Source: a virus. From it: 41,484 nt of DNA. Below, one piece after another: positions 1 through 41,484 of this stretch. Below the pieces are notes generated by a model that saw only the letters and a list, made by a program, of their open reading frames with translations, made no database searches and was not told the origin of the DNA. Where the stretch lies: the IMG/VR virus record IMGVR_UViG_3300045996_001094, positions 1 to 41,484 of that record; one strand, 5' to 3'. Numbering within the stretch: position 1 is the first letter of the stretch; each line of letters begins with the position of its first letter. The position numbers were made by a program, and so were the translations under genes.

Positions 1-312
1 CTGCCCGCTACTCAGTGCGGAAGCCTGGAAAGCCAGTACCGCGCCCCTCCTGACTGGAACCCCGACGACATGCCGGAAGCCCCGCACATCCGCCCGAACG
101 ACCGCCACGCCCGAAAGGTCCAGGTGGTCTATGACGACCTCGCAGGGCCGGAGCGAGCCGTCCTCAAGGCGGAATACCCCGGGCGGCACACATCGGGACG
201 GAATCACGGCAAGCACGTAGCAGCCCGCCGCATGGGGCTGACCGTGGACAGCTACGACCTGCTTTTGCAATCTGCGGTGCGCCGCGTGGAGGAAGCCTTT
301 GAAGTTCGCTAA
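1..312 (+). CDS. Q-like late regulator, C-terminal part (continues from 41389)
   Basis: The frame is open from base 1 to the stop at 310-312. It joins in frame to the gene starting at 41389, giving a protein of about 135 residues if the ends are contiguous. This part holds a CGSLES segment, then a basic stretch, then a C-terminal helix-turn-helix-like segment (AARRMGLTVDSYDLLL) resembling the sigma region-4-like end of some phage antitermination (Q-type) proteins. It sits last but one in the delayed-early operon, immediately before the late leader, which is where a late activator is expected. An internal ATG at 70 exists but is not needed. The Q assignment is inference from position and a weak motif. 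Confidence 0.6.
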   Translation: MPATQCGSLESQYRAPPDWNPDDMPEAPHIRPNDRHARKVQVVYDDLAGPERAVLKAEYPGRHTSGRNHGKHVAARRMGLTVDSYDLLLQSAVRRVEEAFEVR

Positions 313-319
313 GGACGTT

Positions 320-532
320 ATGGACCTGATGGCCGCATTCCCCGGGCGGGAGTTCCGTATGGTGCAGATCGTGCGCTATGCCACTCAGGGACGCACGCTT
401 AACCTCAAAGAGCGCCGCGCAGCTCGCAAGGCTATTCAGCGCGTGCTGCATGAACTGGTGCAATCGGGGTCCGTTGTACCGAAGCCGCCAGCAGCTACGC
501 GGGGAGCGCCAGTCCTCTACGCATGGAAGTGA
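320..532 (+). CDS. small winged-helix-like protein
   Basis: This 70-residue basic protein is predicted to be helical and ends in VLYAWK. The pattern of helices followed by a short hairpin suggests a small winged-helix DNA-binding fold. ATG 320 has AAGGA about six bases upstream. An in-frame TTG at 299, overlapping the previous gene, also has a good GGAGGA and would add seven residues. The gene lies between the Q-like gene and the first late terminator, so a role in the early-to-late switch is plausible but unproven. Confidence 0.55.
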   Translation: MDLMAAFPGREFRMVQIVRYATQGRTLNLKERRAARKAIQRVLHELVQSGSVVPKPPAATRGAPVLYAWK

Positions 533-617
533 GACATAAGGTTGAGCTAAAGACTGGACAAGTAGGACGAAACCTACGACATTCAGGGCTGCGGAGCTGT
601 CTCTGCAATATCCAATA

Positions 618-648
618 AGGGCTCGCTTCGGCGGGCTCTTTTCGTTTC
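618..648 (+). terminator. Rho-independent terminator before the late operon
   Basis: A nine-pair stem with two G-T wobbles (AGGGCTCGC with GCGGGCTCT) closes on a TTCG tetraloop and is followed by TTTCGTTT. It would stop rightward transcription from the early operon or from a late promoter just upstream. It is a natural target for antitermination. Confidence 0.75.
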
Positions 649-873
649 GGGGTTAGCTCACAAGTCACCCATATGGGGCCACGCTCGCGAAGCACGGCCA
701 CCCCCTAGACCAAGAGCGCCCCACCCCTTTTCAGTGAATGCGCAGGCTGATGCGCGACGAAAGTGCCGGATGAGGCCGTCCGCTCCACCCGAAAGGGCAG
801 CACGGTCCCGGTAAGCCGACATCAGCACCGGCTACTGAAACCAAGCAGTTGCCAGTCTCCTGGCAAACCTTCA
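649..873 (+). other. non-coding structured late leader
   Basis: No convincing gene is seen in this stretch of about 225 bases between two terminators. It contains a perfect hairpin at 849-866 (TTGCCAG, TCTC, CTGGCAA) and a CCGGT/ACCGG pairing near 810-833. It may be the leader of the late transcript or a small RNA. I recognise no known RNA family. Confidence 0.4.
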
Positions 874-904
874 GCCGCCCCTAACCCGGGCGGCTTTCTT
901 CTTT
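874..904 (+). terminator. Rho-independent terminator upstream of the tail spike
   Basis: A perfect seven-pair stem, GCCGCCC with GGGCGGC around a seven-base loop, is followed by TTTCTTCTTT. It ends ten bases before the spike start codon, so the structural genes need readthrough, antitermination or a promoter between here and the gene. Confidence 0.8.
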
Positions 905-914
905 AGAGGACTCA

Positions 915-2648
915 ATGGGCAGGCTTCGCACCAATGGCAGACTGAGGGCGGGAGGCGCTAGCGCAGCGTATGACCCGGCTGCTCTGTTCGCCAATGGCGA
1001 GCAAGGGGCCATGTTCATTCCTGCCAACCTGTCCACCATGTACCAGGACGCCGGGATGACTTCCCCGGTGACTGCTGCGGGGCAGACCGTCACCAAGATC
1101 GTAGACGGAAGCGGACGCGGGAATACGCTGACGCTAACCAACGTCACGTTAGGCCAGGACGACTACGGCTACTACTACCTGCTGTTTGGCGGAACATCGA
1201 CGGCCAGCACGGCGGCGGTGAACCTCTCTAGCACCGACAAGGTAACGCTCTTTGCTGCGGTGAAGGCTGACCTTGCGAGCGTGCAGCGCGGGATTATCGG
1301 CTTTGGCGATCCCGGAACGCAGAACGGAACATTTGAGCTTCAGACCAACGGCGGCGCTCCCTTGCTCTATCGCAGGGGCAATACCGCCTTTGGTGGGCGC
1401 TCCATCCCCACCATCAGCACCTATACGGCGGTGCTCGCCGCGACGCTTGACCTGGCAGGGGCGACGCAGGCCACGGAAAACCCGCTGCTCCAGAACTACG
1501 GGGCGCAAGGGGCGTTCTCCAACTTCGGCACTGCTGACAGTGGGGGCGGGAACTTCGGCACCTACGCGATCACGGTCGGGGATGGTGCTGCGAGTTCGCA
1601 ATGGATTGGCCGGATCTACGGGATCATCGTCCGTGGCGCCACGAGTACAGCCGGTGAGATTGCCAGCGTCAACACATATCTCCAGGCCCGTTGCCCGCCT
1701 GAACTGACCAACAGCCACACGGCAGCTTCCGGCGACTTCTGGGATACGAGCACGCCTGTTGCCAAGGCTACCTATTTCGAGGTTTCGGCGTTCGCGAGCG
1801 TGGAGTACAGCACCACGGCAACCATCGTTGAAGTGGACTTCGATGACTCGCTCAACAGCGCGTTTGGTGAAATCACCGTCTACGTGGACGATGCGTATTA
1901 CCAACTGCTAGAGCGGCAGGCAACCGGGGCGAATCGACGGGCACTGTTCCTGCCAAGCGGTACCAAGCGCGTGCGCTTCGTGAACGCCCTGCGCGTCGGC
2001 GCTGGTGGGGGCGCATCGGGCACGTACTTCATCGGCGTGCGTGCGAATGCCGCCCTGACGGTGCAGACCCCCACCAAGGCGAACGTTCGCGTGTACTACG
2101 GTGATTCCATCTCCGTGGGTGCCAATGCCGCAGTCCCCAGCCGGGAAGGCTGGACGATGCTCAAGCGGGCCAGCCGCGCACCCTCGCGTACAGTCGTTGA
2201 AGGCTACGGCTTCCGCGCACTCTATGACGACGCCATCGACGCAGCCGCCCGGACGGCCTTCGTCAACAAGATCGCCTCATGCTTTAGCGGGGCCACTGGC
2301 ACGCAAGAGCTGTGGATGGCGATTGGCACGAACGACTATGGCCTGAACTACTGGACGGCGGCGAACTTCGGCACCGCCTACGCAGCCCTTCTGGACGCGC
2401 TGAACGCTGCACTGCCTAGCCTGGTCATCTACTGCCAAACACCCATTCAGCGGCAGACCGAAACCGCGAACGGCCTTGGCTCGACGCTTCCGGACTACCG
2501 TGCACAGATCGCCACTGCAGTCTCGACGCGGACTAGCTTCTGCACGCTCAAGGACGGGACGACGTACCTCACGTACCCCACGGGCTATGACGACAACGTG
2601 CACCCGAGCACTGCGGGGCACGCCACGTATGCGGCAGCAGCCGTCTAG
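915..2648 (+). CDS. tail spike/fibre with SGNH esterase domain
   Basis: This 577-residue virion protein likely binds and deacylates a surface polysaccharide. The first ~260 residues look like beta-rich, LamG/concanavalin-type sequence, followed by a second beta-rich segment. The C-terminal domain (about 390-577) carries the SGNH/GDSL hydrolase blocks: GDS at 396-398 (nucleophile Ser398), IGTND at 470-474, and D560-x-x-H563 before PSTAGH. AGAGGA precedes ATG 915. There is no obvious N-terminal capsid-anchor domain I can name. The gene precedes the terminase genes rather than following the tail genes, an unusual place. The enzyme class is well supported; the substrate is unknown. Confidence 0.8.
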   Translation: MGRLRTNGRLRAGGASAAYDPAALFANGEQGAMFIPANLSTMYQDAGMTSPVTAAGQTVTKIVDGSGRGNTLTLTNVTLGQDDYGYYYLLFGGTSTASTAAVNLSSTDKVTLFAAVKADLASVQRGIIGFGDPGTQNGTFELQTNGGAPLLYRRGNTAFGGRSIPTISTYTAVLAATLDLAGATQATENPLLQNYGAQGAFSNFGTADSGGGNFGTYAITVGDGAASSQWIGRIYGIIVRGATSTAGEIASVNTYLQARCPPELTNSHTAASGDFWDTSTPVAKATYFEVSAFASVEYSTTATIVEVDFDDSLNSAFGEITVYVDDAYYQLLERQATGANRRALFLPSGTKRVRFVNALRVGAGGGASGTYFIGVRANAALTVQTPTKANVRVYYGDSISVGANAAVPSREGWTMLKRASRAPSRTVVEGYGFRALYDDAIDAAARTAFVNKIASCFSGATGTQELWMAIGTNDYGLNYWTAANFGTAYAALLDALNAALPSLVIYCQTPIQRQTETANGLGSTLPDYRAQIATAVSTRTSFCTLKDGTTYLTYPTGYDDNVHPSTAGHATYAAAAV

Positions 2649-2687
2649 GCCGCAACCAATCACTAAGCGAGGCGAGAGCAGCGCAAC

Positions 2688-3032
2688 ATGCAGACACCCC
2701 GCGTCATCGTGACCAACTGGATGCCCAAGGGCGTGGACGGCATGTGCCTCCACCCCCGGTTGATCCTGCTGCGGCCCGCCCGCAAGGATGACGCGGTGTT
2801 GATGGCGCATGAACTTGTGCACGCCGAGCAGATGCGCCGGGTAGGTTGGTTTCGCTGGGTGGTTGGCTACCTGCTCGCTCCGATGTTCCGCCAGGACGCA
2901 GAGGCGGAAGCCTATCGGGAGTCCTACCGCCTGAACCCGAGCGGGCTCCACCGCTACGCCAACGCACTGGCAACCCTTTACAGACTTGACCTGACCTACG
3001 CACAGGCCAAGGCACTGATTCAACGTCAGTAA
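2688..3032 (+). CDS. small HExxH protein
   Basis: This 114-residue protein has HELVHAEQ (zinc-site histidines 41 and 45), followed by a hydrophobic stretch around 52-66 (WFRWVVGYLLAPMF) and an acidic segment with EAEAY that could give the third metal ligand. That layout matches small phage HExxH metallopeptidase-like proteins, but activity is unproven. It sits between the spike and terminase genes in the late operon, preceded by a purine-rich ribosome site. Confidence 0.6.
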   Translation: MQTPRVIVTNWMPKGVDGMCLHPRLILLRPARKDDAVLMAHELVHAEQMRRVGWFRWVVGYLLAPMFRQDAEAEAYRESYRLNPSGLHRYANALATLYRLDLTYAQAKALIQRQ

Positions 3033-3069
3033 TCACTAACGGCGGACACGCTGAGAGGCACCCGCAATC

Positions 3070-3393
3070 ATGGCTGAGAACACCAAAAAACCACGCGGCA
3101 AACCGTTCCAAAAGGGGCAGACCGGCAATCCAGGCGGGCGACCGAAGCTGCCGGAGGATGTGAAGACCGTCCGCGAGTTGGCGAGGCAATACACCGCAGA
3201 CGCATTGGATGCGCTGGTGAAGGTGATGCGGACATCGAACAGTGACGCAGCCCGGGTTGCTGCGGTCAACTCCCTATTGGATCGTGGGTGGGGCAAAGCG
3301 GCGCAGCCTGTGACCGGCGAAGACGGTGTTGGCCCGGTGCAAACGGTCAGCCGCATTGAACTGGTGCCGATGCGTGCAAGCCGTACAGATTGA
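3070..3393 (+). CDS. small terminase-like protein (DUF5681-type N-terminus)
   Basis: This 107-residue protein begins with the basic, glycine-rich block KPFQKGQTGNPGGRPK typical of DUF5681 proteins. A helical region follows (about 35-80). Such proteins commonly sit directly before the large terminase, as here, with a 20-base overlap. The likely role is DNA recognition during packaging. The small-terminase call rests mainly on position and the N-terminal block. Confidence 0.65.
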   Translation: MAENTKKPRGKPFQKGQTGNPGGRPKLPEDVKTVRELARQYTADALDALVKVMRTSNSDAARVAAVNSLLDRGWGKAAQPVTGEDGVGPVQTVSRIELVPMRASRTD

Positions 3394-4681
3394 GATTCCC
3401 GACAAGCTGATCCCGGTCTTCGAGGGAGAGGCTGACGTAAGGGGGGCTAGGGGCGGGCGAGGGTCAGGCAAAACCCGCAGCTTCGCCAAGATGATTGCCG
3501 TTCGCGGCTACATCTACGGCAAGCAGGGCATCACCGGCCAGCTTGTCTGCGGACGGCAGTTTATGAACTCCCTAGAGGATTCGTCCTTGGAGGAGTGCAA
3601 GCGGGCGATTGAGGACGAGCCTTGGCTAGCGGCCTATTACGAGATAGGCGACAAGTACATCAAGAGCCGCGACGGGCGGATCTGGTTCACGTTCGTCGGC
3701 CTTGATCGCAACGTTGCCAGCATCAAGTCAAAGGGCCGCATCCTGGTCCTGTGGGTTGACGAGGCCGAGCCTGTCACCGACGAAGCGTGGACGGTGGTTG
3801 TCCCGACGCTGCGAGAAGAAGGCGACGGCTGGAACGCCGAACTGTGGGTGACTTGGAACCGCAAGCGGAAGAATTCAGCGGTAGAGAAGCGGTTTGGCGA
3901 GTCGAAAGACCCGCGCATCAAGATTGTCGAACTGAACTGGCGGGACAACCCGAAGTTCCCGGCAAAGCTGGAGCGCGAGAGGCAACGGGACAAGATTGAG
4001 CGTCCTGACCAGTACGACCACGTTTGGGAAGGCGATTACGTCACGGTGGTTGAGGGTGCGTACTTCGCCTCTGACCTGACGAACGCAAAGCTAGAGGGGC
4101 GCATCGGCAGGGTGGCGCGTGACCCGCTGATGGCGATTCGCGTCTTCTGTGACCTTGGCGGCACCGGCGCAAAGGCTGACGCATTCTCCATGTGGGTCGC
4201 GCAGTTCGTTGGCAAAGAGATCCGTGTCCTTGACTACTACGAGGCGCAGGGACAGCCGTTGTCGGCGCACCTGACCTGGCTGCGTGACAAAGGCTGGGGC
4301 CCTGGCAAGGCTGACATTTGGTTGCCGCATGACGGTGACACGCAGGAAAAGATCGTCGATTCGTCGTTCCGCAAAGCCTTCAACGAGGCTGGCTATACGG
4401 CGGAGGTGATTCCCAACCAGGGCAAGGGAGCGGCAAAGGGGCGCATTGAAGCGGCTCGCAGGCTGTTCCCTCGCATTTGGTTCAACGAGGCCACGACCGA
4501 GGGCGGACGTAGCGCGTTGGGCTGGTATCACGAAAAGCGGGATTTGGAGCGGGGCATTGGGTTAGGGCCGGACCATGATTGGTCGAGCCACTGCGCCGAC
4601 GCGTTTGGGCTGATGTGCGTTGCTTACGTTGAGCCGCAGGAGTCCAAGCCGCTCAATTACCCGTACCTGATGACCGCTTGA
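3374..4681 (+). CDS. terL: large terminase subunit
   Basis: This is the packaging motor ATPase and nuclease, 435 residues from GTG 3374. Walker A is GGRGSGKT at 27-34. Walker B is near 123-130 (ILVLWVDE). The C-terminal nuclease domain begins around residue 258 with FCDLGG and includes HDGDTQE and a late HDWSSHCADAFG segment. It resembles the PBSX/Terminase_3 group. The start is chosen because the frame upstream lies inside the preceding gene and the protein reads naturally from here. Whether packaging is headful or cos-type cannot be told from the protein alone. Confidence 0.9.
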   Translation: MQAVQIEIPDKLIPVFEGEADVRGARGGRGSGKTRSFAKMIAVRGYIYGKQGITGQLVCGRQFMNSLEDSSLEECKRAIEDEPWLAAYYEIGDKYIKSRDGRIWFTFVGLDRNVASIKSKGRILVLWVDEAEPVTDEAWTVVVPTLREEGDGWNAELWVTWNRKRKNSAVEKRFGESKDPRIKIVELNWRDNPKFPAKLERERQRDKIERPDQYDHVWEGDYVTVVEGAYFASDLTNAKLEGRIGRVARDPLMAIRVFCDLGGTGAKADAFSMWVAQFVGKEIRVLDYYEAQGQPLSAHLTWLRDKGWGPGKADIWLPHDGDTQEKIVDSSFRKAFNEAGYTAEVIPNQGKGAAKGRIEAARRLFPRIWFNEATTEGGRSALGWYHEKRDLERGIGLGPDHDWSSHCADAFGLMCVAYVEPQESKPLNYPYLMTA

Positions 4682-4714
4682 ACTTGAAAGGCATCGCTGC
4701 GAAGCGACCCGAAC

Positions 4715-6958
4715 ATGACTGAAGACGAACTTGGAGCGCTGGTAGACGCGGAGATCCGCTCTGCCATCGGCTTGGGCAATGGAAAGCTCGCAGAGCAGCG
4801 CAGGAAGGCGGAGAGCTACTTCTATGCCCTGCCTGAAGGCGACCTGTCCCCGCCCGCCATCATTGGCCGCTCCTCTGTCGTCGTTCCTGTCGTTCGCAAC
4901 ACCATCGAGTCCATGCTGCCTCAACTCATGGTGAAGTTCACCGGAGGCGATACGGTCGTTGAGTTTGAGCCGGTGCAGCCTGACGACGAGGAAAAGGCCA
5001 GGAACGCGACCGACTTCCTGAACTACCTGTTCTTCAAGAAGGCCAACGGTCACTCTGTCACCTATAGCTGGTTCAAGGATGCGCTGAAGTTCAAGCGCGG
5101 CATCGTCAAGGTGTGGTGGGACACGCGGGACGAAGAAACGCGAGAGGAGTACGTTGGGCAGACCCCGGCGAACCTCGCAATGCTGGAGGATGACGCCGAA
5201 ATCGAGATCATCGAGCAGAAGTCCTACCCCGACGAGGAAGACGCCAAGAGCCGCGCCGATGCCTTGGAGCAGTTGCAGGCCCAGCTTGACCAGGCCATCA
5301 ACGACCCGAACGGCGGTCAGGCTGTGATGGCGATTCAGCAGCGGATGGAGCAGATTCAGTCGATGCCGCCTGCGATGCTGTATGACGTTTCCTGCCGCCG
5401 CACCAAGAAGGGCGGCAAGCTGGCGATTGAGAACGTCCCGCCCGAGGAATTCGGCATCTCGCGCAAGGCGAAGATGAACATGCAGGAATCTCCTGCTGTC
5501 GTCCATCGCTTCCGCCGCACGAAGTCCGATCTGCTGTCGATGGGCTATCCGAAGTCGCTGATTGAGTCGCTAGGGTCTGATAGTGACGGATTGGACCGCA
5601 ACGCCATCCGTGATGCGCGGCATTCGTTCGATGACGACTACATCGACGACGAGGGCAACACGGGCGACGAGAGCCAGCGTCAGTATTGGGTGTCCGAGTG
5701 CTACATGCGCGTGGACTTCGACGGCGATGGCATCGCGGAACTGCGGAAGATTTGCCGGGCTGGTGGCAAGAACCTGGATAACGTGGTGGTCGATTCCATC
5801 CCGTTCGTTTCGATCTGCCCGATCCCTGAGCCGCACAAGTTCTTCGGCCTGTCTGTCGCTGACCTGGCGATGGAAGGCCAGAAGACGGAAACCGCGCTGC
5901 TGCGGGCTGCGCTGGACAACGCCTACTTGGAAGTCAATGGGCGCTACTTTGCTGTTGAAGGGCAGGTCAACCTAGATGACCTTCTGAGCAGCCGCCCGGG
6001 TGGTGTCGTTCGTACCAAGGCTCCCGGCATGGTGGGCCGTCTGGACCAGGGCAAGGGTGCCATGGGCGAGGCGATGAACATGCTGGAGTACATGAAGGGC
6101 TACAACGAGGACTCCACTGGCTGGAGTCGTCTGAGCCAAGGCAATGACCCCGGTAGCCTGAACAAGGCCGAGACGGCGACGAAGACCAACATCGTCACGA
6201 ACAAAGCGGATATGCGGGTTGACCTGATTGCCCGCAACTTCGCCGAGGGGTTCGTTGACCTGTTCAAGATGATGCTCAAGCTGGTTTGCCAGCATCAGAG
6301 CAAGAAGGCCAGCATCCGCCTCTCGGGCGAGTGGGTGGACATGGACCCGCGAGAGTGGCGCAACCAGTTCGATGTGGGGATCAATGTCGGCCTTGGGGTT
6401 GGCAACAAGGACCAACAGATCCAGCACCTGATGGCGTTGCAGAACGCGCAGGCGCAGGGTCTTGCGATTGGCATTGCCAAGCCGGAGAACCTCTATTCGT
6501 CCTCGCTGGAGATGGCAAAGGCGATGGGCTTCAAGTCGGCGGAAAAGTTCTTCAGCAAGCCCGACCCGAACGCGAAACCGCCTGACCCAATGGCCGGTCA
6601 AATGCAGATCGAGCAGATGAAGGTGCAGGCCAAGACGCAAGCGGACATGCAGGCCAAGCAGGCTGACATCGAGCTTGAGCGCGAGCGGATGCAGATGCAG
6701 GCACAGGTGGACGCGAATCGCCAGCAGCAGGAAGCCGCGCAGCAGCGGGAGAAGGTCCAGGCCGAAATGCAGCTTGAGCAGTTCAAGTTTGAGCGCAGCA
6801 TGGAACTTGAGCAACTGAAGATTCAGGCGCAGTCTCAGACGCAGATCGAGATTGCCCGCATCAACGCTGCCAGCAAGCTCGATGCCGCACAGATCACGGC
6901 AGAGACCACGCTGAGCGCAGAGCAAGAAGCCGCATCGGATAACGCAACGAATGACTGA
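4715..6958 (+). CDS. portal protein
   Basis: This 747-residue protein forms the dodecameric ring at the capsid vertex through which DNA enters and leaves. Size, place after terL, and the N-terminal segments (SSVVVPVVRNTIESMLPQL, FKDALKFKRGIVKVWW) fit the large portals of P22/SU10-type podoviruses. Residues about 620-735 are a long Gln/Glu-rich coiled coil, which could form the portal barrel. The last bases (6947-6958) are repeated exactly at the end of the next gene. Confidence 0.85.
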   Translation: MTEDELGALVDAEIRSAIGLGNGKLAEQRRKAESYFYALPEGDLSPPAIIGRSSVVVPVVRNTIESMLPQLMVKFTGGDTVVEFEPVQPDDEEKARNATDFLNYLFFKKANGHSVTYSWFKDALKFKRGIVKVWWDTRDEETREEYVGQTPANLAMLEDDAEIEIIEQKSYPDEEDAKSRADALEQLQAQLDQAINDPNGGQAVMAIQQRMEQIQSMPPAMLYDVSCRRTKKGGKLAIENVPPEEFGISRKAKMNMQESPAVVHRFRRTKSDLLSMGYPKSLIESLGSDSDGLDRNAIRDARHSFDDDYIDDEGNTGDESQRQYWVSECYMRVDFDGDGIAELRKICRAGGKNLDNVVVDSIPFVSICPIPEPHKFFGLSVADLAMEGQKTETALLRAALDNAYLEVNGRYFAVEGQVNLDDLLSSRPGGVVRTKAPGMVGRLDQGKGAMGEAMNMLEYMKGYNEDSTGWSRLSQGNDPGSLNKAETATKTNIVTNKADMRVDLIARNFAEGFVDLFKMMLKLVCQHQSKKASIRLSGEWVDMDPREWRNQFDVGINVGLGVGNKDQQIQHLMALQNAQAQGLAIGIAKPENLYSSSLEMAKAMGFKSAEKFFSKPDPNAKPPDPMAGQMQIEQMKVQAKTQADMQAKQADIELERERMQMQAQVDANRQQQEAAQQREKVQAEMQLEQFKFERSMELEQLKIQAQSQTQIEIARINAASKLDAAQITAETTLSAEQEAASDNATND

Positions 6959-6962
6959 AACC

Positions 6963-7130
6963 ATGAGCCCGTTCAAAGTAGGCGAAATCGTCACCCTTAA
7001 GAGCGGTGGACCACGCATGACTGTGGAGTTCGTCCGGGACGATGGCGTGATTGATTGTCTGTGGTTCTTGGCCGACCTCACGCATCGCGAATCTTTCCAC
7101 CCGGAAATGCTCCGGTCTACGAATGACTGA
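6963..7130 (+). CDS. YodC-like DUF2158 protein
   Basis: This 55-residue protein has FKVGEIVTLKSGGPRMTV, the signature of the small beta-barrel DUF2158 family, followed by a W/F-containing strand. Its function is unknown. A start four codons earlier (ATG 6951, overlapping the portal stop) is possible; neither has a strong ribosome site. It is flanked by a 12-base direct repeat, ACGAATGACTGA, at 6947-6958 and 7119-7130, suggesting that it may have been inserted as a unit. Confidence 0.7.
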   Translation: MSPFKVGEIVTLKSGGPRMTVEFVRDDGVIDCLWFLADLTHRESFHPEMLRSTND

Positions 7131-7419
7131 CGAACAACGCCTTCACCGAGGCAGCCGCGCCAAAGAGGTGCTGGAGAACGAGGAGTTCTCTGCTGCCTTT
7201 GACGCCATCGAAGAGGAACTGACGCAAGCATGGAAGAACTCGCCCCAAAGAGACGCGGAAGGCCGCGAAAAGCTGTTCCTGGCAATGACGATGCTCTCCA
7301 AAGTCCGGCAGTCGCTGACCACCACGATGGAGACGGGCAAGTTGGCCCTGCTGGAGTTGCAGCACACCAACCCGACGAAGCGGGCGCAGGCGAGGGAGTT
7401 TCTTGGGATGGACTCCTAG
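7123..7419 (+). CDS. helical structural-region protein
   Basis: This protein of 98 residues begins MTDEQRLHRG, overlaps the previous gene by eight bases, and is rich in charged helices. I do not recognise the family. Its place between portal and scaffold suggests a minor head or packaging role. Immediately after its stop an adjacent frame continues with protein-like sequence (see 7420-7607). Confidence 0.65.
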   Translation: MTDEQRLHRGSRAKEVLENEEFSAAFDAIEEELTQAWKNSPQRDAEGREKLFLAMTMLSKVRQSLTTTMETGKLALLELQHTNPTKRAQAREFLGMDS

Positions 7420-7607
7420 AGATCGTCCACCGCCTCAATAGCTGGGACCGGCGCATCACCTGCATCGTCCACCCGGAGGCGCAGGGCATCGTGGAAACGG
7501 TCAAGTTTGGCGGCATCCGCACCGAGCAGGGGCCTGCCGGGTATGTGCTGCAAAGCGGCGAAGGGGTGACGCTGTCGCGCGCTGCAAGCGTTGGCAGTCA
7601 AGGCTGA
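7420..7607 (+). other. protein-like frame without a start codon
   Basis: The frame that is -1 to the previous gene reads through this stretch (LLEIVHRLNSWDRRIT, then GGIRTEQGPAGYVLQSG) and stops at 7605-7607. It looks more like protein than a shadow because no other frame is coding here. The nearest canonical start in frame is ATG 7230, deep inside the previous gene. Possible explanations are a frameshift fusion with 7123-7419, a non-canonical start, or a decayed gene. I see no classical slippery heptamer at the junction. Confidence 0.35.
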
Positions 7608-7683
7608 CGGACAAATCGTGTTGCCAGTCAGAAATCAAGCATTCTGGCGCGCAAAGTTAGCAGGCTGACCGCTCCCAGCCTCT

Positions 7684-7703
7684 AAGCCCCCACGGGCTTT
7701 GTT
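7684..7703 (+). terminator. weak hairpin upstream of scaffold gene
   Basis: AAGCCC and GGGCTT pair around CCAC, followed by TGTTGG. The tail is poor in T, so this is at best a leaky attenuator or an RNA-processing site between the portal group and the scaffold/coat group. The rest of 7608-7747 shows no gene. Confidence 0.35.
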
Positions 7704-7747
7704 GGAGCAGCCCAGCGCAGTGATGCGTCGGCAAAGGAAATCAACTG

Positions 7748-8695
7748 ATGGACACCCCGGCAACGGAATCCAATGCACCCCTGAGCATTGATCAGGCAGC
7801 AAGCTTCTTCGGCGCAGAGCCGCAAGAGCAACCGGCAGCGCAAGCCGCCGAACCCGCCAAGGTCGAACCCGCAACGGTTCCCGAGGCTACCCAAGCTGAA
7901 CCCGAAACCGATCCGGTAGAGGACCAGCCCGCCGAAGCAGAACGCATCACCATCGAAGTTGATGGCAAGACTGTCGAACTGACCAAGGCGGAACTGGCGG
8001 ACCACTACAAGAACGGTCTGAGGCAGGCTGACTACACGCGCAAGACGATGGAGGCCGCCGAGCAGCGTAAAGCTGCGGAAGCGGAAGCCACGAAAGCGCG
8101 GGAGGAGCGGCAGAAGTACGCGCAGGGGTTGCAACAGACCCAATCGCTGCTCCAAGCGCAACTCCAAGAGCAATCGCAGATTGACTGGCAGAAGCTGCTA
8201 GACACTGACCCGGTTGAATACCTGAAGCAACAGCACCTTGCCAACGCGAGACAAGCCCAGCTCCAGAGGATCAACCAGGAACAGCAGCAGATCCACGCCA
8301 AGAATCAGTCCGAGCAGGCCCAGCAGATGCGGGCTTTCCTCCAGACGCAGCAAGAGGAACTTCTTGCCAAGCTCCCTGAGTGGAAAGACGAATCGAAGGC
8401 CAAGACGGAACGCGCTGCGATCAAGGACTACCTGAAGACGCAGGGCCTTGAAGAAGCTCAGATCGACAACATCAGCGATCACCGAGTCGTCATCCTGAGC
8501 CGCAAGGCGATGCTGTACGACCAGATGATGGCTAAAGCGAAAGCCGCTGCCCAAAAGGTGGGCAACCTTCCTCAGAAGGTGGAGCGACCTGGCGGCGGAG
8601 AGACACACGCAACGGACGGACGCACGCAAGCGATGAAACAGCTTGCACGCTCCGGCTCACTCCGAGACGCAGCCCGCGTCCTGGAGAACCTGTAA
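7748..8695 (+). CDS. capsid scaffolding protein
   Basis: This 315-residue protein lies between portal and coat genes. The N-terminal ~80 residues are acidic and Pro/Ala/Glu-rich. A long Gln/Glu/Lys coiled coil (about 95-215) follows, then a C-terminal basic helical region that could bind coat protein. There are almost no cysteines. This composition and place are typical of podovirus scaffolding proteins, which guide procapsid assembly and leave before maturation. No protease domain is seen. Confidence 0.8.
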   Translation: MDTPATESNAPLSIDQAASFFGAEPQEQPAAQAAEPAKVEPATVPEATQAEPETDPVEDQPAEAERITIEVDGKTVELTKAELADHYKNGLRQADYTRKTMEAAEQRKAAEAEATKAREERQKYAQGLQQTQSLLQAQLQEQSQIDWQKLLDTDPVEYLKQQHLANARQAQLQRINQEQQQIHAKNQSEQAQQMRAFLQTQQEELLAKLPEWKDESKAKTERAAIKDYLKTQGLEEAQIDNISDHRVVILSRKAMLYDQMMAKAKAAAQKVGNLPQKVERPGGGETHATDGRTQAMKQLARSGSLRDAARVLENL

Positions 8696-8726
8696 CCCCT
8701 AACGCTGAGAAGCGCTGGAGAAAATC

Positions 8727-9650
8727 ATGGCTGCACCGACCAATACCTACCTCACGACCGCCGCTATCGGCAACCGTGAGGACCTGACCGATGTCATCTC
8801 GCGCATCGACCCGACCGAAACCCCGGTCTACTCGATGGCTGGCAAGGCGAAAGCCACTGCCACCCTGCATGAGTGGCAAACCCAAGCCCTCGCCGCTGCT
8901 GCGTCCAACGCCGCTGTGGAAGGCGACGACTTCAGCGCTGCTGCTGTCACCCCGTCCGTTCGCCTGACGAACCGCACGCAGATTTCCACCAAGGCCGTTG
9001 TCATCTCGGGTTCGCAAGAAGCCGTGAACAGCGCCGGTCGCAAGTCGGAGATGGGCTATCAGACCGCTCTGAAGGGCCTGGAGCTGCGCCGCGACATCGA
9101 GTTCGGCCTGACGCAGAACGATGTTCTGGCGACCTCCCCGCGCAAGTCGCGCGGCCTGCTGGGCTGGACCGTGGACAACGTGAGCAAGGCCACGGACACG
9201 ACCCTGGCGAGCTACACCGGCAACACGGGCGTTACCGATGGCACCACCCGTTCCTTCACGGAAGCGCAACTGAAGTCGGCCCTGCAACTCGTCTACATCG
9301 CTGGCGGCAAGCCCGACACGATCACGATGGGCGCTGCGGCCAAGCAAGCCTTCTCGGGCTTCACTGGCGGCGCGACCCGCAACGACAACAGCGAGGACAA
9401 GAAGGTTACCGCTGCGGTCGATGTGTACGTGTCCGACTTCGGCACGCTCAAGGCTGTCCCCAACCTGTTCCAGCGCACCCGCGATGTGTTCATCCTGGAG
9501 TCGAACAAGCTGGCGATTGCCTGGCTGCGCCCGATCTTCAAGAAGGAGATTGCGGCCACTGGCGACAGCGAGAAGGCCATGCTGATTGCGGAATGGACGC
9601 TGGAAGTCCAGAACCCGAAGGCGAACGCTGCGGTCTACGACATCGCCTAA
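8727..9650 (+). CDS. major capsid protein (SU10/DUF5309-like)
   Basis: This 307-residue HK97-fold shell protein opens with TYLTTAAIGNREDLTDVISR and TETPVYSMAGK. It contains LRRDIEFGLTQN and LFQRTRDVFILES, all typical of the SU10-type major capsid (DUF5309) family. The length fits the family. It follows the scaffold gene by 31 bases with a purine-rich ribosome site (TGGAGAAAATC before ATG 8727) and is followed at once by a hairpin. Confidence 0.9.
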   Translation: MAAPTNTYLTTAAIGNREDLTDVISRIDPTETPVYSMAGKAKATATLHEWQTQALAAAASNAAVEGDDFSAAAVTPSVRLTNRTQISTKAVVISGSQEAVNSAGRKSEMGYQTALKGLELRRDIEFGLTQNDVLATSPRKSRGLLGWTVDNVSKATDTTLASYTGNTGVTDGTTRSFTEAQLKSALQLVYIAGGKPDTITMGAAAKQAFSGFTGGATRNDNSEDKKVTAAVDVYVSDFGTLKAVPNLFQRTRDVFILESNKLAIAWLRPIFKKEIAATGDSEKAMLIAEWTLEVQNPKANAAVYDIA

Positions 9651-9658
9651 ACCTGACG

Positions 9659-9677
9659 GGGGCTTCGGCCCCTGTCT
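9659..9677 (+). terminator. TTCG hairpin after the coat gene
   Basis: GGGGC, TTCG, GCCCC is followed by TGTCT. The T tail is weak, so it probably attenuates transcription or protects the coat message's 3' end rather than stopping it completely. Confidence 0.5.
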
Positions 9678-9692
9678 CCTCAAGGAGAAAAC

Positions 9693-10124
9693 ATGGCAGC
9701 AGTAGCTCTCAAACAAAACGCTGACGGCTCGATGGGCCTTCAGGGTGGCGACCGCGACAACGGCGGCTTCATCAACATCAACATCGAATACAACGCCGCG
9801 TCCATCGACAAGGTGTGTTTCGTGGCAACCCGCGCCTATGTGGTGCAGGGCATTTCCGGTTCGCCCACTGTGGCGGGTTCGGATGGTGGCGCGGTTACCG
9901 CTGCCATCAAGAAGGCATCCGGCACGACCGCGATTGCTTCGGGTACGGCGCTGCACTCCAGCACCATGAACCTGAAGGGTACGGCTGACACCGTGCAGAA
10001 CCTGACGCTTTCGACCACCTCCGGGGTGACTTCGATTGCTGCTGGCGACCGCATCGGTGTGGACTTCACCGGCACGATGACTGCCGCTGTGGGCTGCATC
10101 ACCGTCTGCCTGGCTCCGGCCTGA
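9693..10124 (+). CDS. probable capsid decoration protein
   Basis: This 143-residue protein is rich in Ala, Gly, Thr, Ser and Val and is predicted to be nearly all beta. It is placed directly after the coat gene between two TTCG hairpins, with AAGGAG before ATG 9693. Decoration proteins that cement the shell occur in this position in related podoviruses. The assignment rests on place and composition; I see no specific motif. Confidence 0.55.
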   Translation: MAAVALKQNADGSMGLQGGDRDNGGFININIEYNAASIDKVCFVATRAYVVQGISGSPTVAGSDGGAVTAAIKKASGTTAIASGTALHSSTMNLKGTADTVQNLTLSTTSGVTSIAAGDRIGVDFTGTMTAAVGCITVCLAPA

Positions 10125-10129
10125 TCCTC

Positions 10130-10153
10130 GCCCCTTCGGGGGCTTTTCTTTTC
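10130..10153 (+). terminator. strong Rho-independent terminator after the decoration gene
   Basis: GCCCC, TTCG, GGGGC is followed by TTTTCTTTTCC. This is the best terminator inside the structural operon. It would lower expression of the tail genes relative to the coat and decoration proteins, or require an antiterminated polymerase. Confidence 0.8.
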
Positions 10154-10180
10154 CTAACGTCGAGAGACGCCGGAGAACAC

Positions 10181-10483
10181 ATGCGACTGCTCTCTAACGG
10201 GCCGGTTCAGACCGTCATGCACCAAGAGGATGGGAAGACCATCTTTGAGCGCGTGCAGGACTGCACCTCGATTGCCGAGAAAACCAAGGCGCTTCACAAC
10301 GAAGGCGTCCACGGCACATCGGAGATGAAGCACGCCGCAAAGCTCCCATTCGTCCTTGTCGAACGCTACTGCAACGACAACGGCATCACCTTCCAGCAGT
10401 TCTGCAACGGGGAAGAGCACATCCGCCGAATGCTGAACGACCCCTCCCTTACTCACTTCCGCATCTGGCCGGGAAAGGTCTGA
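10181..10483 (+). CDS. unknown head-region protein
   Basis: This 100-residue protein (MRLLSNGPVQTVMHQ) has a mixed helical pattern and no membrane segment. GCCGGAGAA lies upstream of its ATG. I do not recognise the family. It sits between the decoration and adaptor genes, so it is probably a minor virion or assembly protein. Confidence 0.65.
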   Translation: MRLLSNGPVQTVMHQEDGKTIFERVQDCTSIAEKTKALHNEGVHGTSEMKHAAKLPFVLVERYCNDNGITFQQFCNGEEHIRRMLNDPSLTHFRIWPGKV

Positions 10484-10487
10484 CCCC

Positions 10488-10811
10488 ATGAAAGCGTTTC
10501 AACCCATCCCCGGCTCGACCGTCCAGCGCACCGTCTCCACGACCAGCGCGAACGTCGCCATTCCGACCGTCGCCCTCGGCGCAACCGCTGTCCGTGTGGT
10601 GTTCACTGCTGGCACCGCGTCTGCTCGCATCCGCTCTGGTGTGGGATCTGGCACGACCGCCGTCACGCTGACGGACATGCTGTGCCCGAACCCCGGCACG
10701 CCGTTTGTCTACGCCGAGGCGTTCGCCATCAACGCGAACGACACCTACATGGCGGCAATCACTGACTCCGGCACCTGCACCGTCGAATTCACCTTCGGCT
10801 TTGGTCTGTAA
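10488..10811 (+). CDS. small beta-rich virion protein
   Basis: This 107-residue protein is rich in Thr, Val, Ala and Gly (TTSANVAIPTVALGATAVRV) with a predicted beta-sandwich pattern. Its composition is similar to the 9693 gene product, so it may be a second decoration-like or head-fibre protein. No motif proves this. Confidence 0.6.
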   Translation: MKAFQPIPGSTVQRTVSTTSANVAIPTVALGATAVRVVFTAGTASARIRSGVGSGTTAVTLTDMLCPNPGTPFVYAEAFAINANDTYMAAITDSGTCTVEFTFGFGL

Positions 10812-10820
10812 GGACTAGCC

Positions 10821-11417
10821 GTGGCGATCACGACCTGGGCCGAGCTTCAGACCGAGGTGGGCGACCTCCTGAACTACGGGGACAGTTCCGCCAAGTTGCA
10901 GCAGTACATCGCCCTGTGCGAGGCCGACCTGCAAGTGAAGGTCAAGCTGCTGGAGTTTGAGGCGACGAACACCGTCACGATCACAGACGGCAGCGGGACG
11001 CTTCCTACTGGCTTCCTTGGTGCTCGCTCGGTCTATTGGGACGACGACACCGATCACCCCCTGACGTACATCACGCCCGCAGAGTTCGACAGGATGCGCC
11101 TGAACGACTCGGGGGACGGGCACTTCTACACCATCAGCGGCAGCACGATCCGCACGACGCCGATGGGCTCGGGTTCGGTCGTGATCACGCATATGGCGAA
11201 GTTCACCCCGCTATCGGGCTCTGCAACCAGCAATGCGCTCTTGGCGAGCTTTCCCAATGCGTACCTCTACGGCTCGGCCATGCATGGGGCTTTGCTGCAC
11301 CAGGACGACGCGGCTACGCAGAAGTTCGGCCTGCTGTTCAACGCCATTTGCGACCGCATCAATCAAAACAACGAAGACCGCAAGTACGCCGGTCCTTTGG
11401 CGGTACGCCCGCAATGA
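10821..11417 (+). CDS. head-tail adaptor protein
   Basis: This 198-residue protein begins TTWAELQTEVGDLLN, followed by YIALCEADLQVKVKL and a beta-rich middle. This matches the gp6-like/SU10-type adaptor proteins that bind below the portal ring. It starts at GTG 10821 with AAGGA upstream and overlaps the next gene by four bases (ATGA). Its place between the head genes and the large tail protein supports the call. Confidence 0.75.
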   Translation: MAITTWAELQTEVGDLLNYGDSSAKLQQYIALCEADLQVKVKLLEFEATNTVTITDGSGTLPTGFLGARSVYWDDDTDHPLTYITPAEFDRMRLNDSGDGHFYTISGSTIRTTPMGSGSVVITHMAKFTPLSGSATSNALLASFPNAYLYGSAMHGALLHQDDAATQKFGLLFNAICDRINQNNEDRKYAGPLAVRPQ

Positions 11418-13207
11418 AATACACCATCCCCGACTGCGGCAAAGGGGTCAACTTCGACCTTCTGCCTTCGGAGCTTGAGCCTGGCGTTTGGTCTGCGGGC
11501 ACGTACAACTACCGCTTCCGCTCGGGTTTCGCTCAGTTGTGGGACGGTGCGGCGCTGTACTTCGACACGCCCGCAATCATTCCCCAATGGGGGATGCCGT
11601 ATGCCACTGCATCAGCGAAATACGGCTTCTACGTCACTTCGACCAAAGCCTATTACGCCGACAGCGCTGCCAACAGTACGGAAATCACCCGCAAGACCGA
11701 TGGCATCGTCATTACGAACCTGACCAGCGCAGGGACGACCGTAACGGCGACCACCGCCAGCGCGCACGGGCTGACTGCTGCTTCCTCGGTGGTGGATGTG
11801 TACGGAGCTTTGCCCTCCACGTACAACGCTACGGGCGTCACGGTGGCGACGACGCCCACGGCTACGACCTTCACCTACACGGTCGCCTCTGCGCCTGCCG
11901 TGAGCCCGGCAACCTCGTTCGGTGCTTACTCCGGCTCGGCCACCTCCAACTTTTCCGCCCTGTCTGGGCTCCAGCGCTACAGCGGAGGCCCGTTCAACGG
12001 CTTGATGCTGTTCAACCATCCCGGGGCAGGGTTGTACTACTGGAACGGCGACACCTCGACCAAGCTGCGCAAGCTCCCCGGCTTCTCGGGAACGTCTACC
12101 TGGAACACCGCAGTAGCGGTGCATTCATTCAAGGGGTTCGTTGTCGCTGTTGGCACCACGGAGGACGGTGTTTACAAGCGTCAGAACATCAAATGGTCTA
12201 ACGCGGTCACGGACCCAAACTCAATCCCTAATACGTGGGTAGCCTCGGACACCAACCAAGCGGGCGAGACGAACCTGACCGAAACGGCGGGCGCAGCGGT
12301 TGACTGCCTGCCGATGGGTGATGTGAACATTGTCTACATGGCAGACGCACGCTACGCCATGCAGTATCTCAAGGGCTCGGATCAGGTCTTTGAGTTCACT
12401 CGCCTACCTGGCGACTCTGGCCTTGCATTCCCGAACTGCGTTGTCGATACGCCTGTCGGTCATGTGTTCCTCACGCCTGACTATGACGTGATGGTGTCCA
12501 ACGGTGGCGAGCCTCGGAGCATCGCAGCGGGTCGGGTCAAGCAGTTCCTGCAAGCCAACATCACCCCGGCTTACGCTCACCTCTCGTTCCTGTGCCTGAA
12601 CCCCTTGTTTGAGGAGGTGATGGTGTGCTTTGCCAAGAACGCATCGACCTGCTGTGACAAGGCGTTCGTCTGGAACTACAAGGACGACAAGTGGGGCTAT
12701 GTGGATCTCGCCTCGGGTGCGGTGTCTACCTCAGGTGTCACCTTCGCCTCGCATGGTCAATGGCCCAACGCCCTCCCGCAGGTGGAGAACCAAAACTGCC
12801 TCGGCTACCTGTGCTCGCACACGGCCAATACGGCCTTCAACGGCATCTACACGAACGCAGAAGGTGGCGGCGGCGGGTTGTTTTTCGGTGCAAGCATCTC
12901 CGGTGTCCTTGACCGCGAAGGGCTCGATTGTGGCGACCGTGACCGACTGAAGACGCTGCAACGCTCGCGCTGGAACATTGACGGCAATGCGGACACGTTC
13001 CAAATCCGGCACGGCTCGTCCATGTTCGCGGACACGGCTGCGACGAATATTTCAGCCATCACCTACACCGTAGGCAGTTCTGACTTTGCCAACGGGCGGG
13101 CTACTCAAGGGCGGTTCATCGCCATTCGTGCCACGACGCTTGTTCACACGGGAACGCCATCTGTGCGCTCGATTGACCTGGACATCACGCCCGGTGGTAC
13201 GCGGTGA
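11414..13207 (+). CDS. tail nozzle/hub protein (P22 gp10-like position)
   Basis: This 597-residue protein begins MKYTIPDCGKGVNFDLLP. It has a beta-propeller-like composition, with repeated strands through the middle and an insertion rich in Thr/Ala (about 95-175). It follows the adaptor gene, as do the tubular tail protein B and gp10 nozzle proteins of short-tailed phages. The ATGA overlap at 11414-11417 sets the start; the open frame extends upstream only as a shadow of the adaptor gene. Confidence 0.7.
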   Translation: MKYTIPDCGKGVNFDLLPSELEPGVWSAGTYNYRFRSGFAQLWDGAALYFDTPAIIPQWGMPYATASAKYGFYVTSTKAYYADSAANSTEITRKTDGIVITNLTSAGTTVTATTASAHGLTAASSVVDVYGALPSTYNATGVTVATTPTATTFTYTVASAPAVSPATSFGAYSGSATSNFSALSGLQRYSGGPFNGLMLFNHPGAGLYYWNGDTSTKLRKLPGFSGTSTWNTAVAVHSFKGFVVAVGTTEDGVYKRQNIKWSNAVTDPNSIPNTWVASDTNQAGETNLTETAGAAVDCLPMGDVNIVYMADARYAMQYLKGSDQVFEFTRLPGDSGLAFPNCVVDTPVGHVFLTPDYDVMVSNGGEPRSIAAGRVKQFLQANITPAYAHLSFLCLNPLFEEVMVCFAKNASTCCDKAFVWNYKDDKWGYVDLASGAVSTSGVTFASHGQWPNALPQVENQNCLGYLCSHTANTAFNGIYTNAEGGGGGLFFGASISGVLDREGLDCGDRDRLKTLQRSRWNIDGNADTFQIRHGSSMFADTAATNISAITYTVGSSDFANGRATQGRFIAIRATTLVHTGTPSVRSIDLDITPGGTR

Positions 13208-13437
13208 GGACGTTCGATCACGCGAACGCAAGCACGCCCGAGGAGAGGGCACTTGTCCTGTCGATCAAAAAAGCCGCAATGCGGGCAGACGACCGCGTGG
13301 CAATGCAGTTCCTTTCCGCGTTACCAGCGAAGCCGCAGGACGGTTTGTACCTGTTTGCAGCGGATGTGACGGGGCCGGGCGACCCACGCGGGCTTTACTT
13401 GTACGACAGCAGCACGGCCACTTACACCAATATTTGA
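13204..13437 (+). CDS. small tail-region protein
   Basis: This 77-residue protein starts at GTG 13204 in a GTGA overlap with the nozzle gene. It ends in a beta-rich stretch (GLYLYDSSTATYTNI). I do not recognise a family. It could be a small tail accessory protein; nothing shows catalytic activity. Confidence 0.65.
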   Translation: MRTFDHANASTPEERALVLSIKKAAMRADDRVAMQFLSALPAKPQDGLYLFAADVTGPGDPRGLYLYDSSTATYTNI

Positions 13438-13446
13438 GGGGGACTC

Positions 13447-15111
13447 ATGGAAGGCAATTTCGATCAGCAATGGGCGCTGCCGCAGACATTCGGGGCGGGC
13501 AATGCGCTTTCCCCGGAGCTTCTGAAGTGGATGGCGCAGCAGCAGCCTAGCGCCTCGGGGTGGGATGGCGGTGGCTACGCCTTCGGCGACTACACAGTAG
13601 CGCCTGTGAGCGGCATTCAGACCAACTCTGACGGCACGATCACGAACCTTGGTGCGCAGGGCTACGTCAGCGAAAACAACGCTCTGAGCCAGCAGCAGAA
13701 CGTCGCCAACCCGAATGCGGTTGCGAACCTGTACGGGCAGGACGGCAGCTATCAAAGCTCGTTCACCCCCGAAGACCCCTACGCTGTTGATCCGATGGAA
13801 ATTGCCATCCTGGCGGCTATCGCTGCGGGCGGCGGTGCCACGATGATGGGCCTTGGCGGTGGCGGGCTGGGGCTGGGTAACTCCGCGCTTGGCTCGCTCG
13901 GCGGGCTCGGCGGTGTCGCTGAAGCTGGCACGGCTGCGGGGATGATGGGCGGATCTGGCGCGGCTACTGCGGCGGGCGGACTGAGTGGGCTGACCAGCAC
14001 GATGGGCGGGTCTCCCGGTTGGTCTGCATCGACCGGCCTTGGCTCGGGCACGGCTGACGCTGGCCTTGGCAGCATATTTGATGCGGGCATTTCCGGCAGC
14101 TCGCTTGCCACGCCGAGTGTGATGGCTCCCCTGCCGATGGGGCAAGGCGGCTGGTTGGCGGCTACTGCGAACACGGGCGCTGCTGGCATGGGCTCGGCGC
14201 TCGGTGGTGCTGCGGGCGCTGGCCTGGCCGGCGCTGCCGGTGGGGCTGGTGCTGCTGGCGGCTCGGGGGCAGCTACGGCAGGCGCGAGCGGTGCGGCTTC
14301 CTCGCTCATTCCGGGCATCTCGAACAGTTCCCTCCTCGGCGGCGCTGCGTCTTTGCTCGGCGGGCTGGCTAGCACCTCAGGAGGCGGCGGCGCTGGCGGT
14401 TCGGGCGGTGCAGGCGGCGGGCTTGATCCGCGCATGGAGCCTTACGTCTATGGTGCAGGCGGCTTGCTGCCGCAGGCTCAGGGCTTGCTCAATTCCCAAG
14501 GTCCGCAGGCGCAGCAACAGTCCGCTCAACTTGCAGCGGCGGGCGGCGGCTTGCTGGCTCAGGGCGTCTCCGGCAACGGCGTGGGCAAGGTGCAGATGGG
14601 CACTCCGCAGGGCGGACCGAGCAACCCGTATTTGTCGTCCGTTGCAGATGACATGCAAAGGCGCACCCAAGAGCTTCTGTCGAAGAACAATTTGGGCATT
14701 CAGTCCAATTTCGTAGGTGGCGGCGGCTACGGCAACACCCGCATGGGTGTGGCGCAAGGCAGTGCAGCCGGTAAGGCGGCGGACAGCCTACAAGGACAGT
14801 TGGCCGGTCTGTACGGTGGAGCATACGACGCCGACATGAACCGGATGCAGACCAAGTACGGGCAGGATCTCCAGTTCTACGGGCAGCAGCGCCAACAAGA
14901 TCAGGCCGGGCTCGGCCTTGGCGCGGGACTGCTGGAGCAAAGCCAGCAACAGGCGTGGAATCCGCTGAACAACGCCAACAGCATCTACAAGCAGTACAGC
15001 GGCATGGGCGGCACCACTGAGCCGAAAGACAACAAGTGGCAAACGGGCCTGAGCACTGCGCTCGGGATTTACGGAACTGGCGTTAACGCTGGCTGGTGGG
15101 GAGGCAAATAA
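13447..15111 (+). CDS. Gly/Ala-rich internal virion (ejection) protein
   Basis: This 554-residue protein has an N-terminal globular region (1-115). A Gly/Ala-rich hydrophobic region (about 115-320) has many GG and AxxG steps that could pack in membranes. A Gln-rich helical C-terminal region follows. It is the first of three large consecutive genes after the nozzle gene, matching the gp7/gp20/gp16 ejection set of P22 in order, though not by recognised sequence. It may be delivered into the host envelope during infection. Confidence 0.6.
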   Translation: MEGNFDQQWALPQTFGAGNALSPELLKWMAQQQPSASGWDGGGYAFGDYTVAPVSGIQTNSDGTITNLGAQGYVSENNALSQQQNVANPNAVANLYGQDGSYQSSFTPEDPYAVDPMEIAILAAIAAGGGATMMGLGGGGLGLGNSALGSLGGLGGVAEAGTAAGMMGGSGAATAAGGLSGLTSTMGGSPGWSASTGLGSGTADAGLGSIFDAGISGSSLATPSVMAPLPMGQGGWLAATANTGAAGMGSALGGAAGAGLAGAAGGAGAAGGSGAATAGASGAASSLIPGISNSSLLGGAASLLGGLASTSGGGGAGGSGGAGGGLDPRMEPYVYGAGGLLPQAQGLLNSQGPQAQQQSAQLAAAGGGLLAQGVSGNGVGKVQMGTPQGGPSNPYLSSVADDMQRRTQELLSKNNLGIQSNFVGGGGYGNTRMGVAQGSAAGKAADSLQGQLAGLYGGAYDADMNRMQTKYGQDLQFYGQQRQQDQAGLGLGAGLLEQSQQQAWNPLNNANSIYKQYSGMGGTTEPKDNKWQTGLSTALGIYGTGVNAGWWGGK

Positions 15112-16478
15112 TGAGCTTGCTTGGTGACGGTCAAGCGTGGGGTGACCCGCGCAGCTCGGGCAATGGTCTGCTTGCGATTGCACAGGCTATCTCGCCGCGC
15201 AATCGGTTTGTGGGCGGACTCCTGAACTACGGCCAGAGCGTGGCTGCGGCACAGGAAGCCGACCTGAAGAAGCAGTTTGACCTGAAGCGCATGGGCCTTC
15301 TGGATGCGCAGGTTGACGAAACCAAGGCGCAGGCACAGGAGCGCGCCATCCGGGCAAAGCGGGAGCAGGAGGAGATGGAGCGGTCTGCTCGCCTGCGTCA
15401 GGCCATCCCCGGCCTTTTCCAAGCTCCAAGCATGACGGGCGGCGCTCCTGCACCTCAGATGCAGGGCGGACAGCCGATGTTCTCTCAGCCGATGGGCGTC
15501 ACGCCGATGCAGCAGAAGCCGGGCGGGTTCAACGTGCAGGAGGCTTTGCGCCTTGGCATGACTCCCGAGCAGATCAGCGCCTATGCCGGCCTGGCGAACG
15601 TGGGCCGACCGAAGGCTACACGGCAGATGGAAGTGGACGATGGCAAGGGAGGCAAGCGCATTGCCCTTGTGGACGACTTCGGCCAAGAGGTTGCCGGGTT
15701 TGCTGGCTACACCGCTCCGGTGCAGGTCAATCAGGGGGATCGCGTCTCCTTTGTCAAGCCTGCGCCGGGCGTGTCGCTGGGCATCAATATGTCGCCGGCA
15801 GAACGGGACGCTTCGGGCCGTGGCTGGGCGACGGTGGCGCATGGTAACGCACGGCTGGGACTCGATCAACAACGGTTCGCGCTTGAGCAAGGCAACATGG
15901 TTGCAGACGCTGGCGGACCGTCCCAAGTCGCCTTGGTCAAGCAATTCGGCAAACCTTCGAAGGACTACAGGTGGAAGCCGGATGGCACGCAAGAGGCTAT
16001 CCCTGGCGGTCCTGCGGACATCAAGTCGGGCGAACTTGGCGCGAAGGCTGCGGCACGGCAGGAAACGGCGATCGCACAAGCTGATAGTGTGCTCGGCGAG
16101 GTGCGGGACGCCAAGAAGCTGGTTGGCTGGAATACGGCCGGTGTCGGCGGTGTGTCGCAGTTCATTCCGGCGACTGACGGACGGAACCTTGCCGCGAAGA
16201 TGCTGACCATCAAGGCAAACCTTGGCTTTGACCGACTCCAGCAGATGCGCGACCAATCGCCCACGGGCGGCGCACTCGGCCAAGTGGCGGTGCAGGAACT
16301 GGCATCCCTGCAAGCCACTGTGGCATCCCTTGACCAACTGCAAAGCCCGGCGCAGCTCGGCCAAGCCCTCGACAAGATCGAGAAGCACTACACGAACTGG
16401 CGCAATACCGTCGATCAGGCCCGCAAGGGCGGCACTGGCGGCGCGTCGGGTGGCTGGCAGATTCGGGAGAAGCGTTAA
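15111..16478 (+). CDS. internal virion/ejection protein 2
   Basis: This 455-residue protein starts in a TAATG overlap with the previous gene. Residues ~45-100 form a charged coiled coil (EADLKKQFDLKRMGLLD, then many K/E/R). The rest is mixed with a long C-terminal helical region containing LQQMRDQSPTGGALGQ and LASLQATVASLDQL. A GTG at 15096 would add five residues but ATG 15111 is better coupled. Its ejection role is inferred from gene order. Confidence 0.6.
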   Translation: MSLLGDGQAWGDPRSSGNGLLAIAQAISPRNRFVGGLLNYGQSVAAAQEADLKKQFDLKRMGLLDAQVDETKAQAQERAIRAKREQEEMERSARLRQAIPGLFQAPSMTGGAPAPQMQGGQPMFSQPMGVTPMQQKPGGFNVQEALRLGMTPEQISAYAGLANVGRPKATRQMEVDDGKGGKRIALVDDFGQEVAGFAGYTAPVQVNQGDRVSFVKPAPGVSLGINMSPAERDASGRGWATVAHGNARLGLDQQRFALEQGNMVADAGGPSQVALVKQFGKPSKDYRWKPDGTQEAIPGGPADIKSGELGAKAAARQETAIAQADSVLGEVRDAKKLVGWNTAGVGGVSQFIPATDGRNLAAKMLTIKANLGFDRLQQMRDQSPTGGALGQVAVQELASLQATVASLDQLQSPAQLGQALDKIEKHYTNWRNTVDQARKGGTGGASGGWQIREKR

Positions 16479-18166
16479 TGCCTGTCTATGAAGTGCAGTC
16501 GCCCGATGGTCGCACCTTTGAGGTGACGGCTCCTGACGGTGCTACTCAGGCAGAAATCCTTGCCTATGCGCAGAAGAACTACAGCCAGCAACCCAAGGGG
16601 ATCGAGCCGACTGCACCGACCAAGCCTAAGACCCTCATGGGCTCGGCTGGCGACTTGCTGGCCGGTGGTGTGCGAGGAGCTGGCAGCATCGGCGCTACCA
16701 TCCTCGCGCCCTTCGACATGGCGAAGGATGCGATGGCTGGCAAGGGCTTGTCGCTGGAGTCGAATCGCCAGCGTCGGGCTGCTATGGATGGGGGGTTGCG
16801 CGAACTCGGCGCGGACACCGATTCCGGCGCTTACAGCGTGGGCAAGTTGGGCGGCGAGATTGCCGGGACTGCCGGTATGGGCGGGGTGCTCGCTAAGCCT
16901 GTGCAGGCGCTGGCGGCTAGCCGTTTCGGGTCTGGCATTGAGCCGATCCTGAACGGCGTTGCGACCGGGCTGAAGACGGGCGGCTTTCGCGTCGGCGAAC
17001 TGGCCGGGACGGGCGCTGGCACTGCTGCGCGGCTAGGCACTGGGGCTGCGGTGGGAGGCGCTTCGGCGGGGCTGGTGAATCCGACCGATGTAGGTAGCGG
17101 CGCGCTGATCGGTGGCGCGCTTCCGGGGGCTACGGCGCTGGCCGGGCGGGCGGGTTCGGCTGTCCGCAATGCTACAGGCGGCAACATCAGTGCCGTTACT
17201 CCGGAAGCCGCTGCAAGCGCACGGGAGGCGATCCAGGCGGGCTATGTCATCCCCCCGGCTACGGTGAACCCTACTTGGATGAACCGCACGCTGGAGACGA
17301 CCTCCGGCAAGATGGCTACGCAGCAACTCGCGTCAGTGCAGAACGCCGAACGCTCGCGCGAGCTGGTCAAGCAGGCGCTCGGCTTGGCTGATGATGTGCC
17401 TCTGAATCGGCAGACGCTTGAGGGCATCCGCAAGGAAGCAGGGCAAGCCTACAAAGCCATTGCGGATCTCCCTGCTGCTGCTGCTCAGCGCGGATCTAGC
17501 CTGATGAACACCAAGGCGGTGGAAGCCATCAAGCCGGGGCAACTCATCGAGGATTTGAAGCAGGCGCGGAACGATTCGCAGACCTGGTTCAAGTCGTATA
17601 ACGCCTCTGCGAACCCTGAACACCTGGCGAAAGCCAAGCAGGCGGATGCGCTGGCTACCAGCATCGAGAACACGCTGGAGAAATACGCGGAGTCTCGCGG
17701 CGCGACTGACCTTCTGCCCGCCCTGCGTGACGCTCGCAAGCGCATCGCGCAGACCTACACGGTTGAACGGGCGCTGAACGAGGCGACCGGCTCCATTGAC
17801 GCTACGGTGCTGGGCAAGCTGTTCAAGAAGGGCAAGCCGCTGTCTGGAGGACTGGAGCAAGTCGGGCGCTTTGGATCAGCGTTTCCGACCGTGGCGAAGC
17901 TGCCGGAGCGGATCGGTAGCCCTGACGCGCACAACCTGCGGTCTGTCGCCTCGATGGGGCTTGGGGCAGTGGGTGGCGTGGGCGCTGGGCCGCTGGGTCT
18001 GCTGGCTGCGGGCATCCCGTATGCCGCGCCGCCTCTGGCCCGCTCCATCATGTTCTCGCGCCCGATGCAACGGGGCTTGCTGAACGTGCCGAACGCGGCT
18101 GATGACTCGCTTGGACTGCTTACCAGCGGCGCTTACCGCGCTTTGCCCCTGCTTTCGGGCCAATGA
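16478..18166 (+). CDS. internal virion/ejection protein 3
   Basis: This 562-residue protein begins with the small domain VYEVQSPDGRTFEVTAPDG and ATQAEILAYAQ, a module often found at the N-terminus of large phage structural proteins. Hydrophobic Gly/Ala-rich stretches (about 50-80, 120-230, 490-530) alternate with coiled coils (about 280-420). The ATG overlaps the previous stop. Amphipathic, membrane-active sequence and the place after two similar genes suggest a DNA-ejection protein that crosses the host membrane. I see no transglycosylase motif. Confidence 0.6.
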   Translation: MPVYEVQSPDGRTFEVTAPDGATQAEILAYAQKNYSQQPKGIEPTAPTKPKTLMGSAGDLLAGGVRGAGSIGATILAPFDMAKDAMAGKGLSLESNRQRRAAMDGGLRELGADTDSGAYSVGKLGGEIAGTAGMGGVLAKPVQALAASRFGSGIEPILNGVATGLKTGGFRVGELAGTGAGTAARLGTGAAVGGASAGLVNPTDVGSGALIGGALPGATALAGRAGSAVRNATGGNISAVTPEAAASAREAIQAGYVIPPATVNPTWMNRTLETTSGKMATQQLASVQNAERSRELVKQALGLADDVPLNRQTLEGIRKEAGQAYKAIADLPAAAAQRGSSLMNTKAVEAIKPGQLIEDLKQARNDSQTWFKSYNASANPEHLAKAKQADALATSIENTLEKYAESRGATDLLPALRDARKRIAQTYTVERALNEATGSIDATVLGKLFKKGKPLSGGLEQVGRFGSAFPTVAKLPERIGSPDAHNLRSVASMGLGAVGGVGAGPLGLLAAGIPYAAPPLARSIMFSRPMQRGLLNVPNAADDSLGLLTSGAYRALPLLSGQ

Positions 18167-18242
18167 AGCCGAGCAGACCGGCGAGGAAGGCAAGGGCAAC
18201 GATTGCCAGCGCCTTCCACAGTTTGAACTCGATGTAGTCCAT
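18120..18242 (-). CDS. antisense 40-residue membrane protein candidate
   Basis: On the minus strand an ATG at 18242 opens a 40-residue frame. It starts MDYIEFKLWK, has one clear transmembrane helix (about 11-28, ALAIVALAFLAGLLGFIG) and ends in a very basic tail (KRGKRRW). Most of it lies opposite the gap after 18166; its end overlaps the preceding gene's 3' end on the other strand. Small one-helix proteins like this are common in phages, but the ribosome site is weak and the strand is wrong for the late operon. Confidence 0.4.
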   Translation of the reverse strand: MDYIEFKLWKALAIVALAFLAGLLGFIGPKAGAKRGKRRW

Positions 18243-18259
18243 CCCGCCATCTTAGCCCG

Positions 18260-18287
18260 AACCCGCCGCCGTGCGGGTTTTTGCTTT
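18260..18287 (+). terminator. Rho-independent terminator before the lysis genes
   Basis: AACCCGC pairs perfectly with GCGGGTT around CGCCGT, followed by TTTGCTTT. It would stop rightward transcription between the ejection genes and the lysis cassette unless polymerase is antiterminated. Confidence 0.75.
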
Positions 18288-18343
18288 CGTAGTCCGCACA
18301 CGCGGCTTTTCATCCCTTGTCGCGACTGAGAGGACCGCGCCCC

Positions 18344-18700
18344 ATGACCACATCAGACGAAGCCGCAGCAGCTCTTAGAGCAAGCAAGGCGATCAACCAG
18401 CACCAGCAGCACCTGACCGAGGAATCGCGGGTGTTGCTCGCGGCGATCTTGAGGACAGAGATGCGTGATGCGGTGTCCAAGGGCATCGAGAACGTGATGA
18501 CCGATGAGCGGTTTTGGGAGCGGGTGTTTGCCGTGCTCCAGAAGCAGGCGACGGAGCGGACGGGGCGCTTTGTGTGGGCTGGCGTCACGCTTGTATTCAA
18601 GAAGGCAATGCTGATTGGACTGTTCGCCTTGATGGCGTACTCAATTGGCGGGTGGACGCTTTTGAAGGCCATTTGGGCCGGGATGACGAAAGGACCGTAA
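18344..18700 (+). CDS. one-helix membrane protein, lysis-region (holin-like)
   Basis: This 118-residue protein has a charged helical cytoplasmic region (1-70) and a hydrophobic stretch near the C-terminus (about 80-110, AGVTLVFKKAMLIGLFALMA). It sits directly before a holin candidate, so it may be a second holin, antiholin or membrane anchor. ATG 18344 has GAGAGGA about ten bases upstream; a TTG at 18317 in frame is less likely. Confidence 0.55.
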   Translation: MTTSDEAAAALRASKAINQHQQHLTEESRVLLAAILRTEMRDAVSKGIENVMTDERFWERVFAVLQKQATERTGRFVWAGVTLVFKKAMLIGLFALMAYSIGGWTLLKAIWAGMTKGP

Positions 18701-18701
18701 C

Positions 18702-18920
18702 GTGAAACTCGTTGACGACGCAAAGCGTGCCTGGCGCTGGTTCAGCGTGCAGGCGATGGCATGGGCCGTTGCGATTCAAGGCGCATGGGAGTTTGCCCCT
18801 GCCGAACTGAAAGCGGGTATGCCGCCCAAACTGGTTACGGTGGTGACGGTGACGCTGCTGGTGCTGGGGATTGCAGGGCGGCTGGTCAAGCAGGAGGAAA
18901 AGAGCCGTGATCCTGCTTGA
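18702..18920 (+). CDS. holin, DUF7940-like, two membrane helices
   Basis: This 72-residue protein starts at GTG 18702. It has a short basic N-terminus (VDDAKRAWRW) and two hydrophobic helices (about 16-32 and 44-61) separated by a short loop rich in Pro and Lys. The end is charged (RLVKQEEKSRD). The length, topology and sequence style match small class II-type phage holins. It overlaps the endolysin gene by 14 bases. The holin would time lysis by making holes in the inner membrane. Confidence 0.75.
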   Translation: MKLVDDAKRAWRWFSVQAMAWAVAIQGAWEFAPAELKAGMPPKLVTVVTVTLLVLGIAGRLVKQEEKSRDPA

Positions 18921-19410
18921 TTCGATCATCCACACGGCCATCAATCCGGCCTTCAAGCTGCTTCCGGCGAAGATGGACAGCGATGCAGCCCGGGTGATGA
19001 TGCTCGCCATCGGTCTACAGGAATCGCGTTTCCAGTACCGATTCCAGAAGGTGACGGGCAACCCCTATGCCAAGGGTCCGGCTCGCGGCTTCTGGCAGTT
19101 TGAGCGCGGAGGCGGTGTTGTCGGCGTCTGCTCGCACCGTCACACGCGGGAGCTTGCGGAAGCCGTCTGCAAGGCGCAGGGCGTGCCGTTCGATAGCTCG
19201 ATGATCCATGCCCGGCTGGAGTTTGACGATGTGCTGGCGGCTGCGTTTGCCCGCTTGCTGCTGTGGGCCGACTCCAAACCCTTGCCTGGTGTGGACGCGA
19301 GCCATGACGAGGCTTGGGACTGCTACACGCGCTCATGGCGACCGGGCAAGCCGCATCGCGGTACGTGGGACGCCTTCCATGAGCAGGCGCGGGCACAGGT
19401 GTTCGCCTGA
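18907..19410 (+). CDS. endolysin, lytic transglycosylase-like
   Basis: This 167-residue protein runs from GTG 18907. IGLQESRFQYRF contains the catalytic glutamate candidate E39 in the E-S context of SLT-type lytic transglycosylases. GPARGFWQFERGGG follows in the place of the family's G-x-x-G-x-x-Q motif. No signal peptide is present, so export depends on the holin. Its place between holin and spanin genes confirms the lysis role; the exact fold is less certain. Confidence 0.75.
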   Translation: MILLDSIIHTAINPAFKLLPAKMDSDAARVMMLAIGLQESRFQYRFQKVTGNPYAKGPARGFWQFERGGGVVGVCSHRHTRELAEAVCKAQGVPFDSSMIHARLEFDDVLAAAFARLLLWADSKPLPGVDASHDEAWDCYTRSWRPGKPHRGTWDAFHEQARAQVFA

Positions 19411-19856
19411 TGTTTCTCTTTACGCAATGGCGCTTCTGGCTTGCCATAGGGATGCTCGCGCTCGTCCCGATCCTCTACATGAAAGGTCGCAGCGATGGAA
19501 AACGAGTCGTTCATCTGGAATGGCAAGCCGCGACAGCCGCTGCAAATTCCGAGGCAAGGCGTCTGGAGCAGGCTAGGCAGCGTCGTGCGGACGAAGCTGG
19601 AGCCCTTGCCTCAACCCGTGAAGCTGGGATTCGCATTGCTGGTAGTCGTGTTGCTGGCGAGCGTGACGGGCTGCGCGACGATCTCCACGCCGCCAGACGT
19701 AGGGGCTCGGAATCCCTCGATGCCTGCCGTCTCCACGCCGCAACCCTCGACGCCGTATTTGGACAGTGTGCTCAGCGACTTGAAGAAGTGGCGCGAGATG
19801 CTGCGGGGCACGCCAGCGACTCCCTGAAGTTGCAACAGTCCTGGCCTACCCAATAA
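19410..19856 (+). CDS. Rz: inner-membrane spanin (Rz-like)
   Basis: This 148-residue protein has an N-terminal membrane anchor (about 8-24, FWLAIGMLALVPILYMKG). The rest is a long charged, coiled-coil periplasmic part (about 35-140). With its partner it would fuse inner and outer membranes at the last step of lysis. The gene starts in the stop of the endolysin gene (TGATG). The outer-membrane partner is encoded entirely inside it in another frame. Confidence 0.8.
   Translation: MFLFTQWRFWLAIGMLALVPILYMKGRSDGKRVVHLEWQAATAAANSEARRLEQARQRRADEAGALASTREAGIRIAGSRVAGERDGLRDDLHAARRRGSESLDACRLHAATLDAVFGQCAQRLEEVARDAAGHASDSLKLQQSWPTQ
19495..19827 (+). CDS. Rz1: outer-membrane spanin lipoprotein (Rz1-like), nested in Rz
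   Basis: This frame lies fully inside the Rz gene. It has the hydrophobic stretch GFALLVVVLLASVTGC with a lipobox ending at Cys60, then a Pro-rich mature part. From ATG 19495 (AAAGG about eight bases upstream) the signal is preceded by an unusually long ~42-residue tail. GTG 19585 or GTG 19618 would give a more ordinary lipoprotein signal. The nested arrangement is typical of Rz/Rz1 pairs, so the product call is firm while the start is not. Confidence 0.75.
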   Translation: MENESFIWNGKPRQPLQIPRQGVWSRLGSVVRTKLEPLPQPVKLGFALLVVVLLASVTGCATISTPPDVGARNPSMPAVSTPQPSTPYLDSVLSDLKKWREMLRGTPATP

Positions 19857-19909
19857 GGGCGCTGGGCTACCCGTTCTAGGTTTCTTCCCAAACCCCGAGG
19901 AGGGGAATC

Positions 19910-20203
19910 ATGCGCGTCCCGTTTATTGCCGCCCTGGTCGCGGCTAGCTTCGCTGCGTCTGCTCAAGTCGCTGTCTACCAGGACGCCAACGTGCAGGTAC
20001 GGCTAGAGCCTGATTTTTGCCGGGTGGCGTCACTTGCCTTGGCCCTGAAGCCGCATGACAGCCATCAGGCAACGGTCATGTTTGCGGGTCGGGAGATTCC
20101 CGCCTGCTACGCGGTGGTCGGAGATAACGTGGTGGTGATGGACGCAGAAGGGGATTCCGGCTTCATCCCTGCGGCTGCGTTCAAGGTCGTCCCGAGCATT
20201 TGA
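19910..20203 (+). CDS. small secreted protein
   Basis: This 97-residue protein has a clean signal peptide (MRVPFIAALVAASFAASAQ, cleavage after ASA or AQ). The mature domain has two cysteines (DFCRVAS and IPACYAV) that could form a disulfide in the periplasm. GAGGAGGGG lies before the ATG. It is late-expressed after the lysis genes. The family is not recognised; envelope modification or exclusion of other phages are possibilities only. Confidence 0.65.
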   Translation: MRVPFIAALVAASFAASAQVAVYQDANVQVRLEPDFCRVASLALALKPHDSHQATVMFAGREIPACYAVVGDNVVVMDAEGDSGFIPAAAFKVVPSI

Positions 20204-20469
20204 TGCGGATCCCCAAGTCATTCGCCCTCGCTGGCACGCGCTGGACGGTGGAGGAAACCGCCGCTATCTCCGAGATGGGCCACTGCTGCAACGAGACGGC
20301 AACCATCCGGCTACGCAAAGACCTGTCCGCACAGGTGAAGGCTGCGACGTTCTGCCATGAGCTTGTCCACGCGATCTTCTACACACGCGGCAAGGATGAA
20401 CACTCGGAAGAGGAAGTAGACGCGATGGGCAATCTGCTGCACCAGTTTTTGACGCAGTTCGGACGATGA
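20203..20469 (+). CDS. HExxH protein, SprT/ImmA-like motif
   Basis: This 88-residue protein has HELVH (His52, Glu53, His56), followed by HSEEEVDAMG, where a Glu or Asp could be the third ligand. Two cysteines precede it (GHCC). It starts in a TGATG overlap and its end overlaps the next gene. Such small late phage HExxH proteins are widespread and uncharacterised; peptidase activity is inferred from the motif alone. Confidence 0.65.
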   Translation: MRIPKSFALAGTRWTVEETAAISEMGHCCNETATIRLRKDLSAQVKAATFCHELVHAIFYTRGKDEHSEEEVDAMGNLLHQFLTQFGR

Positions 20470-21293
20470 AAATCCTCGTTCTGCCTGACGTACAAGCCAA
20501 GCCCGGCGTCGATTTCTCCTACCTGCGGCGCATCGGCTGCTACCTGGTGGAAAAGAAGCCGGATGTCGTCGTCTGCGGCGGAGACTGGGCCGACATGCCC
20601 TCGCTAAGCTCTTTCGATAAAGGGAAGCGCGCCTTTGAAGGCAGGCGATACAAACGCGACGTTGAGGCAGCTCAATTCGCGATGCAGGCGTTTCTCGGCC
20701 CTCTCAATGAGTACAACGAGATGCGCCGCAAGAACAAAAAAGGCGAGTACAAGCCGCGAATGGTTCTTTGCTACGGGAATCATGAAGCCCGCATCCTGAG
20801 GGCGACCAACGACGACGCGATGCTTGAGGGGATGTTGTCGCTGAAAGACCTTGCTTACGAGGAGTACGGCTGGGAGACGGTGCCATTCCTAGAGGTGGTC
20901 ATCATTGAAGGCGTGGCCTTCTCGCACTACTTTACTTCCGGCGTCATGGGCCGTCCGGTCACTTCAGCACAAGCCTTGCTAACCAAGAAGCACCAATCCT
21001 GCATCGCGTTCCATCAACAAGGGCTCCAGATAGCCACTGGATACAAGGCGGACGGGACGCTGCTAACTGCGGTCATCGCAGGCTCCGCATACGAGCACTC
21101 CGAGGACTACCTTGGGCCTCAGGGCAACAACCATTGGCGCGGCTTCTTGATGCTGCACGCGGTGAAGGATGGCAGCTTTGATTTGATGCCCGTTTCACTG
21201 GACTATGTGAACCGGAAGTACCCCCACATCCGCTACCAAACGCCCGCATATTCAATGCCGACTGAGGCCGAAATGCAGGCGGGACGGATGTAA
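20466..21293 (+). CDS. metallophosphoesterase
   Basis: This 275-residue calcineurin-like phosphoesterase has D8 in LPDVQ (a D-x-Q rather than the usual D-x-H), GGDWAD (38-43), and YGNHEA (GNHE at 104-107). Further histidines lie near 202-245 (AFHQQG, YEHSED). It overlaps the previous gene by four bases. Related phage enzymes are often annotated as DNA repair or 2',3'-cyclic phosphodiesterase-like proteins; the substrate here cannot be read from sequence. Confidence 0.8.
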
Positions 21294-21369
21294 AATGCAA
21301 GCGGCCCGCAAGGTGCGTCAACACCGAGCGAGCCTAACCAATCACCAAACCTCCTTGAAAGGTTCAGCA

Positions 21370-21966
21370 GTGGCTACGAAGCATTTTATCAAGCCTGGCG
21401 ACCGCTTCGGTTCGCTAACCATTCTCCATGTTGGATTCGGCGCGAATTCCAAAGTTGCGGTGCGCTGCGACTGTGGGACTGAGTTCTCGCCGTTGCGCGG
21501 CAACTTGGTCTGCGGGCGCACAAAGTCCTGTGGGTGCAAGCAGTACGGGCACGCGAAGCGACACGGCCGAACTGACCAGCGAATTCACAACATTTGGCTC
21601 AATATGCGGCAACGCTGCGAGCAGCCGTCCAACCCTTCTTACCCTCAGTACGGGGGGCGAGGCATCAAGGTTTGCAGTCGCTGGTCTGTCTTTGAGAATT
21701 TCCTAGCTGACATGGGCGACCCGCCTGACGGCATGACTTTGGACCGCATAGATAACGATGGCTCGTATTGCCCAGAGAATTGCCGATGGGCGACAGCATC
21801 GCAGCAAGTTCGGAATCGGCGGGTGAGCTGCAAATGGATTTTTCAGGATCGAACCTTCGACACCCAAAAGGAGGCGGCAGCGTGGCTAGGCGTCTGCCAG
21901 TCGCGCATAAGTCAAATGGTTAACCAGCCGGGAACCCTCTGGAGGAAAGAGATGGTCTACAAGTGA
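21370..21966 (+). CDS. HNH-type homing-endonuclease-like protein
   Basis: This 198-residue protein runs from GTG 21370, which has GAAAGG upstream. The N-terminal domain (1-60) has paired cysteines (RCDCGTE and KSCGCK) like a zinc ribbon. The central nuclease-like block has [34 protein letters not shown] and [20 protein letters not shown]-terminal helix-turn-helix-like tail follows. It is shared in style with the gene at 27097. An ATG at 21295 would extend it by 25 residues. It is a free-standing gene, not inside an intron as far as I can see. Confidence 0.7.
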
Positions 21967-22106
21967 GTCACACTCTTATCGCGGCCGTGGGCGTTGCGTA
22001 TATCTGGATTGCCGTCGATCAGTACATGAAGGGCGGTAGCGGGGTTGCGCTCATGTTCGCCGGGTATGCCGTGGCACAAGCTGGCGTCTGGATGCAGGCC
22101 CGCTAA
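21963..22106 (+). CDS. 47-residue membrane protein at end of late operon
   Basis: GTG 21963 overlaps the previous stop (GTGA). The 47-residue product has two short hydrophobic stretches (about 3-17 [14 protein letters not shown] and 26-42 [15 protein letters not shown]) linked by a Lys/Gly turn. It is the last rightward gene before the convergent leftward operon. The function is unknown. Confidence 0.6.
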
Positions 22107-22133
22107 AGAAAAGGGCTCACTTGCGCGAGCCCC
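22103..22133 (-). terminator. terminator of the leftward operon
   Basis: GGGCTC and GAGCCC pair around eight bases. On the minus strand the stem is followed by TTTTCTTTA, so it stops leftward transcription after the 22167 gene. On the plus strand there is no T tail. Confidence 0.7.
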
Positions 22134-22166
22134 AAATCAGCCCTTGGGAGGATAGGGCCGGGGGTA

Positions 22167-22394
22167 TTATTTCAGAAAGTCTACGATCTTGCGGTTCCGT
22201 TCAAGCAGGGCCATGTGCTCGGCTATCCGGGACTGGAGATCACGCAAGCCAAACTCCGCAGCCTGATAGGTGGGAAACCCCTCCGGCCAAGGCTTGCCGT
22301 TTATGAGCACCACATATCCATTGCCGCCATCCTCTATGCGGTAGCTGAAGTGCCGTTGCTCGGCGGTCACGTTTGGGTTGTCTTGCCAGCTCAT
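22167..22394 (-). CDS. unknown 75-residue protein
   Basis: It starts at ATG 22394, with AGGAGG just upstream, as the last gene of the leftward operon. A short beta hairpin (GNGYVVLINGKPW) precedes a charged helix (about 45-75). It overlaps the preceding gene by four bases. The family is not recognised. Confidence 0.6.
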   Translation of the reverse strand: MSWQDNPNVTAEQRHFSYRIEDGGNGYVVLINGKPWPEGFPTYQAAEFGLRDLQSRIAEHMALLERNRKIVDFLK

Positions 22395-22660
22395 TTCCCC
22401 TCCTGTTGGTTGCCTTTGCGGATGGCGGCGGCAAGTCTGCGGCACAGTCGCTCCACCTGCGGAACGCCTGCGGGTACATCGCTCAAGCCGTGCAACATTG
22501 GATCGAGCCAGTTGGTCGGGACGAGGCTAGCCGCTCGCTCCCTTTCTGCTGCTGCCACTCTCTCCCCCCAATCAATCCAAAGAATCCTCTCCTCGGGGGT
22601 GAGGGGGAGGATGGGGAAGGGGGGGAGGTTCATGGATGGGCCTTTCGGATGGCTTGTCAT
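22391..22660 (-). CDS. unknown 89-residue protein after integrase
   Basis: The ATG at 22660 overlaps the integrase stop (ATGA). The product has a Pro-rich start, then two charged helices (GERVAAAERERAASLVP and VERLCRRLAAAIRKG). ATG 22633 is a possible alternative start. No family is recognised; coexpression with the integrase is implied by coupling. Confidence 0.55.
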   Translation of the reverse strand: MTSHPKGPSMNLPPFPILPLTPEERILWIDWGERVAAAERERAASLVPTNWLDPMLHGLSDVPAGVPQVERLCRRLAAAIRKGNQQEGK

Positions 22661-23625
22661 AGGCGAGATGCGATCTGCTCGTTCGTCTCGCGGTAGTACG
22701 CATCAACCAGGGTGTTGATGTCCCGGTGGCGGCTGATGCGCTTCAACTGCTCGACAGGCATGAGCCGCGCCATGTGGGTCAGCGCAGTCCCGCGTGAGTC
22801 ATGGAACGTGGGGCCGTCCACCTTCGGCTTACGCACCCCGCAGGCCAGCGAGGCTTTGTGGAACAGGACGGATGCCTCATTGGGCTCGATCTGCCACGGC
22901 ACAGCCCCATAACGGTCCATCACCCGGCGTCCCTGTGAGGTGGTGGGTATCTCTACCCGCTCGCCCTTCTCGGTCGTCTTGGAATCGTCAATGACGATGA
23001 TGTTGCCGACCCGCTTGGCGATCAGAACCTCCTTCAAGCGCATCCCCGTATGCAGGGCGATGTGGAAGGCAATCCCGCATTGCTGGGTCTTGATGCCGTG
23101 GGATGCCTGGCAGTAGCGCAGGACGGCGCGAATCTGCCGCCAGTTCCAAAGGACGGTCCGGGGAGCTGCCTCCTTGGGCATCTTTACCGTCTCCATTGGG
23201 TTGGTCTGCATGTACTCCCAATCAATCCGCGCCTTGCGGAATAGGGCAGACAGCAGGTTGGCTTCCCGGTTCACAGTGGACCCGGAAACCGTCTCTAGGC
23301 GCTTATCCCGCCACTGTGCAACGTGCTTGCGGGTGATGCCGAGGATGGGCGTTTTCTCGCCAAAATGAGCCTTGAAGTAGCCCATGCGCCGAGTCTCCCA
23401 GGCGACCGCATCCTTCTTTTTGGGGCTCTCATCACGCAAATAGCGGTCCGCAACCTGGCCGAACGTCACGCCTCGGCCCGTCTTCTCGGCGGCGATCTCC
23501 TCCTCGCGCTGGTAGCCCCACTTGCGAGCCTCCGCCTTGGTGGCGAAGACCTTGGACTCCCTGACCCCCAGCTTCTGCACCTCGCAGCGGAACTGGCCCT
23601 TCCCATAGGGGCGAACAAACGGCAT
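22657..23625 (-). CDS. int: tyrosine-recombinase integrase
   Basis: This 322-residue integrase has a short N-terminal arm-binding-type domain (1-50) and a core-binding domain (about 53-145). The catalytic domain has R196 (HTGMR), H275-x-x-R278 (FHDSR), H300 (SRHRD) and Tyr310 or Tyr311 (DAYYRE). ATG 23625 is chosen because upstream codons run into a spacer with a tRNA-like attP candidate. Together with the repressor it shows that the phage is temperate. It would recombine the phage attP with a host tRNA gene. Confidence 0.9.
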   Translation of the reverse strand: MPFVRPYGKGQFRCEVQKLGVRESKVFATKAEARKWGYQREEEIAAEKTGRGVTFGQVADRYLRDESPKKKDAVAWETRRMGYFKAHFGEKTPILGITRKHVAQWRDKRLETVSGSTVNREANLLSALFRKARIDWEYMQTNPMETVKMPKEAAPRTVLWNWRQIRAVLRYCQASHGIKTQQCGIAFHIALHTGMRLKEVLIAKRVGNIIVIDDSKTTEKGERVEIPTTSQGRRVMDRYGAVPWQIEPNEASVLFHKASLACGVRKPKVDGPTFHDSRGTALTHMARLMPVEQLKRISRHRDINTLVDAYYRETNEQIASRL

Positions 23626-23741
23626 GGCAAACCTCACGCATTGATGCGTCAGATTTTGCGTGAACTGGCGGGAATTGCTGAGCGACTGTTGCCGACTTCC
23701 CCCTAGGAAAACGAGGGATTGACAAGCATCGCGCACTACCT

Positions 23742-23759
23742 TGGTGCCGGAGAGAGGAA
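23742..23759 (-). other. attP core candidate resembling a tRNA 3' end
   Basis: Read on the minus strand, the 18 bases are TTCCTCTCTCCGGCACCA. CCTCT fits the 3' half of a T-stem, CTCCGGC fits an acceptor-stem 3' strand, followed by A-CCA. The 5' parts of a tRNA are absent. It lies in the spacer just upstream of the integrase start, where attP sites usually lie. This is inference from tRNA structure; the host tRNA has not been identified. Confidence 0.55.
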
Positions 23760-23765
23760 CCATAC

Positions 23766-24026
23766 TTAGCAGGGATCTTCGCCCGCATTTGCGGGAGTTT
23801 TGCGGGAGCGCCATTCCTCGCAAGTCTTCAGGGATCGTATGTCACGCGCAATCCACGGGTCAGCTTGATACCGCTCGGCAATCGCCGCAGCGGCTTCCAG
23901 TGCGTCGTCGCGCCATGCGGCGGCCCACCTTCTAGGAACATCGCTTGCTCGCTCGCGCTCGTAGGCAACATCTGCGCAACCAAGCGCGGAGCATAGGTCG
24001 GGTGTGCTGCATTTCTCACAGGTCAT
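23766..24026 (-). CDS. unknown protein with Cys-rich N-terminus
   Basis: This 86-residue protein begins MTCEKCSTPDLCSALGC, a cluster of four cysteines that could bind zinc. A charged helical remainder follows. ATG 24026 overlaps the methylase stop (ATGA). Its 3' end stops just before the attP candidate. The family is not recognised. Confidence 0.55.
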   Translation of the reverse strand: MTCEKCSTPDLCSALGCADVAYERERASDVPRRWAAAWRDDALEAAAAIAERYQADPWIARDIRSLKTCEEWRSRKTPANAGEDPC

Positions 24027-24475
24027 ACGCTAGGCTCCCATGCGATAAGCTGAAATTCGCGGGGACGGAAGATGACCACTGCCGAAGGGAATGGAGCCGA
24101 GTTCACCGCGTCACCGAACTTCAGCCGCCCCTTGAGTAGCCGCACTTCGCCCTTCATGGCGTAGCGGTGCCACCATTCGGTGTCTGTGCGGGAAGGCACC
24201 AGGCAGACCACCGTAGCGCCATCCTGGGCCGCCCCATAGGCTTTGCGCATCCAGTTCTCACACTCGCTGTAGGGCGGGTTCATAAACACCGTCTCGGTGC
24301 CCCAATCCTTCAGCAGGCCGGAGTCAAGGTGGCTATAGAACTTGGCGCACTTGGCGTTGGTGCCGTCGCTGCACGGGTCCAGCGTGAAGCCAAATTCCTT
24401 GTCCAGCGCGTCGAACAGCCATTGGGGCGTCCCCCATACGTCCGTCTGCTGCGAAAACATCAGCTCCGTATTCAT
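24023..24475 (-). CDS. phage DNA N6-adenine methyltransferase (Dam-type)
   Basis: This 150-residue protein matches the short phage DNA N-6-adenine-methyltransferase family (PF05869 type). It has WGTPQWLFDALDKEFGF near the start, LDPCSD (32-37), the catalytic NPPY at 66-69 and VPSRTDTEWWH after it. It probably protects phage DNA from host restriction. It lies 50 bases downstream of an operator-like motif, suggesting control by the phage repressor. Confidence 0.85.
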   Translation of the reverse strand: MNTELMFSQQTDVWGTPQWLFDALDKEFGFTLDPCSDGTNAKCAKFYSHLDSGLLKDWGTETVFMNPPYSECENWMRKAYGAAQDGATVVCLVPSRTDTEWWHRYAMKGEVRLLKGRLKFGDAVNSAPFPSAVVIFRPREFQLIAWEPSV

Positions 24476-24527
24476 CAGCTATTGTCCCAACTCTCGCGCG
24501 CAAATACCACCATAGACCGATCAGCGG

Positions 24528-24540
24528 TTAACCGTTCGTC
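24528..24540. promoter_or_regulatory. operator-like site upstream of the methylase
   Basis: TTAACCGTTCGTC (reverse GACGAACGGTTAA) matches the sites at 30405, 30428 and the cI/cro region. It suggests binding by the phage repressor or Cro and a separate leftward promoter for the methylase-integrase block. I cannot define a convincing -10 here. Confidence 0.5.
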
Positions 24541-25010
24541 CGAAACTTCTAGGGCGTTTCCCGAGCACTGGATAAAATTGCAGGTAGTCAACGTGTGTCG
24601 GCACTGAGACAATCGCGCGCGAGGCCCAAACCTCATGCGCCTTCCCAGCCCCTTAGACGGGCAAAGTGCCGACACACCGGGAGCGCGCAGCAGTTTTGGC
24701 GCTTCACCCTCAGGGCGGGCATTGACGTAGCTAACGGGCCTACATGGGCCGCACCCAGGAAACATCGTTGACCGCGCAGGTCGCCCGTGTTGACCCCGCA
24801 CGTGCCTAGTAGGAAACGAACGGCGATATACAGAGGCCCCGCAAGGGGAACGAACCCGCCCGATCTTTCGGGTGCTAGTGGCAAGTAGCCACGGTGAGGC
24901 GGACTGACCTCCGATAGCTCCTGAGCGGGGCAAGGTGCTCTGGTAAAGGCTTGTTGAGCTGGCAACCTTATCCAACCGGGTGAGGTGAGGTTCTACGGGG
25001 TAGGGGTAGT
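24541..25010 (-). ncRNA. structured non-coding stretch, unknown
   Basis: There is no credible gene in about 470 bases; the open frames have the S/R/P-rich look of shadows. A perfect 13-base inverted repeat (24593-24605 with 24665-24677) encloses a hairpin (GAGG/CCTC with flanking GCGC). Three close hairpins follow at 24837-24848 (CCCC, GCAA, GGGG), 24859-24872 (CCCGA, TCTT, TCGGG) and 24878-24892 (GTGGC, AAGTA, GCCAC). It could be a regulatory RNA, an integrase-related arm region or leader of the methylase transcript. The strand is assumed from the flanking genes. Confidence 0.4.
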
Positions 25011-25214
25011 TCACTCTGAATTTCCCTGAATGAACCGCACCACATCCCTACGCAGCCACCGCTGAAACTTACGGGTAGAGCCAGGAGCAGGAGAGGGGAA
25101 GCCTTCCTGCTTCACAAGAACGTCCCTTGCGTAGTCGCGGGGTACTTTCCACAGAGCAGCGATGTCCTCGACAGACATCATTTCTGCTCGCCAAATATCG
25201 CTAAGGTCACTCAC
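25011..25214 (-). CDS. HTH protein, excisionase/AlpA-like
   Basis: This protein of 67 residues runs from GTG 25214. SVEDIAALWKVPRDYARDVL is a winged-helix/HTH recognition pattern and SPAPGSTRKFQRWLRRDVV a wing followed by a basic helix, typical of phage excisionases and AlpA-like regulators. The start is uncertain: ATG 25181 and ATG 25280 are in frame. In an operon that also holds the integrase, an excisionase role is reasonable but unproven. Confidence 0.6.
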   Translation of the reverse strand: MSDLSDIWRAEMMSVEDIAALWKVPRDYARDVLVKQEGFPSPAPGSTRKFQRWLRRDVVRFIQGNSE

Positions 25215-25218
25215 TCCT

Positions 25219-25440
25219 CTACCCCTGAGAGTCGGAATCCGCGCCAAAGCTGCGCTCTCCGATGTACTGATAGGCGTCACCCAAAGCGTCCTGAGCCGCG
25301 CGGATGAACCGGATCAGATCGGGGTGACACTGGACGTACGGGTGGCTCTCCAGCTCCGCGTCGATCAGGTTGCGGACAAGGTGCACCACATGCAGCGCTT
25401 CGTGGCGGTGGTAGTCGTCGGGCGTCAGGTTTTCGGCCAT
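25219..25440 (-). CDS. unknown 73-residue protein
   Basis: ATG 25440 begins MAENLTPDDYHRHEALHVVH, a histidine-rich helical protein containing NLIDAELESHPYVQ. It starts four bases after the HNH gene's stop. Its His/Glu content could bind metal, but no HExxH or HNH pattern is present. The family is not recognised. Confidence 0.6.
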   Translation of the reverse strand: MAENLTPDDYHRHEALHVVHLVRNLIDAELESHPYVQCHPDLIRFIRAAQDALGDAYQYIGERSFGADSDSQG

Positions 25441-25444
25441 TGGT

Positions 25445-25999
25445 CTACCCCTGAGAGTTAGGAACGGACAGAGACGACCGAATCGCAGACTCGGCAATGT
25501 CAATCGCCCGCATGTAGGTCGCGCTTGCGTCGTCTTCGTTGTCGAACGTGCCCAAGTAAACCTGCCGCCCGCCCACGCGGATGTTTGATGAGAAGCGGTT
25601 GCCGTTGCGGTGCGCTCCCTGCTTACCAGGGCTGGAGTTCACCTTGTTCCGCAGGTTCTCGCTGATGGTCACATCCCGCAGGTTCTCAATCCGGTTGTTC
25701 CTCCGGTTGCGGTCGATGTGGTCGATGGTGTGTTCCGGCCACTTGCCGTGGTGCATGGCCCACACAATCCGGTGGACGGATGGGCAGATAGGGTGGCCGT
25801 CAATCCGCATCTTGACGCAGAGATAGCCTTTGGGCTCGCTCCGGCCAGCGGGCTTGCCTGCCGACTTCTTTAGGAACGTCAGGTGGTCAGCCGGGCGCTT
25901 GAAGTGATGCGCGGGACGCTCACGCCAGTACAGAACGCCGTCCCGGTACTCAAAGCACTCCCGCAGAAACTCGATGCTGAGCCGATCTTGCGCGGTCAT
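25445..25999 (-). CDS. HNH homing endonuclease with AP2-like domain
   Basis: This 184-residue protein has an HNH_3-type core: SVHRIVWAMHHGKWP, then IDHIDRNRRNNRIENLR. A C-terminal AP2-like DNA-binding segment follows (RFSSNIRVGGRQVYLGTFD, then DDASATYMRA). This is a common free-standing homing endonuclease architecture in phages. It begins in an ATGA overlap with the previous gene, so it was fitted neatly into the operon. Confidence 0.85.
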   Translation of the reverse strand: MTAQDRLSIEFLRECFEYRDGVLYWRERPAHHFKRPADHLTFLKKSAGKPAGRSEPKGYLCVKMRIDGHPICPSVHRIVWAMHHGKWPEHTIDHIDRNRRNNRIENLRDVTISENLRNKVNSSPGKQGAHRNGNRFSSNIRVGGRQVYLGTFDNEDDASATYMRAIDIAESAIRSSLSVPNSQG

Positions 26000-26325
26000 G
26001 CCTTGCCTTCCTTGCCAGCGGCACTTCCCACATGCCCGAAAGCCTGCTGTGCGTGCTCCGGCGTCATGGGTTGCGCTGGGGAAGCGGGAGAGGTGCGCGC
26101 CTCGTACAGATCAGCGACAACCGACAGCAGAGAGATGGCACAGTGCCCGCGTTCCTCGTCCAGAATCGGGTATGCGTGCCCAGCGCCGAGCGTTTCCCCC
26201 ATGATCTGGACGTGGCGCACGCACGGATCGGTGTTGTCCGGAAACCGTCGAGCCGCCTCGATGCGCCGCAGCAGCGCGCCGATGGTCAGCTTGTCGCTGC
26301 GCTCGATGTTCTGACGTTCAGCCAT
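25996..26325 (-). CDS. unknown 109-residue early protein
   Basis: ATG 26325 begins MAERQNIERSDKLTIGALLRR. The helical protein contains DPCVRHVQIMGETL and a Pro/Ala-rich end. It overlaps both neighbours by a few bases. I do not recognise a family. Confidence 0.6.
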   Translation of the reverse strand: MAERQNIERSDKLTIGALLRRIEAARRFPDNTDPCVRHVQIMGETLGAGHAYPILDEERGHCAISLLSVVADLYEARTSPASPAQPMTPEHAQQAFGHVGSAAGKEGKA

Positions 26326-26593
26326 GTGGCGTCTCCTTCTGTGCTTCATGGGTGACTGGAAGGGAAGCGGCATCCTGGTACGCGGCAACCCGGCTCCGCG
26401 CGTCAGCCACTGCTGCCGAAGCGCGTTCACCGATGCCGTTCAACGCGGCGATCCGTGCAAGTTCGTCAATCGCGCCGCAGATGGCGTCGTTCGGATCGAT
26501 CCCTTTGCCGCCGAAGCCAGCTTCTGAGCGGTAGCCGCTGGTGGTGCTGAACGTCAGCCGCACGGTGACGGTCTTGAGCTTGTAATCAGCCAC
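26318..26593 (-). CDS. unknown 91-residue early protein
   Basis: It begins MADYKLKTVTVRLTFSTTSG, a beta strand pair, then a helical, Ala-rich C-terminal half. It starts eight bases inside the previous gene. No motif is recognised. Confidence 0.6.
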   Translation of the reverse strand: MADYKLKTVTVRLTFSTTSGYRSEAGFGGKGIDPNDAICGAIDELARIAALNGIGERASAAVADARSRVAAYQDAASLPVTHEAQKETPHG

Positions 26594-26798
26594 GGCTCAC
26601 CTCCGCCACGCAGGCGGCATCGTCGTTGATGTGGCTCTCACGCAGTCCGCAGGCCGAGCAGGCTTTGCCAGCCGGTGTCATCGTGGGCTCGCCACGGAAC
26701 GGGCAGGGATGCTCCCATTCAGCATCGTCGTCCTCCGTCACGCAGGCGCAGTCCTTGCCCCCGCTCTCTGAGTTGGGAGAGGCTACTGAGCGAGCCAT
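26586..26798 (-). CDS. Cys-rich small protein
   Basis: This 70-residue acidic protein has six cysteines, including ACSACGLRESH and CACVTED, spaced like zinc ligands. It overlaps the SSB-like gene by 16 bases and the next gene by eight. A zinc-binding accessory role is possible; function is unknown. Confidence 0.55.
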   Translation of the reverse strand: MARSVASPNSESGGKDCACVTEDDDAEWEHPCPFRGEPTMTPAGKACSACGLRESHINDDAACVAEVSRG

Positions 26799-27100
26799 TG
26801 CCGACCAGCCAGAGGGTTGCTAAACGGGACGTCATCCATGTCCGGCGCTGCGGATTGGCTGCGGCTCGGTGCCTGCCGCGTGGGCGCTTGACGCTGCGGC
26901 GTCCCTTGGCGCTGCTGGTCTTCCTTCGGCTTGACCGAGAGGGACATGAACTTGCCCTTGGCCCCGTCCTTGATCCAGGCCGACAGCCAGAACTCTTGCC
27001 CGCCCACGTTGATCGAACCCTTGTAGTCCGGGTGATTGTCCGATTCCTTGCGGTCGTTCTTGAACAAAACGCCTCGGTCGGTGTTGTCGTACTGGCTCAT
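26783..27100 (-). CDS. SSB-like protein
   Basis: This 105-residue protein has a beta-rich N-terminal half (GVLFKNDRKESDNHPDYKG, FWLSAWIKDGAKGKFMSLS). A Gln/Pro/Arg-rich linker follows, with DMDDVPF near the C-terminus, echoing the acidic tip of bacterial SSB. It lies next to the annealing protein. Single-strand binding is inferred from this layout and tail; the N-terminal domain is not a recognised OB fold by motif. Confidence 0.5.
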   Translation of the reverse strand: MSQYDNTDRGVLFKNDRKESDNHPDYKGSINVGGQEFWLSAWIKDGAKGKFMSLSVKPKEDQQRQGTPQRQAPTRQAPSRSQSAAPDMDDVPFSNPLAGRQWLAQ

Positions 27101-27612
27101 GATGGCTCCGTCTGGGTTGAAAAGGAAGTGCCGTGCTCCGCGAGCGTTTGGCGAGTCTTGTTGGCGGCGCGTTTTGCGTTTCCGCCCGCGACGTATCGGA
27201 AATTCTTGTTGGGGTTAAGGATGTCCTCGACGGGCCATCCGAGGTACATGCGTTCGCGTAGAGTTCTCCGCTCCAAGCCGACAATGCTCGACCACTCCGT
27301 GAGGCACCGTCGCTCTCCGTTGTGCTCAAGCCAAACGTTGTCGGCCTTGTTTCTCATCTGCGTCTGCTTGTCTGCCCAGCGGCAGTTCGCGGGTTCGTAG
27401 TGGCCGTTCGGGTCGATGCGGTCCAGCGTCATCCCCTCAGGGCGCGCCCCCATGTCGGCGTAGAAGTTCTCAAACAACTGCCAGCGTTCGCAAACCGTGA
27501 TTCCCTTGTCGGCGTAGTACTTCGCCTTGGAGAGCCGCCCAGCGCAGCGGCCCTTCATCGCCTGCCAGGACTTGTACGTAGGCGTTCCGTACATGCCGTG
27601 CTTAGTGCTCAT
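27097..27612 (-). CDS. HNH-like homing-endonuclease-family protein
   Basis: This 171-residue protein has YKSWQAMKGRCAG, ADKGITVCERWQLFENF, DMGARPEGMTLDRI and NGHYEPANCRWA. It is the same block as in the 21370 gene but without that gene's zinc-ribbon N-terminus. The C-terminal half holds an HTH-like segment (LTEWSSIVGLERRTLRERM). It is inserted between the annealing and SSB-like genes with four-base overlaps on both sides. Confidence 0.7.
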   Translation of the reverse strand: MSTKHGMYGTPTYKSWQAMKGRCAGRLSKAKYYADKGITVCERWQLFENFYADMGARPEGMTLDRIDPNGHYEPANCRWADKQTQMRNKADNVWLEHNGERRCLTEWSSIVGLERRTLRERMYLGWPVEDILNPNKNFRYVAGGNAKRAANKTRQTLAEHGTSFSTQTEPS

Positions 27613-28385
27613 GCCGCCGCACCTTCCTTGTTCATCTTCTCCGCTTCGGACGCGATGTATTTCTTGATCGTGGAGCGGGTCTTTGAATCAAGTAATGACC
27701 AGATCGCCGTTTTCTCGGAGTCGTCAAACTTCTCCGCTTCGATCTTTTGGTAGGCAAAGGCGACCTCTCCGGCCTTCACCTTGGCAATGACGACAGAGGC
27801 GAGCATTTCCAGGTACACCTTCCGGTCTTCGTCCTCGATCTCCTCCATCGCCCCCATCGTGGGCGAGCTGCGGAAGCTGCCGGGGATGGGGTCGGGTGCG
27901 GCTTGCGGCTCGTACTGCTCCCGCGCCCATGCGACGTACTTGCTGTCATCCCAGCGGCCCGAGAAGATGTCTCCGGCGAACCCGATGTAGCTGGCGCACT
28001 TCACCAGCGCGTCAGTGACCGACTTCTTGGGCGCGTCCTCGTCTACCAGGAGCGAGCCCTTGCTGGTCTTGTAGACGGCTTTCGTTTGGCCGATCTGCTC
28101 GATCTCGCCGCGCTTGCCGTCAAGCACGTACCAGAAGCGCACTAGGGCAACGTGCAGAACGTCGCTCTCCGACAGGCGCTCCATACGCTCGTTGAGGACC
28201 GTGTAGCCCCATCCGATGCCGCAGGGGCCGAATTCCTCAGTCAGCCGCTGGACGATCCAGTACGGTTTCGGGCTGTTGCCGCCGTACTGCTTGCCGGTAA
28301 TCGGCTTCACCGCTCGCGGATCGGTCACGCAGACTCGATCCCACAGGGCGAAGTTCGGATTGGCTTGCTGTTCGCTCATCATCAA
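27609..28385 (-). CDS. Rad52-like single-strand annealing protein
   Basis: This 258-residue protein has the sequence pattern of Rad52/Sak-type annealing proteins. These show a YWIVQRLTEEFG block, then GWGYTVLNERM, and a later KKSVTDALVKCASYIGF segment like the DALKRAAR motif of the family. A charged C-terminal region follows. AGGAG precedes three successive ATG codons, so the exact start (28385, 28382 or 28379) is open. It would promote phage recombination with the SSB-like protein. Family assignment is from pattern, not alignment. Confidence 0.55.
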   Translation of the reverse strand: MMMSEQQANPNFALWDRVCVTDPRAVKPITGKQYGGNSPKPYWIVQRLTEEFGPCGIGWGYTVLNERMERLSESDVLHVALVRFWYVLDGKRGEIEQIGQTKAVYKTSKGSLLVDEDAPKKSVTDALVKCASYIGFAGDIFSGRWDDSKYVAWAREQYEPQAAPDPIPGSFRSSPTMGAMEEIEDEDRKVYLEMLASVVIAKVKAGEVAFAYQKIEAEKFDDSEKTAIWSLLDSKTRSTIKKYIASEAEKMNKEGAAA

Positions 28386-28439
28386 TCTCCTGTTCCATTT
28401 CCTCTAACCATTGCTGCGCTCGTTGCCATTCGGACATCA

Positions 28440-28691
28440 CTACACCGTCAACGAGAGCCACAGCAGCAGCGGGACCAGCACGACGCAGAGGATCAGGCCG
28501 ACAAGCATCTCGAAAGCCGTCCCTGCCGTCTTCTCTGCGTAGAGAAAGTCGTCTGCGATGTCGTGGCCGTCCTGGATGATTGCGCCGCCGCACCGTTGCT
28601 CGAACAGCGCGTTGGTGCGTCCGGGGCAGTGCTGGTCTGCACAGTCCACACGCTGGCCGCACATGCCGGGGGAAGATCCGCAGTAGCTCAT
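28440..28691 (-). CDS. Cys-rich one-helix membrane protein
   Basis: This 83-residue protein has six cysteines in the first ~35 residues (YCGSSPGMCGQRVDC, HCPG) and one transmembrane helix at the end (about 63-81, MLVGLILCVVLVPLLLW). It overlaps the preceding gene by four bases. The function is unknown. Confidence 0.55.
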   Translation of the reverse strand: MSYCGSSPGMCGQRVDCADQHCPGRTNALFEQRCGGAIIQDGHDIADDFLYAEKTAGTAFEMLVGLILCVVLVPLLLWLSLTV

Positions 28692-28885
28692 TGCTGCCTC
28701 CTTTGCGCTTGCTCGCGCCTGACACGGTTGAACAATTGGCGAATGTCGGTGTCGATAGATCGCGTGTACTTGAACGCGGGATTCATCAGGCCGACGCGAC
28801 CATCAGGGGACGGCTCGTTGACAGCCTCCAGGTGCTCGCCCTTGGCGCGGGCCAGGCTGATGCGGGTGATGCGGTGGGCGTTCAT
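28688..28885 (-). CDS. unknown basic 65-residue protein
   Basis: ATG 28885 begins MNAHRITRISLARAKGEHLE. The small protein is basic with an Arg/Gln-rich C-terminus (RRQQ). It overlaps both neighbours by four bases. No family is recognised; nucleic-acid binding would fit its charge. Confidence 0.55.
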   Translation of the reverse strand: MNAHRITRISLARAKGEHLEAVNEPSPDGRVGLMNPAFKYTRSIDTDIRQLFNRVRREQAQRRQQ

Positions 28886-29325
28886 TGCTGCGGCTCCTTG
28901 AGGGCAGCACGGGCAAGTTCCAGCGCTTGATTGCTGGGCAGCAGGTTGTCCGAAAAGCCGCGACACTCACCGAACGACAGCCAGGCAAGCGACTGCGCCG
29001 TTTCTTTCAGCGCCTCTCTGAGCTGCTGGATTTCAGCGCTACGGGCGGCAGAAGCGGCTTGCCAACCCTGCCAGCAGCCATTGAGATAAATGGCGTGTCC
29101 TGCGTAGCTTTCGCCTACGCGCTCGCGGACGACAAAGGCGCGGTTCTGTTCGTCAGGCTCAAACCACGCTTCAAACGCTTCCCGCTCCCCATCAGAGGGC
29201 GCGGCGCGTTGCCCTAGCGGAGGCTTCCAAAGCTCTGCGTCGTGGTAGGTGAAGCCCAAACTATCCAGAGTCCGCACGGCAGCGCGTGCTTTTTCAGAGG
29301 GCGCGGCCAAATGGTCTTGATTCAC
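28882..29325 (-). CDS. unknown 147-residue early protein
   Basis: Its N-terminal half contains EREAFEAWFEPDEQNRAF and GCWQGWQAAS, a style seen in many uncharacterised phage early proteins. The C-terminal half is helical (IQQLREALKETAQSL). It overlaps its neighbours by four bases. The function is unknown. Confidence 0.6.
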   Translation of the reverse strand: MNQDHLAAPSEKARAAVRTLDSLGFTYHDAELWKPPLGQRAAPSDGEREAFEAWFEPDEQNRAFVVRERVGESYAGHAIYLNGCWQGWQAASAARSAEIQQLREALKETAQSLAWLSFGECRGFSDNLLPSNQALELARAALKEPQQ

Positions 29326-29570
29326 AGCTTCTCCTCCAGTGCTTTGCGCATCGCCTGCAAGCCAGCAAGGACGACTTCTTGCGGGAGCGCGTGAACGAAT
29401 GAAACGGACTGCTTGTCGAAGCTGCCCTTCAGGTCGATGTCCAGCAGGTGCTTCTCGCCCTCATCCCAATCGACATCGGAAACATCGTCAATCGAGCGCA
29501 GCAGGCTCTCCAGCGCTTCCATGTGGTCGATGCGCTGGCGGATCTCGGAGCGGGTCAGAGTGGCGGTCAT
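29322..29570 (-). CDS. unknown 82-residue early protein
   Basis: It begins MTATLTRSEIRQRIDHMEAL, an acidic helical protein (DDVSDVDWDEGEKH). It overlaps its neighbours by four bases. The acidity would allow a protein-binding or DNA-mimic role, but nothing specific is seen. Confidence 0.55.
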   Translation of the reverse strand: MTATLTRSEIRQRIDHMEALESLLRSIDDVSDVDWDEGEKHLLDIDLKGSFDKQSVSFVHALPQEVVLAGLQAMRKALEEKL

Positions 29571-29851
29571 GCGGACTCTCCGGTTGCCTTTGCGATGGCA
29601 GCTCGACCCTTCTCAGTCAAGGCGTAAGCTGTCCACGGGTAGCCGCAGCTGTTGTTCGTCGCGATGTAGCCCTCGTTCACCAGCCGGGTCATGGTGCGAG
29701 CGATGACGATGTTGTCCGTCACCTCGAAGACGCTGAACCGCTTGCGGGCCTGCCTGTCCAACACCGACAGCACTTCACGCAGGTCGCCTTGCTTTCGGCG
29801 CGGCATGTCTTCGATTTCGCTGCTGAACGAGCAGAGGATTGCCGTGCTCAT
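29567..29851 (-). CDS. winged-helix-like early protein
   Basis: This protein of 94 residues runs from ATG 29851 (ATGA overlap). It has REVLSVLDRQARKRFSVFEV, then IARTMTRLVNEGYI and a hairpin leading to YALTEKGRAAI, a clear winged-helix pattern. It probably binds DNA as a small regulator of early genes; its target is unknown. Confidence 0.6.
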   Translation of the reverse strand: MSTAILCSFSSEIEDMPRRKQGDLREVLSVLDRQARKRFSVFEVTDNIVIARTMTRLVNEGYIATNNSCGYPWTAYALTEKGRAAIAKATGESA

Positions 29852-30111
29852 ACCGTCTCCTCCAAGCTCTCCAAAGCCATCTGGCAAAGGCTCTCTTTGA
29901 TGCGCTTTCCAAACAGGGGGAGAAGGTCTACTTCGTTCCCATCGGTGTCTTCTGCAATCGCGCTGCGAAGGTGGGCTTGCGCGGGCCACGATTGCTCATG
30001 GAAGCCGTCGCCGGATGCGCGGTCGTGAGAGAACGTCACTTCGATATCGACACAGCCGCTCGCGCCATCAAGCAGCGCTAAGTCAAGGGTGGTGGTGAAG
30101 GTGCGCGTCAT
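29848..30111 (-). CDS. unknown 87-residue early protein
   Basis: It begins MTRTFTTTLDLALLDGASG and has a beta-rich N-terminal half and a helical C-terminus (KRIKESLCQMALESL). It is coupled to both neighbours by four-base overlaps. No family is recognised. Confidence 0.55.
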   Translation of the reverse strand: MTRTFTTTLDLALLDGASGCVDIEVTFSHDRASGDGFHEQSWPAQAHLRSAIAEDTDGNEVDLLPLFGKRIKESLCQMALESLEETV

Positions 30112-30314
30112 GCACGAACCTCGTTGTTCTCCTCTGTGGCTGCGGCGATTGCCGCCTCGGCGCGGTCAAGGGAGTACAGGATGGGTTTCCCGTCTTTCGC
30201 GTATTCCATATGGACGCGGCGACGGTTCACGATGCGCGTCACGGAGTAATACACGCCACCCTCAAGGGTCAGCGCCTCCCGGATCTGCCAAGGGCCTTGC
30301 GTCTGCTTTGCCAT
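30108..30314 (-). CDS. first gene of the leftward early operon, unknown
   Basis: This 68-residue protein (MAKQTQGPWQIREALTLEGG) has a small beta-hairpin domain and a helical end. AAGGAG precedes ATG 30314. It is the first gene after the left operator/promoter and so would be made first on infection, the place of N or kil-type genes in lambda, though it resembles neither. Confidence 0.6.
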   Translation of the reverse strand: MAKQTQGPWQIREALTLEGGVYYSVTRIVNRRRVHMEYAKDGKPILYSLDRAEAAIAAATEENNEVRA

Positions 30315-30361
30315 GTCTGCCGCTCCTTCTGCCGTGTTTGCGACGTCGTGAGGAGATTGTG

Positions 30362-30440
30362 AGGCATTGCCTTATGCGATGCAATAGGCCAAGCCTTACT
30401 TTCGGACGAACGGCTAATAGGCGACGGCTAACCGTTCGTC
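30362..30440 (-). promoter_or_regulatory. left operator/promoter region
   Basis: Two copies of the operator motif face each other: GACGAACGGCTAA (30405-30417) and CTAACCGTTCGTC (30428-30440). An 11-base palindrome, AGGCATTGCCT, lies at 30362-30372. On the minus strand GACG, 17 bases, then TATTAG mirrors the arrangement at the right promoter, so the leftward start may lie just downstream. The -35 is poor, so the promoter itself is tentative. Confidence 0.5.
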
Positions 30441-30517
30441 GCCTCACTACTGGTCTTTTATCCAGTAATCGGTTAAGGTCGAGCTGCCTAAGGTCGCATC
30501 TTCGGCAAAATGACACC

Positions 30518-30595
30518 AGAGCCCTCAAGCTCTTGCAGTCGCCCCTTCAGTGGGGAACGTGATGCGACCACGGACTGCAAGGCCTTGAGGGCTTT
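30518..30595. repeat. long imperfect inverted repeat
   Basis: Arms 30518-30540 and 30573-30595 pair over 23 bases with about three mismatches (right arm GACTGCAAGGCCTTGAGGGC and on). Inside, GTCGC/GCGAC and CCCC/GGGG can pair further. Either an RNA hairpin or a cruciform is possible. Confidence 0.65.
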
Positions 30596-30924
30596 GCCAT
30601 TCCGTAGGCCGTACTCCGCACGTAGTAGGGGCCGCAAGTGGGGCCGCTCGGAAGGAAACCGCGACACGGTATGGACCGGAGGGCTACAGACGTAGCCAGG
30701 TCACACGGCGCACATCCGTTAAGAATCCGTGGGGCTAGCCTGCACCAGCACGCCCGGGGGTTGTCTCGTTGACAACATGCTGGTCCGCTCTACGCGGTGG
30801 AATCCTCCCTCACCCTCCGCATAGGGGGTAGGGGGAGCCTTTGTGGAATCTTTCCCTATGGCTTTAGAAGGGCCAAAGTAGGGGAAAACCCCGGGCGGCG
30901 CAAAAACGGCGCTTCGCGCGCAGC
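30596..30924. other. rest of the immunity-region spacer
   Basis: There is no gene. Hairpins are seen at 30682-30697 (GGCTAC, AGAC, GTAGCC) and a nested pair at 30744-30784 (ACCAGCA/TGCTGGT outside GTTGTC/GACAAC). On the minus strand GCGC, GCGAA, GCGC then TTTTT (30902-30922) may end the lipoprotein transcript. Confidence 0.45.
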
Positions 30925-31395
30925 CTAGTTGCAGACGGTGCGGGTGCCGAAGCCCCACGGCTGCGAGTTGCAGACCACCGGCTTAGGTGGGGTCAGCATC
31001 TGCTGTAGCTGCTGGAACTGAACGGCGTTCTGCTGCTGCATGATGCCGTTGCGCTGGAGCTGGAGGGCGAAATTGGCGTCAACGTCTCGCCCGGCCACAT
31101 CGGGGCGCACAAACATATACGTCTGCCGCCAGCCGACTGTCTGGCAGGCGTTGAGGCTGAAAATCGCCGCCGTCGCGCCGCTGGCCCACTTGACGTTTGT
31201 GCCCTGGAGCAGCATGCAGCCGCCCTTCTTGAACGTCTCGTCTGCCTGGTAGGTGAGTGTGTACGGCGTCATGCCCATAGGCTGCCCGCCCTGGTACAGG
31301 GTCGCGCCGGGCGGGTCGGACGAGTAGGTTACGTGGATGCCGGTCGCGCAGCCTGTGAGCAGGACAACGCAGGCGGCAGCAATCATGCCTCGCAT
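30925..31395 (-). CDS. lipoprotein, PEGA-like segment (lysogenic conversion candidate)
   Basis: This 156-residue protein has a short signal ending in the lipobox VLLTGC (Cys16). A segment like the PEGA motif follows (YSSDPPGATLYQGGQPMG, then TPYTLTY). The Gln-rich helical C-terminal part contains four cysteines over the mature chain. It lies downstream of the repressor on the same strand, where genes expressed in lysogens occur. Surface change or exclusion of other phages is a reasonable guess, not shown. Confidence 0.65.
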   Translation of the reverse strand: MRGMIAAACVVLLTGCATGIHVTYSSDPPGATLYQGGQPMGMTPYTLTYQADETFKKGGCMLLQGTNVKWASGATAAIFSLNACQTVGWRQTYMFVRPDVAGRDVDANFALQLQRNGIMQQQNAVQFQQLQQMLTPPKPVVCNSQPWGFGTRTVCN

Positions 31396-31437
31396 GGCAA
31401 AGACTCCAAAGCCTCCCGCGAACCGCGCGGGCGCGGA

Positions 31438-31704
31438 CTACATGGCTGTCTGCGAGAAGTCGCCGCGCCGCCTAGCGGCGTACTTGGACAACTTCATTTT
31501 CATTACCGATAGCTCCCCGAGCAGCCGGGTTGGCTCCTCGCGGTAGCGGCCCACGACGCCCATCAGCGGGTCGCCGCGCTCCATCTCCTCCGCAATGTAG
31601 GCGAAGGAGGTCAGTTCACCCTCGTTGGCCCGTTTAAGCAAATCCTCAAGCACGGCGACGACCTTCTCTTGGTGTGCCGCGCTGATCTTCTGAAGTACCA
31701 GCAT
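31438..31704 (-). CDS. unknown 88-residue protein coupled to the repressor
   Basis: This helical protein (MLVLQKISAAHQEKVVAVLE) contains GDPLMGVVGRYREEPTRLLG and a basic C-terminus. Its start lies 59 bases inside the repressor gene's end, so the two are probably translated together from the lysogenic promoter. No family is recognised. Confidence 0.6.
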   Translation of the reverse strand: MLVLQKISAAHQEKVVAVLEDLLKRANEGELTSFAYIAEEMERGDPLMGVVGRYREEPTRLLGELSVMKMKLSKYAARRRGDFSQTAM

Positions 31705-32230
31705 GATTCCCCGATTCGCCGCCTAGTGAATCGAGCCCATACCGCTCCGCTGGGGGTGGCAGGCTCGGGTTAGCGGTCTGCTCATCAGTAGACCCATCCT
31801 TGGCAGGCGGTGCAACCATCACATCGGATGTGTGTCGCCGAGGCGTCAGTCTTGTCATTTGACGCTCCAAATAGGAGCGCAAAAGTTCTGCTCGCCGCGC
31901 AATTTCCGACGCGAATTGTTGCTGTTCAGGGTCGGTAAGAATGCGAAAGTTCTCCAGAAGTTGACGCTCATCATCGGTTAACTCATCAAAGACCTGACCG
32001 GGAACGCGGGCATCGGGGAATGAGCTGAGCCCCCAATGCTCCGGGCCGACCACATCCGAGAAGTAAAGCCACAGCTCCGGCAGGCGGCGCTTGTGGATCG
32101 TCCCCTTGTTGATCCAGTCCTGCACTGAGGGCGGGGAGACATGGAAATGCCGAGCCACATCGGCCAGCCGGACCTTCTTCAGGTCCACGGCCTCACGAAT
32201 CGCTACCCCTAGTTCTTTACCTGTAAGCAT
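31646..32230 (-). CDS. CI-type repressor without peptidase domain
   Basis: This 194-residue protein has an N-terminal HTH (about 3-50, with VRLADVARHFHVSPPSVQDW). A helical middle follows (about 75-125, DELTDDERQLLENFRIL), then a low-complexity, Pro/Ser/Arg-rich end. It is divergent from cro across an 87-base operator region. There is no S24/LexA-type Ala-Gly cleavage site or Ser-Lys dyad, so RecA-driven self-cleavage as in lambda is not expected. Confidence 0.75.
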   Translation of the reverse strand: MLTGKELGVAIREAVDLKKVRLADVARHFHVSPPSVQDWINKGTIHKRRLPELWLYFSDVVGPEHWGLSSFPDARVPGQVFDELTDDERQLLENFRILTDPEQQQFASEIARRAELLRSYLERQMTRLTPRRHTSDVMVAPPAKDGSTDEQTANPSLPPPAERYGLDSLGGESGNHAGTSEDQRGTPREGRRRA

Positions 32231-32242
32231 CGCCTAATGGTC

Positions 32243-32296
32243 GCCGCTCGTCAGACGACTAGGCAATTCCGCATTCCAAGAGTAGACGAGCGTTAG
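32243..32296. promoter_or_regulatory. cI/cro operator sites
   Basis: GCCGCTCGTC (32243-32252) and GACGAGCGTTAG (32285-32296) are variants of the GACGARCGGYTAR motif also seen at 24528, 30405 and 30428. They lie between the divergent repressor and cro genes and are the natural binding sites of CI and Cro. Confidence 0.55.
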
Positions 32297-32316
32297 GCTA
32301 AGCCTCATAATGAGGC
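32283..32316 (+). promoter_or_regulatory. right early promoter with palindrome
   Basis: TAGACG (32283-32288), 17 bases, then CATAAT (32306-32311) form a good sigma70-type promoter. The -35 overlaps an operator site and the -10 lies inside the perfect palindrome GCCTCATAATGAGGC (32302-32316). The expected start of transcription is at or very near the cro ATG at 32318, so the message may have no leader. Confidence 0.55.
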
Positions 32317-32317
32317 A

Positions 32318-32590
32318 ATGGCTAACGAAATTGCAGATGCTGCTGACGACCTCGGAGGGCAGGCTGAGCTTGCTCGAAAGCTCGTCGTCTCCTCCGTCAC
32401 GGTGAATCAGTGGGTGTCCGGTGCCCGCCCCGTTCCGGCCCAACACGCAGCGGCCATCGAGCGTATCAGCGGAGGGCGCTGGGCTGTTGAAAAGCTCTGC
32501 CCGCAAACGCGCTGGGTGCGAGTGAAGGACAGCAAGTGGCCGCATCCAGACGGTCGCCCGCTCATTGATCCGGTCAAGGTTTCCGCCTAA
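32318..32590 (+). CDS. cro: Cro-like/YdaS-type regulator
   Basis: This 90-residue protein has an HTH (about 13-48): GQAELARKLVVSSVTVNQW followed by VPAQHAAAIERISGGRW. This matches the YdaS/Cro-type phage regulators. It is the first rightward early gene, divergent from the repressor, and should compete for the same operators to favour lytic growth. Confidence 0.8.
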   Translation: MANEIADAADDLGGQAELARKLVVSSVTVNQWVSGARPVPAQHAAAIERISGGRWAVEKLCPQTRWVRVKDSKWPHPDGRPLIDPVKVSA

Positions 32591-32677
32591 CCGCCTCTCA
32601 CACGCCCCCCAAAACCCGATAGCGCAATCCCCCGGCCTACAACTGCATCCCCCGCCTAACCCACCAAGGAACCCATC

Positions 32678-33139
32678 ATGGAACAGACCAACGGCAAGTT
32701 CACGATCTTCTTCGGCGAAAGCTGGGCGTCTTGCAACGTCAACCTGTTTGCGAAATGCGATCTCGCAGGGCTGATCCATGAGTGGTCCCATATGGTCCCC
32801 GTTGCGTGGGCCGCCGAGTATCCAGATAGCTTTGGCGGCACCAAGACGCAGGATGAATTGCGCGATGAGTCGATTGCAGCGGGTCGCCTGATCCGGTCGG
32901 TCGGCGGCAAGTACGTCCCGATCCAGCCCGCTGCCCCCCGCTCTGCTTACTTCCAGCAGCAGCTCAGTGACCGTGAACTGTGGGAGTCGATCAAGTCCGC
33001 CGCCGATCCCGTCAAGGAAGCGGTCAGCACAGCCCTTCCTCCCATCGCTGGCCTGTCCTTCCTCCCGGATGTGGCTAAGCACTCGCACCAGGTCAACCCG
33101 GGCGGCGTCGTTCGCTTCGGTAGCGCTGATCTGCTGTAG
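32678..33139 (+). CDS. unknown 153-residue early protein
   Basis: The globular N-terminal half (FTIFFGESWASCNVNLFAK, LIHEWSHMVPVAWA) and a C-terminal half with Pro/Ala-rich segments match no family I know. AAGGA lies before the ATG. It follows cro, in the place of cII in lambda, but lacks a clear HTH. Confidence 0.6.
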   Translation: MEQTNGKFTIFFGESWASCNVNLFAKCDLAGLIHEWSHMVPVAWAAEYPDSFGGTKTQDELRDESIAAGRLIRSVGGKYVPIQPAAPRSAYFQQQLSDRELWESIKSAADPVKEAVSTALPPIAGLSFLPDVAKHSHQVNPGGVVRFGSADLL

Positions 33140-33194
33140 GTCCATCGCTGCATTTTTTTCCACCCCGTTGATAAGTACGGATAGAGGCCGATAA

Positions 33195-33566
33195 ATGAAG
33201 CTCTCAAGCGTTATCAGTGAACCCGAAGGGCAGCTCACGCTGAACTTTGAAAAGGGCCTTAGCGACCGCCATCCGTGCCTGCGGGAATGTGTCGCCTCGT
33301 CGGTCTACCGCTACGGCCTGACCAATGCCGCGATTGATTTGGACAAGGCACCGGGCAATCTGTCGGTGGAATTGTCCGCCGATCCGGCCCGCAAGTTCGG
33401 CGTTGACGATCTGGAGAAGTACCTCGCCAAGTCCGGCGATTTCACGCCCATCTACTACCTGATCGACAAGTTTCTGAGTGAACGTGGCGATGCGTCGAAC
33501 ACGGCGGAACTGCTGGCGATGTTCAAGCAGATGGCTCCTGCGCTTAAGCGGGCGGGGGTGCTCTGA
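33195..33566 (+). CDS. unknown early regulator candidate (CII-like position)
   Basis: This 123-residue protein contains CLRECVASSVYRYGLTNAAI, then LDKAPGNLSVELSA and VDDLEKYLAKSGDFTPIYYL. These recall the P2-family CII-like regulators (HTH followed by a core with tGDftpIyyL). The match is weak and from memory of the family pattern. The gene overlaps the next by one base (TGATG). Confidence 0.5.
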   Translation: MKLSSVISEPEGQLTLNFEKGLSDRHPCLRECVASSVYRYGLTNAAIDLDKAPGNLSVELSADPARKFGVDDLEKYLAKSGDFTPIYYLIDKFLSERGDASNTAELLAMFKQMAPALKRAGVL

Positions 33567-33802
33567 TGGCCATCGTTCACGAAGAACTGAAGCACGAGTA
33601 CCTACCGGCTTCAATCATGGTGAGTCAGCGACAGGCGGGGGAAACCATCGCACCTTGGGCCATCTTGCATTGCGAGGTGGACGGCATGGAGCGCATGTCG
33701 CCTAAGGAGTTGCGTGAGCTGGGTCGCTGGATGGTGCAGGAAGGTAAACGCCTTGGTCGCCAATACAAGAGCAACGGCGAGCCACGGAAGGACGCGGCAT
33801 GA
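33566..33802 (+). CDS. unknown 78-residue early protein
   Basis: It begins MAIVHEELKHEYLPASIMVS and ends in charged helices (SPKELRELGRWMVQEGKRL). It is coupled at both ends by short overlaps. No family is recognised. Confidence 0.55.
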   Translation: MAIVHEELKHEYLPASIMVSQRQAGETIAPWAILHCEVDGMERMSPKELRELGRWMVQEGKRLGRQYKSNGEPRKDAA

Positions 33803-34326
33803 GCCGCATTGAGCGCATCGGAGACGCGACCACGGCGATTTACGCGCTGTGTGAGTACCCAAGCTGGCGTCCGCGCTATGTCGGCAAGACGATCCAGTTC
33901 CTCCATGAGCGACACAAAGCCCACATTCGACGGGCCAAGGCTGGGCAAAAGCTGCCGGTCCATTACTGGATTCGCAAGCAGATTGCGAACGGCAAGCGGC
34001 TAGCTATTCAGCTTCTGGAGTATGTCCCGCCTGGCGGGGATTGGGCGGCGCGTGAGGCCGAATGGATCAACAAGCTGCGTTGTGACGGCGCTGATCTCCT
34101 GAATCTCACGGCGGGCGGGGAAGGGCTGGCTGGGCACAAGTTCACCGACGAACATCGCGCCCGCATCGCTTCCAGCCTCCGCAGCGGAGACATCTTTGCT
34201 TGCCTGCGATGTGGCAGCAAGTTCTATCGGAAGCGCAACGAGATTGCTCGCGGCCACAACAAATTCTGCTCGCGTGGCTGCGCGAACGAGGCGAACAAAG
34301 GAGGGCACTCATGCGCAAAGAAGTAA
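33799..34326 (+). CDS. GIY-YIG homing endonuclease
   Basis: This 175-residue protein has IYALCEYPSWRPRYVGKT at 14-31, the GIY-YIG-type core (here A-I-Y and R-Y-V-G). AREAEWINKLRCDG follows, carrying the catalytic glutamate region. A NUMOD3-like segment (GHKFTDEHRARIASSLR) and a C-terminal zinc-finger-like CLRCGSKF/CSRGC pair end it. It has an ATGA start overlap. It is a typical free-standing phage homing endonuclease. Confidence 0.8.
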   Translation: MSRIERIGDATTAIYALCEYPSWRPRYVGKTIQFLHERHKAHIRRAKAGQKLPVHYWIRKQIANGKRLAIQLLEYVPPGGDWAAREAEWINKLRCDGADLLNLTAGGEGLAGHKFTDEHRARIASSLRSGDIFACLRCGSKFYRKRNEIARGHNKFCSRGCANEANKGGHSCAKK

Positions 34327-35021
34327 TCGGGGATGCCCAGCTGTACCTTGGGGATTGCCTGGAGATCCTGCCGACGCTACCCAAGGTGGATGCGGTGATT
34401 ACCGATCCGCCCTACGGCTACAACTACGCGAGCAACTACACCGCCGAGACGACTACAGCATCATGGATGAATCGCGCCATAGCCAACGACGAAAGCTGTG
34501 AGGTTAGGGATGCGGTGGTGCGCTGGGCTTCTGAAATTCCGTGGGTGATGTTTGGCAGTTGGAAGATGCCGAAGCCGGAAGGGACCCGTGCCGTCCTGAT
34601 TTGGGACAAGGGGCCAGCGTCAGGCATGGGCGACCTGTCTTTCCCTTGGAAGGGCAGCTGGGAAGAAATCTACGTCGGCGGCGACGGTTTTGAGGGGCGC
34701 CGGGACGAGGGCGTCATCAAGGGTCATTGGATCGTTACCCGCGCGTCTATGGGGCGCACACACCCAAACGAAAAGCCAGCTTCGCTGATCGCGCACTTCA
34801 TCGACAAACTGCCTAATGCCCGCGTCATAGGCGACCCGTTCATGGGCAGCGGCACCACGGGTGTTGTCGCCGTTCAAGTGGGGCGCGGGTTCATCGGGTG
34901 CGAGATTGACCCTGATTACTTCGACATTGCCTGCCGCCGCATAGAGCAAGCCTACAAGCAGCGCCCCCTCTTTGAATCGGAGCCGGTCAAGGTTCCCGAA
35001 CAGCTTGGATTGGAAGCATGA
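34311..35021 (+). CDS. DNA methyltransferase (N4/N6 type)
   Basis: This 236-residue protein has the catalytic motif IV DPPY at 32-35 and the AdoMet-binding motif I DPFMGSGTT at 175-183, in that order, as in beta-class amino-methylases. LIWDKG and HPNEKP are further family blocks. The ATG lies 16 bases inside the GIY-YIG gene. With no restriction partner nearby it is a solitary methylase, likely protecting phage DNA. Confidence 0.9.
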   Translation: MRKEVIGDAQLYLGDCLEILPTLPKVDAVITDPPYGYNYASNYTAETTTASWMNRAIANDESCEVRDAVVRWASEIPWVMFGSWKMPKPEGTRAVLIWDKGPASGMGDLSFPWKGSWEEIYVGGDGFEGRRDEGVIKGHWIVTRASMGRTHPNEKPASLIAHFIDKLPNARVIGDPFMGSGTTGVVAVQVGRGFIGCEIDPDYFDIACRRIEQAYKQRPLFESEPVKVPEQLGLEA

Positions 35022-35257
35022 CCACCTCCAGCCTATCGCCCTTCCGTTTCGCCGAATACCCGCAACCGTCGATCTTCGCCAACGATCCCAAGTTCTGCGG
35101 CAACCGCAAGAACGGCAAGACCCAAAGCCAGGTCAGCTCTGAAACCGTCGCCCGCCTTACTGAGGAATCGGGTCGCTCGCCCGGGTCTATTCCTGGCATC
35201 AGCGCAAAGGGTGATGCGCTCATCGAGCAGTCGAACTATCGCAGGGGGCGCAAGTGA
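35018..35257 (+). CDS. unknown 79-residue protein
   Basis: This polar, Ser/Arg/Gly-rich protein (MTTSSLSPFRFAEYPQPSIF) is probably partly disordered. It starts in an ATGA overlap with the methylase. The function is unknown. Confidence 0.5.
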   Translation: MTTSSLSPFRFAEYPQPSIFANDPKFCGNRKNGKTQSQVSSETVARLTEESGRSPGSIPGISAKGDALIEQSNYRRGRK

Positions 35258-35475
35258 GCAAGAACGCTGGCATTGATGTCGTCCGCATCGTGTGGTCGGC
35301 TGAATACGAACCGCTGCACGTTGAGCCGTCCGCCGACTGTCCCGGCTACGTCCGTCTACTGACCAAGACCGATGAATCCACCGAGTTCTACGGAAAGGTG
35401 GATTTCACGTTGCCCAAGGAAATGGCGCTGATGCTGGCCGCAGCAATCAAAGCCTGCGCGGAAGAACAGGAGTAA
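35254..35475 (+). CDS. unknown 73-residue protein
   Basis: GTG 35254 overlaps the previous stop (GTGA). The product has a beta-rich centre (FYGKVDFTLPKEMALMLAA) and acidic ends. No family is recognised. Confidence 0.55.
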   Translation: MSKNAGIDVVRIVWSAEYEPLHVEPSADCPGYVRLLTKTDESTEFYGKVDFTLPKEMALMLAAAIKACAEEQE

Positions 35476-35480
35476 CCGCA

Positions 35481-35780
35481 ATGCCATACGCAGCTACCGC
35501 AACTCCTGTCCGTTCCATCGAGCGGACTTCCGCCATCTCTCCACAGGATATGCCAGAAGCAAGTCAGCAGCATGTCGTCCTGACGGATGAACGCCTGTCA
35601 GCAATTTCCGACACGGCCATGAGTCCGGCCCAAGCCGACGCAGCCATCGAGCGTGCAGAGGCCGCTGTAGCCCGCCAGGAAACCCGCTACGAGCGCACCG
35701 GCTGCTTTGGTGACGCTGCCGACCTGGACCGCGCCCGCAGGCTGCTGTCTCAGCTCCTGCTTCGCTGGAGGCGCGGCTAA
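35481..35780 (+). CDS. unknown 99-residue protein
   Basis: It begins MPYAATATPVRSIERTSAIS, with a low-complexity N-terminal half, then a charged helical pair (QADAAIERAEAAVARQETRY). Its end overlaps the next ATG. No family is recognised. Confidence 0.55.
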   Translation: MPYAATATPVRSIERTSAISPQDMPEASQQHVVLTDERLSAISDTAMSPAQADAAIERAEAAVARQETRYERTGCFGDAADLDRARRLLSQLLLRWRRG

Positions 35781-36217
35781 TGGGTGCCGTCTACCTGCTT
35801 GGCAATCCGGCCATGCCGACCTTCTACAAGATCGGGATGAGCAAGGGCTGCCCCTTCGCCCGCGCCCGCCAGCTCTCGTCGTCCAGCGGCATCCCGGAGC
35901 AATTTGATGTGCTCTGCCACATCGCCACAAACAACCCGCTGCGCGACGAACAGGAACTGCATCAGTACCTGGCCGACTTTCGGAATACCGGCGTGCGGGA
36001 GTTCTTTCGGTTCGCCCCTGTCCACATGCCTTGGGTGGTTGGCCTATTCAAGCACCACCCGGCCGCGCAGTCGTTCTATCTGGCAGAGGGCACTCGTCGC
36101 ACGCGCTATCTGCCGATGGTGGCGATAGAGAACCCGTGGGCCAGCCTCGATGAGTGCGGGAACCCCGACATGACGCCCTATGCGCCTGATTACGCCTACG
36201 GGTGGGCTACGCCGTGA
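35780..36217 (+). CDS. GIY-YIG family protein (T5orf172-like)
   Basis: This 145-residue protein has VYLLGNPAMPTFYKIGMSKG at 4-23, the V-Y-L and Y-K-I-G core of T5orf172/MUG113-type GIY-YIG domains. FARARQLSSSSGIP and a later LRDEQELHQYLAD with the catalytic glutamate candidate follow. Such proteins may cut DNA or branched structures. It sits directly before the replication genes, so a role in replication is as likely as homing. Confidence 0.75.
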   Translation: MGAVYLLGNPAMPTFYKIGMSKGCPFARARQLSSSSGIPEQFDVLCHIATNNPLRDEQELHQYLADFRNTGVREFFRFAPVHMPWVVGLFKHHPAAQSFYLAEGTRRTRYLPMVAIENPWASLDECGNPDMTPYAPDYAYGWATP

Positions 36218-36996
36218 TCGTTGACCCCGACTTTCTTGAGCACTGGCGGACGCGGATGCTCGTTGACGCACTGGATGGGGACGAGTTCGCTCCGTTCTAC
36301 CTGCTCCGTCTGTGGGCGCACTGCCAAACCCGCAAGGCTACGCGCTTCGACATCCCTGCCGCTGGCGTTAAAGGGCTTTGCAAGGCTCCGCATGACGCCG
36401 CCAGGTTTGAGGCTGTGCTGATTGAGTGCGGCTACCTGTCCCGTGATGGCGCATACGTCGAGGTTCTGAAATGGGCCGAGCAGAACGCATCCCTCATCGC
36501 GGCATGGGAGAACGGGGGCAAAGGTGGACGCCCATCTAAACCCAACCAAAACCCACGGGTTCAGGATGGGAAACCCAAGGGTAACCCAGCGGAAACCCAG
36601 CCGGAACCCCGCGCTAACCCAGACGAAACCGATAAGAGGAGAGGAGATAAGAGGGGATCTCCTTCTAGCGAAGGAGAGGGAGAACAGCGCTCAACGCGCC
36701 TGCCCAAGCCCTTCACCCTCCCGGATGAGTGGAGGGCCTTCTGCCAAGCAGACCGGCCTGAACTGGACCCAGACCAGGTTGCCGCGAAGTTCTCGGACCA
36801 CTGGCACGCCAAGCCCGGCACGGCAGGCCGAAAGCTCGATTGGCTAGCGACCTGGCGCAACTGGGTGCGCGATGAGCGCGGCCCTCCCCGTTCCTCGTTC
36901 CAGTCCCGCGCTCCCGCCCCCGGCAAGTACGCCGCCGCCGCCCGAACGATCTTCGGACAACAACCACCGGACTACATCGATGCTGAAACCAATTGA
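36214..36996 (+). CDS. replication initiator (lambda O-like) containing the origin
   Basis: This 260-residue protein runs from GTG 36214 (GTGA overlap). The N-terminal region (about 1-95) reads as a winged-helix DNA-binding domain of the type at the start of phage initiators. Residues about 105-150 are a low-complexity linker rich in Asn, Pro, Lys and Gly, encoded by an 11-base phased repeat array. The C-terminal domain has LPDEWRAFCQADRPEL and RKLDWLATWRNWVRDE, typical of phage replication proteins. As in lambda O, the origin probably lies in the gene. Confidence 0.7.
   Translation: MIVDPDFLEHWRTRMLVDALDGDEFAPFYLLRLWAHCQTRKATRFDIPAAGVKGLCKAPHDAARFEAVLIECGYLSRDGAYVEVLKWAEQNASLIAAWENGGKGGRPSKPNQNPRVQDGKPKGNPAETQPEPRANPDETDKRRGDKRGSPSSEGEGEQRSTRLPKPFTLPDEWRAFCQADRPELDPDQVAAKFSDHWHAKPGTAGRKLDWLATWRNWVRDERGPPRSSFQSRAPAPGKYAAAARTIFGQQPPDYIDAETN
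36538..36621 (+). repeat. iteron array, candidate replication origin
   Basis: AAACCCA or close variants start at 36538, 36549, 36571, 36582, 36593, 36604 and 36615, that is, every 11 bases with one slot (36560) carrying a reversed GGGTT instead. The units are AAACCCA, AAACCCA, AAACCCA, TAACCCA, AAACCCA, GAACCCC and TAACCCA. Eleven is not a multiple of three, so the repeat is not a protein repeat. A purine-rich stretch with GATAAGAGG twice follows at 36631-36656 and may be an unwinding region. Confidence 0.75.
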
Positions 36997-37540
36997 CCCG
37001 AGCGCGGCATTTCGCCCGCAACGCGAAGCCCTGCCGACAGATGCCGTGAACAACGTGTTCAAGGTGATGCACGGCTTCTACGGCAACCTGTTCCTGTCCA
37101 AGTTCTCGTCAGGCGAACAGACCGACAGCGGGGAGGATTCCGGGGTGGTCAGTGCTCGCCAAGTGTGGGCGCATGGTCTGCGGGACTTCGATGCCGGGCA
37201 CGTTAAGACGGCGCTTGGGCGGTGCATGACGGCGCACCCGGAGTTTCCCCCCAGCCTGCCGCAGTTCGTGGCCCTCTGCGCTGCTGCCAAGCCGCGCCCG
37301 GTGTACGTCCCGCCTCCTTCTGCTCCGGCCCTGGAAATGAGCCAGGAGCTGCGCGAAAAGCGGCGCAACGAAGCGCTGGAGAAGGCGCGGGAGGCAGTCG
37401 CCAAGCGGGAGGAAGTCGAGAACGCCGGGCTGAACCCGCTTAAGCGTGCCATTGCCAACGCGGTTGCATGTGCTGGTGGCGATGAAGTCGCAGAACTGCT
37501 GCGGCTGGACCGGATGCTTTGCCGGAGGGTTGCAGCATGA
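36980..37540 (+). CDS. replication protein P-like helicase loader
   Basis: This 186-residue protein runs from ATG 36980, overlapping the initiator gene by 17 bases. It has VFKVMHGFYGNLFLSKF, then SARQVWAHGLRDFDAGHVK and HPEFPPSLPQFVALC. This matches phage proteins commonly annotated as replication protein P. Gene order (initiator then loader) is as in lambda. It would recruit host DnaB to the origin. The C-terminal half is a charged helix. Confidence 0.7.
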   Translation: MLKPIDPSAAFRPQREALPTDAVNNVFKVMHGFYGNLFLSKFSSGEQTDSGEDSGVVSARQVWAHGLRDFDAGHVKTALGRCMTAHPEFPPSLPQFVALCAAAKPRPVYVPPPSAPALEMSQELREKRRNEALEKAREAVAKREEVENAGLNPLKRAIANAVACAGGDEVAELLRLDRMLCRRVAA

Positions 37541-37743
37541 AGACCATCATCATCATCGAAGTCGAGCACCGCAAGCCCATTCCGGCACTCGCCAACATGA
37601 TTGCAGGCCGGGCCTACACCATCGACGGTGTATCGAACGCGCAGCCGTTCAAGTCACCATCCCTGAACGCCGGGCACCTGGAAGAAGCGGGGTTCACCCT
37701 TGCCGAGATTCGCCTTGGCGCTGACGAATTGGTGCGGTCGTGA
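37537..37743 (+). CDS. unknown 68-residue protein
   Basis: ATG 37537 overlaps the previous stop (ATGA). It begins MKTIIIIEVEHRKPIPALAN, a small mixed alpha/beta protein. No family is recognised. Confidence 0.6.
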   Translation: MKTIIIIEVEHRKPIPALANMIAGRAYTIDGVSNAQPFKSPSLNAGHLEEAGFTLAEIRLGADELVRS

Positions 37744-37947
37744 GTGGACACCGCGCTCTCCGACGCCTTGGCCTGGTACGTCTTCCTAGCCTGCGATCCA
37801 GCGTGGAAGGCTCAGGCATGGCACTCCGCAAATGCCTTGGCGCAGCAGCATCCATGTGTCTTCCGGGATCTACCCGAACTGCTCAAGGCGGAAATGCTGC
37901 GAAGGAAGGAGCTTCCAAGTGAAGCCGCACATCCGGTTCAAGGGTGA
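37744..37947 (+). CDS. unknown 67-residue protein
   Basis: GTG 37744 follows the previous stop directly. It contains LAWYVFLACDPAWKAQAWH and a charged C-terminus (LLKAEMLRRKEL). Its end overlaps the next gene by 29 bases. A competing frame on the same bases is Arg/Ser-rich and was set aside. Confidence 0.5.
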   Translation: MDTALSDALAWYVFLACDPAWKAQAWHSANALAQQHPCVFRDLPELLKAEMLRRKELPSEAAHPVQG

Positions 37948-38053
37948 TGTCTGGAGCTGCGTTTCCGTGATCGTGCTGAATGGAATGCAGCGCCTGCGGG
38001 CTGGTTTTGGCTACACGCCTTCCGATGCGTACAGGGAATGGGAGAAGCAATGA
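37919..38053 (+). CDS. conserved-style 44-residue phage protein
   Basis: GTG 37919 opens a 44-residue protein beginning MKPHIRFKGDVWSCVS and ending TPSDAYREWEKQ. Small proteins with this start (basic strand and Trp) and this end (DAY-x-x-W) recur next to replication genes in many phages. Function is unknown. It overlaps the next gene by four bases. Confidence 0.6.
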   Translation: MKPHIRFKGDVWSCVSVIVLNGMQRLRAGFGYTPSDAYREWEKQ

Positions 38054-38442
38054 GTGTGTCTATGAGTCTCGCGGCGGGTGCGTCCGCTCAATCGGCGGCG
38101 GCTACGGCAGCGGCGGCAGCAGCGCGGAAGACGGCCTGCATGAAATACGTGCAAGGGTTTCAGAACGACACCGCGACGACCGCAGAAATGCGTGAGTACG
38201 CGGGCTGCGTCCAGACGCTACACCCCGCACCGCTGAGCGACGGGGCGACTTGGGTCGTCAAGGCTGCCATTCTGATCGTCTTCGCCGGCATCGTCGCAGG
38301 CGGCATCAAGGGGCACATGGATTCGTGGGGCGACTTCTCCGACCGCTACATCCTCATGCCGCTCATGGGTGCGCTTGTATCCGCCTTCGGCTTGATGGCG
38401 CTCGGAGGGATTGTGCTTGGCGTTGCCTTCCTGCTGTCATGA
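38050..38442 (+). CDS. two-helix membrane protein
   Basis: This protein of 130 residues has an Ala/Ser-rich start. It then has a Cys-containing charged middle and two C-terminal transmembrane helices (about 70-90 AAILIVFAGIVAGG and 106-128 GALVSAFGLMALGGIVLG). It has ATGA overlaps at both ends. Membrane placement in an early operon may indicate exclusion or host membrane modification; unproven. Confidence 0.6.
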   Translation: MSVSMSLAAGASAQSAAATAAAAAARKTACMKYVQGFQNDTATTAEMREYAGCVQTLHPAPLSDGATWVVKAAILIVFAGIVAGGIKGHMDSWGDFSDRYILMPLMGALVSAFGLMALGGIVLGVAFLLS

Positions 38443-38855
38443 CAGGCGAATCCCTCTCCATCGAACTGCACTCCCGGCAACAAGCCTGGGCCGCCATCAA
38501 GGCGCAGCTATTCCCCTTCCTGGCAACCGTGCTGCAAGGGGGAGGGCGGTGGGTCTTGGCTGTCTCGCGCATGAAGCGCACCAAGCCGCAGAACCGCCGC
38601 TATTGGGGAAAGGGCGTGCTCGCTCAGATCGCCCAGCAGGCCACGGTTAACGGGCGGCTGTACTCCTCCGAGGTATGGCACGAACAGTTCAAGCGCCAGT
38701 TCATCGGCGTCATTGAACTGCCGAACGGTGAAGTCGTCGGCAAGAGCAGCACGGACCTCGACACAGCGGAATTCAGCGCCTTCTGTGACCAGGTGGAGGC
38801 ATACGCCGCTACCGAGCTGGGAGTGACGTTCTATGACCTGGAGCCGAGGAAATGA
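38439..38855 (+). CDS. ninB: NinB recombination protein
   Basis: This 138-residue protein follows the NinB (Orf) pattern: ELHSRQQAWAAIKAQLFPFL, RMKRTKPQNRRYWGKGVLAQIA, then EVWHEQFKRQFIG and SSTDLDTAEFSAFCDQVEAYA. NinB helps load recombinases on SSB-coated DNA. It lies two genes before ninG, as in lambdoid phages. Confidence 0.85.
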   Translation: MTGESLSIELHSRQQAWAAIKAQLFPFLATVLQGGGRWVLAVSRMKRTKPQNRRYWGKGVLAQIAQQATVNGRLYSSEVWHEQFKRQFIGVIELPNGEVVGKSSTDLDTAEFSAFCDQVEAYAATELGVTFYDLEPRK

Positions 38856-38983
38856 AGCGCTCTGACCGCGCCATGTGGCTAGCGTTGGTTGTCTGTGTGC
38901 CGCATGTTCACGTAACAGTGGCTGCGTGCATCGGAGGGCTGTGCGTTGTCCTCGCCATCTATTTTGCTGTGCGCGGAGACTGA
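38852..38983 (+). CDS. 43-residue membrane protein between ninB and ninG
   Basis: ATG 38852 overlaps the ninB stop (ATGA). The product MKRSDRAMWLALVVCVPHVH and on has two short hydrophobic stretches (about 8-20 and 22-40, VTVAACIGGLCVVLAIYF) and ends RGD. The coupling overlap and hydrophobic profile argue that it is real. The function is unknown. Confidence 0.55.
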   Translation: MKRSDRAMWLALVVCVPHVHVTVAACIGGLCVVLAIYFAVRGD

Positions 38984-38984
38984 G

Positions 38985-39545
38985 GTGAAGACCTTTCCCC
39001 CCAAGCCAAAGCATTGCGTCATCTGCGAAACCCTGTTCTCGCCGCGTGCTTCCTTCGCCACCTGTTGCAGCCAGCGTTGCGCGGTCAAGAAGGTCAAGGC
39101 CGACAAAGCAGCAGCAGCGGTCGCGCTCAAGGCTCGCAAGGCAGCGCTCAAACGGATTCCAGACCTGATCAAGGAGGCACAGATTGAGTTCAACGCATAC
39201 ATCAGAGCCAGAGATAAAGATAAGCCATGCATCTGCTGTGGTCAGCACCTTTCTACAGGCGAGGTCGGGGGAGCCTTTGACTGTGGACATTACCGATCGG
39301 TCGGGAGTGCGTCTCACCTTCGTTATGACGAGCGGAATGCTCACGGACAGCGAAAGCAGTGCAACCGATGGGGAGCGGGTCGGGCGGTGGACTATCGCGT
39401 GGGCCTTATTGCTCGCATTGGTCGGGAAGCCGTCGAAGCTCTGGAGGCTGACAACACCCCCCACAAGTGGGAGCGGGATGAGCTAATCGCCATCCGCGAA
39501 ACCTACCGACTCAAACGCAAGGAACTGGAGAAGCAGCAAGCATGA
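38985..39545 (+). CDS. ninG: NinG recombination endonuclease
   Basis: This 186-residue protein runs from GTG 38985, with GGAG six bases upstream. It has an N-terminal zinc-binding CVICETLF and CCSQRC, a basic coiled coil, then CICCGQ and FDCGHYRSVGSASHLRYDE, with NAHGQRKQCNRWGAG. This is the NinG (Rap-like) Holliday-junction nuclease pattern. It acts in phage recombination with NinB. Confidence 0.85.
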   Translation: MKTFPPKPKHCVICETLFSPRASFATCCSQRCAVKKVKADKAAAAVALKARKAALKRIPDLIKEAQIEFNAYIRARDKDKPCICCGQHLSTGEVGGAFDCGHYRSVGSASHLRYDERNAHGQRKQCNRWGAGRAVDYRVGLIARIGREAVEALEADNTPHKWERDELIAIRETYRLKRKELEKQQA

Positions 39546-39793
39546 CGACCGCATACGTCATTGAACGAGGAATCCCCATCCCCCGAGGCCGGGGAGGGCT
39601 CACCCCGAGCCATCAAGGGCCGCGCACCGCCTGGACGCAGACGCTCGACGCCTTAGAGGTTGGCGAGTCCGTCAAGACCGCAGAAGCCCGCGAGTACAAC
39701 GCCGCCGTCCAGTTCGCCGCCAAGGTGAAGCCCAAGCGCTTTGCCTTTCGCAAGGTAGACCGGGAAGGGTGGCGGATTTGGAGGACAGAGTAG
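39542..39793 (+). CDS. unknown 83-residue protein
   Basis: It has an ATGA overlap with ninG. It begins MTTAYVIERGIPIPRGRGG and contains SVKTAEAREYNAAVQFAAKV and a basic C-terminal end (KFAFRKVDREGWRIWRTE-like). It could bind nucleic acid; the family is not recognised. Confidence 0.55.
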   Translation: MTTAYVIERGIPIPRGRGGLTPSHQGPRTAWTQTLDALEVGESVKTAEAREYNAAVQFAAKVKPKRFAFRKVDREGWRIWRTE

Positions 39794-40290
39794 TGCGGAC
39801 GCTGGAATGGTTCATGGAGCGATGCACCGAAGACTGCGACTGCATGCTGTGGACGCAATCCCAAGACGGCGGCGGCAGGCCAAAGCTGACCATCCGCAAG
39901 GGTGACACGCGCTCGACGCAGACCGTCCAGCCTCGCCGCGAGGTGTGGACTCTGGCTAAGGGCGAGATCCCGAAGGGCCGGTACGTGACGGCCAAGTGCG
40001 GAAACCGCCTTTGCCTGAACCCTGACCACCTGGAGTTGATCACCCGGGGTGAGGCAACCCGCAGGACGGCACAGCGGGCAGACACGCAGATGCGTCGGCA
40101 CATCGCAGGGCTGAAGTCTCGGGAACGCTCCGAGAGGGATATGAGCATTGCCCGCTACATCCGGTCTAGCAACAAGACAGGAGCTGCGCTTGCCAGGGAA
40201 CTGAACATCCCGCCGACGACTGTTTCCGCCATCAAGCTAAACAAGCGGTGGAAAGAGACGCAGGGCAACCCGTTTGCGGGGTTGATGTGA
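39793..40290 (+). CDS. HNH endonuclease, homing type
   Basis: This 165-residue protein runs from GTG 39793, placed by a strong GGAGGA seven bases upstream (GTG 39769 is weaker). It has CDCMLWTQSQDGGGRP at the front, then TAKCGNRLCLNPDHLELIT, the C-x-x-x-x-C-x-NPDH core of HNH_3-type homing nucleases. The C-terminal part has an HTH (GAALARELNIPPTTVSAIK). Confidence 0.75.
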   Translation: MRTLEWFMERCTEDCDCMLWTQSQDGGGRPKLTIRKGDTRSTQTVQPRREVWTLAKGEIPKGRYVTAKCGNRLCLNPDHLELITRGEATRRTAQRADTQMRRHIAGLKSRERSERDMSIARYIRSSNKTGAALARELNIPPTTVSAIKLNKRWKETQGNPFAGLM

Positions 40291-40847
40291 AGCGCCAACC
40301 GCCGCCCATCCCGAAGCCGGGTCAACCTATGACGCCGTATCAGTTTGCTCGGACGTGTGCCCTAACGTGGCTGCGGTTGGCTGGGGCTCCCCTGCCTGAC
40401 GCGAGTAGCGCCCTGAAGATTGCCAGGAGCCTCGGGATTGTCCCTGACGGACCTAAGAACGGGCACGCCAAGAAAGCGATTGTTGAATGGCACGAACAGG
40501 CCATTACCTCCAATCGGCAGGAGCCGACCAAGCTGGAGGACGACTTCTACAACAGCCAGTTGTGGCGCAAAGCACGCTACCAAGCACTGCGGAACTGCAA
40601 TGGCCGATGCACCCTCTGCGGAACGCCGCCCGGCAAGTACAGCCTTCACGTTGACCACATTAAGCCGCGCAGCCTTCGCCCGGATCTGGCCCTAGACCCG
40701 GCCAACCTGCAAGTCCTATGCCGCGACTGCAATCTCGGCAAGAGCAACACGGACTCCATTGACTGGCGGGTGCGCCACCGAGTGGAACAGGTTGAAGGCG
40801 AGTGGAGCGACTACCGCATCGGAAAGATGCTGGACTCCCTGCATTGA
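40287..40847 (+). CDS. HNH endonuclease, classical zinc type
   Basis: This 186-residue protein runs from GTG 40287 (GTGA overlap). The C-terminal core has CNGRCTLCGTPPG, then LHVDHIKPRSLRPDLAL and NLQVLCRDCNLGKSN, a textbook HNH fold with zinc cysteines. The N-terminal half is helical and has no recognised domain. Such enzymes occur near phage packaging or replication genes. It directly follows another HNH gene. Confidence 0.85.
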   Translation: MKRQPPPIPKPGQPMTPYQFARTCALTWLRLAGAPLPDASSALKIARSLGIVPDGPKNGHAKKAIVEWHEQAITSNRQEPTKLEDDFYNSQLWRKARYQALRNCNGRCTLCGTPPGKYSLHVDHIKPRSLRPDLALDPANLQVLCRDCNLGKSNTDSIDWRVRHRVEQVEGEWSDYRIGKMLDSLH

Positions 40848-40895
40848 ACGGAGATCGCCAGGCGCTCCCTTCCTGCCTGGCACATAGGAGATTCG

Positions 40896-41348
40896 ATGAA
40901 AGAGGAACTGCAAGGCAAGTTGGTCGAAATCCTGACCAGCATTCAGGCGGCAGCAGGCAAGACCAGTGACTTTGCGATGGCGCAGTTGCCGGACATTGCT
41001 CAGAGCTACATCGCCTACGGGCGGGCGCTGAACACGGCGACGATTTTGTTTGCGCTGTGTCTCGCGGCCTTGGGGGGCTACCTAGTGTCAGTCATTCGCA
41101 AGAAGGACGCCGCCGCCAATCAGCAATTCAAGGCCGACCTTGCGGAGTTCAGGGCGAGCAACAGAAACCAGTATGCATCCGAACCGTACCGCAGCAATTA
41201 TTTCCGAGCGGATCACCTTACCCCGTTTCAGTTCATTCCATTCATCTTCTCGGTGTTCATTCTGTGCATGGCTGCGCCGCAGTTTCTGCTGGTGTGGTTC
41301 GCACCCAAGGTCTGGCTGCTGAAAGAGATTGCCGGGCTGCTCAAGTAA
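40896..41348 (+). CDS. membrane protein before the Q-like gene
   Basis: This 150-residue protein has a transmembrane helix at about 47-68 (TILFALCLAALGGYLVSVI), a charged loop, and one or two helices at about 110-150 (FQFIPFIFSVFILCMAAPQF). AGGAG lies before the ATG. It is unknown, and may alter the host envelope in early infection. Confidence 0.65.
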   Translation: MKEELQGKLVEILTSIQAAAGKTSDFAMAQLPDIAQSYIAYGRALNTATILFALCLAALGGYLVSVIRKKDAAANQQFKADLAEFRASNRNQYASEPYRSNYFRADHLTPFQFIPFIFSVFILCMAAPQFLLVWFAPKVWLLKEIAGLLK

Positions 41349-41388
41349 CCGACTCCACTCCAACAAATAAACAGAGGAAGGGCGACAC

Positions 41389-41484
41389 ATGAAGCGTGAT
41401 TTGGTCGATTTCTTTATCGTGGAAGACCACCAGGTAGCCATGCACCTCCGCCTGGAGAACTGGTCACGCTTCGTTGAAGTCCTG
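41389..41484 (+). CDS. Q-like late regulator, N-terminal part
   Basis: ATG 41389 with GGAAGGG upstream opens MKRDLVDFFIVEDHQVAMHL and runs to the last base, ending exactly on a codon boundary. Base 1 continues the same frame to 312. The start is typical of a phage antitermination/regulator family of this length. See the entry at 1-312. Confidence 0.7.
   Translation, partial: MKRDLVDFFIVEDHQVAMHLRLENWSRFVEVL

Follow-up and report, generated by a model that had tools for sequence, protein, structure and literature searches.

Origins of replication made of iterons located inside an initiator gene are already known. The ori of bacteriophage lambda lies inside the O gene and consists of iterons and an A+T-rich region whose purines are almost all on one strand (PMC7466680, PMC5043065). 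In pSK41, one of the staphylococcal RepA_N plasmids, the N-terminal domain of the initiator binds repeats placed centrally in rep, and the protein segment encoded by the ori is a mere linker that is dispensable (PMC5703833). The iteron plasmids RK2, P1 and R6K carry direct, helix-phased iterons adjoining a melting region and bound by monomers, and the phasing of these iterons to the helix matters (PMC5043065, PMC4980987). In the DnaA-box/DnaA-trio arrangement, double-strand sites are directly followed by a short repeated motif, presumably held in single-stranded form (PMC10797057).

We analysed a stretch of viral DNA of 41,484 nucleotides (hereafter the window), and our comparative analysis indicates that its region 36539-36677 is very likely the replication origin of the phage, embedded in the linker-coding part of the initiator gene. 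In the literature searched, which had most subscription journals outside its coverage, no description was found of phage iterons of 11 bp inside a gene, nor of the combination of single-turn 11-bp direct iterons, a 5-bp-period tract and a TNNC hairpin that is common to several initiator families and able to leave the coding frame.

Iteron array in the initiator gene

Seven AACCC motifs sharing a single 11-bp phase were found on the + strand of the window, each one opening an iteron (36539-36549, 36550-36560, 36572-36582, 36583-36593, 36594-36604, 36605-36615 and 36616-36626, the sixth being an AACCCC unit), with spacings from AACCC to AACCC of 11, 22, 11, 11, 11 and 11 bp. The seven copies reported in a preliminary description of this DNA were borne out at their positions when the unit was counted from the base preceding AACCC, and the variants were then AAACCCA (four copies), TAACCCA (two) and GAACCCC (one). 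An eighth phased member, the half-unit AACCG at 36627-36631 (+), closes the array and runs into GATAAGAG; the resulting ACCGATAAGA junction is conserved in homologues, and the array passes through it into the following tract in 46 family members. Tandem Repeats Finder also picked up the array, with a period of 11 (and 22) at 36569-36630.

The runner-up site anywhere in the 41 kb window had two AACCC motifs sharing one 11-bp phase, and more than two were never seen in 200 Markov-1 sequences. When the linker was recoded synonymously 20,000 times, none of the recodings had seven motifs in phase and 16 had six. The 22-bp spacing leaves an empty slot at 36561-36571 (+), which had been described as holding a reversed copy. 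The GGGTT in question (36557-36561) straddles unit 2 and the slot and is out of register. Because relatives keep degraded forward units (GTTACCG, GTTACCC and CTACCC) in their equivalent slots, the empty slot is better regarded as a decayed direct unit than as an inverted one.

Initiator protein and gene context

The gene that contains the array (36214-36996, +), recognised from PHROGs matches and alignments, encodes an O-like initiator of 260 aa with a GTG start, and its homologues share the start M-I-V-D-P-D-F-L. In PHROGs (1408/3992) the product matched a replication initiation protein (E 7e-11) and a primosomal protein (E 8e-11). These PHROGs are not O and the Pfam search of the product matched no family, so that the protein could not be placed in the lambda O family; in one relative (L086) the linker and the C-terminal part matched the O-like phrog_678. 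Family searches with the window initiator gave neither a RepA_N domain nor an AAA+ or DnaA match.

In the AlphaFold model, the protein begins with an ordered domain (residues 1-101; 36214-36516, +) with a pLDDT of about 95 across most of its length, followed by a low-confidence linker (residues 102-158; 36517-36687, +) that opens with GGRP, nearly invariant in the homologue alignment. The N-domain, presumed to bind the iterons, appears winged-helix-like: the structure search returned weak matches, mostly to winged-helix proteins, none of them below E 0.001. The C-terminal helical domain (residues 160-222; 36691-36879, +) is common to phage primosomal and replication initiation proteins. Both the array and the purine tract behind it fall within the linker-coding part of the gene. 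The C-domain of the window protein also occurs in the initiators of Pseudomonas F10 and LESphi2, in which no 11-bp array was seen.

A lambda P-like helicase loader gene (36980-37540, +; phrog_109, E 9e-7, scanned from 36983) overlaps the 3' end of the initiator gene, and NinB and NinG genes are found downstream of it. Across the family the neighbours of the array are P-like, DnaC-like and DnaB-like genes. Directly upstream, and overlapping the initiator gene, the window has a T5orf172/MUG113-domain (GIY-YIG-like) gene (35780-36217), and a GIY-YIG gene occupies the equivalent upstream place in a Vibrio phage whose initiator is of the DUF1376 type. A gene for a DNA methyltransferase of the N6/N4 type (34200-35021) is also present in the replication region. 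At another locus (L005, 650-1576) the initiator is of a quite different kind, and its repeats are 22-bp palindromes of the GTGACACAGTGTCAC type; the C-terminal 30 residues of the window protein nevertheless recur in it with 97% identity, and this tail beside the loader gene apparently reflects a recent exchange.

Evidence for selection at the DNA level

Protein-based scans of IMG/VR and GTDB genomes provided 51 non-redundant homologues. In their linker DNA the identity at lag 11 was 0.513, as compared with 0.377 in synonymous shuffles (z=25), and lags 22 and 44 behaved like lag 11; in the DNA of the N- and C-domains of the 51 homologues the value was 0.26. The distances from AACCC to AACCC in the family were 11 (148 times), 22 (24 times) and 33 (five times), and the consensus of the unit was GGwAACCCAnnGG, with AACCCA as its core. 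The expectation that relatives would conserve the spacing above the encoded residues was thereby confirmed. The register is broken in some family members, where spacings are 10, 12 or 23 bp, and AACCC is missing from a few (L032, L096).

The unit is read in all three frames in the family, as KP, NP or TQ/TH. Which proline codon is used depends on the frame, with CCA after Asn in 88 of 104 cases and CCC after Lys, Glu or Gln in 67 of 98; this split is absent from the remainder of the family genes. Since the 11-bp period exceeds that of the synonymous shuffles and the proline codon follows the frame, we conclude that selection acts on the DNA. The preliminary description had reached the same conclusion from the fact that 11 is not divisible by 3, which is no proof, because a protein period of 11 residues (33 bp) could also yield 11-bp similarity; it is the shuffles, the proline codons and the non-coding arrays that sustain it. 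Linker-length differences were also considered as multiples of 33, and no clean pattern was seen among the homologues because the stretch ahead of the first iteron varies.

The same array was found outside any gene. In at least 17 loci the window-type N-domain (HMM E of about 1e-26, checked for three loci) is present in a protein about 120 residues long, with GGRPKxDxPKPxKKPxGMRL immediately before the stop codon. The AACCCA array begins one or two bases past this stop, in non-coding DNA; a AGATAGATAG tract comes next, then a hairpin and a gene for a DnaB-like helicase. All of the first four units keep AACCC without exception while the intervening bases vary, and six of the loci are shorter by exactly one 11-bp unit. 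Because the spacing is kept here while coding for nothing, the array must be a DNA element. One stretch of DNA would have two jobs in the window, and this clade is a natural control from which the coding job has been removed.

Members of the non-coding clade include L223, L236, L244, L257, L259, L265, L268 and L289, and two successive hairpins, the second of which (GCCTCTCTCGC...GCGAGAGGC) is nearly invariant, stand ahead of the DnaB-like helicase gene. Another family member was seen at L111 (4618-4711), where the frame stops just before a non-coding AACCCA array and the contig ends.

It could be argued that the periodicity follows from selection on a low-complexity linker (NP-TQ-KP-NP) in the protein, or that tandem duplication produced it neutrally, as the linker is predicted by the model to be disordered and the peptide pattern is conserved across the family. 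We regard this as scarcely credible, given that synonymous shuffles strip much of the 11-bp signal, that the proline codon depends on the reading frame and that the non-coding array combines invariant core bases with variable spacer bases. For the family, the by-product explanation is already refuted.

Sequences adjoining the array

Beyond the array we found a purine tract and a hairpin that were absent from the preliminary description. The purine-rich tract GATAAGAGGAGAGGAGATAAGAGGGGA (36631-36657, +), which has a 5-bp period in the family, is a presumed DNA-unwinding element. Its lag-5 identity in 46 homologues was 0.602, as compared with 0.376 in synonymous shuffles (z=21.5), and AGA accounted for 83 of the 99 arginine codons in the tract and for 73 of 871 elsewhere. 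On family average, 78% of the bases on one strand of the tract are purines and the GC content is 39% (versus 58%).

The hairpin, TCTCCTTC-TAGC-GAAGGAGA (36658-36677, +), has an 8-bp stem and a TNNC loop closed by a C-G pair. The mean perfect stem after the tract was 5.49, versus 4.42 in synonymous shuffles (z=6.4), and TNNC hairpins were detected in seven of 46 homologues when 0.135 regions were expected, TNNC making up seven of the eight four-base loops. The signal was confined to these perfect-stem and loop-type tests, and in an energy-based test the synonymous shuffles were not exceeded. The two pairs that close the hairpin loop covary in the non-coding clade (A-T, C-G and T-A in one, T-A and C-G in the other, with every cell paired), the covariation score being 0.180 as compared with 0.057 in shuffles.

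A hairpin that covaries would form in the transcript too, and the tract and hairpin might be considered an RNA element, such as an attenuator or a translational control, lying beside protein-binding sites. This seems very unlikely, because the tract and hairpin had no Rfam match, no terminator-like site with a T run was found on the + strand, and the stems occur in some family members only.

Arrays in other phages

A DNA-only scan for three spaced units matched 29 viral contigs, and the matches outside the window protein family were in other initiator-like genes (DUF1376 proteins, the DnaD-like L101 and others); a scan for four units gave at least 120 matches. Most of the arrays picked up by pattern scans lie in initiator genes, which belong to several families. 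Altogether, four phased units were present in at least 129 distinct loci, among them 21 of the window family, 49 of DUF1376 and 59 others; this last class takes in the non-coding clade as well as several initiators assigned by visual inspection alone. The proportions are biased because some loci were obtained by protein similarity. The array had been called a distinct form of origin, which is fair as a variant, although these loci in several initiator families show that it is not peculiar to the window phage.

The DUF1376 initiators gave a lag-11 z of 15, at least three phased AACCC motifs were found in 22 of 44, and 6-7-bp AACCA-type repeats stand behind their array. The window protein had no match to the DUF1376 domain (PF07120), and profiles of the N-domains alone gave a non-significant E of 0.19. 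The models of both N-domains have helices and strands in the same order. Homology between the N-domains was rejected, since the 97% probability obtained in a whole-protein profile comparison was gone after the shared GGRPKK/linker part was removed. Control genomes were also searched for DUF1376, and no match was found in any of them, which is uninformative as a comparison. In L102, L116, L118 and L122 an isolated AACCCAGTCGGTT-like unit was seen at position 128 of the DUF1376 gene, in the part coding for the N-domain and far from the array.

In a Bordetella phage the unit is a different one (GTTCAAC-type) and still recurs every 11 bp, and some other initiators have 21-22-bp repeats. Gene 11 of Burkholderia phage Bcep176 (L126), which encodes a primosomal protein, contains 22-bp GGAACAGTCCCAAA-type repeats that are apparently a two-turn version of the array layout. 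The ydaU gene of the Rac prophage of E. coli K-12 has GTTCAAACA-type repeats, a AAGATACAGAT tract and a C-run/G-run hairpin. Rac was reported to have an active origin, oriJ (PMC3945230), for which the ydaU repeats are a candidate place only. A CCCCCC-N(4-6)-CCCCC...GGGGGG hairpin, with the peptide PPxPPxGG, recurs behind the repeats in initiator genes of different phages (L097, L033, L093, L087, L136 and L138, the last being ydaU).

Probable origin function

The best reading of these results is an origin composed of initiator-binding iterons and an adjacent melting region, in a layout like that of the lambda ori and with single-turn direct iterons. This reading fits every neighbour gene as well as the lambda layout, and because many relatives keep the layout, some of them outside genes, the array is very probably a replication start and not a by-product of the protein. 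A change in GC skew, proposed in the preliminary description as a check, was not observed: the skew over the window does not turn at the array.

Plasmid initiators often autoregulate through their iterons as well, and a protein bound to an array placed far inside the gene could block transcription into the helicase-loader gene. The array could on these grounds be a binding site for an initiator or regulator that serves as an autoregulatory operator or as a copy-number titration site and not as an origin. We consider this improbable, because the low-GC 5-bp-repeat purine tract and the hairpin have the look of a melting region rather than of an operator, a promoter-like site was not detected within 36100-37600, and the non-coding clade retains the whole cassette between the initiator and helicase genes.

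For an origin, we propose that the winged-helix-like N-domain would bind one 11-bp unit per helical turn, as phased monomers. With one unit per turn, successive monomers would be bound to almost the same side of the DNA and may form a continuous filament; a continuous row is favoured because the units are direct and one turn apart, in contrast to the lambda dimers on inverted repeats. Binding of the initiator would melt the 5-bp-repeat tract, one strand of which would be held by the initiator, and the P-like loader and the helicase would receive the opened strand from the C-domain, the hairpin possibly marking the loading or priming site. The parallels with lambda, pSK41 and the iteron plasmids make binding by the N-domain, melting of the tract and entry of loader and helicase at this place the most likely course.

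More tentatively, and with considerable doubt, these elements may belong to a widespread and exchangeable phage origin cassette, formed by single-turn 11-bp iterons, a tract of short repeats, whose length is 5 bp here and 6-7 bp in the phages with DUF1376, and a hairpin that covaries. The cassette would be common to initiator families with N-domains not detectably related in sequence, and its place would be either within the initiator gene or immediately after it. The initiator, a winged-helix protein lacking AAA+, would then run as a continuous filament from the double-stranded iterons onto the single strand, as a counterpart of the DnaA-box/DnaA-trio.

The array offers a rule by which replication origins can be located from sequence in many phage genomes that have no annotated origin, and the rule extends to initiator families still called 'unknown function' (DUF1376). 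The one-turn spacing together with the 5-bp-repeat tract provides a defined, testable model of DNA opening by a simple winged-helix initiator.

Relation to described origins

Iterons of the RK2, P1 and R6K type are 17-22 bp long and lie about two turns apart, so that they are longer than the window units, and they are outside the rep gene. The likeness to pSK41 is in the repeats central within the initiator gene and encoding a linker; the difference is that pSK41 is a plasmid with four Rep boxes, and the window protein has no RepA_N match. The DnaA-trio arrangement also has double-strand sites directly followed by short repeats, although the repeat period is 3 bp there and 5 bp here, and no DnaA box was found near the array in the window. 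The DUF1376/YdaU-type initiators have the same array, a linker after GGRPKK and downstream short-period repeats and hairpins, whereas their short repeats are AACCA-type 6-7-mers and the window protein falls outside DUF1376 by its sequence.

The lambda ori, also that of Stx phages, lies in the middle of the initiator gene with iterons that encode part of the protein (PMC7466680, PMC5043065), and it resembles the window in that the melting region next to the iterons has its purines on one strand and that the loader gene P follows. The lambda-type features found in the window were the intragenic iterons, of presumed function, the low-GC region with purines on one strand and the P-like gene following. 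Lambda has inverted repeats of about 19 bp, in four to six copies bound by O dimers, whereas window-type arrays have four to nine copies of direct 11-bp units, one per turn, in place of such inverted repeats, and Pfam does not identify the N-domain of the window protein as O. To the lambda layout the window-type array adds the 5-bp-period tract and, often, the TNNC hairpin.
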